A DNA stretch of 64,000 nt. Origin: Metallosphaera hakonensis JCM 8857 = DSM 7519 (GTDB taxonomy: Archaea > Thermoproteota > Thermoprotei_A > Sulfolobales > Sulfolobaceae). Location: the NCBI RefSeq assembly GCF_003201675.2, contig NZ_CP029287.2, forward strand, positions 1,302,001 through 1,366,000, given 5' to 3'. Positions 1-64,000 of the stretch are shown here, one piece after another. Each line of letters begins with the position of its first letter. Within the stretch, counting starts at the first letter, position 1. Both the position numbers and the translations under genes were made by a program. The notes beneath the pieces are model-generated. The model was not told the origin of the DNA and did no database searches. It worked only from the letters and a program-made list of their open reading frames with translations.

Positions 1-162
1 CGCCTCTTACACATCTATACGGGAAAGCCTCGTAATTAGCATCTATCGGAAAACTCTCTTCAAGGGAGTAATATTCCGATAAACAGTAGTATGAATCTCC
101 TCAAGGCAACAGTCCTGGAGTATAAAGCATTAGTCTCAGGGATTCGTAGTATGATTACAAGA

Positions 163-567
163 CTATGGAAAATTGGAGCAAACATCTCCTTTTTTAGTAT
201 AATCTAAAATTCTATCTCTGACTTCATCTATAAAATTTAGACCATCATACCTCTTTCTTATGTTTCCCAAAGAGAACAACACTATGTTATCTCGCTTTAT
301 GCACTCAGGATAGTATCCGTTATATTCCATGGTAGGCGAGAAAAGAACAATTATCATAGAAACAGGAAAATTTGAAAGCTTGTTAGTCAACTTCTCCATT
401 ATGAATGATGCGTTAAATGCGTTCTTGCTCCAATTATATGCGAATAAACTGATATGGATTATTTCAGTCATGGTGATAGTACTAATACCGGTAGACTCAA
501 GCTCTTCTTTTATTTGCTCCAGTATTAATCTATCTATCCTGTTAGCGCTCACAATGAGTGATTCCAC
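163..567 (-). CDS. Orphan hypothetical protein, 134 aa
   Basis: I do not recognise this family. The frame opens with GTG at 567 and runs 134 codons. It has no obvious transmembrane segment. Helical, charged stretches (about residues 10-30 and 110-130) flank a hydrophobic strand-like segment near residues 68-78 (VSMIIVLFS), which could be the core of a small alpha/beta fold. A strong nested inverted repeat lies directly upstream (571-639), between it and tRNA-Phe, so the gene sits in an accessory setting. It may be a remnant of an integrated element. Start and reality are both uncertain. Confidence 0.4.
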   Translation of the reverse strand: MESLIVSANRIDRLILEQIKEELESTGISTITMTEIIHISLFAYNWSKNAFNASFIMEKLTNKLSNFPVSMIIVLFSPTMEYNGYYPECIKRDNIVLFSLGNIRKRYDGLNFIDEVRDRILDYTKKGDVCSNFP

Positions 568-570
568 TGT

Positions 571-639
571 AGGGGTCCCTGGAGACCCTAATTCACAGAC
601 ACCCTAATAAGGGTACTCCTAGGGTGTCGCCGGACCCCT
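571..639. repeat. Nested perfect inverted repeats beside tRNA-Phe
   Basis: Outer arms AGGGGTCC (571-578) and GGACCCCT (632-639) are exact reverse complements. Inner arms GACACCCT (598-605) and AGGGTGTC (621-628) are also exact. A third small palindrome, ACCCT-AATA-AGGGT, overlaps the inner left arm, so alternative folds compete. The block lies just 5' of the GTG start at 567 and about 50 bp before tRNA-Phe. It could be an operator, a structured RNA leader or a transposon end. Only the symmetry is certain. Confidence 0.7.
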
Positions 640-692
640 CAAAATCTCTGGGACAAAAGTTTTAAGTTTAGGCATTGCAATGTTTGTTACGT

Positions 693-778
693 GCCGCCGT
701 AGCTCAGCCCGGGAGAGCACCCGGCTGAAGACTTCCACAGAAACCGGGTTGTCCGGGGTTCAAGTCCCCGCGGCGGCA
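693..778 (+). tRNA. tRNA-Phe (GAA) with 12-nt intron
   Basis: The acceptor GCCGCCG pairs with CGGCGGC and is followed by discriminator A. The D stem is GCTC/GAGC and the T arm is intact. The anticodon stem CCCGG/CCGGG encloses a 19-nt loop. Removing 12 nt after position 37 leaves CU-GAA-G-A, a Phe anticodon followed by G37, the wyosine precursor. Mature length would be 74 nt. A box A-like TTTTAAGTTTA lies about 30 bp upstream. Confidence 0.93.
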
Positions 779-1374
779 TATACTACATGATAATTAGGGG
801 AAAGTGGGAGAAATTCACGTCATTGTCTAGAGATTGTTTGTGAACGTTCACGGAAGAAAACGGAGACGAATATGTTGCGTTTACATGTCTAACACTTTTA
901 TCAGAAAAATTAAGCGTAATAATTCTAAAGTATCCCAAGGACTCATCTTCAGAACGATCGAGATAGCTAAAAACCACTAATATGAGGTGTATCAAGGGGA
1001 AGGGATAGGTAAACGGGAATTGCGTCAGGTAGATAGGCTCTGATAGTCTCAGGCAATCGAAGGTAAGGAGAACATATACGGGCTTAGTGATTAAGGTAAG
1101 CTTTCTTGTGTTGTATTAATAATCAGAAGAAATAAAGTAGAGAGGAGTTTCAGAGGCTGAAAGGTTCAGGGAACAGAGCACACCTAGCTCTTTGCTCCAT
1201 TGATGTAGGTAAGTTTGACGTAAAGCTTTTTGATCTCCCTCTGAAATTGATAGTATACCAACTCTTCTTGAGGGATCAAGAGTTACGTGAAAATGGGAGA
1301 TCTGTTTGAAGATACGGGCTTGGCCCAGGTTATCTCTTATCTTCAATCGTCTAAGCTCGAGAATACACTTGTTT
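779..1374. other. Accessory gap without a confident gene
   Basis: About 600 bp lie between tRNA-Phe and the first IS copy. Two short minus-strand frames (783-995, 70 aa; 1116-1346, 76 aa) are open, but neither has a recognisable domain or convincing ribosome binding site. The 1116-1346 product (ending near SASETPLYFISSDY) is the better candidate for a degraded gene. The right edge carries CTTGTTT (1368-1374), the left copy of the IS target duplication. Confidence 0.5.
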
Positions 1375-2628
1375 GGGCGGCTCAGGAGTCCATTGCGATT
1401 TCAATTTATTTCTATAGAATTAGATAGTAGAAATTGATTCTACATTTTCGGTAACACTAATAGGGGACGAGCATGAGGTAATATCATGGAACTATCAACT
1501 GTGAACCAGGTAACCCTCTACGGGGTCCGGATTATGGAGCTCGTAGAGGGACCTGGGAAGATATCCCTCACGCTCGTCCCCAAGATATTACCCGATGACG
1601 CCTTATTAAACAAACCGGCCCAGGAGATCGAGAGGATGGCCTTGGAGGAAGCTGAGAGGATTAGTCCCAACTACCAGAGAGGTAAGGATGTAAAGAGGAA
1701 GGGTTACGCGAGCTACAGGTTCCTGAAGGGGTTCAAGATCGTGATGGACGAGAGGGAGACGAAGTACGAGTTGGAGTGGATATCGGTGAAGCTGCCGGTG
1801 CTTTACGGGAAAGAGGGGAGGGTGAGGACCCAGGTCGAGGAGACTCTGTTAAGGGAGGAGAGGAAGGTCTTCGCGTCCCTAATGTTGGTCTACTCAGTGA
1901 AGGGAGGTAAGTTGAACGCCAAGCTCTGGATGCCCGAGATTGAAACGGGCAACGACTTCAAGTACGTTATAGTTGACGGGAAGTACGTGAAGCTCAAGGG
2001 ACGAAAGGCGGTCCTCCTCGTGGCTATGGGCGTGACACGGGAGGGAAAGAGGGCGGTCCTCGAGGTCATCATAAGCGAGGCTGAGGACACCATCTATTGG
2101 AGTCTCCTGGTCAGGGTCTGGAAGAAGACCAGCTTCGTCCTGGTGGTAGCTGACGGGATCAAGGCCTTGGACAGGGCGATCTCCCTAGCTGAACTTCACG
2201 TGGGGAGGCAGGGCTGCCTGGTCCACCTCAAGCGTCGCGCGACCAAGGAGGAAAGGGAGGCTTTAGACGCGATCACCTCGTCGAGCTCGGCAAGATCAAG
2301 CCCGAGACCAACCCGACTCTTCTAAGCTACCTCATCGCCGACAAGAAGCTCTGGAAGTGGCTTAAGTCCAACAACCTGGTCGAGTCCTTCAACTCCCTCC
2401 TGGAGAGGAGGAGGTTCTGGTTGTTTCACTCTCCCTGGAGGATACTACAGCTCGCGCGGGCCATAGCGCTCTACTACAACCTATTCACCTGTTTTCTCAT
2501 CACTGTAATAATATTACAGCCTTCTTCATTCCTCTCACTTTATCCGAAATATACCCAATAATTTGTACATTGGATAAGCCTAATTCAGAGCTAGAAAATA
2601 CAATTCGCAATGGACTCCTGAGCCGCCC
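1375..2628 (+). mobile_element. Mutator-like IS, copy 1 (1254 bp, complete ends)
   Basis: The ends are imperfect terminal inverted repeats: left GGGCGGCTCAGGAGTCCATT and right, read inward, the same 20 bases followed by GCGAATTG. A 7-bp direct repeat CTTGTTT flanks the element (1368-1374 and 2629-2635). The same element recurs at 50880-53458 and, truncated, at 62185-62871. Codon use is clearly more GC-rich than in the host genes, which points to import. Its transposase is frameshifted, so this copy is not autonomous. The right end lies only about 25 bp from the stop of the carotenoid-cluster glycosyltransferase. Confidence 0.92.
1486..2561 (+). pseudogene. Transposase of IS copy 1, frameshifted
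   Basis: This is a DDE transposase of the mutator/IS256-like superfamily. Catalytic positions by motif are Asp in VIVDGKYVKL (about residue 165), Asp in VVADGIKAL (about 219) and Glu in NNLVESFNSL, followed by the typical CLVHLKR segment. ATG at 1486 follows a good Shine-Dalgarno (GAGGTAAT). Compared with copy 2, 4 bp (AGCC) are missing near 2283. The frame therefore goes out of register and stops at 2325, before the catalytic Glu. Homology continues out of frame to 2561. Two nearby in-frame 3-bp differences also exist. The protein is inactive unless frameshifting occurs. Confidence 0.88.
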
Positions 2629-2653
2629 CTTGTTTATTTTTCATTGTTCAAAA

Positions 2654-3529
2654 TTATCCCCACAAGAGCCAATTAAGATAAATCTCGTTCACATAAGATC
2701 TGTAAAACCTAAATTTACCAAAGCCTAAGCTCGCACCTCTATCTTCGTTTATCCTAAAGTCTATTATCTCCATGTCATTTCTCATTTTCATTGAAAAGTA
2801 AACGTCCTCATAACCGTTTATAAAGGTCTCATCTAAGATCTTTTCATTTATTATGTTTCTGTTTAGTATCATAAAGCTCCCTCCGTTTATGAAAGAATCA
2901 ACTATCTTTCCTCCAATCCTTTTAAACGGGCCGATCATAGAATCTATCAGAACCATTGTCTTTATTCCTAGTTTTTCTCCATATTTTACCGTCAGATATC
3001 CATAAACTTCAGCTGGAGGTAACCTAAATGTTTTGCCTATGAGACTCATCGCCTTTATGAATTCTAGTTTGTCTACGCTCATCAGGGAGACAGCATAGGA
3101 ATGATATTTAGAGGGCTTAGCTAAAACTAGGCCCTTAGTCGCCGTAGACAATTGGTCTCTCAATGTGGACATGTCATCAATTTTATGAACGTCGTCATTT
3201 GAGACAACTACCCATTTTGGAGAAAAGTTTAACGCATATTTCACTCCTGCATTTACACTCCTAGCGTAATTGAAAAGACTTCCCTTACTCTCTACTAATA
3301 TTATTTTTGATCCACGAAAAACTTCAGAACTTTCTCTGGCTTTGCTTCCGTTCACGTCTGCGGTGGGAATTACGACGACGATTTCTTCATCGCCATTGAT
3401 TTCAAAGATGGAGATATCCGCAGTAAGCCTATTCCTCATCCATGAAATGATCGATTCCCTGTTAAAATCGGAATAAATTTGTTCAATCTTCTTCACATCG
3501 TCACTGGTAAATAAATTCTCTATATCCAT
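2654..3529 (-). CDS. GT2-like glycosyltransferase in the carotenoid cluster
   Basis: This is a 291-aa cytosolic-looking protein resembling family 2 glycosyltransferases. It has a hydrophobic beta strand then NDD at 111-113 (the sugar-nucleotide/metal-binding DxD-type site), NGGSFMILNR near 215-224 and GYED at 239-242 (candidate catalytic acidic pair). It is the last gene of the minus-strand crt group and overlaps crtY by 10 bp, so translation is probably coupled. Sulfolobus species are known to make zeaxanthin rhamnosides. I infer from context that this enzyme glycosylates zeaxanthin. No sequence feature fixes the acceptor, so a surface-glycan role remains possible. Confidence 0.72.
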   Translation of the reverse strand: MDIENLFTSDDVKKIEQIYSDFNRESIISWMRNRLTADISIFEINGDEEIVVVIPTADVNGSKARESSEVFRGSKIILVESKGSLFNYARSVNAGVKYALNFSPKWVVVSNDDVHKIDDMSTLRDQLSTATKGLVLAKPSKYHSYAVSLMSVDKLEFIKAMSLIGKTFRLPPAEVYGYLTVKYGEKLGIKTMVLIDSMIGPFKRIGGKIVDSFINGGSFMILNRNIINEKILDETFINGYEDVYFSMKMRNDMEIIDFRINEDRGASLGFGKFRFYRSYVNEIYLNWLLWG

Positions 3530-4212
3530 ATCCTCATTCCTCTCCTATAGAAGAGCGTGTAAATATTCATCATGGAAAAGGAATATATGAAGTCCTCTAT
3601 GGGTATTGTGAAGACCCTAATATTTAGAATTGAATTATGACCATAAATAACAACTGGTAACGAGGTTAGAAAATAGTCAAATATTAAGAAAGGAATGTAA
3701 GTCAACAACAAGAAAACCCAATAATTTCGGGACGTAAAGAGGTCCTTATCAAAAAGCTCCACCAAAAATATTGAAAGAGACGCATAAATCAAATCTATAA
3801 AAGTGTAGGAGTGATCCGATGCAAAGAACCCGAGAATTAGTAGAACTAATGCAAAAATTCCCATGTTCCTCTGACTGAAGGAACTGAGAGTATGGTCTTT
3901 CATTTTTGATTGAACGAAGTCATATATTAAGAGTGTTGCAAAGGGTGTAACTACAAAGAACAAAACCTCCTCAATAGGCAAGTCAATCACATATATTCCC
4001 AATACCCACTTAGGATTAAAGCTCCAGGAACGTATCCCAGTTGCCAAGAAATCCCATATCAGGAAGATGGGAGCAGTGATAATAATTGAGAGAAGAAGGG
4101 CCTTGTAATGCCTCTTGACGTGAAATAATAATGATATCAGTAAAGTGGGGAAGAATATCATACTGTCTATTTCAAGGTAGGCTAAATGTGGTAAGAAGAA
4201 ACGAATCTCCAA
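3520..4212 (-). CDS. crtY: Lycopene beta-cyclase, fused CrtYcd type
   Basis: This is a 230-aa integral membrane protein with about six to seven hydrophobic segments. It carries two copies of the cyclase half-domain motif: PIEE at 79-82 and PIED at 204-207. The family corresponds to fused CrtYc plus CrtYd subunits, the form known from archaea. It closes both ends of lycopene to give beta-carotene, using the CrtI product as substrate. The ATG at 4212 keeps the first helix complete and overlaps the end of crtB by 31 bp, so the genes form one transcription unit. Confidence 0.9.
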
Positions 4213-5024
4213 AGAGCCTCACTTACCAAATTATACATCCCGTTAGCTACTACGTTTCTAACTTTAGGCTTTACCTTAAGCCTATTCAAAATACAGGGAT
4301 CATTATGTATTTTATTAGCAGTCCACTTATACATGTCTGCTGCAGTTTTAATGGCGACCAAGTATCTGACTGGTATGTATCTATAACCCCTTTCGGCCTC
4401 CTCTTGAAAATCAAAGTATCTTTTTAATTGAAACCTTATAAATTCCCTGAAGTTATCCGTACATTCCCCCAATGAACTGACAGAGAACTCCTCCATTTCA
4501 TCCAACGGTAAATATTGTCTTCCCATCTGCGTGTCTTCCTTGACATCCCTTATAAAATTCAAATATTGCATTGCCCTTCCCAGCGACCTTGCATAATAAG
4601 AGGATTCCTCTTTTAGCCTTAATAATTTCATCATCATAAGACCTACCACTTCCGCTGAGCCATACATATACTTCAAAGTTTCATGAATGTTATAGTAAAT
4701 CTTCTTCTTAAGATCACTCTCCATGGCATTTAAAAACGCTTCAACCCACTCTTCTTTGAAACCCTTTCTATTCATTAATTCTACAAAATTGGAAAGAACT
4801 ATATTGCCGCTCTGCTCTCCATTTAACTCTGCGTAATATTTCTCCTTTAGTTCATAAAATTCCTTCTCTTTTTGAGGAATTGAATCGACTAAGTCATCAA
4901 AAACCCTTACAAAAGCATATAACTTAGTCACATCATTTCTGACTTCCCTTGGGAAAAATAGGCTACTATTGTAATAAGTTACGCTAGCGTTCTTGAAAAT
5001 CATCTTTAGATAATTCTCCATCAA
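4182..5024 (-). CDS. crtB: Phytoene synthase
   Basis: This 280-aa squalene/phytoene synthase-family enzyme condenses two geranylgeranyl diphosphates to phytoene, the first committed carotenoid step. Both Asp-rich Mg-binding motifs are present: DDLVD at 43-47 and RDVKED at 159-164. YGSAEVVG at 121-128 and the YLPLDE segment also match the family. Length is normal. It is the first gene of the minus-strand crt unit and is divergent from crtZ across a 120-bp promoter region. Confidence 0.95.
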
Positions 5025-5114
5025 GGCCGTTAATGGACTTTAATCAAAAATAATAATGTACAGAATCTTTTAATTAGTTGATATAGGTCAAGATTAGGAT
5101 ACAACTAACAAACA

Positions 5115-5122
5115 TTTATATG
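5115..5122 (+). promoter_or_regulatory. TATA box of crtZ-crtI
   Basis: TTTATATG is centred about 27 bp upstream of the crtZ ATG at 5145, the spacing expected for an archaeal leaderless transcript. The divergent crtB gene has an AATTAAAAG-like element near 5068-5076 on the other strand. The 120-bp gap therefore probably holds two back-to-back promoters driving all carotenoid genes. Confidence 0.6.
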
Positions 5123-5144
5123 TACTCTTAATTTCACTTACTAT

Positions 5145-5603
5145 ATGATGTTAATATTTGAATTAACTGCTATAGGAATTGCAGCGTTCTTTGGGATGGA
5201 ATTCTTAGCTAGATTCGTGCACAAATATGTAATGCATGGAATACTGTGGGTAATCCATGAGGATCATCATAGAAAAGAACAAAGAGAGATAGAGAAAAAT
5301 GATGCCTTTGGACTCATTTTTGCTGGCATATCCATTTATCTCATAATGAACTGGTTAATATACAAAGATCCGTTTGCGCTCGCAATAGCTCTGGGTATGA
5401 CCGCTTACGGTGTAGCCTATTTTTTTGTTCATGATATGATTATTCATAACAGACATTTACATCTCCGATCTTGGGGATTGAAACATAGACTCTTTAGAGA
5501 ATTGATATTAGTTCACGAAGTCCATCATGAAGAAGGAAGGGGTAATTGGGGATTTTTGCTAGTTATAAAAGGAATCGACAAAATCCCCAACGAGCTAAAG
5601 TGA
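5145..5603 (+). CDS. crtZ: Beta-carotene hydroxylase
   Basis: This is a 152-aa membrane-bound non-heme di-iron hydroxylase that adds 3-hydroxyls to both rings of beta-carotene to give zeaxanthin. The His clusters are all visible: HKYVMH (26-31), HEDHH (38-42), HDMIIH with further His to residue 106, and HEVHH (124-128). Hydrophobic segments surround them. Tandem ATGs occur at 5145 and 5148. The first fits the leaderless promoter. crtI follows 32 bp downstream. Confidence 0.94.
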
Positions 5604-5635
5604 ATAGTAAAATGAAATAGGGACGAGGAGAAAAA

Positions 5636-7012
5636 ATGAAAGTAATTATTGTGGGCGCGGGAATAGGAGGTCTAAGCACTGCACTGCTTTTGAAAAAGAA
5701 GGGATTCGAAGTAACAGTGTTAGAAAAACTTGACAAACCAGGTGGGAGAGCTAGGGGATTTTCTATCGATGGATTTTCCTTTGATATGGGACCGTCTTGG
5801 TACTTAATGCCAGAAATATTCGATAAATTCTATCACGAGGTCGGAGAAGAACCCCCTGAGATAGTTGAGGTGGATCCTTTGTTCTCACTATATGTGGACC
5901 ATAAATCTGAGGATTTCACAAAAGAGCATCCAGGATTTGAGAAATACCTTGAAGATACCGAATTCATGTACTCTTTAGCATTGAGTAAATTTTTATTTAA
6001 AGAGATGAGAATAACTGACTTCCTCGACAGGGATATTATTACTAATCTCCGAAGATTCCCGATTTTTTCTAGTTTAGATAGTTTTAATAAAAAATATTTT
6101 CCCAACAACGATTTCATACAGAAGGCCCTAGGGTTCTCTGCAGTGTTTTTGGGTGGCTCTCCGTTTAATACTCCTGCAGTTTATGCAATGGTCAATTACG
6201 CTATTTACGGTAAAGGAGTATATTATCCTAAAGGAGGCTTCTCTGGCTTAGTTTCAAAATTGGTCAATGCATGCGAGAGGGCAGGAGTAGAATTCAAGTT
6301 CAATTATAACGTTGATAAAGTAGTTATAGAAAATAAAAAAGTAACATCGGTCAGATCTGGAAATAGAGTAGAGACGGGAGATATTTTCGTGTTTAATATG
6401 GATTATCATTATGCCGATACTCTATTGCCTGTAGATATTAGGCAGGATTGGAGCAGAAGAAAATTGGCCCCCTCCGCAATCTTAGCTTATCTTGGAGTTG
6501 AAGGGGAAATATATGCCAGTCATCACTCTGTGTTCGTTAGAGGCGATTGGAAATTACATTTCGACTCAATAGACGATGGTGTTCCTCCGGATCCCAATAA
6601 CATGTCGTATTACGTGAGTTATAGAAAGGCTACAGATAAAAGTCTAAAAGGAGATGATCTAGTGTTCTTGATACCCGTAGCTCCAAATTTGGAGAGCTTT
6701 GATTACAAAATTTATGTGAACAAAGTAATAGAAGATTTTAAAGCGAAGACTAAAAGCAAATTTGAAATTAAATTTGAAAGGATTTATTCTCCAAATGACT
6801 TCGAGTTTGACTACAATGCGTATAAAGGCACCGCTTTCGGGCTTTCTCACACCCTAGCACAAACTGGGCCCTTCAGACTACCGATGAAGAATAAATGGTT
6901 AGACAATTTATTCTATGTTGGCCAATATACTCAGCCTGGTATTGGGGTGCCAATGGTTACCATATCATCTTTAATATTAAGCCAAAGAATAATAAATTCT
7001 ACAATACGTTAA
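5636..7012 (+). CDS. crtI: Phytoene desaturase
   Basis: This 458-aa FAD-dependent desaturase/isomerase converts phytoene to lycopene. The N-terminal dinucleotide fold VIIVGAGIGGLS (3-14), the following acidic residue in VLEKLDKPGGRA, and the C-terminal signature with NLFYVGQYTQPGIGVPM (near 424-440) identify the CrtI family. The GAGGAG sequence just before the ATG is a good ribosome binding site. It is cotranscribed with crtZ and converges on archease. Confidence 0.94.
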   Translation: MKVIIVGAGIGGLSTALLLKKKGFEVTVLEKLDKPGGRARGFSIDGFSFDMGPSWYLMPEIFDKFYHEVGEEPPEIVEVDPLFSLYVDHKSEDFTKEHPGFEKYLEDTEFMYSLALSKFLFKEMRITDFLDRDIITNLRRFPIFSSLDSFNKKYFPNNDFIQKALGFSAVFLGGSPFNTPAVYAMVNYAIYGKGVYYPKGGFSGLVSKLVNACERAGVEFKFNYNVDKVVIENKKVTSVRSGNRVETGDIFVFNMDYHYADTLLPVDIRQDWSRRKLAPSAILAYLGVEGEIYASHHSVFVRGDWKLHFDSIDDGVPPDPNNMSYYVSYRKATDKSLKGDDLVFLIPVAPNLESFDYKIYVNKVIEDFKAKTKSKFEIKFERIYSPNDFEFDYNAYKGTAFGLSHTLAQTGPFRLPMKNKWLDNLFYVGQYTQPGIGVPMVTISSLILSQRIINSTIR

Positions 7013-7170
7013 TTAATAGGTGCTTTATATAGAGAATTCAGGACAATTTTACAATTTCTATCAACACGTACAATAAAGATCTATCAATGCCCGCGGCCTC
7101 ACCAGCGGTTCAATAGAGTTCTGCATATATCTCCCGCAATAACACGCTTAGTTTCTAATTCGTTCTTCAA

Positions 7171-7581
7171 TCAGATATCAACAACGAATTTAATTTCGAA
7201 CTTCCCGTCGTATTTACGAATTTCCATCTCATGGTATGTCATCGCTTTGACTACTGTTCTCCTTTCATGCCTAGACTCATCAAATCTCTCTCCGAAAGCC
7301 TTGCCCTTTAGCTTAAGATCATTAATAGCGACCTTAAACCTGCTGAATAAAAGCAATTCTGTATCGTAATAGAATAGAAGCGCTTCTATCCATCTATACA
7401 TTAAATTCTCAAGATCATATCCCTCAACTTCTATATCCACGGTTGTTTTTTCCTGAACCTTTGATGTATCAGTAATTACTTCAAACACTGCTAGAGCAGA
7501 ATTTTCGAATGCCTCCTCTAAACTATCTCCCCACGCTCTAATACCTATATCAGCGGTGTGCTCGAAGAATTCAAACTTCAT
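7171..7581 (-). CDS. Archease
   Basis: This is a 136-aa archease (MTH1598/TM1083 family). It is the cofactor that activates the RNA ligase RtcB in tRNA exon joining and RNA repair by promoting guanylylation of the ligase. HTADIG at 8-13 supplies the conserved N-terminal Asp (D11), and the protein ends in VVDI with the conserved C-terminal acidic residue. Length is typical. This genome has many intron-bearing tRNAs, so a splicing-ligation cofactor is expected. RtcB itself is not in the window. Confidence 0.94.
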   Translation of the reverse strand: MKFEFFEHTADIGIRAWGDSLEEAFENSALAVFEVITDTSKVQEKTTVDIEVEGYDLENLMYRWIEALLFYYDTELLLFSRFKVAINDLKLKGKAFGERFDESRHERRTVVKAMTYHEMEIRKYDGKFEIKFVVDI

Positions 7582-7623
7582 AACAACTTTATATCCTGAA
7601 ACGCTTTAACGTTATAGATCAAA

Positions 7624-7710
7624 ATGGGTGGAAGACAGAAGACCACAATCTTCATGAATAAAGAGGTTAAGAAGGAGAAGAAGCAATCTAATCAACAAAC
7701 ACAGAAGTAA
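7624..7710 (+). CDS. Possible 28-aa basic miniprotein
   Basis: A short frame starts MGGRQKTTIFMNKEV and is very rich in Lys, Gln and Asn. A TATA-like TTTATAT (7587-7593) lies about 34 bp upstream of the ATG, correct for a leaderless gene. It is divergent from archease, and its 3' end overlaps the 3' end of cedA2 on the other strand by 23 bp. No family is recognised. Conservation in other Sulfolobales would be needed to accept it. Confidence 0.35.
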   Translation: MGGRQKTTIFMNKEVKKEKKQSNQQTQK

Positions 7711-7840
7711 TCTTTGGAATAAGTAATATTAGAACTGCTAAGACGATGGAAATAATGCTCAATTCAATATTTTTTGCTTCTACAAGGGTAATAATTGAGG
7801 TATATAGCATGAGTATGACCAATACAATTCTCGCTTTCAT
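7688..7840 (-). CDS. cedA2: CedA2, small two-helix subunit of the Ced DNA importer
   Basis: This 50-aa protein begins MKARIVLVILMLYTS. It has two hydrophobic segments (about residues 4-20 and 27-42) joined by a short polar loop. Sequence identity alone would not name it. Its size, topology and place directly downstream of cedA (5-nt gap) match the cedA1-cedA-cedA2 arrangement described for the Sulfolobales crenarchaeal DNA-exchange (Ced) system. CedA proteins form the membrane channel that takes up DNA from UV-aggregated partner cells. CedB, the ATPase, is not in the window. Confidence 0.75.
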   Translation of the reverse strand: MKARIVLVILMLYTSIITLVEAKNIELSIISIVLAVLILLIPKITSVFVD

Positions 7841-7845
7841 GGTTA

Positions 7846-8610
7846 TCACAAGAAGTCTAGGGGTATGGGGAGCCTCGAGTATGTACCAGATATCGCTGAA
7901 CCAAGCCCTAATGATATAGATGAGAGAATGCCCAAATAAACCACTGGCATTAATACCGCCCCCTCAAGATATTCAGGAATTGCCTGAGTGATGAGAAGAG
8001 AGATGGAATCGTTAGATGAAAATAAAACGTTTAGTACATCAACTCCAAACATATTTAGGAATGACGGTAGAAGAGGTAGACCAATATAGAATACTATTGC
8101 GAAACCTATTAACGAACCTCCTATTGATCTGCCAATTCTAAAGGGTAGAGACATGAAGAGGATTCCTAGTATTATTATCAGACCTACATTATTATAAATT
8201 AGTTGAGATATGACTATAAGAGTCCCAGTCACACTTGCGAATGCTGATACTATAGATAAAAATAGTGTAACCGGACCCGCCAATGGGTTTAAGTAGGGAA
8301 TGGATGAAACCCCCAAATAGATAGATCTGATATTAACATAAACTTGCAATTCCGCCGCTAAAACACTGTAGAGCCATGTAATGTAATAACTCCAATTGGC
8401 TCCTAACATATTACCTATTTCTAAAGTAATTGATAGAAATACCTCGTAAAGATTAACGAGAATCGAGGAATATAAACCGTCTGCGATTAATCTAGGACCC
8501 CATTTCTTCAAACCATATAATGGGATAGGTAAAGCCATCACTAATGCCCCTATAAAGTAAGTCAGGGCAGCAAGATCTTGAGCTATAGCTAAAAACTCAA
8601 AAATATTCAT
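7846..8610 (-). CDS. cedA: CedA, polytopic channel protein of Ced DNA import
   Basis: This is a 254-aa integral membrane protein with about six or seven transmembrane segments and almost no soluble part. It is recognised as CedA from its length, topology and flanking two-helix partners. In Sulfolobus, CedA is needed for import of DNA during Ups-pilus-mediated cell aggregation after DNA damage. I prefer the ATG at 8610 over the GTG at 8619, because AGGTGAT (8621-8615) sits 4 nt before that ATG and overlaps the cedA1 stop. The GC content resembles host genes. Confidence 0.85.
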   Translation of the reverse strand: MNIFEFLAIAQDLAALTYFIGALVMALPIPLYGLKKWGPRLIADGLYSSILVNLYEVFLSITLEIGNMLGANWSYYITWLYSVLAAELQVYVNIRSIYLGVSSIPYLNPLAGPVTLFLSIVSAFASVTGTLIVISQLIYNNVGLIIILGILFMSLPFRIGRSIGGSLIGFAIVFYIGLPLLPSFLNMFGVDVLNVLFSSNDSISLLITQAIPEYLEGAVLMPVVYLGILSSISLGLGSAISGTYSRLPIPLDFL

Positions 8611-8619
8611 CAATATCAC

Positions 8620-8859
8620 CTAAAATTGTCCTGCAAAGTAAGATATTAGAGCGAAAACCGTGGTTCCTAAAGCCAACCAAAAGGCAGCCATTATAGCATC
8701 TTCAATGAAATCTTGACCTGTTCTCTTTACCTTAAATATTGGGATTGGAGACCCTCTGAGAGCCCACCCTAGGGCCCAAGCCAAAATGAAAACGCTCCAA
8801 GCGATTTCGGTAACTTGTGTTGTAAGCTGTTGAACAAATGTTTCTATCCCGCTCATCAC
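8620..8859 (-). CDS. cedA1: CedA1, small partner of CedA
   Basis: This 79-aa membrane protein has two hydrophobic segments (about 15-34 and 53-76) separated by a basic loop containing KVKRTGQDF. In the described Ced system CedA1 forms a complex with CedA. It starts 16 bp after the cmk stop on the same strand, so the ced genes may be read through from the tail of the ribosomal/secY operon. ATG is doubled (residues 1 and 2). Confidence 0.82.
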   Translation of the reverse strand: MMSGIETFVQQLTTQVTEIAWSVFILAWALGWALRGSPIPIFKVKRTGQDFIEDAIMAAFWLALGTTVFALISYFAGQF

Positions 8860-8875
8860 TAGAAAGTATTTCTGA

Positions 8876-9418
8876 TTATTTACCCGGAGTTAACCGAATG
8901 TAAGAATCCAGAAAATATTCTATTATGCCTAAAACCTTATCAGGAGTGAGTTTTGAGGTATTAATAACTAGATCGTATAAGGAAGTGTCTTGAATATCTA
9001 TTCCATAATATTTCCAGAACCTATAGTAATGACTTTGCTCCCGCTCTAGAATAGTCATTAGTGCCTTATCGTAGGGGATTTGATCCCTCTGAGATATCCT
9101 TTTCGCTCTCTCTTCCAACGGCGCCCATAAATACACGCTGACTGTTGATTCATCTGCAAGAATCCAGCCTGCTATATGAGACTCAATCACTACATTGGCA
9201 CCTTTTGCCTGATTCAAAATCTCTTGGTCTATAATCCTATCGATGTCAAAATCTCTCTCTGCCTCTTTATTAAGAGAGACCAAGTCTTTACCTAAAACGG
9301 TTGCCTTTTCCCTAAAAATTTGCCCTCCGGATACGAACCTTAAACCGTATTTGTTAGCTAAGGATTTTGCTACTGTAGTCTTCCCACTGCCAGAGGGACC
9401 ACTAACAACCAATATCAT
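8876..9418 (-). CDS. cmk: Cytidylate kinase, archaeal type
   Basis: A 180-aa P-loop kinase phosphorylates CMP/dCMP to the diphosphates. The Walker A motif GPSGSGKTT is at residues 7-15, followed by SGGQIFRE, a typical CMP-kinase segment, and a lid-like SQRDQIPYDKA region. I take the ATG at 9418, which overlaps the eL34 stop as ATGA. A longer frame to 9460 would add 14 residues inside eL34. The eL34-cmk pairing at the end of the secY operon is standard in crenarchaea. Confidence 0.92.
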   Translation of the reverse strand: MILVVSGPSGSGKTTVAKSLANKYGLRFVSGGQIFREKATVLGKDLVSLNKEAERDFDIDRIIDQEILNQAKGANVVIESHIAGWILADESTVSVYLWAPLEERAKRISQRDQIPYDKALMTILEREQSHYYRFWKYYGIDIQDTSLYDLVINTSKLTPDKVLGIIEYFLDSYIRLTPGK

Positions 9419-9642
9419 GAAGTTCCTCTCATAGTTGACTTGATGAGATGCTGTAAACATCTATGACATATATATCCGCCATAGATCCTCTGTTTAGACC
9501 CCACACTACCCCTCAGAGGCTTCTTGCAAATTGCGCAAGTTGATTTATTAGACTTTCTTCTCCTAACTAAGGCCCTACTAGATCCGGAGGGAGTTTTTCT
9601 ATAAACCACTCTCACCGAGTTAGTTCTCTGAAAGGGCTTCAT
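9415..9642 (-). CDS. rpl34e: Ribosomal protein eL34
   Basis: This 75-aa protein of the large subunit carries two CxxC pairs for zinc: CAIC and CHRC. The N-terminus MKPFQRTNSVR is typical of the family, so I start at ATG 9642 rather than three codons upstream. It overlaps cmk by 4 nt at its 3' end, indicating translational coupling. Confidence 0.94.
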   Translation of the reverse strand: MKPFQRTNSVRVVYRKTPSGSSRALVRRRKSNKSTCAICKKPLRGSVGSKQRIYGGYICHRCLQHLIKSTMRGTS

Positions 9643-9672
9643 GCAGATCACCTTTGTTAGTTCATTGAAAAC

Positions 9673-10116
9673 TTAGTTTATATTTGCTTTGGGCCTTCTT
9701 AGGGAAAGTGGTGTAAATAGGAGAAATGATAAAATGTAAATTAGTATTGGTCCCTCTAATACTAGGTTCTTATTAGAAACTCGTTCTGTTAATATAGGGA
9801 TTGAGAAAGGCAGGTATACATTAAAGCTTAGAGAAAACACTAAGAGCAAGCCAGCTATATATATGCCTAGTAAAATGAGCGATTGAAGCATGGAATAAAA
9901 ATAGAGACTGTTATTATATCTTTTTATATCTTTAGACAATTTCCTATATAGTTTTTCCCGCCTTTTCGATGTTACCTTATTTATTCTATCATTCAAGTTG
10001 TCTAAAACCTCAATATATCTAAGAATCCGTTTAGATATATAAAATTTGTAAAAAAGATATATAATAATATTAAGGAGCATCGAGAAGAAAAATAATTCTA
10101 ATATATATTCAAGCAT
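9673..10116 (-). CDS. EMC3/TMCO1-family (DUF106) membrane insertase-like protein
   Basis: This 147-aa protein has hydrophobic segments at about 4-25, 76-98 and 122-138. A basic coiled-coil-like stretch (about 28-70, rich in K/R/N) follows the first helix. That layout fits the archaeal DUF106/YidC-like (Oxa1 superfamily) proteins, which aid membrane-protein insertion at the ribosome. Position between adk and eL34, just downstream of secY, is the conserved archaeal location and supports a function with the Sec translocon. Confidence 0.8.
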   Translation of the reverse strand: MLEYILELFFFSMLLNIIIYLFYKFYISKRILRYIEVLDNLNDRINKVTSKRREKLYRKLSKDIKRYNNSLYFYSMLQSLILLGIYIAGLLLVFSLSFNVYLPFSIPILTERVSNKNLVLEGPILIYILSFLLFTPLSLRRPKANIN

Positions 10117-10117
10117 A

Positions 10118-10702
10118 CTAGGTCATTGATTTTATAATTTGGATTGCAGCTATTGATGGATCGCCCTCAACGTTCCTAACTACTTTAACAGACGCTCCAA
10201 CTAACACAGCAGAAGCCATAGCTGAATATCTAGCAAAGTCCATTGTCTCTCTTATTACTTGAGGGTCAGAGTAATCTGTTCTAGCTCTGCTTTTATCGTT
10301 CTCCTGCCTCTTTATAATAATTTCTGGGTCACTTTCGATGAGGAAAATTACCTGCGGTTGGAGAATCTCTATTATATGCTTAGGTAGACCTGGAAGGTAT
10401 CCCCCAAGTGTTCGCACTACGGCATGGGTGTCTAGGAATGATAGACCCTCTCCCAGAGACGAAGCATCCTTATATATGCTTTTGGCAGCTTCAAGCTGCA
10501 ATTGTCTTTGAATAGATAGGGGCAGTTTTCTCATCTCGTCTCTATTATTTACATACTTCATTTCTATTGCAGTCTTTAGCATATAATCTCCATAATTCAT
10601 TATTAAAAACTTAGAATTTTCTCTGGATAATATTTCCTTTATTGTATTTAATATAGTGGTTTTTCCAACCCCAGGTATACCGGTCACAATACCGAGCTTC
10701 AA
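10118..10702 (-). CDS. adkA: Adenylate kinase, archaeal type
   Basis: This 194-aa enzyme interconverts ATP+AMP and 2 ADP. The Walker A motif is GIPGVGKTT at 8-16. The rest matches the archaeal AdkA family, which lacks the bacterial zinc-lid layout. It starts 2 bp after the secY stop and ends 1 bp before the next gene, so it is embedded in the ribosomal/secretion operon. Confidence 0.95.
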
Positions 10703-10704
10703 CT

Positions 10705-12096
10705 CTATTCACCTATCAATCTCTTTAACAAGGGGTACATCTCTATAGATCTTTCGTATGCTAACAGGCTATAATACTGCATGGCAATTGACACTGCTAA
10801 CAATATTCCAACTCCCGTTCCATACACTCCAAGAAGCGTGGCCCCTACTGCAATTACACTTACTATCAATGAGCTGAAGAATGCAAGGGGATAGATATAC
10901 TTAGCCAAAACTGCCTCTATCATTTTGGGATTGCTTCTCATACCTGGTATTTCTATTCCCGCATCGACTAAGTTCTGAGCCTGTGTCGCCGGATCCAGAC
11001 CCGATACCTCTACCCAGACTATCCCGAATAGGATACCCAGGACAATAAATACAGCAGTGTAAATTAATGCCCCTATTGGATCCTCTACTACAGCGTAAAC
11101 ACTATGGGGAATAGTGGTGTTTGGCGGAGGAAAGATAAAAGCCGATTGAATAGCGTTGAGTACACTACTGGCTGAAGATGACACATACGATGTCAAAGAT
11201 GAGAAGAGCTCTATGTCTGCACCTAAGACACTAACAAATATTACAGGGATGCTACTTACATAAAGGAAATTGAGGGGAATTGTCCTTCTTATTCCCCTAA
11301 GTTTTTGTGAAGTAATGGGTATTTGGACATTAATAGATGTTAACCAAATTATTAGAAATATTAGCCCTATTGTGGTAATTAATCCCACAAGATCAGGCTG
11401 GAATGGTTTAGTTGTATTCACGATTAATGTAAGCAAATTACCGTGATCTATCACCGTAGTGACGAGGGATGGGAAAAATCCAACAGGAAGGTTCTGCGAT
11501 TGTACGTTAACGATACCAAACATATACCAGAAGATAATCTTCATTGTCCCAGCAAGAATAAATAAACTGACTCCCGAGCCAAGACCCCAACCCTTCTGAA
11601 TCAACTCATCGAGCAGTAGGATAAGATAAGTAGCTACTATAAGCTGGCCGGCAACTATTAACGGAATATTAAAATTACCGAGGCCGGAAGCCCTTGTAAG
11701 GGCGAAACCAAATAGGAATGATTCCAGTAATATGAACAGAAAGGCAAGACCCTTTTGCGCCTCAGTGAATTTTGCCTTATCTTCCTCGTCGTTTAAGTTG
11801 AGATTCAGCAATTTCGATCCCACGAGAATTTGCATAATTAAACCTGCTGTAATTATTGGTCCTATCCCTAACTGTGCAAGGGTACCTGCAGTCGAGGCAA
11901 AAATGACCTGCTCCAAAAGGAAGTTACTTAATGAGGTGCTCTGTATTCCATATAGTGGGACTGAGGACATCAAAAGATAAACTACAACACCCACTATAGA
12001 CCATAATAGCTTCTGATTTAAAGTAGGTTTATCTACAGGCTTTCTTACAGCTGGGAGAACCTGACCCAGCTTCGATAAGGCGTCAGTAAGTGACAT
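10705..12096 (-). CDS. secY: Preprotein translocase subunit SecY
   Basis: This is the 463-aa channel subunit of the Sec61/SecY translocon, with about ten transmembrane helices. Family landmarks include PLYGIQSTS near the plug region, [16 protein letters not shown] and the cytosolic loop [18 protein letters not shown] that contacts the ribosome. It follows uL15 (16-bp gap), as in other archaeal spc operons. SecE and Sec61beta are outside the window. Confidence 0.97.
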
Positions 12097-12112
12097 GCAT
12101 TAATCAAAACAG

Positions 12113-12547
12113 TTAGCTTTGGGGGGTTAAAATAACTTGCCCACCCGATTTTTCTATTTTCTCCTTAGCTTTATTGGTTATAGATCGTACTTTCACAACT
12201 AGAGAAGCCTTAACAGTGCCGCTTCCTAGAAGTTTGTCATAGCCTAATTTATCCAGGTCTATCTCTATTCTACCATCTTTAGACTCATAATTTAACTTTC
12301 CAGACTCTATTAACTCCCCTAATTTTCTGAGACTAATTGATTTAACTTTTTTAGACGTGGGATTAACAAAGCCGTGTTTGCCATACCAATCTTTTCCATA
12401 TTTTACTATCCATGACCATTTCTCTTTATGCATTCCTATATGTCTTCCACCCTCTGCACCTCTATCTCTGTGTTGACCCTTAGTTCCCCATCCCATAGTT
12501 CTATGCGCTCTCATTTTCCTTGACTTTTTCGATTTACGGACCACCAT
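12113..12547 (-). CDS. rpl15: Ribosomal protein uL15
   Basis: This 144-aa large-subunit protein has a basic Gly-rich N-terminus (MRAHRTMGWGTKGQHRD region) that threads into 23S rRNA, and a globular C-terminal half. Its start overlaps the end of uL30 by one base. The position before secY is conserved in bacteria and archaea. Confidence 0.96.
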   Translation of the reverse strand: MVVRKSKKSRKMRAHRTMGWGTKGQHRDRGAEGGRHIGMHKEKWSWIVKYGKDWYGKHGFVNPTSKKVKSISLRKLGELIESGKLNYESKDGRIEIDLDKLGYDKLLGSGTVKASLVVKVRSITNKAKEKIEKSGGQVILTPQS

Positions 12548-13014
12548 TATACCATCCTCTTTAGAAGCTCATTTATTTTTTCCGCCCTGTAACCTAACTC
12601 TCCTCCTGCTCCGAGGAAGGAGTTTATTTTTCCCTTGAAACCCTTTCTAGGAGGATGCAACCTAATTGGAAGTTTAAGCATTGGGCTCTGATTAATTCTA
12701 ATCTGACCTTGAACAATTTTACTAATTAAATCTTCCATGGACATACCAAAATATTTCTTCGTTATCTCCTCATTTAAGGGCCCTTCAGCAGTTCTTATCT
12801 TAGATATAATGGCTTTAATTCCTTCTAAATTGAGTTCACCCCAAGTGACATATGATTGGACCTTTCTAACCATCCCCACAATATTATCATCCTTGGGATA
12901 AATCATTGCGTTATAGTTACGTTTCAATCTTAACATCTCTAAGGTCTCTTGAATTTCCCACGGTGTAGACGCACTTCCTCTTAGCCTTATAACAACAATG
13001 GAGCTCATTTTCAA
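12547..13014 (-). CDS. rpl30: Ribosomal protein uL30
   Basis: This 155-aa archaeal/eukaryotic-length uL30 has the ferredoxin-like core VVIRLRGSASTPWEIQETL near the N-terminus and a C-terminal extension ending in LHPPRKGFKGKI plus a Gly-rich tail. It is separated from uS5 by one base and overlaps uL15 by one base. Either Met1 or Met3 could be the start. Confidence 0.95.
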   Translation of the reverse strand: MKMSSIVVIRLRGSASTPWEIQETLEMLRLKRNYNAMIYPKDDNIVGMVRKVQSYVTWGELNLEGIKAIISKIRTAEGPLNEEITKKYFGMSMEDLISKIVQGQIRINQSPMLKLPIRLHPPRKGFKGKINSFLGAGGELGYRAEKINELLKRMV

Positions 13015-13015
13015 T

Positions 13016-13663
13016 TCACCTTCTTCTTGCCCAATCCACCGGCGTTACGAATCTATAAGTGTTGTATAATGCCTTATACCCTGCCATAATGAAATTATCC
13101 GTGGTCCTAGTCTCTCCCCTACTAAAGGACCAGACGTCATTTATCCCTGCATAAGTGAGCAATGTTTTAAGTACACCTCCAGCTACTAAACCGGTACCCT
13201 TTGGAGCAGGTCTAAGTACAACCTCAGTGCTACCTGTCTTACCGGATACTAAGAATGGCAAGCTATGTGACTCTCCACAGGTGCACTCCCAGCTACCACA
13301 ACCTCTCCTCACAGGAATTACATGCATTTTAGCATCCCTTATAGCCTTTTGAATAGCGACTCTCAGCTGCTTTGATTTCCCTACTCCTAGACTAACATAA
13401 CCGTCGTAATTTCCCATTACTACTAGTACCTTATATCTTGATAGTTCTCCTGCATCAGTCTGTTTTTGAACCATGCTTATATCTATTACCTCATATTTCA
13501 TGTTAGGCAGGAGAACATCAACTATCTCTGGTTCCACTATACTTAGATTTCGAGCATAAAGATCTTTTATGGATGTAACTTTACCTTCCTTAACTAGTTG
13601 CCCAACCTTAGTCCTTGGCCTCCATTCCTCTACATTTGAAGAGGGAACTTCTTCTGCCATCAT
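13016..13663 (-). CDS. rps5: Ribosomal protein uS5
   Basis: This is a 215-aa small-subunit protein at the mRNA entry and decoding region. It has the N-terminal dsRBD-like half (NYDGYVSLGVGKSKQLR) and the S5 C-terminal domain (APKGTGLVAGGVLKTLLTYAGI). The start overlaps uL18 by 4 nt (ATGA type). Confidence 0.97.
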   Translation of the reverse strand: MMAEEVPSSNVEEWRPRTKVGQLVKEGKVTSIKDLYARNLSIVEPEIVDVLLPNMKYEVIDISMVQKQTDAGELSRYKVLVVMGNYDGYVSLGVGKSKQLRVAIQKAIRDAKMHVIPVRRGCGSWECTCGESHSLPFLVSGKTGSTEVVLRPAPKGTGLVAGGVLKTLLTYAGINDVWSFSRGETRTTDNFIMAGYKALYNTYRFVTPVDWARRR

Positions 13664-14256
13664 TTACCACCGGATTTAATTGAATTTAGAACCTCCTCGA
13701 AATGAGAAGGTAGATCTCGAGGATTTAATCCGCGAGATAGGTAACGGGAGAATATAACCTTGAATTTCTCTTGGTCTTCCTGTTCCAATTTCTTGGCATA
13801 TTCCGCAATATGTTTTCCCACAAGCCTGTTATTATCTATTCCTATTTCACCTAATGGTACCTTTACACCACTATCGACTACTCCCTTTAATGCATAAAAA
13901 ATCCTTGCGCCCTTAGTTGGACTAAATAAGCCAATATCTGCGTTTGCGGTTGTAATTCCGGCTTTCTTGGCTCTTAAACCTGCTAAATATCCTACTAAAT
14001 AGCATGCCGACGAATTATTTTCATCCCCTTTCCAACCATACTTTACGAGTTCTTTAGAATGAGCTGCAGTCAAAGTTAGATCGCCTTTAGGATTAAACCT
14101 CATAAATTGAACCACCACATGCTTGCCAGTTATCCTTACGACGACCCTGTCAGCCCTATTTACGACGTAAGTATACCTTCTGTAATAGTTAGTTTTCCCT
14201 TCTCTTCTTCTCCTGAATTTCACCTTATAGTTAGGTCCGTTTGCCATAATCATCAC
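13660..14256 (-). CDS. rpl18: Ribosomal protein uL18
   Basis: This 198-aa 5S rRNA-binding protein is recognised by its N-terminus (PNYKVKFRRRREGKTNY) and the central NSSACYLVGYLAGLRAKKAG segment. It is longer than bacterial uL18, as usual in archaea. It overlaps uS5 and eL19 by 4 nt each. Confidence 0.97.
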   Translation of the reverse strand: MMIMANGPNYKVKFRRRREGKTNYYRRYTYVVNRADRVVVRITGKHVVVQFMRFNPKGDLTLTAAHSKELVKYGWKGDENNSSACYLVGYLAGLRAKKAGITTANADIGLFSPTKGARIFYALKGVVDSGVKVPLGEIGIDNNRLVGKHIAEYAKKLEQEDQEKFKVIFSRYLSRGLNPRDLPSHFEEVLNSIKSGGK

Positions 14257-14708
14257 TCTCTTAACTTACCCATTTGCTTGAGCATTGTCTTAACGTCTCC
14301 CAGACTCTTAAATGTACCTCCTTTAGCTTTAATGTACATTGCTCTATACGTATGTTCATCAATTATATCATGATCCCTCAACCAACGTAGATAATTCCTT
14401 ATCTTCCTAATAGTAGCGATCCATCTGTCCTTCCTAGCCTCTCTTGCCCCCTTTCTTCCATTCTTACTTCCAGTTTTCCTACCCTCTCCCTTCCTCTTTC
14501 TATTTCTTCTTCTCTCTTTAATCCTCCCCCTGCTGTTCCCTTTAGCGGAAAGGACAATTATCTTCCCATCTTTAATAAGTTTCCTGATGTCATCTCTCGT
14601 TAAGGCACCTGCTACTTCATCAGCATTCTCAGGAGGAATTCTGATTCTTCCCTTTCCAGTACCTTTTATATCTGCAGCCAACCTTTTTTGAAGCTCGAGT
14701 TCTGCCAT
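14253..14708 (-). CDS. rpl19e: Ribosomal protein eL19
   Basis: This 151-aa large-subunit protein is specific to archaea and eukaryotes. The core IRIPPENADEVAGALTRDDIRKL is followed by a very basic SRGRIKERRRNRKRKGEGRK helix and a WLRDHDIIDEHTYRAMY segment. It overlaps uL18 and lies 2 bp after eL32. Confidence 0.96.
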   Translation of the reverse strand: MAELELQKRLAADIKGTGKGRIRIPPENADEVAGALTRDDIRKLIKDGKIIVLSAKGNSRGRIKERRRNRKRKGEGRKTGSKNGRKGAREARKDRWIATIRKIRNYLRWLRDHDIIDEHTYRAMYIKAKGGTFKSLGDVKTMLKQMGKLRE

Positions 14709-14710
14709 TA

Positions 14711-15115
14711 CTAATCACCATTACAAATTCGTATACCTAATTCTTTCGCTTTCCTAATTATTTCTAGTCTTTTCCTTAAGCCTACTTGAGATGAAATTCT
14801 TATAATGACCTGATCCTTCTTTGTTGCGAGCGACTCAACTTCTTTGACGTTATTTATCAATATCTCCTTGAGTCCAGAAGGATGGAGGTGCCTTATTGAT
14901 GCGGGTGTCCTGAAACCTACCATAACAGGTTTAGGAAAGCCTTTAATTCTCAGTCTTGTTTTATTATCTTGGCCCCTTGTTCTTCTCCATCTCTCCTGTC
15001 TTTCCAGCCTAAAGTACTTATCCCAATCATATCTCAGGAATTTAGGTAGCTTATTCCTATGGAGTTGTTTCATTTTATAAATTTTCTTCCTATTTAATGA
15101 TACTTTCATTTCCAT
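14711..15115 (-). CDS. rpl32e: Ribosomal protein eL32
   Basis: This is a 134-aa archaeal/eukaryotic large-subunit protein. LRIKGFPKPVMVGFRTPAS and the RHLHPSG segment are diagnostic. The N-terminal stretch (1-30) is highly basic. Its ATG touches the uL6 stop (one shared base). Confidence 0.95.
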   Translation of the reverse strand: MEMKVSLNRKKIYKMKQLHRNKLPKFLRYDWDKYFRLERQERWRRTRGQDNKTRLRIKGFPKPVMVGFRTPASIRHLHPSGLKEILINNVKEVESLATKKDQVIIRISSQVGLRKRLEIIRKAKELGIRICNGD

Positions 15116-15660
15116 TACTCAATCACCTCGTTCTTGTAAATATAAATCCCATCGGAGAATATCCTTCTATCAAAACCTCTTATCTTAGAGGCAAGCTCTA
15201 TATTCGCAGCCGTTTGGGATACCTTCTCTAAATCAATTCCCTCAACCAATATGTCCTCTCCTTTTACTGTCACCTTAACTCCAGGCATAATCCTCGCCTT
15301 CCTAACATTTTTCTCGCCTATAAGGTTAGTAATTTGAACCTCGTCTCCTACAACCTTCACTGTAATTGGGAAATGTGTAAATATTATCTTCAGGTAATAT
15401 CTGTAGCCCTTCTGAACGCCAGTAAACATGTTCTTTATATGTTTCATAACACTATATACTACGGCCTTTTCTCTACGCCCTAAGAAGGAGGCTTCTAGTA
15501 CAATCTTACCATCTTCTTGAGTAATGTTTAAGAAGTTAGCAAATGAGAAGTCCCTAGAGATTTCTCCTTTTTTGCCCTTGACTTTGACCGTTTTTCCCTC
15601 AATACTCACTGTTATGCCTGAGGGAATCTGAATTTCTTCTTTAAATGAGATCAATTGCAT
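15115..15660 (-). CDS. rpl6: Ribosomal protein uL6
   Basis: This 181-aa protein sits near the factor-binding site of the large subunit. It has two tandem alpha/beta repeats: the first around [21 protein letters not shown] and the second around [21 protein letters not shown]. Length is normal for archaea. Confidence 0.97.
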
Positions 15661-15671
15661 CCAATATCACC

Positions 15672-16073
15672 TCAATACACATACCCGAGGACTATTCCTC
15701 CTGTCCTTTGCCTTGCAGCCTCCTTATGGGTCATGACGCCTTTTGGAGTAGAGACTATAACAACGCCAATTTCCTTTGACGGAAGATATCTCCTTATGTA
15801 ATCTGGAAGGCTAATCATTTCCCTATAAGTTAAGGAGTAGCGGGGAGTTATTGCCCCACACTTGTTTATTCTACCTAACAACTGTACAACTATTTTCCCC
15901 CATCTTCCATCATCAATGTACTCGAATTCCCCTACATAACCCTCTTTTTGCATGGTCCTTAGAACGTTAACTATAAGCTTCGACGATGGCATTATTATAG
16001 CTTGATTATTTCTTCTCATTTCGTTATTATAGAGCGAGCTCAGAGCGTTTGATAAGGTATTTACCACTGTCAC
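15672..16073 (-). CDS. rps8: Ribosomal protein uS8
   Basis: This 133-aa small-subunit assembly protein binds helix 21 of 16S rRNA. The N-terminal [18 protein letters not shown] and the C-terminal [18 protein letters not shown] motifs are conserved. Six bp separate it from uS14 upstream. Confidence 0.97.
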
Positions 16074-16079
16074 CTACTT

Positions 16080-16244
16080 TCACCTCAGCCTCTTAAATCC
16101 TAAGGGATATGCCACTTCCCTAAAGCACTGCCTACAGAGGTATATCCCATACTTCTGTATAACAGAGTCCGTGCTTCCACATCTTCTGCAATACTGAACT
16201 CCTCTCCCATATTTTCTTTCCGCTGGTGGTTTATACTTACCCAT
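16080..16244 (-). CDS. rps14: Ribosomal protein uS14, zinc type
   Basis: This 54-aa protein was read directly from the sequence between uL5 and uS8. It begins MGKYKPPAERKYGRG and has zinc ligands C19xxC22 and C37xxC40, ending GFKRLR. Length and position are standard for archaeal zinc-binding S14. It starts 11 bp after the uL5 stop. Confidence 0.96.
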   Translation of the reverse strand: MGKYKPPAERKYGRGVQYCRRCGSTDSVIQKYGIYLCRQCFREVAYPLGFKRLR

Positions 16245-16254
16245 TTAATTCACC

Positions 16255-16782
16255 TCAAACAATGGTAACTCCAAACTTCTCCGTGAGGTACTTCATGGAC
16301 TCCTCCCTCTTTATCCTCACGGATTCAGGAATTTTTGATTTTTGTCTTTTTCTCCTGCTAACTCTAAATCCAGGCCTCTCGAAGGTTATTGCTACATCTA
16401 ATCCGAATATTCCCACTTCAGGATCGTATCTGGTTCCAGGGATAACCACATGCTCAGCGATACCAAAGCTAACGTTTCCGTGTTTATCGAAACTTGATGA
16501 TTTTATCTTGTAGTTGACAGCTGCCAAGGCTCTTTTCAGAAACTCCTCTGCCTTTTCATATCTTAGAGTCACCATAACTCCTATGGGGGCACCTTTCCTA
16601 ACATCGAACTCCTTTATAGATTTCTTGGCTTTTGTATAGACTGGCTTAGATCCTGTTAATTCCTCCAACAACTGCATAGCCTTCTGTAACCTTTCCCCAG
16701 ATTCTCCAAGTCCTATATTAACCGTTACCTTGGAAATCTTAATTTCCCTCATAGGGTTTTGCTTACCAACATGTTGCTCCAT
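16255..16782 (-). CDS. rpl5: Ribosomal protein uL5
   Basis: This 175-aa 5S rRNA-binding protein of the central protuberance is identified by [18 protein letters not shown], the [17 protein letters not shown] segment and [16 protein letters not shown]. It adjoins eS4 with no gap. Confidence 0.97.
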
Positions 16783-17508
16783 CTATTCCACCTTTATCTC
16801 AGGTTTTTCGTCTCCAACTACCATTGCGTTCTCAAGATTAGTTTCGTATTCAACACCACTTGAACCCCTTATAACAACGATTGAATATCTCCTTGTTTTA
16901 TACGGCGACGTCTGAATTCTCTTTAGCTGACCAATCATTCCGGCGTTCTTACCACCAATGGCCATAACGTATGCATTCTCCTTGAATGTATATACTCCAC
17001 GAACTTCTTGACCCGGCAAAGAGATGTTAAACGTTGAGAGCGTAGGTTGTTTTACTAGATCTCCCGTTTCCTTGTTCACAATAATATTTCTTCCATCTTC
17101 TAAGTTCAGTTGCAATAAACCTCCTGGAACTAAGGTCTTGTTTAGAAGCCTGATTAGCTTGAATTTGCTTTCTTCCTCAGACACTTTTACCGCTTTTAGT
17201 AGCCTAACCTTATCCGGCACTATTCTAAAATACATATCGGCGTGAGGAATTGACACAACATCCATCAAGCCCACAGGATACTTAAAATCTCTTCTTATTC
17301 TCCCATCAACTAATACTTTCCCGTCCGAAATTATCTTTTTAGATTCGTTCAATGACGTAGTGAACTTCAAGTAATCTCTCAATAGCAACCCAAGTGGAAT
17401 GCTTCTCATTAATGGATGAGGCCCAGGCGATGCCTTCACTGTCCACTTATATTCTTTTTTACTCGCCCTTAGAAACCAGGGAGCTTCAAGCCTTGTAATA
17501 TGTGCCAT
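16783..17508 (-). CDS. rps4e: Ribosomal protein eS4
   Basis: This 241-aa archaeal/eukaryotic small-subunit protein has an N-terminal S4-like RNA-binding domain (about 42-105), the central eS4 domain and a C-terminal KOW motif (IGGKNAGMIGQLKRI). HITRLEAPWF at the N-terminus is diagnostic. It adjoins uL24 and uL5 directly. Confidence 0.97.
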   Translation of the reverse strand: MAHITRLEAPWFLRASKKEYKWTVKASPGPHPLMRSIPLGLLLRDYLKFTTSLNESKKIISDGKVLVDGRIRRDFKYPVGLMDVVSIPHADMYFRIVPDKVRLLKAVKVSEEESKFKLIRLLNKTLVPGGLLQLNLEDGRNIIVNKETGDLVKQPTLSTFNISLPGQEVRGVYTFKENAYVMAIGGKNAGMIGQLKRIQTSPYKTRRYSIVVIRGSSGVEYETNLENAMVVGDEKPEIKVE

Positions 17509-17862
17509 TTAACTCTTACCTCCTGAGTCTGTCTTCTGGGACTTTGATGCCTTACGTGTTATGGCATCTCTTCTTTTGGGATCATTCGTATTCAACTTAG
17601 TGATCTCAACCTTGGAAGCATGGATCTTTATATATATTGGTGTACCATCGGCCTTCTTCCTAGTTAAACCTTCTATCGATATCCTACCAGTAGCCGGAAA
17701 TACTTGAGTCACCTTGCCTTCGAACCCATAGTTATCCCCTCTCATAACTCTCACAGTGTCATCCTTTCTAACCGGAATCCTGCGTATACTATACTCCTTT
17801 GATAGTTCGTCAGACAATTTAGCAACCAAATTGGAAGAAGCAGTCATGATCAAACACCTCAC
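17509..17862 (-). CDS. rpl24: Ribosomal protein uL24
   Basis: This 117-aa assembly-initiator protein contains the KOW motif [19 protein letters not shown] near residues 38-56. The tail is basic. ATG overlaps uL14 by 4 nt. The frame could also start at Met6 (MTASSN). Confidence 0.95.
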
Positions 17863-18284
17863 ACTATAAAGGTAGCCAAACTAGCCACCTTAGGCCATCT
17901 TTCTGCAGCCTCCCTTGCTACGGGGCCTCTAATTTCTGTGCCTTTTGCGGTTCCGTCTGGATTAACTATCACTACTGCGTTATCATCAAATGATATCCAA
18001 GTCCCATCAGGCCTCCTAAAGGGCATCTTCTGCCTTATCACAACCGCCTTAAACTTCTGCTTCCTCACATCCGGAGATCCTTTCCTAACAGATACCATTA
18101 CTAGATCGCCAACGTTAGCGAAGGGAACCCTCCTCAAAGCTCCCCTATATCCGAATACGCTAATTATAACCGCCTCTTTCCCTCCGCTATTATCGGAAAC
18201 CACTACCTTTGTATAATTCTGGACACCTGGTGTAAGACCTTTCCTTGAACCTAATACTTGCATTTTCTCTGGCAACCAGATCAC
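17859..18284 (-). CDS. rpl14: Ribosomal protein uL14
   Basis: This 141-aa protein lies at the subunit interface. The five-stranded barrel core includes [16 protein letters not shown] and [13 protein letters not shown], and the C-terminus has [20 protein letters not shown]. Overlaps of 4 nt exist on both sides (uS17 and uL24). Confidence 0.97.
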
Positions 18285-18616
18285 CTCTTACCTAGAACTA
18301 CGAAAGAGACCGACTTGGAAATCGGCCTGGTCTCTCCTATAATCACTGTATCTCCCTCCTTGACCTCAACGCATGAAGGTATCCTCACATGAATCCTGCT
18401 AGACCTTCTCTCATATCTCTTGTATTTATGATCATAAAATAGATAAGTCCTCTCCACTACTCCCATTTTCATTGCTCTGCTCTTTATTAAGGTGCCCTCT
18501 ATCAAGGTGCCCCTTACCCTTAAACTCCCATGGTATGGGCAGTCCAAGTCATCACACTCCTTGGTAGGAGGTGAGACACCAGGAATGCCCACGTTTTTTG
18601 GTTTAACTTGAGACAT
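18281..18616 (-). CDS. rps17: Ribosomal protein uS17
   Basis: This 111-aa protein has an OB-fold core ([20 protein letters not shown]) preceded by the archaeal N-terminal extension [10 protein letters not shown]. The conserved [20 protein letters not shown] is present. It lies 4 bp downstream of the RNase P protein gene. Confidence 0.96.
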
Positions 18617-18620
18617 CTAA

Positions 18621-18875
18621 TCACCTCAACCTCTTAACCGGTTTACCTACTAAGGCTTCGCCACATATACATACTCGATGTCTTTTAAAATCTAACTCAA
18701 AGACTCCGTTGGATTTAAAGACAATAAATCGAGATTGCCCATCGTCTATAAGAAGAGTTCTCTCGGTCTCCAATAATACAATTCCTGTCTTCCCAACTAA
18801 GTAAGGATCAGAATAACTTATTATTCTTATATTTTTTCCAATAAGATCATATTGTAAAAAATTATTTTTTCTCAT
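18621..18875 (-). CDS. rnp1: RNase P protein component 1 (Rpp29/Pop4)
   Basis: This 84-aa protein subunit of RNase P, the tRNA 5' maturation ribozyme, folds as a Sm-like barrel. [15 protein letters not shown] and the central VGKTGIVLLETERTLLI match the archaeal Pop4 family. The N-terminal extension found in longer homologues is missing, as usual in Sulfolobales. It overlaps uL29 by 14 nt. Insertion between uL29 and uS17 is the conserved archaeal place. Confidence 0.9.
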   Translation of the reverse strand: MRKNNFLQYDLIGKNIRIISYSDPYLVGKTGIVLLETERTLLIDDGQSRFIVFKSNGVFELDFKRHRVCICGEALVGKPVKRLR

Positions 18876-19068
18876 TTCTCTTTTTCTCAGATAATATAGT
18901 ATAAATTCTTGCCATCTCTTTTCTGGCGTTCCTTATGGAAGACGTATTTTTCAATGTACCCAATCGTGCTTCCGCTTTTCTCTTCAGCAAGTCAACTCTA
19001 AGCTCCTCAAGACGATTCATTAAATCCTGTTCGCTTAATTTCCTCAGTTCATTAGTTCTCTTGCCCAC
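18862..19068 (-). CDS. rpl29: Ribosomal protein uL29
   Basis: This two-helix protein at the peptide exit tunnel has the core [19 protein letters not shown], followed by KRKAEARLG and [14 protein letters not shown] choose the GTG at 19068 (68 aa), because GGAGGTG (19081-19075) is spaced 6 nt before it. A GTG at 19077 overlaps that ribosome binding site and is less likely. The gene still overlaps uS3 by 17 nt. Confidence 0.92.
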
Positions 19069-19768
19069 CCTCCACACCTCCTGACATATCCTTCATGGAA
19101 CTTGGATTTTCGGTCTCATCAATTATCCTCACATTGGTAACTTTGACTTCTCCACTGCTCGAGGGAGTCTCTGTTGCCTCTTTCAATGAGATCTTGTCTA
19201 TGGTTCTTACCGGCTTAGTTATAACCACCTCTACACCATAAATACCCATTTTCAATGTAGCTATCGCTATAGCTCTATCTACCATGATATCTAAACTGTT
19301 CCCTGTTTTATACACTATCCCTTCCTTTAATTTCTCAAACTTAGCTCGCTCAGAGGTTATCTTACCACTTACTATAACTTCCGCGCCTAATGCTCCGGCG
19401 TTCATTATCTTTCTTATTGTTATAAACGCAGCCCTTCTAAAGTGGTAACCCTTTTCTAAGGTAACGGCAAGCCTGAAAGCCATAACTCTTGCGTTAAGTT
19501 CGGGCTTCTCCGGTTGGGTTACTGTAATCTGAGGGTTCTCCAGGTTAAAATAGCGCTCGAAAATCTGGGCGAGTCTCTTTATTGTTTTACCATCTTTGCC
19601 AATTATAATTGCAGGCCTTCCTGCATAAATAGTTACTCTAGTACCCATTGGTGTCTTGCTTATATCTGAACCTGCATACTCTGCATTATAATATTCCTTA
19701 GCTAGAAACTCGTCAACCATGACTCTGGTCATGGATTTTTGAAGAAAATACTTCTTTATATCTACCAA
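19052..19768 (-). CDS. rps3: Ribosomal protein uS3
   Basis: This 238-aa protein lies at the mRNA entry site. It has an N-terminal KH domain ([20 protein letters not shown]) and the S3 C-terminal domain ([19 protein letters not shown]). An acidic Ser/Gly-rich tail of about 30 residues follows. It starts 3 bp after the uL22 stop. Confidence 0.96.
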
Positions 19769-19771
19769 GCC

Positions 19772-20251
19772 TTACACCTCACCTACTATAACCTCAATAT
19801 GAGAGGTTCTGTTATACTTCTTGGTAGCCCTTCCAAAGGCCCTTGGCAAGAACCTCTTAATAATTATGCCCTTATGGGCAGCTATATGAATGATCTTCAA
19901 GTTGTCCTCATCTAAACCTTTTCCTTGAGCATTTGCTAAGGCATTATCTAAAGCCTTGAGTACATAGTTTATTGCCTTCTCCGGATACCTGCCACTTTTA
20001 ACTTTCCATTTTTTAGATATATCAGATTTGTGTGAAGCACCGTGATCATATCTCCAATAAGGCAGCGATTCCTTCTTATCGAGGACACGTTGAAGAAAGG
20101 CTTGCGCATCCTTAACTTTCATACCTCGTATAGACTTAGTAACGTTATATAGATCTTTTATAGACACCGGAACGTTCCTAACTACCGCCTTACCGACCCG
20201 GCTATCATCCACATCCAATATAGGATAAGTCCATGAACCCATAACTATCAC
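19772..20251 (-). CDS. rpl22: Ribosomal protein uL22
   Basis: This 159-aa exit-tunnel protein is identified by [20 protein letters not shown] and the C-terminal [20 protein letters not shown] beta-hairpin region. The tRNA-like [14 protein letters not shown] end is typical of archaeal uL22. The 4-nt overlap with uS19 suggests coupled translation. Confidence 0.96.
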
Positions 20252-20667
20252 CCTTTCATAGCCATGAAGAGACTCGATCTTGTAGCCTTGAGCCCTGGCT
20301 CTCCATGTTCAACTTTCTGTATAGGTATTGAGAACTCGCCCAAGTAATGACCTATCATCTCAGGAACAACCTGAAACTCGACAAATTGTTTACCGTTATA
20401 CACTGCAAATTTTAACCCAATCATTTCAGGTAATATGACCAAACTTCTGACGTGAGTCTTTATCGGTTTATCTATTTTGTTATCTCTTCTTATTTTTCTG
20501 ATTTTCTCAATTAAAGACCTTTCTGATGGGGTAAAACCTTTCTTTAATGACCTTCTCTGCCTAGCTGGAAGCAGTTTAATGAACTCATCCATAGGCATGT
20601 TCACTAGATCTTCCAAAGACTTACCCCTGTATCTGAACTTTTTCCATTCTGCTGGGATCTCTGACAT
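20248..20667 (-). CDS. rps19: Ribosomal protein uS19
   Basis: This is a 139-aa protein of the small-subunit head. The core [20 protein letters not shown] and [16 protein letters not shown] is typical of archaeal S19. It carries the usual basic N-terminal extension ([14 protein letters not shown]). A 32-bp gap separates it from uL2. Confidence 0.97.
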
Positions 20668-20699
20668 CTACGAATCAATCCCCCTAAAATAATATAAAT

Positions 20700-21425
20700 T
20701 CATTTCCTTTCCCTCCTTCCTGTCCTGCGAGCAGCAATATGACCCACTTTCCTGCCTGGCGGTGTGTTTCTAGCAACAGTACTTGATCTGCTAACACTTT
20801 GATGTAATCCACCGCCATGCGGATGTGAAACCACGTTCATAGCTACACCCCTTACATTAGGCCACTTCGTAGCCTTGACCTTATATTTCCAGTAGTTATT
20901 CCCTGCCTTTAGAAGTGGTTTCTCTGATACTCCTCCACCCGCCACCATACCAACTGTGACCAAAGAATTCTCATCGACCTCCTTTATTTTTCCTGAAGGT
21001 AATCTGAGTATAACTTTCCCCTCTGATTTTCCAACTATTATAGCATAACTTCCTGCCATTCTAGCGTATCTACCCCCATCCCCCCTATGTAGTTCGACGT
21101 TACAAACATTAGCGCCCTCCGGCAAATCCTTAGCAGGTATTATATTGCCAATTGATGGAGATGCACCGTCTCCAATTTCAATTTTCTGACCAACAATTAA
21201 ACCCTGAATTGCTGGAACATAGAAACGAGTTCCGTCGTCCATTTTTATTTCCGCTACAGGTTCCAACATCCCTGGATTGTGATGTATCTCAAGTACTTTA
21301 CCAATATGATGACCCTTTACAGCGGGGTACCTAGCTGCTCCAATCCTTAACCAACCTGGATTCCTAAAGTTAATATTTCCTCTTCCAGCTCTTTGTTGCA
21401 ATAACTTCTTGCCCAACTCATTCAC
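20700..21425 (-). CDS. rpl2: Ribosomal protein uL2
   Basis: This 241-aa protein lies near the peptidyl transferase centre. The hallmark [10 protein letters not shown] carries the functionally important His, and [18 protein letters not shown] identifies the archaeal form. It sits 1 bp after uL23. Confidence 0.98.
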
Positions 21426-21426
21426 C

Positions 21427-21672
21427 TCATATCGTACTCAACTTCTGAGCTATCTCAGAAGCCTTATATTCTGGAGACAACCTAATGTAGGCTTTCTTTT
21501 CTCCTCTTGGTGTTATAGTTACGTTAACCTTCTCCACCTTAACCCCGAACGTCTTCTCCACATTCCTTTTAATTGTAGACTTATTGTCGTTTCTATCTAC
21601 AATAATAACTAAAGTGTTGCTAGAATCCAAAAGCCTAACAGACTTTTCTGTAGAGATGCTTTCCCTAATCAT
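21427..21672 (-). CDS. rpl23: Ribosomal protein uL23
   Basis: This 81-aa protein at the tunnel exit docks [23 protein letters not shown] and [20 protein letters not shown] are conserved. It overlaps uL4 by 4 nt. Confidence 0.96.
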
Positions 21673-22469
21673 TTTATGAGACCCCCTAATCTATCCTGAA
21701 GTACCTTAAGAGACGACTCAGTATAAATGACTAACCTACCAGGATGTCCTCCAGGAGCTAGATGTATCACACTTACTTCCTTAGCTGAAACTACATCAAC
21801 ACCGGGCAAGTTTAACGCGGCATTGATTACCGGTAATTTAGAATCATGTAAAACTAGCAGGGGCCCGACCGTACGTTTGTATCTTCTTCCTCTCATCTTA
21901 CCTCTACCCGCTCTTATCCTCTTATAACCAGATCTCTCGAGTTCGTCCGCGAAACCTAGCTTAATTAATATCTCCTCCAAGTCTTGAGTCCTCGCAATCT
22001 GCCCCAGATCGTCAGTTAGGATAACAGGCAAATTCCCAGCGAACCTATGCCCACGCTTATTCACAATATCCCTCTCAGTTGTTGCTGATAAAGCACTAAT
22101 GATTGCAAGTCTCTTCTCTTTTTCATTTATATCCTCATGTATTCTCTCCCTTGTAGATGGAGGAAAGGCTGTCCTTCCCCCGACAGTGTTAGGAGCTAAT
22201 GCGCCTTCACCCGCACCCCTAACACGTGGAACTCTAGCTAGACCGAGGTTTATACCAAAGCTCTTTGCCGTAGTTCTCTTACCCGCCATTATATCTCTTC
22301 CCTTTGGTTGCAATCCCATGGAGAACGAAGAATGAAAAGCTCTTCTTATCAGGTCTTTCCTCACCGGGTAACTAAATATCTCTGGTAACGAAATTTCCTT
22401 TACCTTATTTCCCGAAAGGTCCATTACTTGAGCAGGTTTTTGATTTAACAGTACGAACATTTTATTCAC
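21669..22469 (-). CDS. rpl4: Ribosomal protein uL4
   Basis: This is a 266-aa tunnel-constriction protein. The conserved loop around ARVPRVRGAGEGALAPNTVG and GGRTAFPPSTRE reaches the tunnel wall. Length is typical of archaea. It overlaps uL3 and uL23 by 4 nt each. Confidence 0.97.
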   Translation of the reverse strand: MNKMFVLLNQKPAQVMDLSGNKVKEISLPEIFSYPVRKDLIRRAFHSSFSMGLQPKGRDIMAGKRTTAKSFGINLGLARVPRVRGAGEGALAPNTVGGRTAFPPSTRERIHEDINEKEKRLAIISALSATTERDIVNKRGHRFAGNLPVILTDDLGQIARTQDLEEILIKLGFADELERSGYKRIRAGRGKMRGRRYKRTVGPLLVLHDSKLPVINAALNLPGVDVVSAKEVSVIHLAPGGHPGRLVIYTESSLKVLQDRLGGLIK

Positions 22470-23491
22470 CCTTGCTTACTGTTTAGGTCAACATATGTCA
22501 CTTTGGGTATTGGTAACTGTGTAGAGTAAGGTCTAATTGGATACCTAAGGAATAACGGTCTCTTAATAGAACCGATAGTGGAGCCTTCAATTAAAAGGTA
22601 CGTATTCTTTACTACCCCATATCTAACAAATCCTCCCTTTGGATTTATTTGGTCTACATTATCTGATATCCTTAATATTCTCTTATTGTATTCCGTTCTT
22701 CTATGAAATCCCATCTGACCCGGTTGAGGAACATAGCTCGGCGTTCCTAAAGATGGCCCTTTAGTGCCTACCTTTCTGCTTCCCTTCCTATGCTTATGCC
22801 ATCTGGGCAACTCTTGCACCCCATATCTCTTTATAACACCCTGAAAACCATGTCCTTTAGTAACCCCAATTATATCCACAAGCTGACCCTCTTTAAATAT
22901 ATCCCTTACACTAAGGGTTTTTCCTAGAAGTTTCATAGCGTATTCAATCTGGCTCTCTATGTTTCCACCATCTATTTGAACCTCAACAATATCAGGAGTT
23001 TTCTTCCCTAAGGAAGGAATTAAATAAGGCTGAGTTGATATGAGAAGCCTGAGGTAAGATATTTTATCTAAGTTTGATGTGATGTTTTTTGATTGCTCTT
23101 CAAGACCTTTCTTGGTATCTTTCAAACCTCTAATCCTTCTAGAAACATATTTAGTTGCCTCGCCAAGTTCTCCCCACACCTCTCCTATCACTACATGCTC
23201 GCCTTTTCCGTCTAAGCCATACGCTCTTAATGATAGCACATGAACAGGAGGCACTTCGATGACTGTAACGGGCGTGTAAATTTCCTTACCATACATGGAC
23301 GACGACTTATCCTCATCTATCATGAAAACGTGAGTCATGCCCACCTTATATCCCACAAACCCAAGGGCCGTAGGAGTGGGCAATCCCAATTTTGGATACG
23401 ATCTGGGAGACGGCAAAAGCTCGTCAGACCTTTTCCTTGGCCTTAAGCCGGCCGAACCTCTTCTTGGCGAAGATGATTTTCTGTGTCCCAT
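22466..23491 (-). CDS. rpl3: Ribosomal protein uL3, first gene of the ribosomal cluster
   Basis: This 341-aa protein is required early in large-subunit assembly. GYKVGMTHVFMIDED, the KGHGFQGVIKRYGV loop and MGFHRRTEYNKRIL are archaeal uL3 signatures. The N-terminus MGHRKSSSPRRGSAG is typical. It opens the uL3-uL4-uL23-uL2 order. The purine-rich run GGAGAAGGGG upstream of the ATG may aid initiation. Confidence 0.97.
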   Translation of the reverse strand: MGHRKSSSPRRGSAGLRPRKRSDELLPSPRSYPKLGLPTPTALGFVGYKVGMTHVFMIDEDKSSSMYGKEIYTPVTVIEVPPVHVLSLRAYGLDGKGEHVVIGEVWGELGEATKYVSRRIRGLKDTKKGLEEQSKNITSNLDKISYLRLLISTQPYLIPSLGKKTPDIVEVQIDGGNIESQIEYAMKLLGKTLSVRDIFKEGQLVDIIGVTKGHGFQGVIKRYGVQELPRWHKHRKGSRKVGTKGPSLGTPSYVPQPGQMGFHRRTEYNKRILRISDNVDQINPKGGFVRYGVVKNTYLLIEGSTIGSIKRPLFLRYPIRPYSTQLPIPKVTYVDLNSKQG

Positions 23492-23530
23492 CCTTTACCC
23501 CTTCTCCTATCTCTTGACGTCATATACCAA

Positions 23531-23543
23531 TAATAAATTTGAT
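23531..23543 (-). promoter_or_regulatory. Putative promoter of the ribosomal cluster
   Basis: On the minus strand an AT-rich AAATTTATTATT element sits about 40-50 bp upstream of the uL3 ATG, inside the 113-bp gap that separates uL3 from the SPOUT methyltransferase. It is the only clear TATA-like sequence before the long ribosomal run. The start site is inferred. Confidence 0.4.
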
Positions 23544-23604
23544 CCCCAATTTTAGCCTACCAATGAAGGTCTTCTATCTAAATTAAGTAAAAATTCCTTA
23601 TGGA

Positions 23605-24333
23605 TTAATTTATGATACTGTTTAATATAGTTAAACTCGCAAAAAGAGCTTCCATGCTCCTTACATTTGAGACACCTTGCTTTTCTAGAAAGTTGAAACT
23701 AAGAATGGAAGGAAACTTTCTCTTTATACCCCCTTCTGGAGGACCCACCAACAATGTTATACCTTTCCTTTGGTAAAGAGATCTCAGTAACCTCATTTCG
23801 CTAAGAGGACTAACTCCTGATCTACTGGCCATAATTAGGTTATCGAATTCACTTACTCGTTTCTCATCTATGACCTCTATAATGGGCCCCTCATAAAATA
23901 TACCAGCGTATTGAATTGACTTACAATCTTCCGAATCTATTATTAAACTATATTCGTAGAAGGATTTACATCCTTTCAATCCCAAATCATTCATCTCTGA
24001 CTTTCTTATTTCTCCTTCAACAGGTATGTCTGATACCACATGATAGGGAACATTTACTGGCTGAAGTAGACCCGCTTTACTTAGGTCGTTATCTAACTTC
24101 ACATATTTTTTTAGATATGGTGGCTTCAAAGAATAGTAGGTTATCTTCTTGAGCAATTTTATTAACCGTTCATCCCTGCCTTTGACTAAATAGATTCTCG
24201 TGACCCTATAAACGGTTAAAGTCCTTATCATGCTTGAAATTTCAAGATTTAGAAGAGAAAAATTCTTATGTAACTCGAATAAATTTGAATATATGATAAC
24301 GTTAAGGGGATGAGATCGTGGAAACGGGAACAT
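23605..24333 (-). CDS. SPOUT RNA methyltransferase (DUF171/Methyltrn_RNA_3 family)
   Basis: This 242-aa protein is the archaeal member of the family related to eukaryotic SPOUT1. It is a predicted S-adenosylmethionine-dependent RNA methyltransferase. The C-terminal knot region shows TLLVGPPEGGIKRKF and NVRSMEALFASLTILN, where the AdoMet loop is expected. Position between ileS and uL3 is the common archaeal location and suggests an rRNA target. Its ATG is 3 nt after the ileS stop. Confidence 0.85.
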   Translation of the reverse strand: MFPFPRSHPLNVIIYSNLFELHKNFSLLNLEISSMIRTLTVYRVTRIYLVKGRDERLIKLLKKITYYSLKPPYLKKYVKLDNDLSKAGLLQPVNVPYHVVSDIPVEGEIRKSEMNDLGLKGCKSFYEYSLIIDSEDCKSIQYAGIFYEGPIIEVIDEKRVSEFDNLIMASRSGVSPLSEMRLLRSLYQRKGITLLVGPPEGGIKRKFPSILSFNFLEKQGVSNVRSMEALFASLTILNSIIN

Positions 24334-24336
24334 TTG

Positions 24337-27300
24337 TTATACCTTTTTGATGCCTATAATATACTCCTCACCTTCTATGTCCCAGCTGTTTATTTGATCT
24401 CCTCCTTCTTCCCCAACTATGATTTCTCTCGCCCTCGTTTCTGAAGAAATGTAATCCTTGAATTTTTGAAGGAGAGTTACTTTATCCTGTGGTGGCGTTA
24501 TATTTACAATAATATAATCGGATACGTTAAGATTCATAAGTTTTCTCATATATTGTATTCTTCTTATAATATCTCTGACTATTCCTTCCTCCTCCTCTTT
24601 TTCACCGATTTCTCTAGGTATTAAGACAACTCCGTTTTCAAATGACCCTGAAGTATACTGCGGTTTAACTTCCTCGGATATATGTAAATGAGCAGTAGTT
24701 AGTTCCACTTCACTACCATCAATGGAAACAACGTGACGACCATATGTCATTATATCTTTAGCAATTATCTCTTTTTGAGTTTCAATATATTGAATGATTT
24801 TCGGAGATAGCTTCTTATATTCCTTCCCTATCCTTCCTTTATCAGGTTCGATTCTAAGCTCGCTAAATTCATAGAACTTGGAAATATCGTATATTTCTAC
24901 ATTCTTGGTATTTAATAGTATTTTCAGTAGATCGATCTTATCCTTTAATTGGTCTACTGATTTCACATCTTTAATGAAAATAAACGAGTTCGAAACAGGC
25001 CATCTTAGCTTTATGTTTGCCTTAGCTCTGGCATTTAGGGAGGCCTCAGTTATAGCCTTCATCAGATCTATTACTGATTCCAGTTCACGATCAATTAAAT
25101 GTGACCTTATATTGGAGAGCACTTCCATGGAGACAGAGAGTTTCTTGTCAGCAAGGACGAAGTTCTGGTACACCATTTCTGAGAAATAAGGAACGATGGA
25201 CGACGCCATAATAATCCACTCTCTAAGAACGTGATAGAGGATTGCATAAAGAACTTCCTTATCCTCGCTCATTCCTTCCTCCCATGCTCTTTTTCTTGCC
25301 AACCTAAGATAGAACCTGCTTATGTCTTGAACTATGAAGTTAATCAACTCGTTGGCCAGTTCGTGGATCTTATAATCTTTCATTGCGTTTTCTATTCTCG
25401 TCCTCATATTGTAGAACCTTGAAAGGATCCACCTGTCTTCGATTCTAGCTCTACTTATCGCTTCGTCTAGGTTAATCTTCCGTGGATCAAAATTATCTAG
25501 GCTCATATACATCGATGCGAATAGAAACACGTTCCATGCAATTTGTAGATCCCTTTGGTTTAATTCTAGATTTTTCCATGAAAACTTCACATCTTCCCAT
25601 GTCGTATTTCTCAATAAAGTCAATCTTAAGGTGTCACGACCATATTTTTGAATCACCGCTGAGGGTTCCACGTAGTTACCCAAGCTCTTATGCATTTCCC
25701 TTCCTTGTTCATCAAGCATGAACCCATGAACTAATACCGCCTGGTATGGCGCTCTATCGTTAAGTATTACACCAGATCTAAGAAGACTGAAAAACCATCC
25801 CCTCAGCTGATCATGTCCTTCTAGCACGAGATCTGCAGGACCAATCTCTTTCCATTTTTTTTCCCATTGATCTCCTAAACTCGAGAAAAATGCAACTCCA
25901 CTATCGAACCAAACATCTGCCACGTCTGGGACTCTCTTGGCCTCTTTTCCGCATTCTTCACACTTAATTACAACATTATCTATCCAAGGCTTATGAAGAT
26001 CTGATGGTACTTGATTCGTAGCCCTCTTCCTTAACTCGTCTAAACTTCCAATTACGTTAATATGTCCCTTTTCGCAGATCCATATTGGCAATGGGTTACC
26101 CCAAAATCTTTGCCTACTAATGACCCAATCTCTAAGTTCAGCAATCATATTTCCAATTCTTGTCCTGCCCCAAGAAGGTATCCAATTCACTTTATCTATT
26201 TCGGACTCTAGCTCAGACTTAAGTTTAGTAACCTTAATGAACCATTGATTTATAGCCCTTAGTATCAACGGCGATTTACATCTCCAACAAATGGGATATC
26301 TGTGAACTATAGTGTTCCCAAAAAGTAGATATCCCCTAGATCTTAGATCATTGATAATTTCAGTATTGGCCTCTCTGACGTTTTTACCCTTATATTTTCC
26401 AGCCTCACTAGAAAATTCTCCCCTATCATTAACTAACATAATAACAGGCATATTGTTCTCCTTTCCTACCTCAAAATCTACGTCTCCATGACCTGGAGCG
26501 GAATGGACTAGTCCGGTGCCATCTTCCAAGGTAACATTATTTCCACCATCGACAACTATATGATACTGGTCAAGGTCTTGCTGAATAGTCACGAGATCCT
26601 TTAGTGGATGTTCATAGCGAATCCCTAGCAACTCATCTCCCTTATATGACCTGAGTATCTTATATGACTGAATCTTTGCCTCCTTCATTAATTGCTCTAC
26701 TCTCTGTTGGGCTATCACATATATCTCTCCGTTGACTTCGATCTCAGAGTAAACGTAATCCTTGTTTATCATTATAAACACGTTAGAGGGAAGAGTCCAA
26801 GGTGTTGTAGTCCAAATCACTAGATACTTGTTATTTGTACCGCTTATTCTAAATTTGACGTAAATCGATGGATCTTCTATGTCCTTATATTCCGAAACCT
26901 CATAATCTGATAAGGTGGTCTCGCACCTTGGACACCAATGTAGTACTTGGACATCTCTAGCGAGAAGCCCTTTCTCATGGGCCATCCTAATAACTGCCCA
27001 AGAATTGCTAATATATTCCGGATCCAAAGTAAGATAAGGATTGTCCCAGTCCATGAACACGCCAACATTCTTGAAATTTTCTGTCATGGAACGTAGATTA
27101 GTCAATGCAAAGTCTCTACACATTTCGATAAATTTCTCTACCCCAACTTTATCAAATATATCTTTCTTCTGAGATATATTCAGCTTCTTCTCAACGGCTA
27201 CTTCTATGGGAAGCCCATGAGTGTCGTAACCCGGTTGGTCATGAACTTTGTAACCTTGTAATCTCTTAAATCTCAAAATCGAGTCCTTTATTACCTTATT

Positions 27301-27501
27301 CCATATCGTCCCTATATGCGGGATTGGTGCAGACGGATAAGGAGGCCCATCAATGAATAAAAATTTACGTGTAAATGTTGAATTATATTCTTTCAACTTC
27401 CTATAGACATCATTTGTAGCCCAAAACTTGGACACTTCCTCCTCTATCTTTATAGGATCGAATTTGGACTGAAGCGGTCTTACTGAAGGTGAGTCCGACA
27501 C
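24337..27501 (-). CDS. ileS: Isoleucyl-tRNA synthetase
   Basis: This 1054-aa class I synthetase charges tRNA-Ile. The HIGH motif appears as PHIGTIWNK (residues 60-68), the KMSKS loop as MHKSLGN, and a large editing domain lies between them. The CP/zinc segments [15 protein letters not shown] and CEECGKEA are present. Length matches archaeal/eukaryotic IleRS. It lies 32 bp downstream of leuB and may share its transcript. Confidence 0.98.
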
Positions 27502-27533
27502 GAAAAAGTATTAAAAGCTAGAAATTAAAAACG

Positions 27534-28547
27534 CTACGTTAATTTGTAGTAGATCTCATCTATCATTTCACTTAATTTCGCGCTTCCGCCTACATCCGCT
27601 GTTATTTTCTTGCCTTCGCTATAGACTTGATAGATGGACTTATTTAACGACTGAGATGCCTCCAAATACTTTGGCTCTTTACTCAGCTCATACATCCTTT
27701 CCAGCATCATTCCAATTGATAAAAGGAACGCTGTGGGATTAACTACTCCTTTACCTGCAATGTCAAAAGCTGCCCCATGAACCGGCTCGAAGAGAGATTT
27801 CCTATCTCCTATATTAGAGGAAGGAGCTAGACCTAAACTTCCGGCTATTTGTGACGCCTCGTCGCTTAGTATGTCCCCGTACATATTAGTTGTAACTATT
27901 ACGTCGAACATATTTGGATCTCTTACTAGATTAGCTGCGGCAGCGTCCACATACATCTCGTTATACTCCACTTTTCCCTTTAGTACCGATCTGCACGATT
28001 TGGCAAACAAGCCGTCTGTAACTCTCATCACGTTGGCCTTATGTACGCAGGTTACTTTTCCCCGTCTTCGTTTAGCATACTCTAAGGCTACGTTGGCAAT
28101 CCTCATTGATGCCTTGGCAGATATTACTTTCAGGGCAACTGCAACATCCTCTCCAAGTTCATGTTCATAACCCTTGTAGAGATCTTCTGTGTTCTCTCTC
28201 ACTATTAAAACATCAACATTTCCAAACTTGTTCTGGACACCTGGAAGAGACTTAGCTGGCCTTATGTTTGCATACATATCATACATCTGTCTCAATCTAA
28301 CAACTACATCCATTGCAGATTCTCCTACAGGTCCCTTCAATATCATGTCTGAAGAGTCTATGATCTTCAATGTCTGTTTAGGTAAGGCTTCGCCATATTT
28401 AGCTAAAGCAGCGTCTCCTGCCTCTACTTCGATGAATTCTATTTTAAGACCGTAACTCTCTACTAATTTCGAAAGTATTTTCTTTGACGCAAAAAATACT
28501 TCAGGACCAACACCGTCTCCTGGTATGACAGAAACTCTGAAACTCAT
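27534..28547 (-). CDS. leuB: 3-isopropylmalate dehydrogenase
   Basis: This 337-aa NAD-dependent beta-decarboxylating dehydrogenase catalyses oxidation and decarboxylation of 3-isopropylmalate in leucine synthesis. The protein closely resembles the Sulfolobus IPMDH that I remember: GPVGESAMDVVVRLRQ, RENTEDLYKGYEH, YGDILSDEASQIAGSLG and EPVHGAAFDIAGKG. The family also contains isocitrate and homoisocitrate enzymes, so activity on the lysine-pathway substrate is possible. Confidence 0.92.
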   Translation of the reverse strand: MSFRVSVIPGDGVGPEVFFASKKILSKLVESYGLKIEFIEVEAGDAALAKYGEALPKQTLKIIDSSDMILKGPVGESAMDVVVRLRQMYDMYANIRPAKSLPGVQNKFGNVDVLIVRENTEDLYKGYEHELGEDVAVALKVISAKASMRIANVALEYAKRRRGKVTCVHKANVMRVTDGLFAKSCRSVLKGKVEYNEMYVDAAAANLVRDPNMFDVIVTTNMYGDILSDEASQIAGSLGLAPSSNIGDRKSLFEPVHGAAFDIAGKGVVNPTAFLLSIGMMLERMYELSKEPKYLEASQSLNKSIYQVYSEGKKITADVGGSAKLSEMIDEIYYKLT

Positions 28548-28559
28548 GAATTGCGATAA

Positions 28560-29144
28560 CTACTCCAGCTTATAACCTTTAGACCTGAGAGAATCCTCTA
28601 TCCTCTTTAGAAAAGGTTCTAGATAAGGGGCCGTCCGCCTTATAACTTCTGTTTCATATTTAATTATTTCAAAGAGCTTATCTCTTTCATCTTTTGAGAC
28701 GATGTCAACACGAGTTATATGAACTAAAAGATCCACAAAAAGTCCATCTCCTCTGGATAAGGACTTTTCCTTGCACTCCCCCATTTCACTTATAAAAGAG
28801 AGTAAAAATTCAGACGGATTTCCTAATGCAGTTAATTTACATTTAGCTACAAAAATACATGACATACCATTTATCGCAGGAAGACCATAGACCCAGCGTT
28901 CTGGACTTAGCTGACCCGAAAGCCCCTTAAAAAATAATACGGGATCTTGAGTGATCAATAATAGACAATATGGGTGAATCGAAAGATTTTGTAGCGTTAA
29001 AGACCCGGAATAAACTCTTATTCTAAAATCATCCGAGACCCTTATCCCTATTGGAGATATATTCTCAGCGACTCCAGCAGTACCTAAGAGAACTTCATAT
29101 ATTCCGGGATGCGGGAAGACCAAACTTAATTTTCCCATGGTCAA
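28560..29144 (-). CDS. DUF447-family flavin-binding-like protein
   Basis: This 194-aa archaeal protein matches the DUF447 pattern. The N-terminal LLGTAGVAENISPIGIRVSD resembles the split-barrel FMN-binding fold of flavin reductase-like proteins, and the C-terminal half is helical. Substrate is unknown. It starts divergently from the next plus-strand gene, with only 27 bp between the two starts. Confidence 0.75.
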   Translation of the reverse strand: MTMGKLSLVFPHPGIYEVLLGTAGVAENISPIGIRVSDDFRIRVYSGSLTLQNLSIHPYCLLLITQDPVLFFKGLSGQLSPERWVYGLPAINGMSCIFVAKCKLTALGNPSEFLLSFISEMGECKEKSLSRGDGLFVDLLVHITRVDIVSKDERDKLFEIIKYETEVIRRTAPYLEPFLKRIEDSLRSKGYKLE

Positions 29145-29171
29145 ATCCCTTAACTATACTCGGTAAAAACA

Positions 29172-30470
29172 ATGAGGTCTTATTACCTATTAGCTGGTAG
29201 CCTTGAGGAAAAAAAGGAGATAGAAAGAATTAGAGGCGTAGTTGAAGACGTTTCCGACGAAATAAGGATCTATAATGAACGGATCATGAGTTGGAACTTA
29301 AAATATTCAGAGCTAAATATAAATGGAAAAAAGATAAAGCATGAAGTATTACCCTACTCCCCTACAGTTTCCATTAGAGGTTCATTAACGAACGACCCAT
29401 TAGACTGCGGACCTAACAAAATACTGATTGAGAAGTCTACTTCATTTAGCGATATATACTATGACCTAGCTCTTGCTAAAGTTAATGGATGCAGTGGGGT
29501 CTTAATAAGCGACGATGTTAGAGTTCCGTCCATATCCTTACCTTATCTTCAAGACGGTCCCACGCCTCCACCTCTACCTATTATTATTGCAAAAGAGGTT
29601 TCTCTAAAGAGAGGGAGTTTAATTGAAATAGATGTAGAGGTTAAAAATGAGACTACGTATTGTTATACTATACATGCCATAAGAAACGGCGGAAACAAAA
29701 AGATCTTGCTTATCAGTAATCATGACACGTGGTTATCACGCGATGATGTGAAAGTTATGAGTTCAGACCTTTTTACAAAAATAAATAATAATGATAACAT
29801 TCAATGGGAATATATTTCAATGTCTGGTATCGAGTCCGGCGCTCCTGGTTATGCATCACTGTACTGGGGGTACACCGCTAGACGCTTAGCGCATAAGCTG
29901 GCTTACGCTGACTTGTCCATTGAAATTCGTTCCGGGAGAAAGAGTATCCAATTCAGCCCTGGACTTAAAAATGGTGAATTTAGAGGCACATTAATAGATC
30001 CATTTACGATTTCCTTTGAACTTCTAAAAGCTAGAATACCGTCGATAGTTCTTAACACTGATTTGAATGACAATGAAAATATTAGTATAGTACAACATTT
30101 AGCTAAACTCAACTATATTTTTAACACAAAACATCTCATTCACGACCTCTTAGAAGATTATCAGATATTACCAGCCGAGATAAAAGCAATGGCCTCCAAT
30201 TTCATCGACGTTAACGAGGAGAGACCTTCTTTACTCAAGTTTGTTAACAGATACCTTGTCCTACCTGGAGAGGTAAAATACGGTTTGTTTCACAAATCAA
30301 TTGCAGTAAGAAAGTCTTACAAATATAAATACACATTCGCTGAAGGATATCCTTCTATGGCCATAAATGGAACTGACTCTATTAATAAAATTTTCTTTTC
30401 CGAAATGGATAAAACCATTACTGACACTTATATTGATGAATTATACGCCTACCTAAAGGAATTCCTCTAG
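29172..30470 (+). CDS. M28 peptidase-like protein, metal site degenerate
   Basis: This 432-aa soluble protein has a PA-like insert (about 75-160, with GCSGVLISDD) and an M28 aminopeptidase-like core (KILLISNHDTWLS near 187-199). In active M28 enzymes the HxD is followed by a GAxDN metal ligand. Here that region reads VKVMSSDLF, and I cannot find the full set of zinc ligands. It may be a non-catalytic paralogue. The 3' end overlaps the convergent HAD gene by 18 nt. Confidence 0.6.
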   Translation: MRSYYLLAGSLEEKKEIERIRGVVEDVSDEIRIYNERIMSWNLKYSELNINGKKIKHEVLPYSPTVSIRGSLTNDPLDCGPNKILIEKSTSFSDIYYDLALAKVNGCSGVLISDDVRVPSISLPYLQDGPTPPPLPIIIAKEVSLKRGSLIEIDVEVKNETTYCYTIHAIRNGGNKKILLISNHDTWLSRDDVKVMSSDLFTKINNNDNIQWEYISMSGIESGAPGYASLYWGYTARRLAHKLAYADLSIEIRSGRKSIQFSPGLKNGEFRGTLIDPFTISFELLKARIPSIVLNTDLNDNENISIVQHLAKLNYIFNTKHLIHDLLEDYQILPAEIKAMASNFIDVNEERPSLLKFVNRYLVLPGEVKYGLFHKSIAVRKSYKYKYTFAEGYPSMAINGTDSINKIFFSEMDKTITDTYIDELYAYLKEFL

Positions 30471-31178
30471 TTCCTTTAGGCTAGATATTACGAAGTCAGC
30501 ATACAATTCGGGATATTTCACTTTGTTTTCTCTGTCCACAAGGATACTCTTCAATCCTGCTTTCTTAGCAGCTAGACAATCTTTGATTGGATCATCGCCA
30601 ATCATAATACATTCCTCCATATTCACCTTTAATTCATCGCAAGCCAAAATGAAGGGTTGGAGGCTTGGCTTCGGCTTAATATTATTTTCTCCGCCTATTA
30701 CAATTACATCAAACTTAGTAATATATGGAAACCTAGATATCCTTGATTTCTTGTCTCCACCTTCTCCGTCACTATTGGTTACTAAACCGAGCTTGTATCC
30801 CTTCTTTTTAAGGTAGTCCACTATATCTAACGCGTCCTCGAACGGCATCGCGTTCCCCGCTATTGACCAATATAAACTAGTCCATTCGAAAAGCTGATCT
30901 TTCTCTATATCGTTAAAACCAACTTCCTTCAAAGCTTGTATCCACCATGTATTTCTATCATATGTACCTTCAGAATCGAGTTTCTCCGATAAATGAAGAA
31001 CTTTCTCTTGTAAGTATTCCGGAGTGATTGAGATTTGACCATTTTCCTTCAAAAAATTATAAATATCCAAAGAAACTGCATGAACGGCTTCCTTAAAAAA
31101 AGGCTTAGAGTTAACCAGCGTATTATCATAATCGAACAGAATTGCCTTAGATCCTGAAAATGGATTAAAATCTTCCAT
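30453..31178 (-). CDS. HAD-family hydrolase
   Basis: This 241-aa haloacid dehalogenase-superfamily phosphatase has motif I DYDNT (D16, D18), motif II TNSDG (about 135), the conserved Lys in NNIKPKPSLQ and motif IV GDDPIKDC. A helical cap lies between motifs I and II, as in phosphoglycolate phosphatase-type enzymes. Substrate cannot be read from sequence. It starts 6 bp after the EF-2 stop, so cotranscription is likely. Confidence 0.88.
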   Translation of the reverse strand: MEDFNPFSGSKAILFDYDNTLVNSKPFFKEAVHAVSLDIYNFLKENGQISITPEYLQEKVLHLSEKLDSEGTYDRNTWWIQALKEVGFNDIEKDQLFEWTSLYWSIAGNAMPFEDALDIVDYLKKKGYKLGLVTNSDGEGGDKKSRISRFPYITKFDVIVIGGENNIKPKPSLQPFILACDELKVNMEECIMIGDDPIKDCLAAKKAGLKSILVDRENKVKYPELYADFVISSLKELEEFL

Positions 31179-31184
31179 CTTAAT

Positions 31185-33395
31185 TCACGACAGGAAGTCT
31201 TCGACCTTCGGTAACTCCTTGGGGAGTCCTTTTCTTTCTCTTATTTTCAGAACTACGTCATTGAGGATACTGTCTGGAACTGGAGCCCACTTACTAAACT
31301 CGGTCCCCCAGAAAGCCCTACCACCCGTTGATCCTCTTAGGTCACTAGCTAACTCATAGGATTCAGAAACAGGGATCTCGGCTAATACCCTTGCCACGCT
31401 CCCTGATTGAGTCATGTTAAGAACCTTTCCTCTTTTCCTACTTAGAACTGCTGTAACGTTTCCTACGAACTCCATGGGTACCCTGATATCGAGCTTTTGT
31501 AGTGGTTCCAATAGAGTTGGTTTTGACATTAACATCGCGGCAAATATCGCGTTTCTCACAGCTGGATATATTTGAGCAGGACCCCTATGAGCTGGATCCT
31601 CGTGAACTGTAGCATCGTGGAGAACTACCTTCACACCCCTAATTGGCTCGTGGGCCAGAGGTCCTTCCCTCATGGCAAGTCTATATCCTTGAAGCATAGT
31701 ATCCATAATTTCCCTTAGATGTTGAACACCGCTGGTTGCATCTACGAGAACATTTACATTTTCGTCTATTGCAATTATCTTCTTTGCCTCGTCGTAATCC
31801 CAGTCAGCTTGATCTCTTAGTATTTTAGCCATCTCCTTAGAATCCATGTCTTCTTTGATCGTACCGTTTGAGATAAGTTCGATAGTTTTATCGTTGAGTG
31901 GTTCTACACTGATATAGAATTTGTTATGCTTATTAGGAGATTTACCTTCAAAGACCTGGCTCTTATTCCTAACGCTCTCCCTATATACAACTATAGGGGG
32001 AGTCGTTACTACGTCTACACCATAATTATCCTTCAATAACTGTAGGGATACTTCAACATGTAAGAAACCCATTCCAGATAGAAGGTATTCTCCTGTCTCT
32101 TCATTTATTTTGACCACCAGGTTTGGATCCTCAATACTAAGCTTTCTTAGAGCGTCAATCATCTTTGTTAAGTCCTTGGGGTTTTTGGGTTCTACAGCTA
32201 TAGTTACGACTGGTTCTGAAACATAATGAAGTTTCTCAAAGCTGCCCTGGAGGTCTTTAAATCTTATATCGATTAACGTCTCACCAGATCTAGCCCTTTC
32301 TAATCCAAGTACAGCGGCTATATTCCCAGCCGGTATTTCGTCACCAAGTTCCCTGAATTGACCCATATAAATGCTGACCTGTAATACCTTCTGTGGCGCT
32401 TTGGCATTGACTAGCCATACTTCAGTTCCGGGTCTAATAGTACCAGAGAATACCCTACCGGTGGCCACTAGCCCTGCATGTGGGTCCACTTTCATGTCAG
32501 TGATCATCATAACTACCGGACCGTTGGGATCGGCATTTAACATAGCTTTAGCTAACTCATTATCTAGGTCTCCCTTCCATATCTTAGGTATCCTATACTT
32601 CTGCGCATCAACCGGGTTTGGAACAAACTTAATCACTGCATCTAATAGGGCCTCATTGATGGGAACTTGAGAAGCCAGCTCATTTATCTTGGTTTTATCT
32701 GAGGTTGAATATGCATCTATCACATGCTTCATGTTAATTCCTTTTTTCTGAGCCACAGGAATGCTGAAGCCCCACCTATCCTTAGCAGATCCAAAGACAA
32801 CGTTTCCTAAAGTAGGATTAATTGCCCACTTCTCCTTTAGTTCAGGTTCAGCATAAATATTGATTAAGTTGTTAACTTCCTTTATTATATCCATTAGTTT
32901 CTGCATCATCTCCTGAGGCCCCAACTTGAGCTCTTTTACTAGCCTATCGACTTTATTAACGAAAAGTATTGGTCTTACCCTCTCCTCTAAGCTCTGTCTC
33001 AACACCGTCTCTGTTTGGGTCATCACTCCTTCTACAGAATCAACTACTACAATAGAACCGTCTAATACTCTAAGGCTTCTAGTTACTCTCCCGCTAAAAT
33101 CTACATGCCCTGGTGTGTCAATTAAGTTAATTACGTAACCTTTACCGTCTACCTCGTGATAAAGGCTTACGTTTGCAGCCTTAACTGTTATTCCCCTTTG
33201 TTGCTCTACAGACAAATAATCTAACGCTAGTGCCTCTCCAGCCACCTTGGGTGATATTATCCCAGAGGCCGCTAGCAGCTGATCACTGGTCGTGGTTTTA
33301 CCGTGATCAACGTGTGCAATTATGCCTATGTTCCTTACTCTTGTTCTGTCCTTCATCAGGCTCAGAACTTGTTCTGATGTCTTATACTTGGGCAA
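31185..33395 (-). CDS. fusA: Elongation factor 2
   Basis: This is the 736-aa translocation GTPase. G1 is AHVDHGKTT (26-34), DTPGH is G3 and NKVD is G4. The C-terminal [16 protein letters not shown] contains the histidine converted to diphthamide. The start is TTG at 33395 (not ATG), supported by AGGTGAG 5-6 nt upstream and by the [14 protein letters not shown] beginning shared with Sulfolobus EF-2. Confidence 0.98.
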
Positions 33396-33573
33396 GATAT
33401 CTCACCTAGTATCGTGAACATTTAGTACTACAATCTAGAGGTATTAAAGTGTGATTATGTTTCAAGTTAATATGATGCATAGATAATATAATGCCCAATT
33501 TAATCCTCCGATGTGCTAGAGGTAATATAGATAAAAATCTTGAAATACTGTCCACAAAAATATCAAAACCGGA

Positions 33574-34266
33574 TTATTTCTCTACAAAATCTATTAGGGA
33601 TGACGACTTCTTTTCGTTATTAGGAGAGAACTCGGTGTTAAATATTTTGTAAAGCAGTTCAGCCTTCTTCCTGCTTTTAGTTGCTTTCTCAAGGTCAGAG
33701 ACAGTTGCATTGCATATGTTCTTTATAGTAGAAAATTCCGTCAATAGCCTTATAGCGGTTTTTCCGCCAACTTGAGGTAATGACTGAACTACGTATAACT
33801 GCATTTGATCAAGAGTCTCAAACTTAGGCTTATCGTGAAGGGAGATAGGTCCTTTGCTAGAGTCCTTGTTTTGATATCTTTTTGCTATGGAAATCAGAAT
33901 TTCGGCAGTTTCCCTTTTATCAATTGAGAAGAGAATTCCAATCTGGAAATCAGTTATGGCAGTTATAAGGGCCGAATTGAATAATTTCCATCTAGCCGTT
34001 ATTGCTTTGGCAGTTTCCAAATTGCCTTCTACAAGGATAAAGGCCTTACTATAAGCCTCTTTCAATCTTTCCAACTGATCAAAAAAGCGTTTATCAAAGA
34101 CAGAGTTCATGAGGTCAAATACGTTTTTTCTCTCCACAGCTACGTTATCGCCTACGACATAGTCCCCCACGGAAAGCTGTTGTAAAAAAACAATTGCCCC
34201 TAGTTCCTTTAAAATATCTGGTACACCTGACTGCTTTTCCCTCGTATCAGCATAAATTCTCAACAT
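33574..34266 (-). CDS. xpf: XPF/Mus81-family structure-specific nuclease
   Basis: This 230-aa short crenarchaeal XPF cleaves 3' flaps and branched DNA with PCNA. The ERCC4 nuclease motif is ADTREK (6-11), GDYV and ERKNVFD (45-51), with a C-terminal double helix-hairpin-helix (about 155-205). The helicase domain of euryarchaeal Hef is missing, as expected. The C-terminal SSLIDFVEK resembles a PCNA-interacting tail. It lies 31 bp downstream of pfdB. Confidence 0.93.
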   Translation of the reverse strand: MLRIYADTREKQSGVPDILKELGAIVFLQQLSVGDYVVGDNVAVERKNVFDLMNSVFDKRFFDQLERLKEAYSKAFILVEGNLETAKAITARWKLFNSALITAITDFQIGILFSIDKRETAEILISIAKRYQNKDSSKGPISLHDKPKFETLDQMQLYVVQSLPQVGGKTAIRLLTEFSTIKNICNATVSDLEKATKSRKKAELLYKIFNTEFSPNNEKKSSSLIDFVEK

Positions 34267-34297
34267 AATGGTATCCTAATAAAACCAGAGAAAAATA

Positions 34298-34684
34298 TTA
34301 AGCCTTTGGAGGTGCAGAACCCTGAGCTCCTTGCGGATAATACTTCTGGATAAGTTCGTTCACTTTTTTCTGAAGATCTTCGAATTGCTTCCTCAAAAGG
34401 CCCTCTTGCTTCTGATAAGTTCTACTCTTAAGTTCTAATAATTCTTTCCTTTCATTCAGTTCATTCTGAACATTATTTCTATCTTGTTTTATCAATAGAT
34501 TGCCAACTATCTTGTAAACTGGTGAGTCTTGAGGGATATTAGCTAGCTCCTTTAAGACCTCGTTCACTTCTCTAAGTTCACCTTCTATGACGCTTTTTTC
34601 GTATGTCAGCCTTTCTAGTTGACTTTGCAACTGTTGTAATTTCAAGAGTTGAGTTTGAAGTTCAGGAGGTATTCTTTCCGCCAT
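34298..34684 (-). CDS. pfdB: Prefoldin beta subunit
   Basis: This 128-aa chaperone subunit forms the alpha2-beta4 jellyfish that hands unfolded proteins to the thermosome. Two long coiled-coil helices (about 8-45 and 72-112) flank the beta-hairpin [14 protein letters not shown] short [10 protein letters not shown] tail follows. The ATG lies inside the last 23 nt of pcc1. Confidence 0.94.
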
Positions 34685-34904
34685 TTTTATTTACCTCATT
34701 TAGAGTACTCAACACTGTGTAGATCCAGAATATATAAGAATTCATTATAGCTCTGCATCTAGAGATTGCGTCGCAGCTAATGCTGATAGTGTCGCTGGAT
34801 ATAGAGACATATGGTTTGTCATTATCCTCTATTAATAACACCTTTCTCAGAAGATCTTTAATATTTTCATCAAATCCATCCAACGAAATATTTATGGTTG
34901 TCAT
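34662..34904 (-). CDS. KEOPS complex subunit Pcc1
   Basis: This 80-aa protein dimerises and bridges the KEOPS complex that makes tRNA t6A. I start at ATG 34904 ([11 protein letters not shown]), giving the usual length. The longer frame would extend back into the Brix gene. The [11 protein letters not shown]-like segment ([18 protein letters not shown]) near the C-terminus is typical of Pcc1. Confidence 0.85.
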
Positions 34905-35419
34905 GATTCCAACCCCACTGTTAATAACTCGTCTCCTTTGTTCATGAACTTTATTTTGCATTCGTTTTCGAACCATATAACGGCAATGGTTTCACATTTT
35001 CCTCTCTTAGCTCCAAGGTCTACTAGAAAGGAATTCACGGTGAAGCATTGCTGAACGGTGTCTTTTATACAAAGTTCTCTCTTATTATTGGCCAAGTTAG
35101 CTTTGTCATAATCACTCTTTAACCTGAGACTTTTAATTAAGAAATGATACAAAAGATCTCGACTGCTAACGTCAAACACTTCTATGGAGCTAGGATTTCC
35201 CTTATTTACATTAGTCAGGAGTAGAACATCACTTTTCAATATCTCTGCTATCCTAAATAATTCGTCTAGATTCCTACGGCCTCTATTCACTTTAAGGGAA
35301 GAAGGAAAAATGTATTCCAAATAATTTAAAAAACTCCTCGCACGAGCTGATGTATCCCTGGAGCTTGTTATAATAGTTCTAACTCGGGGTATATGCTTGC
35401 CCGGCCCACTTACTACCAC
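34901..35419 (-). CDS. Brix-domain ribosome biogenesis protein
   Basis: This 172-aa archaeal Brix/Imp4-like protein is predicted to bind pre-rRNA. TIITSSRDTSARARSFLNYL and GRRNLDEL at the N-terminus match the family. The ATG at 35419 overlaps eL43 by 41 nt; no better start is visible. It overlaps pcc1 by 4 nt. Confidence 0.87.
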   Translation of the reverse strand: MVVSGPGKHIPRVRTIITSSRDTSARARSFLNYLEYIFPSSLKVNRGRRNLDELFRIAEILKSDVLLLTNVNKGNPSSIEVFDVSSRDLLYHFLIKSLRLKSDYDKANLANNKRELCIKDTVQQCFTVNSFLVDLGAKRGKCETIAVIWFENECKIKFMNKGDELLTVGLES

Positions 35420-35597
35420 ATTTCCTGCAACTCCAGATTCCAGAAGCTACTCTATAGACTTTTCCAGTTGTTTTACACACAGGGCAAGTATGATCCGAAT
35501 ATCTTTTTTCCATTATTTCGCTCCACTTTTTCCTTAAAGATGATCCATATCTGGGACCAAATCTACCTGCTATCTTTGAGGTCCTTTTAGCTGGCAT
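35379..35597 (-). CDS. rpl37ae: Ribosomal protein eL43 (L37Ae)
   Basis: This 72-aa zinc-ribbon large-subunit protein has ligands C38, C41, C57 and C60. RTSKIAGRFGPRYGSSLRKK is the standard N-terminus. It adjoins rrp42, as in the archaeal exosome superoperon. Confidence 0.96.
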   Translation of the reverse strand: MPAKRTSKIAGRFGPRYGSSLRKKWSEIMEKRYSDHTCPVCKTTGKVYRVASGIWSCRKCGSKWAGQAYTPS

Positions 35598-36439
35598 TAC
35601 GACTCACCTTTCCCAATCCCTATTTGATTTTTAAGCTCTTCTAATAACTTCTGACTAGTCTGATACGCTATGCTTTCAGCAGTTTCAATCTCCTGCTGAC
35701 TAAAGCTACCTGCTCCTGATTTTTGTATTCCAACAATATGACCAGAGGGAATATATGAAAACGATATTTTTGCGTCCATAATTCCTTCCTCTTCTAGGTC
35801 AGGATCGATAATTAGGAACTTTCCTATCTTACCCACACTCACAGTAACCACTGGATATCTGATCGGAAGTGAAGACACTCTCTCTTCCTTCACAATATTG
35901 ATAGTGTCATTCTCTTTAACTACCTTAGGTAGTTTGGCATCATATAGAGCTGCTATTGCAGCTAATGTACAAGCGTCTAAAACATTTCCTCCATAATCTA
36001 GAACAGAGATATCAACCCAAACAGTCCAGACTTTCTTCCCAGGCTCTATAACTAACCCACTTAAGTCAACCGACTTCGAGTCTCTCAAGCTTCTGTCAAC
36101 CACTCTAGAAAGTTCAATAGCGTTCTCATCTGGAGGACCTGGCTCAAAAGTCTCGTAGGCTAGAGGAAGAAGTTCTGCATTCACCACTAAATTTCCTTGA
36201 TTTGGGGTATCTTGATAAGGTTCGTCTTCCTCTACTTTTACCCCAGCTAAGACTGTTGTATCTCCCAACTTAACAAGAGCTGAACCATCAGCCTTCTTGG
36301 CATAACCCAAAGTAATTGTTAGTTGTCTATAATCGGTAAATTTTCTCCCATCGCTCCTTGTTCCTCGCTCTAGAAGCGAAACAATACTTTCTTTCTTTAT
36401 CAGCGGTATTATGTTCTCATTTGTAGGTGTCATGGACAT
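35597..36439 (-). CDS. rrp42: Exosome subunit Rrp42
   Basis: This 280-aa RNase PH-fold subunit is the non-catalytic partner of Rrp41 in the hexameric exosome ring. DGRKFTDYRQLTITLGYA and GPPDENAIELSRVVDRSLRD match. I choose ATG 36439 (MSMTPTNENIIP), which follows GAGGAGGG and avoids overlap with rrp41. A frame open to 36469 adds 10 unlikely residues. Confidence 0.96.
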   Translation of the reverse strand: MSMTPTNENIIPLIKKESIVSLLERGTRSDGRKFTDYRQLTITLGYAKKADGSALVKLGDTTVLAGVKVEEDEPYQDTPNQGNLVVNAELLPLAYETFEPGPPDENAIELSRVVDRSLRDSKSVDLSGLVIEPGKKVWTVWVDISVLDYGGNVLDACTLAAIAALYDAKLPKVVKENDTINIVKEERVSSLPIRYPVVTVSVGKIGKFLIIDPDLEEEGIMDAKISFSYIPSGHIVGIQKSGAGSFSQQEIETAESIAYQTSQKLLEELKNQIGIGKGES

Positions 36440-36440
36440 T

Positions 36441-37187
36441 TCAAGAACCCTCCTCGTGCATCTCAGCAAACTTGCTTCTTAGAACATCTTTCTCTAAATT
36501 ATATATTGTATTAATTCCCTTATAGGCCAATTCTAATCCCTGTTTAAACTCCTCTTGAGTCATGTGACCGTTGAGTTGTATTAGTGTAATTTGGCCCAGG
36601 GATGGCATCATTGCTACAGGCATGTCGGCCTCGCCCCACATGTCCTCTGGTTCGTTTAGATCTAAAACAACCACCCCATCTGCCTTTCCTACGGCTACCG
36701 CTGCAATGACGTCCTTAACTGGTATTCCTGCATCTACTATGGCTAAAGACGCTGCCATTAGAGAGGCTAATCTGGTCCCTGCATCTGCTTGAATTACTTC
36801 CATAAATACATCTATTGATGACCTGGGAAACTGTTCAACAAGGATCGAAGATTCCAATGCCTCTCGAATAACCTTGGAAAGCTCAATCTCTCTCCTACTC
36901 GGCACTGGACTTTTCCTCTCGTCTGTAGAGAAAGGAGTCATATGATATCTGACTCTCAAAGTAGCTCTATTGGGCAGCGCTAGATGTCTAGGATGCATTT
37001 CTCTAGGCCCATATACTGCGGCTATGATTTTAGTGTTTCCTACTTCAACCAAAGAGGAACCATCTGCGTTCTTAAGTACACCTATTTCCATCTTCATGGG
37101 CCTTAGTTCGTCCGGCTTTCTACCGTCTAATCTTCTCCCATCGTCAAGGATTAGTTTGGGTTTCTGAACTTGCAACACTCTTATCAC
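36441..37187 (-). CDS. rrp41: Exosome catalytic subunit Rrp41
   Basis: This 248-aa phosphorolytic 3'-5' exonuclease and tailing enzyme has the family signature [14 protein letters not shown] (RNA/phosphate binding), [16 protein letters not shown], and acidic active-site residues in [15 protein letters not shown]. It overlaps rrp4 by 44 nt and lies 1 bp before rrp42. Confidence 0.97.
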
Positions 37188-37887
37188 CTAGTGATTCTTT
37201 TATGAGTTTTTTAATTCTATCAGTCAAACCCTTGGTATGAGATTCGCGTTCTATGGTTCTTATTGCTAACAGAAGTACGTTCTCCTTTTCCTTAGATGGG
37301 CAGTTAGCAAGAACTCTACCATTCTGAGCCACAATAATTTCACATCCGGTTTCCGAACTTAAAGTTTCCATCATGCTTTTGCCTTTCCCGACAACTCTAG
37401 GAACCTTTACTGGAAGGATATCTATTACTGTGCCTGAGGACACTCTTCCCAATCCTTTTCCCTTTACGGAAAGAACCGGGTCACTGGTTCTATCAAAGCT
37501 CTCCACCTTGGCAATTACATAATCACCTACATCGATATACCTTCTCAAGTCTTCTCCTACATTTGCAGGTCTACCAAGCAGAGATGAAGCTGGTAAATAT
37601 GCCGAATAAGGAGCTTTAATGTCGGTGAGCCAACCGTAAAGTTCTACATCCTCTACAAGAGCTATTACCGTATCCCCAATTCTTGGGTAATAATGGGAAC
37701 CCTCAAGTGGTATTATCTCAAAGACAGAATCCTTAACCTCTACTATACCTATTACTGAGGCGAAATACTTGTTGCCTTGTTTAACAATGTAGGGAGACCA
37801 GGGAATCTGAAAATTCCCCTCAGCTATTAAATCTCCTGGGGCTACCACCGACTTATCTTGTAGATATATTTTATTTTCTCCTGACAT
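37144..37887 (-). CDS. rrp4: Exosome RNA-binding subunit Rrp4
   Basis: This 247-aa cap protein of the exosome has an N-terminal domain, a central S1 domain ([20 protein letters not shown]) and a C-terminal KH domain ([20 protein letters not shown]). It recruits substrates to the Rrp41/42 ring. Confidence 0.96.
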
Positions 37888-37888
37888 T

Positions 37889-38587
37889 TCATTTCACTTG
37901 GATTACTCTAACTTCTACTTCTCCCTTAGTTATAGAATTTAACTTATCTATAACATCTTGTTGTGCCCCAGCTGGAATTTCCAGTTCGGCTAAAAGAGAT
38001 CCATCATCTAACCAGGTCGTCTTCTTTACACTTCCTAAAGCGTTGAGTTGTTGCTTAGCCTTTCCAGAATATTTTTGAGGTATCTTCACCTCAAGCAACG
38101 CTCGAGCGATTTTTATGGGTATAATCTTTGTTAATTCATGAATTATCTGCAATGCCTGAGCCTCGACTTCCTTATTAATATCTATCTGCACCTTTGCTTG
38201 TTCCATTGCCATTTCAAGTCTGGCAGGGGGTATGGGAAGAGCCGTCTTAGGATCAATGGCGTTCCTATGAATAAAATCTACGATTTGCTTTCTTTTGGTT
38301 TCTAGGATTTCTTTTCTTTGTTCTGCAGTTACTGGAATCTCCCCCTTAAGAATAATTTCTTTGGAGATTTCCTCAAAATCTGTTGTACCAAATACCTTTT
38401 TCAGGGATGATGGTGAAGCCTTAAGACCTTTTTTAACATCCTTATAAATAGTATCTGAAACCACTGCGTCTGACAAAGAAACGTTTTTACCTTCTCTAAT
38501 TTGCATAGCTTCCTTGGGCTTAACTAATATCTCAAATCTCTCTCCATGACTTTCATACTTCACTATTACATAATCCTTTGAGCCCAT
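37889..38587 (-). CDS. SBDS/Sdo1 ribosome maturation factor
   Basis: This 232-aa archaeal SBDS orthologue helps release the anti-association factor aIF6 from the large subunit. [20 protein letters not shown] opens the N-terminal FYSH domain. The helical middle domain (about 88-160) and a C-terminal ferredoxin-like domain follow. It lies 1 bp before rrp4, the conserved neighbour. Confidence 0.95.
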
Positions 38588-38601
38588 ATATTTTGATCAC
38601 C

Positions 38602-39324
38602 CTAAATTTTTTGGAGATAAGAGGCTCTCTCGTCAATAGTCATCTTTCTGAATTGACCATCTTTGGTTGCAAATCCGATCTCCACATTCGCAGGCCCAAG
38701 TTTCTCACCCGGTTTTTGAGATGCTTTAAGTGCGTTTAACCCTAAAAGTATAGTTTCCTCGACGCTCAGGTCTTCCTTGTAGTTCTTCTCAAGATAATCA
38801 GTAGCGTTATATCCACCTTGACCTATAGCAACTGCTTGGTAGGGCATGAACTGACCACTGGGTTCTGTCATGTAAAGTTTTGTAACTCCTCTGTCCACCC
38901 CACCAACTATAAGAGCAACTCCAAAAGGTCTCACTCCTCCATGCTGAGTATACATTTGTTTAACATCAGAAATTAGCTTAGTCAGATAATCTATACTAAT
39001 TGGCTCATCGTAAACCAGTCTGTGCTGTAGAGAGGAGTTTCTAGCATAGTCTATTAATATCCTTCCGTCAGAGGCGAGCCCAGCAAAACTGCAACCCACA
39101 TGGTCGTCTAATAGGAAAACCTTCTCTATACTATCAACGTCAAGAAGTTGTGAAGCCTTCTTCTTTTCTCCAAGGATAACCACTGCATTCTTTGTCTTCA
39201 CTCCAAGTGTAGTCCATCCTTTCTTTACTGCCTCAAAGGCATAGTCTACTTGATATAATGAACCGTCGGGCGAAAATATTGTTATTGCCCTATCATAACC
39301 CATTGCGGCTGGTCCAAAAGCCAT
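38602..39324 (-). CDS. psmA: Proteasome alpha subunit
   Basis: This 240-aa outer-ring subunit of the 20S proteasome has the alpha signature YDRAITIFSPDGSLYQVDYA at 9-28, which includes the N-terminal gate helix. There is no catalytic Thr, as expected. The 93-bp gap upstream holds a C/D sRNA candidate (39368-39427), so psmA probably has its own promoter near 39340-39360. Confidence 0.97.
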   Translation of the reverse strand: MAFGPAAMGYDRAITIFSPDGSLYQVDYAFEAVKKGWTTLGVKTKNAVVILGEKKKASQLLDVDSIEKVFLLDDHVGCSFAGLASDGRILIDYARNSSLQHRLVYDEPISIDYLTKLISDVKQMYTQHGGVRPFGVALIVGGVDRGVTKLYMTEPSGQFMPYQAVAIGQGGYNATDYLEKNYKEDLSVEETILLGLNALKASQKPGEKLGPANVEIGFATKDGQFRKMTIDERASYLQKI

Positions 39325-39367
39325 ATTTACTCAATTTATACGAAACCTAGGGGCTAATAAAAGTGTC

Positions 39368-39427
39368 ATAATCAGATCGTCGCAGGGAACATCATCATAC
39401 AGTCTGGAGCGGCGTCATCATCTAGAG
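39368..39427 (-). ncRNA. Candidate C/D box guide sRNA
   Basis: On the minus strand a C box ATGATGA (39421-39415) is followed by 12 nt, a degenerate D' CTGT, a C'-like ATGATGA, about 14-16 nt of spacer and a D box CTGA (39375-39372). Spacings match archaeal two-guide C/D sRNAs. The C box contains the TGA stop of rnp2, an overlap also known for Sulfolobus sRNA genes. The D guide would pair with a target reading AUCGUCGCAGGGAA. The target was not identified. Confidence 0.62.
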
Positions 39428-39855
39428 CGTATGAGGCTCTTAGCCTTTTTTAAACTACCGGTTGTCCTGTAAGGCACAATGAGAACTTCCGCCCCTTCTA
39501 TTGTCTTTACGAAAGGTAAAGACGCAATGACTGTTCTATATCCTATTCTATTTGTGGACACAATACCGCTCATGTTTTCTGGATTATAGAAAATTACATG
39601 CGGATCTGATATTTCCAGCCAAATCCTCCCAGATAAATCTTTTACCGCAGATCTAATAGAATCCTCTAAATTCTTAGAAGATAAGCTTGAGCTAGCCGAT
39701 ATTACTCGGAAAACTACATACCTTTTCTTATTCTTAATAGGCTTATGGCCACGTAGTTCAAGGTTATTTTTACTTTTACGCGTCAAAATGAGGAAACTAA
39801 GGACAATTAACCATACTCCAAATATCACGTCAAGAATAGTCTGATACAATCTCAA
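39418..39855 (-). CDS. rnp2: RNase P protein component 2 (Pop5) with hydrophobic N-terminus
   Basis: This is a 145-aa protein. Residues about 44-140 (KRYVVFRVISASSSLSS onward, with TNRIGYRTVIASLPF) are the Pop5 subunit that, with Rpp30, activates RNase P RNA. The N-terminal 26 residues contain a strongly hydrophobic stretch (about 8-25) not part of the Pop5 fold, and it looks like a membrane anchor. ATG 39855 overlaps rnp3 by 26 nt. A TTG around residue 24 could give a soluble form. Confidence 0.87.
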   Translation of the reverse strand: MRLYQTILDVIFGVWLIVLSFLILTRKSKNNLELRGHKPIKNKKRYVVFRVISASSSLSSKNLEDSIRSAVKDLSGRIWLEISDPHVIFYNPENMSGIVSTNRIGYRTVIASLPFVKTIEGAEVLIVPYRTTGSLKKAKSLIRSR

Positions 39856-40387
39856 ACAACTCCAGCGGGTAAGTATTGATCCAAGTGATTATATCGGGTA
39901 TTGATGCTCCATGTAAAACTAAGTAGTTGAATAGACTTAACGGTGGCCAGATTTCCGAGATCTTGCTTGCACATGAGGAGAAAACAATTTTTGTGCCTTT
40001 ATGACCCCATTCTATGGCTCTTCTGATAACTTGTGAAGTAGAATTATTGAGGTTTATCTCAATGTATTTCTCCTTTATATTAACTAAATTTAAAAGATTT
40101 TTCTTTAATAAATGAAAATTGTTTTTGTCGATACTTATGCCATGAACCTTTTTATCGTTTAAGGCCTTTATTAATTGTGCTCTTTCCAAAGGTTTTAAAA
40201 AATTAATAACATCGTCTCGCTGAAGTAACCTTTTTGATTCCAACGATCCCCTAAAAGTTAACCTTCTTCTAAGCCTTACCTCAACTTTCTCTATAACAGG
40301 ATCAAACTCTACAATGAACTTTGTATATCCAATTTTATTCAGGGGATCTATAAGTGAGGGATCACGTATACACGTTTCCACTAGCAT
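39830..40387 (-). CDS. rnp3: RNase P protein component 3 (Rpp30)
   Basis: This 185-aa TIM-barrel-like RNase P subunit pairs with Pop5. The N-terminal strand and KVHGISIDKNNFHLL segment fit the family, and the C-terminal INTYPLELFE tail is typical. It overlaps the COG1325 gene by 26 nt and rnp2 by 26 nt. Confidence 0.88.
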   Translation of the reverse strand: MLVETCIRDPSLIDPLNKIGYTKFIVEFDPVIEKVEVRLRRRLTFRGSLESKRLLQRDDVINFLKPLERAQLIKALNDKKVHGISIDKNNFHLLKKNLLNLVNIKEKYIEINLNNSTSQVIRRAIEWGHKGTKIVFSSCASKISEIWPPLSLFNYLVLHGASIPDIITWINTYPLELFEIVSDYS

Positions 40388-40796
40388 ACTGCTTAAGTAC
40401 CTCCTTAAACTGGTCTATGCTCTGCCTTAGACTTATAACTATCTTTATAACATCCTCACCATCCTTTAGTGCAATTTTACCTTGAGATATTAAATACTGC
40501 TTATCTATTCTAAGATATATTCTATTTCCCTGTGACCTACTTTCAATGGTTGAGACTAAGAATATTATGTCAGCCTTGTTAAGTTTTGAGATAATTCTTT
40601 CAGTTACCTCAGAAGCCGGTTTCCCTTCTAGCTCTATTTTAAAGGTTACTATTGGATCCCCGTAATGTCCTTTTACCTCTTGCCTAAGAACGCTGCCACC
40701 AATTGGTCCAAAAAGAGCGTCCAAGGCCCTTAAAACCTTACTCTCGCTTTCTGTTGAATATGAAAAAACCGATGCTGTTATCCTGTTTATCTTCAT
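40362..40796 (-). CDS. COG1325 RNA-binding protein (predicted exosome-associated)
   Basis: This 144-aa protein matches the archaeal COG1325 family. The N-terminal ITASVFSYSTESESKVLRAL, followed by EVKGHYGDPIVTFKI, resembles the ribosomal uL5-like fold. Its constant position between eL15 and the RNase P genes in the exosome superoperon suggests RNA processing, but no direct function is known to me. Confidence 0.82.
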   Translation of the reverse strand: MKINRITASVFSYSTESESKVLRALDALFGPIGGSVLRQEVKGHYGDPIVTFKIELEGKPASEVTERIISKLNKADIIFLVSTIESRSQGNRIYLRIDKQYLISQGKIALKDGEDVIKIVISLRQSIDQFKEVLKQYASGNVYT

Positions 40797-40800
40797 CTTT

Positions 40801-41451
40801 TTACTTGCCTGGAATCCTTGTATATTTGCTTAGTCTATAATATTTACTAGCCTCATGTCTTTTCTTTTGAGTTCTTTCCCTCTTCTTCTTGACAATTTTC
40901 TGATGTGTGGTACCCTTGAGTCCGCGACTCTTGAGAAGACCACGAGCTCTAGCTCCTGCGGAAGTTAACCCCCTGAACACTCTCCTTGTATTAGCTGAGT
41001 TCTTAATCCAGTTAAGCTGACTATCAGATGAAATAACCGGGTTATTTGGATCTACGAGTATTACTTCATAATACTTATATACGCCATCCTCTGCAACATA
41101 ATAACTTCCAAGTACTTCTAGATTTGGGAATCTTCTAGCCGCCTTCTCTTCCGCTATAAATTGAAGGCTTTTAGATGGAGAATAACCATAAACACCCATT
41201 CTTTTGGGTCTCCTTCCGCTGTTAGGTCTCTGCTTATCCATCCCCCCTTTTTCTACCTTAACTCTTGCAACAATTATTCCCTGCTTGGCCTTGTATCCTA
41301 AAGCCCTAGCCCTATCAAGCCTGGTAGGCTTATCAATCTTCGTTACAGTGCTCTGGCTTCTCCATTCAACTAACCTTTGCCTCAAGACTGTCTTCTTCCA
41401 ATCCTTATTGGCCCACGTTCCTGCCATGAATGAATATGCTGAAGCCGTCAT
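40801..41451 (-). CDS. rpl15e: Ribosomal protein eL15
   Basis: This 216-aa large-subunit protein is identified by ATWANKDW-type N-terminus ([20 protein letters not shown]), [18 protein letters not shown] and the [13 protein letters not shown] segment. It opens the minus-strand superoperon; a 73-bp divergent gap separates it from the YchF-like gene. Confidence 0.97.
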
Positions 41452-41524
41452 AATCTTTCTCCTATAGAGGTAGAGATCAACTACTTAAAAAACTGAACGG
41501 TGACCTATTACACTGGAGACTTAA

Positions 41525-42727
41525 ATGATAACGATAGGACTTGTAGGTAAGACTAATGTCGGTAAAAGCACGTTTTTCGCTGCTGCTACAATGCTAGAGG
41601 TTGAGATAGCAAATCGGCCATTTGTTACTATCGAACCTAACGTTGGAGTTGGATATGCCAGGAAAAAATGCGCTCATACTGAGCTTGGGGTTAAATGTAA
41701 TCCTAAAAATTCTATATGTATAGGGGATTTCCGATTTATTCCTGTCAAGATAGTTGATGTGGCAGGTCTAATACCAGGTGCTCATGAGGGGAGAGGTCTA
41801 GGAAATAAATTTCTAGATGACCTTAGAAAGGCTGACGTTCTGATCAATGTAATAGATGCCAGTGGATCTACCAACGAGGAAGGAGTAATGGTACCCCCTG
41901 GAACCAGAAATCCCGAAGATGACATAAAGTTTGTAGAAAATGAGATCAACGAATGGTTCTTTTCCATAATAAGTAAAGATTGGGATAAATTTGCCAGAAC
42001 CACAGATCTTAGTAACAAGGATATTGTAGAATCACTCTTAGCTAAGGTATCTGGGCTATCTGTGAACAGAAAGCAGATAATTAAGGCCCTTAAAGCTAGT
42101 GGATTAGAAAATACGAAACTTTTGCAATGGGGAGAGGAGGAGCTAAAGAAGTTCAGTTCTACCCTTCGTATAATATCGAAGCCAATCGTAATTGCGGCCA
42201 ATAAAGCAGATATATCCATTGCTAGAGATAATATTAATAGACTAAGAGAGAAATATCCTCACTTAGTCCCAGTAAGCGCGGAATCGGAGCTAGCCTTGAG
42301 AAGAGCGTCTAAATTAGGGTTAATAGATTATATTCCAGGCGATCCCATATTCAAGGTGAAGGGAAACCTAGAAGACAGGAAGCTAAAGGCATTAAATTAC
42401 ATAAAAAGTACAGTCCTCGATGTCTATGGATATACCGGGGTTCAACAAGCGATAAACGAGGCTGTATTCGGGGCCTTAAACATGATTCATGTATATCCTG
42501 TAGAAGACGAAAGAAAATATACTAACAAAGATGGGGATGTATTACCTGACGTAATTCTTTTAGAGAACGGATCTACGCCTAAGGACCTTGCCTTTTCTAT
42601 CCACACAGACCTAGGGAAAGGATTTCTCTATGCAATTGAGGCTAAGAGGAAAATCAGAATCGGAGAGGACTATATGCTAAAAGATGGGGACGTAATAAAA
42701 ATAGTATCCACTTTGGCAAGAACTTAA
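41525..42727 (+). CDS. YchF/OLA1-like GTP-binding protein
   Basis: This 400-aa Obg-superfamily P-loop NTPase has G1 GKTNVGKST (8-16), G3 DVAGLIPGAHEGRG and G4 NKAD. A helical insert with AHTELGVKC lies before G3, and a C-terminal TGS domain (about 320-400) probably binds RNA or ribosomes. It overlaps the convergent nucleotidylyltransferase gene by 4 nt. Confidence 0.93.
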   Translation: MITIGLVGKTNVGKSTFFAAATMLEVEIANRPFVTIEPNVGVGYARKKCAHTELGVKCNPKNSICIGDFRFIPVKIVDVAGLIPGAHEGRGLGNKFLDDLRKADVLINVIDASGSTNEEGVMVPPGTRNPEDDIKFVENEINEWFFSIISKDWDKFARTTDLSNKDIVESLLAKVSGLSVNRKQIIKALKASGLENTKLLQWGEEELKKFSSTLRIISKPIVIAANKADISIARDNINRLREKYPHLVPVSAESELALRRASKLGLIDYIPGDPIFKVKGNLEDRKLKALNYIKSTVLDVYGYTGVQQAINEAVFGALNMIHVYPVEDERKYTNKDGDVLPDVILLENGSTPKDLAFSIHTDLGKGFLYAIEAKRKIRIGEDYMLKDGDVIKIVSTLART

Positions 42728-43935
42728 TTTTTGAAGAATTCCGACCTATTGACGTCCCTGTCAACCACACTTCCAGGATATATTCTAGCATAAGCTCCGA
42801 TCTTTACGCCAGGCAGAATTGATACATTAATTCCTGTCCTTACATGGGCTCCTATAACTGTTCCCAGTTTTTTCCTCCCGGAACTTTGCCTTTTTCCCTT
42901 TATATTCATGGGAACCTCCTTCTCGTCGAACCTGAGATTGGCAACTAAAGTTCCCGCTCCAAAATTCACATCCTCGGAGATTACACTATCACCGACGTAA
43001 CTTAAATGGGGAATCTTAGTCCCTTCCATGACAACAGTTTCCTTTATTTCAACAAAGGATCCTATTTTCACATCTTGCCCCAATATTGTATAGGGTCTCA
43101 CGTATGAGTTAGGGCCTACTATTGAGTTCTTCCCTATATAAGCTGGGCCTTCTATTCTTGTCCCAGAAAGTATCTTAGCTCCTTCCTCGACTATGATTTT
43201 TCCTATCATCTTCACATTTTCTTCTATTTCACCTTCCAACTTCTCGGGTCTAGAGTCTAACTCTTGCTTATTTATGTCAATGACGTCCCAAGGCTTCCCT
43301 ACATCTTTCCAAGAACCCATATTCTTAATTACCTTTATCCTTTGATTTCTTGCAAACGCAGTTAACGCATCTGTAAACTCATATTCACCTCTGGGAGATA
43401 ACTTTAATGAATCTATGTAGTCAAAGATGGAGGAGCTTAATTTATATATTCCTCCATTTACTAAATTCGAGGGAGGGGTCGGACTTTTCTCTACTATTCC
43501 GTTTAGATATCCTTCAGAGTCAAGAAGCAGAGCTCCATACTCGGAAGGGTTTGGGACTTCTACCCCTAAAATCGCATTACCTTCATATGCCAATACCCTA
43601 CTTAACGAGTCTCGATCTATATAAATATCTCCGTAAATTATTGCTATTTCATCAGAGGTTACTGGAACATACGAAAGCGCGCCTCCGGTGCCCTTCTTTT
43701 CACCTTGCCTAACTATCTTCACATTATTTAACCTGGAAAAGAAGCGTTCATATTCTGGATCTGTGGAATCAGATATTACTACGAAAACTTCAACATTTCC
43801 CAGCAAACTTCTAATTATAGATAGATTCCTTTCTATCAGGGTTGAACCTAATACTGGAACAAAAGGTTTAGGCCTGGTATGAGTTATCGGCTCTAATCTC
43901 TCTCCTTTACCCGCTGCTAGGAGCACTACTTTCAA
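42724..43935 (-). CDS. Bifunctional sugar-1-phosphate nucleotidylyltransferase/acetyltransferase
   Basis: This 403-aa enzyme has an N-terminal nucleotidyltransferase domain (LLAAGKGERLEP at 5-16, with KPFVPVLG) and a C-terminal left-handed beta helix of hexapeptide repeats (about 240-400) with an acetyltransferase-type GAGTLVANLRFDE loop. It closely resembles the described ST0452-type GlmU-like enzyme of Sulfolobus, which makes dTDP-glucose and UDP-N-acetylamino sugars. It overlaps eS1 by 29 nt. It may supply the GT2 enzyme, but that link is only inferred. Confidence 0.9.
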   Translation of the reverse strand: MKVVLLAAGKGERLEPITHTRPKPFVPVLGSTLIERNLSIIRSLLGNVEVFVVISDSTDPEYERFFSRLNNVKIVRQGEKKGTGGALSYVPVTSDEIAIIYGDIYIDRDSLSRVLAYEGNAILGVEVPNPSEYGALLLDSEGYLNGIVEKSPTPPSNLVNGGIYKLSSSIFDYIDSLKLSPRGEYEFTDALTAFARNQRIKVIKNMGSWKDVGKPWDVIDINKQELDSRPEKLEGEIEENVKMIGKIIVEEGAKILSGTRIEGPAYIGKNSIVGPNSYVRPYTILGQDVKIGSFVEIKETVVMEGTKIPHLSYVGDSVISEDVNFGAGTLVANLRFDEKEVPMNIKGKRQSSGRKKLGTVIGAHVRTGINVSILPGVKIGAYARIYPGSVVDRDVNRSEFFKN

Positions 43936-44557
43936 CTGATGGTTTAACCTCCCTTATAGTCGGAACTAGGAGAACCTTTGATTTCTCGATCTCAGCCTTT
44001 CTAAGGGGAGCTATTTTCTTGGCTTCATTAAATATATTATTGGCCAGGTTCCCGAATATCATCTCTTGCACAAATTCGTCAAACGTTTTTCCCTCAGCAG
44101 TCTTTTTAACTACGTCTTCCATGATTTTCCTTATTACCGTAGCTTGTTCTCTATGAACCCTATAGGCTGTCAACGCCAGTGTCTTTACCCTTAATGAATA
44201 ATTATCCTTAGTAATAATATCGACTACCTTATTGATCTTTGAGCTCTTTCTTCTTACTAACGATCTAACGTAATCCCTCGATAGCTCATGACCAGCGAAC
44301 TCTGTAAAGAGCCTATCTCCCTCGTTTCTTGCTACCTTGAAGTAAAGGTGAACATACACTGTACTAAAGTCTCCCGTCAAGTCGTATAGAGTGGTTTCAA
44401 CTTTCCTCCCTATAGTTTGGGAGACGTCGAATGCAGGAGTAGACCCCAAAGACACTTCCCCAAATATCTTAGGCGAATAAATTGAGAACCACTTCTTCAT
44501 TTTCCACTTGTCTTTGAGTGCGCCAGCACTACCCTTGCCACTTGATCTAGAGGACAT
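43907..44557 (-). CDS. rps3ae: Ribosomal protein eS1 (S3Ae)
   Basis: This 216-aa small-subunit protein has the WFSIYSPKIFGEVSLGSTPA start region and the TALTAYRVHREQAT-like segment (TLALTAYRVHREQATVIRK). A low-complexity Ser tail ends the protein. It sits 39 bp after trmJ. Confidence 0.96.
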   Translation of the reverse strand: MSSRSSGKGSAGALKDKWKMKKWFSIYSPKIFGEVSLGSTPAFDVSQTIGRKVETTLYDLTGDFSTVYVHLYFKVARNEGDRLFTEFAGHELSRDYVRSLVRRKSSKINKVVDIITKDNYSLRVKTLALTAYRVHREQATVIRKIMEDVVKKTAEGKTFDEFVQEMIFGNLANNIFNEAKKIAPLRKAEIEKSKVLLVPTIREVKPSVESSAPSSG

Positions 44558-44596
44558 TGAAGAATCATGTTCATGTTAAGGTAATAGTATAAAAAC

Positions 44597-45286
44597 TCAT
44601 TCATTGCCATGGATCATCCTCATGTATATCTTTCTAAGGAATCTTACAACTGCCCTTCCTTCTTCTTCGTCTTTGATTCCGCGCAACAAGGATCTCTTGA
44701 CGGCAATATACATTGCCTCGTCTCCATCGCCTCTCCTGATGGCTTCGTATAAGGTTTTGACGTATTTCTCTATTAAATCGGTAGTTTCTCTAGACACAAC
44801 AGATTTGCGCGGTGTTGCTCCCCTTGTCTTCCATATCTCATAGAGCACGATCCCAACCGCATGAGATAAATTAAGAACAGGGTATTCCTTATTCGCGGGT
44901 ATATGTAGCATAATATCTGTCATTAAAATCTCGTCCCTCGTTAGTCCGACGCTTTCTCTTCCAAACACTAACCCAACTTTCCTATCCCCAACCAACTGAG
45001 ACACTTCCCATGGAGACATCGATTTCCGAAGCATATCCCCTTTAGAGTCTGCAATACTAGACGTGGATATCTTAAGATCCAGATCCCGCATGGCCTCATA
45101 AAGACTACTCACAACTACTGCACTTTTCAAAACGTCTTGCCCCTTTGCCGAGAATTCTAACGCCTTATTAAGGTCACAACGAGGGTTCACTATGTATAGT
45201 TCTTCGACTTCGAAGTTCCTACATAGCCGGGCTATGAAACCTACATTATATTCCCCTTCAGGCTCTACTAGGATTACTCTTAACAA
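44597..45286 (-). CDS. trmJ: tRNA 2'-O-methyltransferase, TrmJ type
   Basis: This 229-aa SPOUT (TrmH/SpoU) methyltransferase has knot motifs VLVEPEGEYNVGFIARLCRN (motif 1), VGLVFGRESVGLT (2) and NLSHAVGIVLYE (3). The C-terminal helical extension matches TrmJ, which methylates nucleotide 32 of tRNA. In Sulfolobus the enzyme is known to be specific for C32. It overlaps the HemK2-like gene by 29 nt. Confidence 0.9.
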   Translation of the reverse strand: MLRVILVEPEGEYNVGFIARLCRNFEVEELYIVNPRCDLNKALEFSAKGQDVLKSAVVVSSLYEAMRDLDLKISTSSIADSKGDMLRKSMSPWEVSQLVGDRKVGLVFGRESVGLTRDEILMTDIMLHIPANKEYPVLNLSHAVGIVLYEIWKTRGATPRKSVVSRETTDLIEKYVKTLYEAIRRGDGDEAMYIAVKRSLLRGIKDEEEGRAVVRFLRKIYMRMIHGNE

Positions 45287-45857
45287 CCACTTTCACCGCC
45301 TTTAAGGTCTCAAAACCGATAACCATCTCCTTGACTTTATCTATTTCTAATCCTTCTTCGTTGAGAAGTTCGTATATGATCTCCTCATCAGAGAAACTAG
45401 AGTAAACAAAATAGTATTTTCTGGCCTTAATCTCCCTTAAGGCCTTACTTAAAACTTCTACGCCGCCTATTCCTCCTGACCAACTGTATCCTATCCATGA
45501 GGACCTTTCGTCTACTGGAAGATATGGGGGATTGAATATCAAAGCGTCTATTGAAATGACTCGTAAACAATCTAAAACATTACAATTTATTACATCAATA
45601 TCAATACTATTTACTTTAGCCGAACACAACGTAGCTTCGGTTGCAAATGGGTTAACATCCACAGAAATCACTTTCCCTCCCATTCTTTTGGCCACGAGGC
45701 CTAGAATTCCGCTTCCAGATCCAAGATCCACAACTATCTCTCCTTCATTAATATCTAGAATCGATGCCAGTAATTCCGAGTCTTCTGCGGGTTCGTATAC
45801 ATTTTCATTTATACATAATTTAAATCCAATAAATTCAATAATTCTATTACTTGCCAT
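45258..45857 (-). CDS. HemK2-type release-factor methyltransferase
   Basis: This 199-aa class I methyltransferase has the EPAEDSELLA start motif, VVDLGSGSGILGLVA (AdoMet loop) and NPPYLP, the signature for Gln/Asn N-methylation. The archaeal HemK2/Mtq2 family modifies the GGQ Gln of aRF1. It overlaps dim1 by 49 nt; a shorter start is not clear. Confidence 0.88.
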   Translation of the reverse strand: MASNRIIEFIGFKLCINENVYEPAEDSELLASILDINEGEIVVDLGSGSGILGLVAKRMGGKVISVDVNPFATEATLCSAKVNSIDIDVINCNVLDCLRVISIDALIFNPPYLPVDERSSWIGYSWSGGIGGVEVLSKALREIKARKYYFVYSSFSDEEIIYELLNEEGLEIDKVKEMVIGFETLKAVKVVVKSNPSRA

Positions 45858-46462
45858 GGTTTGAATTCCCTCACTCTCTTCTCATAATCTGAGCTAAACC
45901 CACACAGTCTGGCCGCTTTTTTCAACGTCTTGTTTCTAAACCTGCTTATACATCTTATTACTTCTGTTATATTCTTATCATACTCTCTTTTCCTATCAAA
46001 TGAAGCCAAAGCCGAAAAGACCCTAGGAATCGGCCTGAAAGCCGTAGGTGGGATAACCATAAGTTTATTGATAGAAAAATAATAGTTTAAAACAAATGAA
46101 AGAAAAGTGGGATAACCAAATATTTTATCTATGAAGTCCTCTTGAAGAATGAGTAGTAACCTTGTAATTCTATTCACCTTCATAACTTCATTAAAGAAAT
46201 CGAATGTTATTGAGTAGGGTAGAGAGGACACTATTTGTCCCCTAAATATGGGCAACTTCCTTGCGTCACCATGAACAGGGTTATAATTCCTTAGAAATGG
46301 TAAAAGTGTGCTATCTAATTCCAAACATAAGTCTGGATTCAATTTTCTAGATAGATTTCCCTTGCCACACCCTACTTCAATAATTGGCCTTAGATGGGTA
46401 ACGTGACTCAAGATTTTAGAAATAATATTATCATCAACGAGAAAATTCTGTGAATAGTTCAT
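45809..46462 (-). CDS. ksgA: rRNA adenine dimethyltransferase Dim1/KsgA
   Basis: This 217-aa enzyme dimethylates two adenosines in the 3' end of 16S rRNA. QNFLVD at 5-10, EVGCGKGNLS (motif I) and SSLPYSITFDF (the NLPY motif, here SLPY) are present. It is shorter than many homologues (often 250 aa or more), mainly in the C-terminal part. Operon order eL21-rpo4-DUF655-ksgA-hemK2 is standard in archaea. Confidence 0.92.
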   Translation of the reverse strand: MNYSQNFLVDDNIISKILSHVTHLRPIIEVGCGKGNLSRKLNPDLCLELDSTLLPFLRNYNPVHGDARKLPIFRGQIVSSLPYSITFDFFNEVMKVNRITRLLLILQEDFIDKIFGYPTFLSFVLNYYFSINKLMVIPPTAFRPIPRVFSALASFDRKREYDKNITEVIRCISRFRNKTLKKAARLCGFSSDYEKRVREFKPWQVIELLNLLDLNYV

Positions 46463-47076
46463 CCCTGTCTTATTCTTTCAAGATAGCCTATATATTTCTG
46501 ATCCTGAGCTTTCTTGTCGGATTCTATTGGGTAAACAAAAAGCAAATATTTATCTTCTCTTTTAATTTCCGTTAATATCCTCTTCTTTAAAATATCTTTC
46601 ACTCCCTTGATCCCAACTCTGTCCTCAATATCCTTGAAACTTGTAAACGGTGACCTCTTACGTTCCTCAAGAATAGTCCTCAGGGTTTTTTTCCCGATAT
46701 CAGGAAGGAGTTCGAGGGCATGAAGCCTCAAGGTAAGTGGCTCCGCTCTGTTGAAGAAATTAACAAATTGAGCCTCTTTCTCTGTGATAATGCGATCCAA
46801 TGTTTTAACAAGATTGTCTCTAGCAACTGCAGTTAAGTCGTCATAACCTATTAGTACATCCACCTTTATAAGAGGAGGTTCCTGGTCCCTATCTATTCTT
46901 TGTTCCAGTTGAATTAAATCGGTTAAGGGAAACGCTTCCATAAGAATGAAATAATCCTCTCCTAACACCTGAAGTAGGGGTTTATTCTTGTGCCAACTGT
47001 GCCTATCCAAAGGATTACCATCCCTTAAGAAATCTAGCACATAAACATAGCGTTCCCTAGGCCCTTTCTTGCTCAT
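46459..47076 (-). CDS. DUF655 RNA-binding protein
   Basis: This 205-aa archaeal protein has an N-terminal OB-like region (KGPRERYVYVLDFLRDGNP), and a helix-hairpin-helix in the C-terminal half (LELLPDIGKKTLRTILEERK). Its function is not known to me beyond predicted nucleic-acid binding. Persistent neighbours Rpo4 and Dim1 suggest a link to transcription or rRNA processing. It overlaps ksgA by 4 nt. Confidence 0.88.
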   Translation of the reverse strand: MSKKGPRERYVYVLDFLRDGNPLDRHSWHKNKPLLQVLGEDYFILMEAFPLTDLIQLEQRIDRDQEPPLIKVDVLIGYDDLTAVARDNLVKTLDRIITEKEAQFVNFFNRAEPLTLRLHALELLPDIGKKTLRTILEERKRSPFTSFKDIEDRVGIKGVKDILKKRILTEIKREDKYLLFVYPIESDKKAQDQKYIGYLERIRQG

Positions 47077-47119
47077 ATTGCCACAGATTAGGTTATGTAA
47101 ACTAGAATATTAAAGACAA

Positions 47120-47458
47120 TCAGTTGTTCTTGTATCTTTTTATTAGTTCAATAATTTTCTCCAACTCCTCTTGCGAGAAAGTCCTACCCTCAAGCACAAG
47201 AATAGCTCTAACTTCGTCTAAGGTTTCAGGACATATGCTACTGATCATAGCCCTAACCTCCTTTTTGGAAACTAAATCCCTAAGCTCTTCCATGAGTTTC
47301 CTTGCATTATCTGGACTACATTTCTCAACGGAGTTTAGGTATTCGAAAGTCTTTTGGATAATAGAGGAAGAGGAACCTTTATCTATCGCTTCTTTTAGAA
47401 TTTCTTTAGCTATAGAATATGGAATAGGTTCCTCCTCTAAAATCTGAATAGAAGACAT
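47120..47458 (-). CDS. rpo4: RNA polymerase subunit Rpo4 (RpoF)
   Basis: This 112-aa subunit forms the stalk with Rpo7. SIAKEILKEAI and the HRDC-like C-terminal half (LDEVRAILVLEGRTFSQEEL) match archaeal RpoF. It lies 13 bp after eL21. Confidence 0.94.
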   Translation of the reverse strand: MSSIQILEEEPIPYSIAKEILKEAIDKGSSSSIIQKTFEYLNSVEKCSPDNARKLMEELRDLVSKKEVRAMISSICPETLDEVRAILVLEGRTFSQEELEKIIELIKRYKNN

Positions 47459-47471
47459 TTAAAAACCACTT

Positions 47472-47771
47472 CTATGAGTTTGTTATCCTCATATGCTCTG
47501 GACTAACAATGATTGTCTTTTCTTTATCTCCCAGCTTGACTTTCACTTCATATGACTTGCCTCTTTTACCTATGACCGTCCCAATCTTACCTTGATATCG
47601 CCTATGAGGCATGCCGCTATGCGTAGATGGGTTTATCTTAATTATTACCTTTTGTCCAGCGTTTAGATCAACCATTAATTTTCCGAGAGAAGGAACTGCA
47701 CCTCTCTCTCTCGGAGATTTCCTCAATAGTTTCCTGCTCCTCGTTCTATTCCCTCTTGAATGCGCGACCAT
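47472..47771 (-). CDS. rpl21e: Ribosomal protein eL21
   Basis: This 99-aa large-subunit protein starts at ATG 47771 (MVAHSRGNRTRSRKLL), which matches the family. A frame open to 47840 would run into the promoter of tRNA-Leu. The SH3-like core HRRYQGKIGTVIGKRGKSYE is typical. Confidence 0.95.
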   Translation of the reverse strand: MVAHSRGNRTRSRKLLRKSPRERGAVPSLGKLMVDLNAGQKVIIKINPSTHSGMPHRRYQGKIGTVIGKRGKSYEVKVKLGDKEKTIIVSPEHMRITNS

Positions 47772-47853
47772 CAGAAACACTGGTATGAGAGAGTATCTGT
47801 GATAAATTAAATTTTCGGATAAACCTTTAAGCAATGACAACTAAAATCTCAGT

Positions 47854-47952
<99 letters not shown>

Positions 47953-48041
47953 CTCTTGAAAGTACGCCTAGCACGAGATAGATTAGTGTTCTTAATGAAT
48001 GAGCGGAAAACTTTTATGGTAAAAGCTCAAGTGAATTTAGT

Positions 48042-48130
48042 CCCACCGTAGCTCAGCCCGGTTCAGAGCGCCCGGCTGTAGATAATGGGCAGATACCGGG
48101 TGGTCCGGGGTTCAAGTCCCCGCGGTGGGA
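48042..48130 (+). tRNA. tRNA-Tyr (GTA) with 13-nt intron
   Basis: The archaeal Tyr identity C1-G72 (CCCACCG with CGGTGGG) and discriminator A are present. The anticodon stem CCCGG/CCGGG holds a 20-nt loop. Excising 13 nt after position 37 gives CU-GUA-G-A. Mature length is 76 nt. A TTTTATGG box A-like element lies about 30 bp upstream. Confidence 0.93.
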
Positions 48131-48200
48131 CTTATTTACGTAATTTTCTTGAGCCTAAGAGCCAACTTAGTTGTGGAAAAATTAGAATAAGGACCCACTC

Positions 48201-48210
48201 AATTTATAAA
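48201..48210 (+). promoter_or_regulatory. TATA box of lsm-eL37-speE
   Basis: AATTTATAAA is centred about 42 bp before the lsm ATG at 48248. It lies in the only gap between tRNA-Tyr and lsm and would give a short leader. It probably drives the three following tightly packed genes. Confidence 0.55.
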
Positions 48211-48247
48211 CGAGGCTGAGCCCTAGTCTTATTAGGGGTTGCACTTC

Positions 48248-48475
48248 ATGGCAGAAACCGCGCACAAATTACTCGCAGAATCAGTTGGTAGTCTAGTACT
48301 TGTAAAACTGAAAGGTAACAAGGAAGTAAGAGGACTCCTTAAGAGCTACGATCAACATATGAACCTTGTTCTCTCTGATTCCGAAGAGATACAGAATGAT
48401 GGAGGAGGAAAGAAAATGGGAACTATAGTTATACGGGGAGATAACGTTATTCTTATCTCTCCTATTCAGCAATGA
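48248..48475 (+). CDS. Sm-like archaeal protein (LSm)
   Basis: This 75-aa RNA-binding ring-forming protein has the Sm1 motif ([16 protein letters not shown]) and Sm2 motif ([10 protein letters not shown]). I choose ATG 48248; a TTG nine nt upstream is also in frame. It lies 13 bp before eL37, its usual archaeal partner. Confidence 0.93.
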
Positions 48476-48482
48476 GGGGTGA

Positions 48483-48673
<191 letters not shown>

Positions 48674-48674
<1 letters not shown>

Positions 48675-49588
48675 TGACATTTGGTTGGAGCTGGCATATT
48701 GAATGGCAATCTGCCTACGAATTCCATGGGCATCAAATTGATCAAGTCTTGGAGGATGTAACCACAGAGTTCCAGAGAGTGATGGTAGCTAAACTGACTA
48801 GATTTGGCAAGTCATTAATAATAGATGGTAAAGTCCAGTCTACTGTAACTGATGAATACATATATCACGAGGCACTAGTACACCCATTACTTCTTTCCCT
48901 GGAAAACCCTAAAGAAGTTTTAATCTTGGGAGGAGGAGAAGGAGCTACACTCAGAGAAGTGTTGAAGCATAACAGTGTCAGTAAAGCAGTAATGGTAGAT
49001 ATAGATCAGGCTGTTATAGACTTTGCTAAAAAACATCTTGTTGAATGGCACAGCGGGGCCTTTGATAATCCTAGAGCTAAAATAGTGATAGATGATGCAT
49101 TGCATTATATTCAAAATGCTCAAGAAAAATATGATGCAATAGTATTAGATCTAACTGACCCAATTATGGGAAATTCATCATATAAGCTTTACACAAAGGA
49201 ATTTTACGAGAAACTTAACAAAATATTAAATAAAGATGGTGGTGTAGTAACTCAGGCAACGTCTCCTTCATTCAGCCTGGATACTTTCTCAGGTATATAC
49301 AACACTATGAAATCGGTGTTCAGGAATGTATCAGCTTCAATAACATACGTTCCCTCATTTGATGGCCTATGGGGCTTTGTTTATGCATCTAATAATAAAA
49401 TTTCTCTCAACGAATTAAACGCCAAAGCAATCGATAGTCTCATTGCCCAAAGAATTAACGGGAAACTAAGGTTTTACGATGGCGAGACTCACACCATGCT
49501 TTTCAGTCTCCCCAAAAATATAAGAGATAGACTTTCCTCCGAAACCAGAATATCTACAGAGAGTAACCCAGTTACTGTACCGGCTTGA
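48674..49588 (+). CDS. speE: Polyamine aminopropyltransferase (spermidine synthase-like)
   Basis: This 304-aa enzyme transfers an aminopropyl group from decarboxylated AdoMet to a polyamine acceptor. [18 protein letters not shown] and the acidic [14 protein letters not shown] match the family, and DLTDPIMG is the catalytic loop. ATG 48674 overlaps the eL37 stop; the longer frame to 48635 is unlikely. The Sulfolobus enzyme is known to be broad in substrate, so agmatine or diamine acceptors are possible. Confidence 0.93.
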
Positions 49589-49618
49589 TTTTTTAAGCAC
49601 AAACCTATAATCTCTATT

Positions 49619-49729
49619 GCCGGGGTGCCCGAGCGGACCAAGGGGGTAGGCTCGAGACCATCTTCCAGCGTATAAGCGTGCGACCTACTGTCTCTATGAG
49701 ACACACGGGTTCAAATCCCGTCCCCGGCG
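49619..49729 (+). tRNA. tRNA-Ser (CGA) with 26-nt intron
   Basis: The acceptor GCCGGGG pairs with CCCCGGC, followed by G. The long variable arm (GTCTC..GAGAC) is typical of Ser. The anticodon stem GTAGG/CCTAC encloses a 33-nt loop. Removing 26 nt after position 37 leaves CU-CGA-G-A. Mature length is 85 nt. Confidence 0.92.
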
Positions 49730-49773
49730 CTTAACCGCGATTTTTTAAACGGGATCTAGATATTAATTATTGA

Positions 49774-49872
49774 GCGGGGGTGCCCGAGCATGGTCAAAGG
49801 GGGTAGGCTCAGGACCATCGGTGAGACCCCTACTGGAGCAGTCCTGCACGGGTTCAAATCCCGTCCCCCGCA
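49774..49872 (+). tRNA. tRNA-Leu (CAG) with 14-nt intron
   Basis: This is the same body as tRNA-Leu(TAA) at 47854, with anticodon stem GTAGG/CCTAC and anticodon CAG. The 21-nt loop implies a 14-nt intron near position 37/38 (the exact boundary is ambiguous by sequence repeats). Mature length is 85 nt. Confidence 0.9.
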
Positions 49873-50026
49873 CTCTAAATCTTCTTCCAATGGCTTCTAT
49901 GATCCAAAATCATTATCAGGTTTTTAGTTGAGAATCATTTATAGCTCTAGTTTACATAATTACAAATTATATGGCCCTATTAAAGTTCCAATTTCTTTTT
50001 CCAAGAGGCAATTCTGGTACCACATT

Positions 50027-50189
50027 GGGCGATTCACGTCTCCTTTGCGAATTCAATTTATTTATCGAAATAGAATGAATTTAATTAAACACTCTCGTAC
50101 GGACTGAGTAAGGACTCGTGCTTAACAATTTCCTTTATTAGATCTGTTTTTGCGATAATTACAATTCGCAATGGAAACCTGAATCGCCC
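50027..50189. repeat. MITE copy A (163 bp)
   Basis: The ends are inverted: GGGCGATTCACGTCTCCTTT at left and, read inward from the right, GGGCGATTCAGGTTTCCATT. Flanks share CACATT (6-7 bp), an apparent target duplication. No ORF is present. The right end is close to identical to the end of the mutator-like IS (26 of 30 positions), which suggests cross-mobilisation. Confidence 0.85.
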
Positions 50190-50237
50190 CACATTGTTGT
50201 ATTAACGTATAATTCTACATCTAGAACAGACGTAAAA

Positions 50238-50315
<78 letters not shown>

Positions 50316-50879
50316 CCGTATGTTACATCACGCTAATCCTTAAAAAATTGAGGTTATGAGCAAGGATCAGAAATGATGTCCTGAATAATGAGGCATCAGT
50401 ATCTAGATCTGTAGAAAATATGGTTCTAGTCAAATACAAAGCTATTGGATTAAACCTCATGGGTAGTAAAGCTATCTTAGTAGTGTTACCCGTGGCGTAA
50501 CTTATCCTTACTTTTAATTTTCTAATTAAGCCACGGGCACACCTCTTGGGGGATCATATACAGTCACCCCCAACTCATTGGTGTCAGTCGAGGGAAACAC
50601 CACGATCCTCCCATCCGTATTTATCACTCCCTAAACCTCGTGAGCATAGCCCGTCATCGATGGGGAGTTCATCAATTTACGTTATTGAGGTAATGTTACA
50701 TAAACATAATATCATGACGAAGATCATATTTAGAAATGATTAAAAATAATTAAAAATTACGTGAACGTGTTACAGCCTAATATAGTATCATTACCTCATC
50801 TAGTATCTGAAGCAGATTCGGGAGGTATTGGGGGTAGGTACAGGGTGAGGTCAGCAATTAAGAAATATCCTAGTTACAC
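50316..50879. other. Non-coding gap with palindromes, left of IS copy 2
   Basis: No convincing gene is seen in these 564 bp. The notable parts are a perfect 8-bp inverted repeat CCCGTGGC/GCCACGGG (50489-50496 and 50530-50537, extendable with two mismatches to about 15 bp), a GGGGG/CCCCC pair (50548-50552, 50567-50571) and GGTGT/ACACC (50580-50601). They resemble hairpins at the ends of IS200/IS605-type elements, but no transposase remains. AGTTACAC (50872-50879) is the left target duplication of IS copy 2. Confidence 0.5.
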
Positions 50880-51506
50880 GGGCGGCTCGGGAGTCCATTG
50901 CGATTTCAATTTATTTCTATAGAATTAGATAGTAGAAATTGATTCTACATTTTCGGTAACACTAATAGGGGACGAGCATGAGGTAATATCATGGAACTAT
51001 CAACTGTGAACCAGGTAACCCTCTACGGGGTCCGGATTATGGAGCTCGTAGAGGGACCTGGGAAGATATCCCTCACGCTCGTCCCCAAGATATTACCCGA
51101 TGACGCCTTATTAAACAAACCGGTCCAGGAGATCGAGAGGATGGCCTTGGAGGAAGCTGAGAGGATTAGTCCCAACTACCAGAGAGGTAAGGAGGTCAAG
51201 AGGAAGGGTTACGCGAGCTACAGGTTCCTGAAGGGGTTCAAGATCGTGATGGACGAGAGGGAGACGAAGTACGAGTTGGAGTGGATATCGGTGAAGTTGC
51301 CCGTGCTTTACGGTGAAGGGAGGGTGAGGACCCAGGTCGAGGAGACTCTGTTAAGGGAGGAAAGGAAGGTCTTCGCGTCCCTAATGTTGGTCTACTCGGT
51401 TAAGGGAGGCAAGTTGAACGCCAAGCTCTGGATGCCCGAGATTGAAACGGGCAACGACTTCAAGTACGTTATAGTTGACGGGAAGTACGTGAAGCTCAAG
51501 GGACGA

Positions 51507-52828
51507 GAGTACCCGAGAAAAATGTGTACAATGACTTATAAACCTTCATCTCACTCGCCTCCATTGAACTGCACCTCGAAGATCTGCCTGAGCCTATAGC
51601 TGTGTGACTTCACTGCAGAGTTCACGTGCTTCTCCCAGTGCTCCTCCAGGTTCGACGCTATGACGAAGAGAGTAGTGTCCAGCGACTCCTGCGAGGAGAA
51701 GTAGCTCAAGGACCTCTCGTTCCTGGCGACGTAGGAGAAGAACGACTCGCAACTGTTGTTGGTGTAGATTGAGGTCCTAACTTCCCTGGGGTAGTTCAGG
51801 AAGGCCACATAGTTCTCAGCTCTCTCCGCTATGTACTTGCCGTAACTTGCTCTCCTCTTGGAGACGAACTCGGAGATCTCCCCCACGACCTTCCTACCAC
51901 ATTCCGCGTCCCTGCAGGTCTTGAGATCCTTCATGTGCTCCTTGATGGAGCTCGCGTCCTCCTTGGGTAGGTTCCTATACAGGTCCCTCTCAAAGTGCAC
52001 TAGGCAGAGCTGATGCCTTGAGGAGGGGAAGTACTTGGAGATCAGTTCGTGGAGTCCCCTGAAGTCGTCCGTGACGAAGAGGGAAACGCGGGAGAGGCCT
52101 CTCTCCACAAGGTTCTGCAAAACCTCGTTCCATCCCTTGAGGTCCTCCGCTCCCTCCCTCACGGTCAGGTTGAGCACGGTCTTCCTTCCCTCGAAGTCCA
52201 CCCCCAGCACCAAGTAGACCGAGTACGTAACTATCTTTCCCGCTTCGTTTCTGACCTTCGCGTGATACACGTCCATGAACGCGGCGAAGGTCTCCTCCCC
52301 TATCTCCCTGGTCCTATAGTCCTTCATGAACTGCGCCATCCTAGATGCTATCTGGTCCACTGCGGTCCCCGTCACTCCAGCCTCCCTTAGCACTTCCCTC
52401 ACTTCCTCCTTGGAGTATCCCTTCGCCAGGAGCTTGATCACGAGCTCGTCGTATTCCCCCGACCTCCTCCACGCGTCTGGGAGTATCGACGACCTGAACT
52501 GGCCCTTCCTGTCCCTTGGAACTTGTAGGTTCAAGCTCATGCCCAACACGTTGAACTGCCTGTCGTAGTACCCGTTGCCGTAGTTCCTCTCTCCGCTCTC
52601 CCTCTGCGACTTGAGGAACTGATCCCTCTCCGCCTTCATGACCTCCTGGATCGCGTCCTCCACCAACTTCTTCAGGCTGTCCTTTACTCCACTCTCCTGG
52701 AACTCGCTGAGCATGCTCTCAACTGACGCGTTCATGGTATCACCCTCCTCTTTTCTCCCTTTAATATTACTCTTCATTTTTTACCACCTTTCCAACCATT
52801 TTTGTACACCATGTTTTGGGGTACCCCC
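51507..52828 (-). mobile_element. IS256-family element nested in IS copy 2 (1322 bp)
   Basis: The element lies between direct repeats AGGGACGA (51499-51506 and 52829-52836), an 8-bp target duplication typical of IS256. Its ends are imperfect inverted repeats of about 24 bp: GAGTACCCGAGAAAAATGTG at left, and read inward from the right GGGGGTACCCCAAAACATGG. Because the host IS is itself cut, this is the younger insertion. Confidence 0.93.
51551..52735 (-). CDS. IS256-family transposase, apparently intact
   Basis: This 394-aa DDE transposase has catalytic Asp in MDVYHAKV, Asp in FVTDDFRGLHEL and Glu in IYTNNSCESFFSYV, with CLVHFERDL between the second Asp and Glu. ATG 52735 is preceded by a strong GGAGGGTGAT ribosome binding site. 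An upstream start at 52777 would add 14 residues and is less likely. No frameshift was seen, so the element may be active. Codon use is GC-rich compared with neighbours. Confidence 0.95.
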   Translation of the reverse strand: MNASVESMLSEFQESGVKDSLKKLVEDAIQEVMKAERDQFLKSQRESGERNYGNGYYDRQFNVLGMSLNLQVPRDRKGQFRSSILPDAWRRSGEYDELVIKLLAKGYSKEEVREVLREAGVTGTAVDQIASRMAQFMKDYRTREIGEETFAAFMDVYHAKVRNEAGKIVTYSVYLVLGVDFEGRKTVLNLTVREGAEDLKGWNEVLQNLVERGLSRVSLFVTDDFRGLHELISKYFPSSRHQLCLVHFERDLYRNLPKEDASSIKEHMKDLKTCRDAECGRKVVGEISEFVSKRRASYGKYIAERAENYVAFLNYPREVRTSIYTNNSCESFFSYVARNERSLSYFSSQESLDTTLFVIASNLEEHWEKHVNSAVKSHSYRLRQIFEVQFNGGE

Positions 52829-53458
52829 AGGGACGAAAGGCGGTCCTCCTCGTGGCTATGGGCGTGACCCGGGAGGGAAAGAGGGCGGTCCTCGAGGTCA
52901 TCATAAGCGAGGCTGAGGACACCATCTATTGGAGTCTCCTGGTCAGGGTCTGGAAGAAGACCAGCTTCGTCCTGGTGGTAGCTGACGGGATCAAGGCCTT
53001 GGACAGGGCGATCTCCCTAGCTGAACTTCACGTGGGGAGGCAGGGCTGCCTGGTCCACCTCAAGCGTACGACCAAGGAGGAAAGGGAGGCTTTAGACGCG
53101 ATCACCTCGTCAGCCGAGCTCGGCAAGATTAAGCCCGAGACCAACCCGACTCTTCTAAGCTACCTCATCGCCGACAAGAAGCTCTGGAAGTGGCTTAAGT
53201 CCAACAACCTGGTCGAGTCCTTCAACTCCCTCCTGGAGAGGAGGTTCGGGTTGTTTCACTCTCCCTGGAGGATACTACAGCTCGCGCGGGCCATAGCGCT
53301 CTACTACAACCTATTCACCTGTTTTCTCATCACTGTAATAATATTACAGCCTTCTTCATTCCTCTCACTTTATCCGAAATGTACCCAATAATTTGTACAT
53401 TGGATAAGCCTAATTCAGAGCTAGAAAATACAATTCGCAATGGACTCCTGAGCCGCCC

Positions 53459-53870
53459 AGTTACACACTTTCCTCTCTAATTACTTTAAAATTCACACAA
53501 TTTTATCTATTATCTCCTCGTGAGTCTCATAATCGAATTTTTAGTATAACTAAAGATTAATGAAAATTATGTCCAATTTTCATTAAAAACATCCTATCGC
53601 CCTATAATATCTCACAACTGCAGGAAACTTCTTTTTTCCTTCCTCACATATTAAGGCCCTGCCTCTTAACGAGACCCTCAAATATCCTAATCCTTGAAGC
53701 GTTCAGTTAAAGTTACTAGAACACGCTGACTAGAGTTAGTTCTGTCTACTTAACTAAATCACCTAACTTCATGTACTCCCTACTGCGGTTAAACCTCTTT
53801 ATGACACCGAGATGCCCTCTGCGACTCCCAGTCACATTTAAAGACAGCTGAACTACTAATAGGTCTTTAC
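53459..53870. other. AT-rich gap between IS copy 2 and the antiporter
   Basis: About 400 bp follow the right target duplication (53459-53466). No ORF or RNA gene is supported. A TATA-like CATTTAAAG (53835-53843) sits about 31 bp before the antiporter ATG, so the right end holds its promoter and the transcript is probably leaderless. Confidence 0.55.
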
Positions 53871-55397
53871 ATGAATGTCTCGGTTATCAGCCTTCTCTAT
53901 ATCGGGATGATGTTATTCTTGGCTAAGTTAGCAGAAGAAGGTTTCTCCAGAATAGGTCTCACACCATTTGTAGGTGCTGTAGTAGTTGGTATAATCTTAG
54001 GGAACGGCTTAATGGGAATCATCGTCCTGAACAGTGTGGTATCTTTCATCACATCTTTGGGGATTGTATTCCTCCTCTTCTTGGCTGGCGCAGAGGAGAT
54101 AGGCGGGGGGTTGGAAGTTAATAGTAGAATTTTGATTTCTTCCATATTGCTTTTAATTATACCCTCTATATCTGTTTTCTATGTATTATATTTTCTGCAT
54201 ATAATTGGGGATATCACTATTCTCTTCCCTCTTATTATGACCAGTGTAGGACCACTGACCAGACTCCTCATGGATACTGGTATGTCTAAGTCTGAGATAG
54301 GAAGGAGGATCTTCTATCAAGGGACTGTAGTTGAAATATTATCTGTAATTCTCTTTATTATATTTTTAAATACTGTAAGTTTAGTCAGTCTCTTTAGAGT
54401 GGGAATAGAGATTCCATTGATTTTTCTATTGATATTATTAACTGGCCCAAAGATAGCTAAGGCACTGGAGTCCCTAGAAGGATACGTGAAGGTAAGAGAG
54501 ATAGAATTGGCCTCTGTTATATCAGTAATTCTAATTACTGGCTACGTCGCCGATGTTCTGAACTTTAGTTCAGCAATAGCTGCCTTATTTCTAGGGTTTC
54601 TCCTTAGAGGGTACTTAAGAGATAGACCGGACCTTTTGGAGAAAATAAGAGGGTTAACTTACGGTTTTTTCGAACCCTTATTCTTCGTGAGTATTGGTCT
54701 CTACTTCGTTAAGATAACTCCGTTTATAGCCGGTATTGGATTTTTCCTGGCACTAATTATCCTTCTCTCCAAGTTTATAGCCGGTTTTCTAGGCTCCTTT
54801 ATAGTTAGAGAAAATCCGGTAGCCTATGGTCTTGGTACATCCACTAAAGGTGGAGTAGACGCTTCTTTACTTATAACCGCTTTAGTGCTTCATAGGATAA
54901 GTTATGAGGATTACTCCTATGCCGCGCTTTCCTTGACCGTCCTGGCAATAGTGGTTCCCATTCTCTTCAAGCTGGAGTTTAGAGGAAGAACTGGAACTCA
55001 ACAGAAAAGGCCAAGAATGAATGAAAAAATAGGTTCCATGAATAACTTCCCCCCTCCGCTCTACGCGAAGTTAGAAGAAACACTCAGAGACATAATCAAT
55101 AAAATGACAGAGAGGGGAGCAAGAGCCATCATAGTTGTGGACGACCGCCTCCACCCTATGGGTTACATAACCGTTCAACAGTTACTGGAGATCGATCCAG
55201 GTCAATATGAAACCCTTAGAGCCTCAGACCTAACTCTAAATGACTGCATTACAGTTAGCCTGGATGCGAGAATAATAGACGTACTGAGGAAGTTTAGATC
55301 TACTGAAACCCCTGTAATCGCTATGGTGGACCGCGGGTTCAGACTCGCTGGTACCATATATGAACGAGAACTTCTCAGGGTCTTAACCACTCTGTAA
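53871..55397 (+). CDS. Cation:proton antiporter (CPA2-like) with CBS domain pair
   Basis: This 508-aa membrane protein has about 12 hydrophobic segments in residues 1-380, resembling Kef/NhaP-type exchangers (GVDASLLITALV, FFEPLFFVSIGLYF). The cytosolic C-terminal part (about 400-508) reads as two CBS motifs (RGARAIIVVDDRLHPMGYI and STETPVIAMVDRGF). CBS pairs usually bind adenine nucleotides, which may gate the transporter. The transported ion (Na+ or K+) is not clear. It has its own promoter. Confidence 0.87.
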   Translation: MNVSVISLLYIGMMLFLAKLAEEGFSRIGLTPFVGAVVVGIILGNGLMGIIVLNSVVSFITSLGIVFLLFLAGAEEIGGGLEVNSRILISSILLLIIPSISVFYVLYFLHIIGDITILFPLIMTSVGPLTRLLMDTGMSKSEIGRRIFYQGTVVEILSVILFIIFLNTVSLVSLFRVGIEIPLIFLLILLTGPKIAKALESLEGYVKVREIELASVISVILITGYVADVLNFSSAIAALFLGFLLRGYLRDRPDLLEKIRGLTYGFFEPLFFVSIGLYFVKITPFIAGIGFFLALIILLSKFIAGFLGSFIVRENPVAYGLGTSTKGGVDASLLITALVLHRISYEDYSYAALSLTVLAIVVPILFKLEFRGRTGTQQKRPRMNEKIGSMNNFPPPLYAKLEETLRDIINKMTERGARAIIVVDDRLHPMGYITVQQLLEIDPGQYETLRASDLTLNDCITVSLDARIIDVLRKFRSTETPVIAMVDRGFRLAGTIYERELLRVLTTL

Positions 55398-55560
55398 CAC
55401 AGTACTATAATCCAGGATAAGCCAAAAATTTTCCATTACAAAATATTACACAATGCTTAGTTCTAACCAGCGGCCAAGGTCTAGGAAGGTCTAGGGACTT
55501 CATATGTCCCATAGAGGAAGGCGTTAAGAATATTGGATGAGAACCATAACACCAAAGACT

Positions 55561-57483
55561 TTACATTGTCTTGTCTAGCCTTAAACTATCTAAGATAGCC
55601 GGGGTATAAACTGCTGTGTTTCTTAAGCCTAGCCTATCTCTTCGTGAATCTACTAGCCTCTTGAACTCTCTTATTGCTGACATCTCGCCATGATTGAGAA
55701 CGATATTCCTTGGTTTTGGAGTTAAGTCCTCCAAAAATCTCAACAACTGTCCCCTATCAGAATGGCCAGAGAATCCGTCAATGGCCTTAACCTCCATGTT
55801 AACCTTTATGTTATCGATCCTTCCGTCTCTACCTATTATTTGTATCTCTTTTGCCCCATCCCTTACCTTTCTACCCAACGTTCCTTCCGCTTGATAGCTA
55901 ACGAAAATTAGGGAATTCTTGGAATCTGGGGCAAATTGTTTGAAGAATTCCACTGCTGGCCCACCGTTTAACATACCAGATGTTGCTAAGATTATACTCG
56001 GTTCACCTTGTGCAATATCCTCTCTATACCCTTCTATTCTCTTAAAATACTCAGATGTGAATGGGTTTTCATCTCTAAATAGAATTGAATCGCGAACTTC
56101 CTTACCCAACCACTCTGGATAAGCAGTATGTATAGCTGTGACCTCATCAAATAATCCCGTTACGTAAACTGGGACTTCTGGAATTAACTTCTTCTTCATT
56201 GCATCGTTAATTACCAGCATAATTTCTTGGCCTCTTCCCACAGCTAATACCGGTATTAGAACCTTCCCTCCATGATTAATGGTATTATTTATTAAATCCA
56301 CTAAGTTCTTCTCTGACTCTTCCCTATTCGTTTGGGGCTGTGCCCCGTATGTGGTCTCCATTATTAATGTATCCACTCTAGGAAACTCTGCGACTGCCCT
56401 ATCCAATAACCTTGTCCTTGCATATTTGAAATCGCCGGTATAGACCAGATTGTGAGTACCATCTCCTATGTGAAGATGAGCCATAGCCGAGCCTATAATG
56501 TGACCTGCATTGTAAAATGTAAGTCTGATATCCGGTGCTATATCAGTTACTTCCTCATAGTCCAAAGTTATCGTGTGAAGTAATTCCTTTCTAACTTCCT
56601 TGGCAGAATAAGGTAATGGTCTTCCTTCTTTGTCAGCTACATCAAGAAGATCCAATTGCATTAGCGCCATAATATCTCTTGTAGGCTGGGTTGTATAAAC
56701 AGGCCCGTCATACCCGTATTTAAACAGAAAGGGAATCATCCCGCTATGATCCAAATGGGCATGGGTTAAGACAACCGCGTCTAACTCCTCGAGTCTTAGC
56801 TGATCTATATCTAATTTAGGGAACATCCTTTCGCCAAAGTTAACGCTAGGATTTACTCCTACATCCATCAATACTCTACTCTCGGTGGTCTCAACTAGAA
56901 CGGCTGACCTACCAACCTCCTGAAAAGCTCCAAGAGCTGTGATTCTTACATACCTGTCCTTGAAAAGTAATTCCCTGTGAATTCTTTCTCCAAAGGTTTT
57001 CAGCATTTTAGCTCTATATTCGGTCTCATTATAGATATGAGTCAGTACTCCCTCAACGGTCCTAGATTTGATTGGTGGTTCCCTTATTATAATAGGCCTC
57101 CAATAAGTTTCGGTAAATATTTTCTGCTGTATTAAACCTCTTTTGCCTATAACTAGACCTGGTTTTTTTGCCTTTATCAATACTTCTCCCAACTCATCGT
57201 CAAACTTAATATCTGAAATTTGAGCTTCTTGAGGAACGAAAGTCTTTATTATCTCTGTGGTCTCTCTTTTATCCTTTCTTACGCTACTATCTGCTTTGAT
57301 TACAATTCTCTTCTTTATCTCTTTCACAATTTTCTTTATTATATCCATCTTATCCGTTAAAGCCGATGGATTTTTGACATACACTGCTATCTCTGGGCCT
57401 TCAAACTCAATCCTTGTTATCTGGGCCTCTTTTGGAATCCCATTATATATAGACGATATTATTCCTAGCCTAAAATTCGACAC
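55561..57483 (-). CDS. aCPSF1 (FttA-type beta-CASP ribonuclease)
   Basis: This 640-aa archaeal CPSF73-like protein has N-terminal KH domains (about 1-150, [13 protein letters not shown]), a metallo-beta-lactamase core with HAHLDHSG (H-x-H-x-D-H) and the beta-CASP domain with [20 protein letters not shown] and GFSGHSD. In archaea the family is the transcription termination factor that cleaves nascent RNA at U-rich sites. Its C-terminal dimerisation segment is complete. Confidence 0.96.
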
Positions 57484-57555
57484 TTATCTCACCAAAAACT
57501 AAGAAATCGACAAGGATAGCTAATTCTTTATTATATTTAAATCTTCTTTCATAGT

Positions 57556-58611
57556 ATGGAGATTCACGAACATATCATCGACCTGCCAAAGAAAGTGTAT
57601 GTAGGTAATGGTATTTTAGGAAAATTGAAAGATTATTTATTTCAACTTAACGTAGTAGATCCAGTATTAGTGATTTCTGGACCGAATGTAAGGAAAATCA
57701 TTGTTAACGAAATTATGAAAGGGCTCAATGAGATGAATAGCTTAGAACTAATTGAAGTAACCGACTCTTCTATCGATGAGGTAAATAAAGTGGAGGAAAA
57801 AATGAAGAAATTCAGTCCAAGATTCATTCTAGGAATAGGTGGAGGAAAAACTATTGACGTTGCTAAGTATGTGGCCTATAGGCTTAATGTCAACTTCATA
57901 AGTATTCCAACAGCTCCATCTCATGATGGGATAACATCCCCTTTCGCATCCATAAAAGGTCTAGGTAAGCCCGTCTCGGTAAAGGCTAAGATGCCGTACG
58001 CGATTATAGCCGATATAGATGTACTAAGTGCGGCTCCACGTAGGTTAATCAATGCCGGTATAGGGGACACGATTGGGAAACTAGTAGCTGTAAGAGACTG
58101 GAAACTGGCATCCAAGCTTACAGGAGAATACTATGGAGATTACACGGCGTCGTTGGCTCTATTGTCAGCAAAACATGCTCTCAATTGTACAAAAATAATT
58201 CATAGGGATCTTAAATATAGCGTTAGACTTCTTACTGAAGCTCTCATAAGTAGTGGGGTTGCAATGGGAATGGCCGGGAGCACCAGGCCTGCTAGTGGTT
58301 CTGAACATCTTTTTGCACATGCAGTGGACTTACTTCAACCTAACCTAGCTATGCATGGAGAACTTGTGGGCATAGGGACTATAATAATGGCATACATTCA
58401 TGGTATAAGATGGAAAGATATCCGAAATGCATTAAACAAAATCGGCTCACCTACAACAGCTAAGGAACTTGGTATTCCTAATGAAGTTATAATTAGAGCC
58501 TTAACGATAGCTCATACAATTAGACCAGAAAGATACACAATATTAGGAGATAGAGGACTTACATGGGGATCCGCAGAAAAAGTGGCTCGGGACACTGGCG
58601 TCATTGATTAA
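57556..58611 (+). CDS. egsA: Glycerol-1-phosphate dehydrogenase
   Basis: This 351-aa NAD(P)-dependent enzyme makes sn-glycerol-1-phosphate, the backbone of archaeal ether lipids, from [17 protein letters not shown] binds the dinucleotide; [14 protein letters not shown] and the His residues in [12 protein letters not shown] and [12 protein letters not shown] are the metal ligand region. A TTATATTTAA element (57531-57540) is just upstream, so the transcript should be nearly leaderless. It overlaps the convergent FKBP gene by 11 nt. Confidence 0.96.
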
Positions 58612-59308
58612 TAAGGGACTTGGTATAAGACTCTTGGAATATCACAGTCAAATCCTCTAAAACATACTTTATAACATCTCTAGCAAGGAGCAATTTCCTA
58701 GTCTGAAGGTCCGTCTCTAGATATATTTTTTCAGGAATTATTACCTTTAGAACCTTCTGATCTTCTGATAGCTCAGTAGTAAGTTGCTCTACTCCAGGGA
58801 ACCATCTCTTGACTAGAACCTGAATTTTATCCTTAACCTCTTTTATCTCCTTCACCACTTTAACTCGATATATCAAAGTTTTACCAGCTAACGGATGATT
58901 CAGATCTATATAGACCCTACCTCCACTTACACTTTTTATGATACCCATAGATCCATCAGAGAATCTAACAGGTAGACCGGGAAAAGGGGTAACTCCTTGT
59001 TTTCTAAGTTCACCTATCGACAAAACCCTGACCTTTGCTGGATCCCTCAACCCATAGGCGTTCTCTGGAGAGATTTCTATTTCTCTCTCCTCGTTTAACT
59101 CCATTGTATACAAACTGTCCTCTAAACCTTTGATGAGCCTGTGTTCGCCCAGTATAACCAACTGTGGCTCGTATTTTTTATCTTGGGAGTAAATGCCGGC
59201 TTTTTTGGCCTCTTCTTCAATCGTAGTCTCTATAACTTCTCCAGTATTTTTGTCCTTTCCAGTGTAATCTATATAAATAAAATCTTTCTCTTTGAACATG
59301 ATGGTCAA
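58601..59308 (-). CDS. FKBP-type peptidyl-prolyl isomerase, SlyD-like
   Basis: This 235-aa long-type archaeal FKBP accelerates proline isomerisation. It has the catalytic fold split by an insert-in-flap domain (about 85-145), with [20 protein letters not shown] and [13 protein letters not shown] signatures. A C-terminal extension of about 80 residues follows, as in archaeal 26-29 kDa FKBPs. Likely cytosolic chaperone. Confidence 0.93.
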
Positions 59309-59499
59309 TGCTCATACTGATATGCAATTTTAAAATTAGTCATAAAGTGAGAGATTACTCATCTGTTATCCGAAACGTCCTGTGTTCAACATATAGATAC
59401 CCTAATTTTAGTTCTATGAGGGTTCTTCTCTATAACGTACTAAGCAGACTAGTACTAACAGAAATATTTTATTTATTTTGATGTTAAGTTCCGTTTTCT

Positions 59500-59662
59500 A
59501 GCTTTTTCATGGATTCTTTACGAATTCAGTCTGTTTAGGAAAATAAAACAAATTTAAATGAATTATTTCCCATAAATTAGATAGAAATTTAAACTTCACA
59601 GTTTCCTTTATTTTACCTAACTTAGCCATAATTACAATTTCCAATTAACACCTGAATTGTTA
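59500..59662. repeat. MITE copy C, degenerate
   Basis: The left end (CATGGATTCTTTACGAATTC region) and right end (ACAATTTCCAATTAACACCTGAATTG) align with MITE copies A, B and D but with many changes. Internal CAGTTTCCTTTATTTTACCT and CATAATTACAATTT segments keep the family pattern. The ends no longer form clean inverted repeats and no target duplication is seen. Confidence 0.55.
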
Positions 59663-59780
59663 GAAGTCATTATTGTAATACATAAGTAGACCATTTTATA
59701 ATAAAAATTTTAATCTAGCATAAGAAGCATGATCAGTATAAAAATAAAACGGATTTACCTAAGAGCCCGAACGGGATCAT

Positions 59781-59942
59781 GGGCGATTCAGGTTTCCATT
59801 GCGAATTGTAATTATGGAAAAAAAGATCAAATAAGGGAAGTTGTTAGGCCAAAATCCTTACACAGTCCATAGGAGAGCATTTAGTTAAATTCATTCTATC
59901 TCAATAAATAAACTGAATTCGCAAAGGAGACGTGAATCGCCC
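59781..59942. repeat. MITE copy B (162 bp) with target duplication
   Basis: It starts GGGCGATTCAGGTTTCCATT and ends, read inward from the right, GGGCGATTCACGTCTCCTTT. GGATCAT (59774-59780 and 59943-59949) flanks it as an exact 7-bp target duplication. No coding potential. It lies in reverse orientation to copy A. Confidence 0.92.
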
Positions 59943-60068
59943 GGATCATAAACTTCCGTGATTCATTGAATTTGTTATACAATCTAGGAATACTTATCGT
60001 GATTTTCAATTTAACGATTGATATGATAATTATCAAGGCTTTTAAGTTAACGTCGTGATACTCATGAT

Positions 60069-60305
60069 GTGGGTAATAAGACTTTCACATTTGGTGATAT
60101 CAGAATAAGGGAAGTTAAGGGAAAGTATTATGTTTACATTATAGAGAAGGATAATGAAGGTAAGAGAAGGGATCGTTATATAGGTCCTTTAGATGAGGTC
60201 GTGAAAATAGCAGCGGGAGTTCTAGGGGGAAACCCCCTAATGTGGGCCCGGAGGGATTTGAACCCTCGACCACGCGGTTATGAGCCGCGCGCTCTACCTA
60301 GCTGA
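60069..60305 (+). pseudogene. Int(N): N-terminal fragment of an SSV-type integrase
   Basis: This 78-codon frame starts at GTG 60069. The first ~58 residues (FGDIRIREVKGKYYVYIIEK, RYIGPLDEVVKIAAGVLGG) closely resemble the N-terminus of SSV1-type tyrosine integrases. The frame then reads through the 3' end of the tRNA on the opposite strand (RPRGYEPRALPS) and stops inside the tRNA D arm. SSV-type elements split their integrase gene when they insert in a tRNA, and this is the N-terminal half with the att site. The catalytic half, Int(C), was not found in the window. Confidence 0.88.
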
Positions 60306-60316
60306 GCTACGGGCCC
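60243..60316 (-). tRNA. tRNA with CAT anticodon (Met elongator or Ile2); att site
   Basis: Read on the minus strand, acceptor GGGCCCG pairs with CGGGCCC followed by A. D stem GCTC/GAGC, anticodon stem CGCGG/CCGCG and loop CTCATAA give anticodon CAU. There is no intron. Sequence alone does not decide between elongator Met and Ile2 (agmatidine at C34); the initiator looks less likely. The 3' half forms the attachment site for the Int(N) element on its left. Confidence 0.9.
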
Positions 60317-60442
60317 TATATCTCCACTTACTATACTACTTTTATTTTTAAGGCTTACGTTCTATTAGCCTTAGGTTATTCGGCCACCTCACACCATGAT
60401 ATAAATGAGGCAAGATGGGAAAGAGATCTCAGATAGGCATAC

Positions 60443-60452
60443 AAATTTATAC
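60443..60452 (+). promoter_or_regulatory. TATA box of ahcY
   Basis: AAATTTATAC lies about 25 bp upstream of the ATG at 60473. This distance fits a leaderless transcript and rules out the alternative TTG at 60461 as the start. Confidence 0.6.
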
Positions 60453-60472
60453 TTCGTTTTTTGGATTTCCAC

Positions 60473-61723
60473 ATGAATTACAGAATTAAGGATATATCCC
60501 TTGCAGATCAAGGGAAAAACCAACTTGAATGGGCAGAAATACATATGCCTGCACTTATTAAAATACAGAAAGACTTGGAAAGAGAGAAACCATTGAAGGG
60601 AGTTAGAATTGCCGCGGTTTTACATGTGACCAAAGAAACTGGAGTTCTTATGAAAACTCTCAAACTAGCTGGTGCTGATATATCCTTAGCAGCAAGCAAC
60701 CCACTATCTACCCAGGACGATATAGCAGCGGCTCTAGTGAAATATTATGATGTGTCAGTCTTTGCTTGGAAAGGTGAGTCCGAGAAAGATTATTACGATA
60801 ATATTAAGTCTCTACTGGAGAGCGAGCCTCAGATTGTTATGGATGATGGGGGTGATTTACACGCATTTTTACACGAAAATGGTCTATACGGCAAAGTTTT
60901 CGGAGGTACCGAGGAAACAACTACTGGAGTAGTAAGACTAAAGGCTATGGAGGAGCAAGGTGTTCTAAAATATCCAGTGATCGCTGTTAACAACGCATTC
61001 ACTAAATACCTTTTTGATAATAGGTTCGGAACAGGCCAAAGTGCCATAGACGGTGTTCTACGAGCCACAAATATTCTAATAGCAGGTAAAACTTGTGTAG
61101 TTGCAGGCTACGGATGGGTCGGCAGAGGCATAGCCTCCAGGTTAAGAGGGTTAGGAGGAAGGGTTATCGTAGTAGAGGCAAGTCCTTTGAGAGCTTTGGA
61201 AGCAGTTATGGAAGGTTTTGAAGTTATGAACATGAGAGACGCCTCTAAAATAGGAGATTTATTCATAACTGCCACAGGAAACATTAGGGCAATTTCCAAG
61301 GAACACATAGCTAACATGAAAGATGGCGCTATTCTCGCGAACGCAGGGCATTTTAATGTTGAGATAGACGTAGAAGGTCTAAGATCTATGGCTAAATCCA
61401 GGAGAATAGTTAGGCCATATACCGAAGAGAACGAATTGCAGGATGGAAGGCGGATATACCTGCTAGCCGATGGTAGATTAGTCAACCTAGCTGCAGGAGA
61501 AGGGCATCCAAGCGAAGTTATGGATCTAAGTTTCTCTAATCAAGCTCTCTCTATTGTCCATATATATAAAAATCGAGGTAAACTGGAACCAAAAGTATAT
61601 GACGTGCCAAATCACATAGATGAGCAGGTTGCATTACTAAAGTTAAACTCAATGGGCATTGAAATTGAAAAACTCACTGAAGAACAGATAGAATATTCTA
61701 AACAATGGAAATATGGAACGTAA
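60473..61723 (+). CDS. ahcY: Adenosylhomocysteinase
   Basis: This 416-aa NAD-dependent enzyme hydrolyses S-adenosylhomocysteine to adenosine and homocysteine. [20 protein letters not shown] binds NAD, and [21 protein letters not shown] carries conserved substrate contacts. The ATG at 60473 is set by the promoter. The enzyme serves the several AdoMet methyltransferases in this window and elsewhere. Confidence 0.97.
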
Positions 61724-62184
61724 ATATCTAATACATTTAAGTCACAGAGTTTTTATATTTAATTTACGTACTTATCTATTTTGAGCAAATTACTTGTACA
61801 CGAGTATATGCAAGGACAAGTCACGGGTCTTTTATGAATTCGGTTTATTTACCTAAGTAGATTGAATTTAATTGAACACTCCCGTACGGACTGGTAGGGA
61901 TTCACGCTTAACAATTTCCTTTATTTGATCTCTCTTTGGAATAATTATGATTCACAATTGGCACCTGAATAGCCCCGTATGCAGAAGCCAAGCGAATCAT
62001 TTTAATTATCTGGAATATAATTAAATAACATAAAATAATTATAAAATATGAAAACTTTTTAGAGTTTAATAATGTAATTTTGATCAACATTGTTCACTAT
62101 TTTTATTATTTAATGAAACAGGCTTGATTAGACTTGGAAAACTATAGTAAAATTCTACAAGAACTAATACTTAACGTACACGTA
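61724..62184. other. Accessory gap with a MITE
   Basis: This 460-bp AT-rich stretch contains MITE copy D (61814-61975). The rest (61976-62184) shows no supported gene, only long AT-rich runs up to the left end of IS copy 3. Confidence 0.6.
61814..61975. repeat. MITE copy D, partly diverged
   Basis: The internal part matches copy A almost continuously (CGTACGGACTG, ACAATTTCCTTTATTTGATC). The left terminal repeat is altered (GGACAAGTCACGGGTC) and the right reads CACCTGAATAGCCCC. A clean target duplication is not visible. Confidence 0.65.
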
Positions 62185-62871
62185 GGGCGGCTCAGGAGTC
62201 CATTGCGATTTCAATTTATTTCTATAGAATTAGATAGTAGAAATTGATTCTACATTTTCGGTAACACTAATAGGGGACGAGCATGAGGTAATATCATGGA
62301 ACTATCAACTGTGAACCAGGTAACCCTCTACGGGGTCCGGATTATGGAGCTCGTAGAGAGACCTGGGAAGATATCCCTCACGCTCGTCCCCAAGATATTA
62401 CCCGATGACGCCTTATTAAACAAACCGGTCCAGGAGATCGAGAGGATGGCCTTGGAGGAAGCTGAGAGGATTAGTCCCAACTACCAAAGGGGTAAGGAGG
62501 TCAAGAGGAAGGGTTACGCGAGCTACAGGTTCCTGAAGGGGTTTGGGATCGTGATGGACGAGAGGGAGGTGAGGTACGAATTGGAGTGGATATCGGTGAA
62601 GCTGCCAGTGCTTTACGGTGAAGGGAGGGTGAGGACCCAGGTCGAGGAGACTCTGTTAAGGGAGGAAAGGAAGGTCTTCGCGTCCCTAATGTTGGTCTAC
62701 TCGGTGAAGGGAGGTAAGTTGAACGCCAAGCTCTGGATGCCCGAGATTGAAACGGGCAACGACTTCAAGTACGTTATAGTTGACGGGAAGTACGTGAAGC
62801 TCAAGGGACGAAAGGCGGTCCTCTTGGTGGCTATGGGCGTGACCCAGGAGGGAAAGAGGGCGGTCCTCGAG
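62185..62871 (+). mobile_element. Mutator-like IS, copy 3, truncated on the right
   Basis: The left end is intact from GGGCGGCTCAGGAGTCCATT at 62185. Identity to copies 1 and 2 runs to CTCGAG near 62871 and then stops abruptly, so the second half of the transposase (second Asp and Glu) is missing. The break coincides with the start of another degraded element. Confidence 0.88.
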
Positions 62872-62901
62872 AGAGTGTCCCGAACGCAAATAATTGAATA
62901 A
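62296..62901 (+). pseudogene. Transposase of IS copy 3, C-terminally truncated
   Basis: The first 192 residues match the copies above, including VIVDGKYVKL. Thereafter the frame reads nonsense (ERVSRTQIIE) derived from the next element and stops at 62901. Several substitutions (for example FGIVMDEREVRYELEW) separate this copy from copies 1 and 2, so it is the most diverged of the three. Confidence 0.85.
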
Positions 62902-64000
62902 AAATATCAAGAGAGAAATATAATATTATAAGATTTTAAGGATGAAATACAGTTATATCTTTCAGTGTAACTGAAGATCGATCTTATACTGTAAGGCAAA
63001 TTAACCAATTGTGGAGAAAAACAGAATTTTCAACATACTCCTCACTACCCCACTCGAATCGCGCGAGAAGTCAATGGGCGAGCTGAGCCTCGGGGACCCT
63101 AGACAGGACCGAGGTGTACATCGAGGAGTTGTAGATCAACGCGATGACGTAGACGAAGAGCTCGGTCATCTCCCTGTCTACGTAGGGTCTCCAGTAGTTC
63201 TTCAAGAAGGTCCCGAAGAACTCCACGTGCCTCCTGAAACTGGGGAAGCCGATCAACCAGGTCGACGTTTTCCCCACGAATCCCCTGTCGGCTATCTTGT
63301 AACCGCTTAGGAAGAAGTCGACCTCGTTGTCAGGGAAGTTAGTTTCACCCGAATCTCGTGGACCAACATGGTAGGCGATATGGCTATGAATACCTTAAAG
63401 CCGAAGTAACTTCGATTCCTCTTCTTGGTGAACTCGCCCTTGAACCTCCTGCTTATCTTGCAGTTCACGAATTGGTAGAGCAACTTGGGCAAGTCCCTGT
63501 ACTTCCTCTGCTTCAGGCTCAGCTGGATCTTCTTCTTCAAGGTCTCCCTGTTCCTCTTCCCGAAGGGGACCTCGATTATGAAGGAGTCCACAGCCCAAAG
63601 TTTCCAGACCTTCCCATATAACGCACTACTGGGCAGGTAGTCAGTTAGCGCTAGTGTTTCTGATAAGTTCTTAGCTGGCGACCAGGGGTCCTTATGGTCA
63701 ATATTTACTGGAAATACTAGCGCTCAACTTCCCCTCCAACTCCTTTACATGTTCCTTGAAGGCCTCCTTGAACACCTCCCTAAATCCCTTGGCCCTCCTG
63801 TGGATCTCCGACTTGGACTTGCACTCCCCTAGGAACCACCTTACCACCACGTCAGTCATGTAGAAGCTCCGCACGTTCCTGTAGGAACACCTCCACACGA
63901 CCATGACTATCAACGCCCTCAACACGAAGTCATCTAGACGCGACAACACCTCCGACGTGACCAACATGTAGTTCATCTTCACAAGAGTTTTATGCCACGA
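62872..64000 (-). mobile_element. Degraded IS with DDE transposase, running off the window
   Basis: The junction with IS copy 3 reads GAGAGTGTCCCGAACGC at about 62871 and may be its terminal repeat; the other end must lie past 64000. It contains a minus-strand transposase pseudogene. Codon bias is GC-rich as in the other IS. The element family looks IS5-like, but this is not firm. Confidence 0.6.
63071..63982 (-). pseudogene. IS5-like transposase, frameshifted
   Basis: Homologous segments lie in different frames. Frame 1 (63982-63698) starts MKMNYMLVTSEVLSRLD. Frame 2 (to 63307) reads LTDYLPSSALYGKVWKLWAV then DSFIIEVPFGKR, with a DDE-type Asp and YFGFKVFIAI. A third frame from near 63352 reads FPDNEVDFFLSGYKIADRGF and continues to MGKTSTWLIGFP and the end at 63071. 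At least two frameshifts are needed, so it is a pseudogene of about 300 codons. ISC1234- or ISC1058-type relatives are possible. Confidence 0.75.

Follow-up and report, generated by a model that had tools for sequence, protein, structure and literature searches.

Splitting of the suicidal integrase gene upon integration is standard for SSV-type elements, as set out in a review (PMC8371274). Lone intN fragments are listed for three Sulfolobus islandicus strains at tRNA-Ala(GGC), tRNA-Pro(GGG), and tRNA-Glu(TTC) in PMC3718332 (Table 5), where tRNA-overlapping int remnants are termed a strong indication of old integration. These cases resemble the locus described here in that little, if anything, of the element survives apart from an N-terminal integrase fragment next to a tRNA gene. 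Our analysis concerns a window of 64,000 nucleotides (the whole stretch of DNA analyzed) from a Metallosphaera genome of 2,544,115 bp. With a probability of roughly 0.93, the locus goes back to an SSV-type integration at tRNA-Ile2(CAU) that has since decayed, Int(N) surviving passively. Its features, in window coordinates, are the following.

58604-59308, minus strand: FKBP gene, recognized by its FKBP domains
59309-59339, no strand: host flank adjoining the FKBP gene on its upstream side, also conserved at the insertion-free sites (alignment with L070-L072)
59516-59657, no strand: older, diverged (68%) copy of the ~162-bp repeat, inverted
59781-59942, no strand: MITE-like repeat element of ~162 bp next to the relic, ending in 27-bp imperfect terminal inverted repeats
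59955-60068, plus strand: region upstream of the element's integrase gene, still retained (alignment with SSV5, SSV-Lassen, and stumps of other genomes)
60069-60305, plus strand: Int(N) frame, GTG start, 78 aa, TGA stop at 60303-60305
60069-60241, plus strand: Int(N) stump proper, the N-terminal 58 codons of an SSV-type integrase gene, with a GTG start but lacking a stop
60242-60305, plus strand: continuation of the Int(N) frame antisense through the tRNA, ending with the TGA in the D arm
60242-60316, minus strand: tRNA-Ile2(CAU), the target gene, reconstituted and intact, its 3' half being the attachment site (ARAGORN; Rfam)

The whole frame matches PF07935 (SSV1_ORF_D-335) with E=2e-15. Residues 1 to 58 alone still match this family (E=1e-14; 55 bits, cut-off 22 bits) and the PHROG integrase family phrog_5127 (E=6e-13); since they precede the tRNA, the similarity is not tRNA derived. 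Residues 59 to 78 are antisense tRNA and match tRNA genes everywhere, and this tail was therefore excluded from the evidence. The first-pass annotation, which had described a GTG-started frame with an SSV1-like integrase N terminus that enters the 3' half of an opposite-strand tRNA and stops in its D arm, was thus right on both counts, and the comparison with SSV integrases that it proposed for these 58 residues returned SSV-type N termini. The nearest named relatives are the integrases of SSV5, SSV-RH, SSV-Lassen, SSeV, and plasmid pXZ1; residues 1 to 59 of the SSV5 integrase are 80% identical to Int(N), and the integrase-start DNA of SSV5, SSV-RH, SSeV, and pXZ1 is 76 to 89% similar to the stump. 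Closest among the relatives compared is a chromosomal stump at tRNA-Asn in another genome (G008), with 89% DNA identity over 46 codons. The start codon is GTG here and ATG in most aligned relatives. The geometry of 60069-60316 is the Int(N) anatomy left by SSV-type (suicidal integrase) integration, and the locus combines the marks of such a remnant, i.e., a PF07935 domain, an antisense run into a tRNA 3' half, and relatives without the insertion.

The target gene scores 73.1 bits against Rfam RF00005 at 60242-60316 on the minus strand, and ARAGORN reads its anticodon as CAT and labels it Met. Two further CAT genes of the genome, one initiator-like and one elongator-like, are both intron bearing; the acceptor stem and the whole 3' part of the gene at this locus are common to tRNA-Ile(GAU), and no UAU-anticodon tRNA was found among the 45 tRNA genes of the genome. 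Because separate Met genes exist, the 3' part is that of tRNA-Ile(GAU), and no UAU tRNA was detected, the gene is most likely tRNA-Ile2(CAU) rather than tRNA-Met, judging from its sequence; the earlier CAU assignment holds for the anticodon. tRNA-Ile2 decodes AUA after modification of C34, and the gene should be essential.

Gene order around this tRNA (FKBP, tRNA, ahcY) is the same in three genomes of the same genus (G003, G004, and G005), where the FKBP gene and the tRNA lie ~130 to 170 bp apart versus ~900 bp here, and none of the three carries an Int(N) beside this tRNA. Since these relatives keep the gene order without Int(N), the DNA was gained in the present genome. The proposed comparison with related genomes thus found the frame missing beside the same tRNA, and the trace, which the first-pass annotation had called dated, is datable only roughly, to after the split from these three species. 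In a further genome (G002), the FKBP gene lies ~300 bp from the tRNA and Int(N) is absent. Another of the same genus (G001) is uninformative about the insertion state, having neither FKBP nor ahcY beside this tRNA. Its tRNA-Ile2 (L068) lies in another neighborhood, ~220 bp from a frame that by eye resembles TnpB/OrfB of transposons.

Traces of the element extend beyond the integrase frame. Upstream of the start codon, blastn matches to SSV-Lassen and SSV-RH begin at ~59986 and those to the G008 stump at 59956, and a TATA-like CTTTTAAG lies at 60039-60046, near the start codon and inside the retained upstream region. These alignments place the left limit of element DNA at about 59955, so that the earlier estimate of only ~170 bp plus the att site proved too small. 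The gap 59309-60068 had been ascribed to erosion of the element; this explanation fails in part, since two copies of an inverted-repeat element occupy it and erosion is not its sole content. No phage match was obtained for 59309-59960. The ~162-bp repeat, with inverted ends GGGCGATTCA..., has ~40 copies in the genome at 72 to 94% identity. Within the window, it also occurs at 50027-50189 and 61821-61975, the former copy ending ~50 bp from the 3' end of tRNA-Val(GAC) at 50241-50315, and similar copies are present in other Sulfolobaceae genomes (G027, G016, G013, and G011).

The remainder of the element was searched for at the locus and genome-wide. Neither the catalytic domain of Int(C) (PF16795) nor the C-terminal part of the SSV5 integrase has a match in the genome, and the gap holds no second att copy and no element gene other than int and its upstream region. 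A complete SSV-type provirus, with a PF16795 Int(C) behind a second att at the far end, is thus not present, and neither are the structural genes of a Fuselloviridae provirus. The first-pass annotation had an element to the left of the tRNA, mostly lost, which Int(N) homology and the insertion-free relatives bear out. It had left the remainder as lost or moved; loss agrees with the lack of a detectable Int(C) in the genome, and relocation does not. Likewise, a genome-wide search with the tRNA 3' sequence turned up neither an Int(C) frame nor a displaced att; its best nonidentical hits fell in other tRNA genes, one of which (L033) is the intron-bearing tRNA-Pro(GGG). With no second att and no element gene besides int left, we can only infer the integrated element itself. 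A fusellovirus and a small pXZ1-like plasmid are both conceivable as its source and are indistinguishable here. The viral collection scanned (IMG/VR) yielded no virus with the att sequence of this tRNA; there, protein matches were mainly to the tRNA-derived tail and att DNA searches gave 0 matches for a long pattern and nine contigs for a 21-base pattern.

We propose that a circular element (a fusellovirus or small pXZ1-like plasmid) recombined at its attP, located within the integrase gene, with the tRNA 3' half. Integration would have restored a working tRNA into which Int(N) reads, with Int(C) placed at the distal, left end of the element. Having no intact integrase, the element would have been unable to excise itself, and later deletions would have taken out Int(C) together with the distal att copy and the element body; next to what is left now lies a short repeat element. 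Int(N) would have survived mainly through its essential neighbor: because it abuts the tRNA gene, deletions reaching into it must end within ~170 bp.

The same outcome recurs in this genome. All 10 of its PF07935 matches lie antisense at tRNA 3' ends, which excludes chance given only 45 tRNA genes. All 10 stump-bearing tRNAs are intronless (10/23 intronless versus 0/22 intron-bearing genes as read from ARAGORN output; Fisher p=0.0006), and 3 of the 10 stumps contain stops. Elsewhere in the genome, the 3' ends of tRNA-Val(TAC) and tRNA-Arg(TCG) face each other ~600 bp apart (L003/L007, G000:C1:1388149-1388896), and each has its own Int(N) stump in this interval. Across 31 Sulfolobaceae genomes, 207 Int(N) matches stand against ~30 strong Int(C) among the matches listed, a ~sevenfold excess. 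The strong Int(C) mostly sit in place opposite an Int(N) among the matches listed. There, too, 125 of 150 Int(N) stand without an Int(C) partner and 5 of 30 strong Int(C) without an Int(N) partner; roughly one in four Int(N) contains stops. The antisense arrangement at a tRNA holds for 57 of 69 Int(N) examined in 11 genomes, the other 12 having no ARAGORN tRNA in place. Random deletions were simulated between two immovable genes with an essential tRNA on one side, under assumed deletion lengths and a tRNA tolerating no deletion. Int(N) outlasted Int(C) in every setting tried (1.3- to 93-fold), the bias being governed mostly by the extent of decay, from 1.3-fold when little is lost to ~10-fold or more when almost all is lost. 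Since neutral deletion suffices in this simulation, selection on Int(N) is not required for the bias. The partly surveyed literature yielded no statement of this imbalance, for which we claim no newness. Integration histories thus remain legible in tRNA flanks even when the provirus itself is gone, and the count may be of some use.

Selection was also considered at the codon level. Against the viral relatives compared, Int(N) has dN < dS. Pooled over stumps that share a tRNA between sister species, dN/dS is 0.29. For several pairs, dS is far above host-flank divergence; these look like independent integrations, and their constraint may have been imposed while the gene was still viral. Three stump pairs with lower dS have dN/dS of 0.5 to 1.0.

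Decay does not account for these data uniquely, as an open frame with dN < dS would also be expected soon after capture or if the peptide were under some constraint. Retention of Int(N) as a host gene, i.e., a short protein made from the viral promoter and kept, for instance, against multimerization of incoming integrases, is nevertheless very unlikely. The frame is open, its upstream region is kept, and lone Int(N) are common; moreover, PMC8371274 describes control of multimerization by the integrase N terminus and transcription of int(N) in two integrated S. solfataricus elements. Against such a role, relatives lack the frame at this tRNA, the stops noted above interrupt 3 of 10 stumps in this genome and roughly one in four of the matches listed family-wide, the lower-dS pairs have dN/dS of 0.5 to 1.0, and neutral deletion is enough for the Int(N) bias. 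The broader idea that Int(N) stumps, having kept their upstream regions, are expressed and yield small proteins poisoning the multimerization of incoming SSV-type integrases is just as improbable; if true, Sulfolobaceae would owe a kind of integration immunity to their abundant lone Int(N).

Two further readings concern the origin of the frame. Several similar stumps and many repeats in the genome would allow the stump to have arrived when a block containing the tRNA was translocated, or through recombination of two stumps, instead of by integration here. This is very improbable given the intact FKBP-tRNA-ahcY synteny on both sides and a closest compared stump in the genome, at tRNA-Ala, that is only 77.5% identical. 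The frame could lastly be a chance antisense reading of the tRNA, an RRDLNPRP-like peptide without any integrase, as many unrelated genomes match only about residues 55 to 77, the tRNA part. This reading has next to no probability, refuted by the PF07935 match of residues 1 to 58 alone (E=1e-14) and by the continuation of the SSV DNA match upstream of the gene. Decayed integration with passive survival of Int(N) thus remains the preferred explanation.

Set beside known systems, the stump shares its N-terminal domain (~70 to 83% identity) and a similar upstream region with the Fuselloviridae integrases of SSV5, SSV-RH, and SSV-Lassen, which are whole genes, unlike the stump; the annotated target of SSV-Lassen is tRNA-Gly. 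The integrase start of plasmid pXZ1 from S. islandicus is 85.5% identical to the stump in DNA but belongs to an intact gene on a 7-kb plasmid with another att sequence. The lone intN fragments of S. islandicus differ in genus and in tRNA; unlike in those cases, a repeat element borders the relic here, and insertion-free genomes of the same genus are at hand. The locus is one more case of the already reported lone Int(N) at a tRNA, one of 10 in this genome, and stands as a record of one old infection of this lineage.
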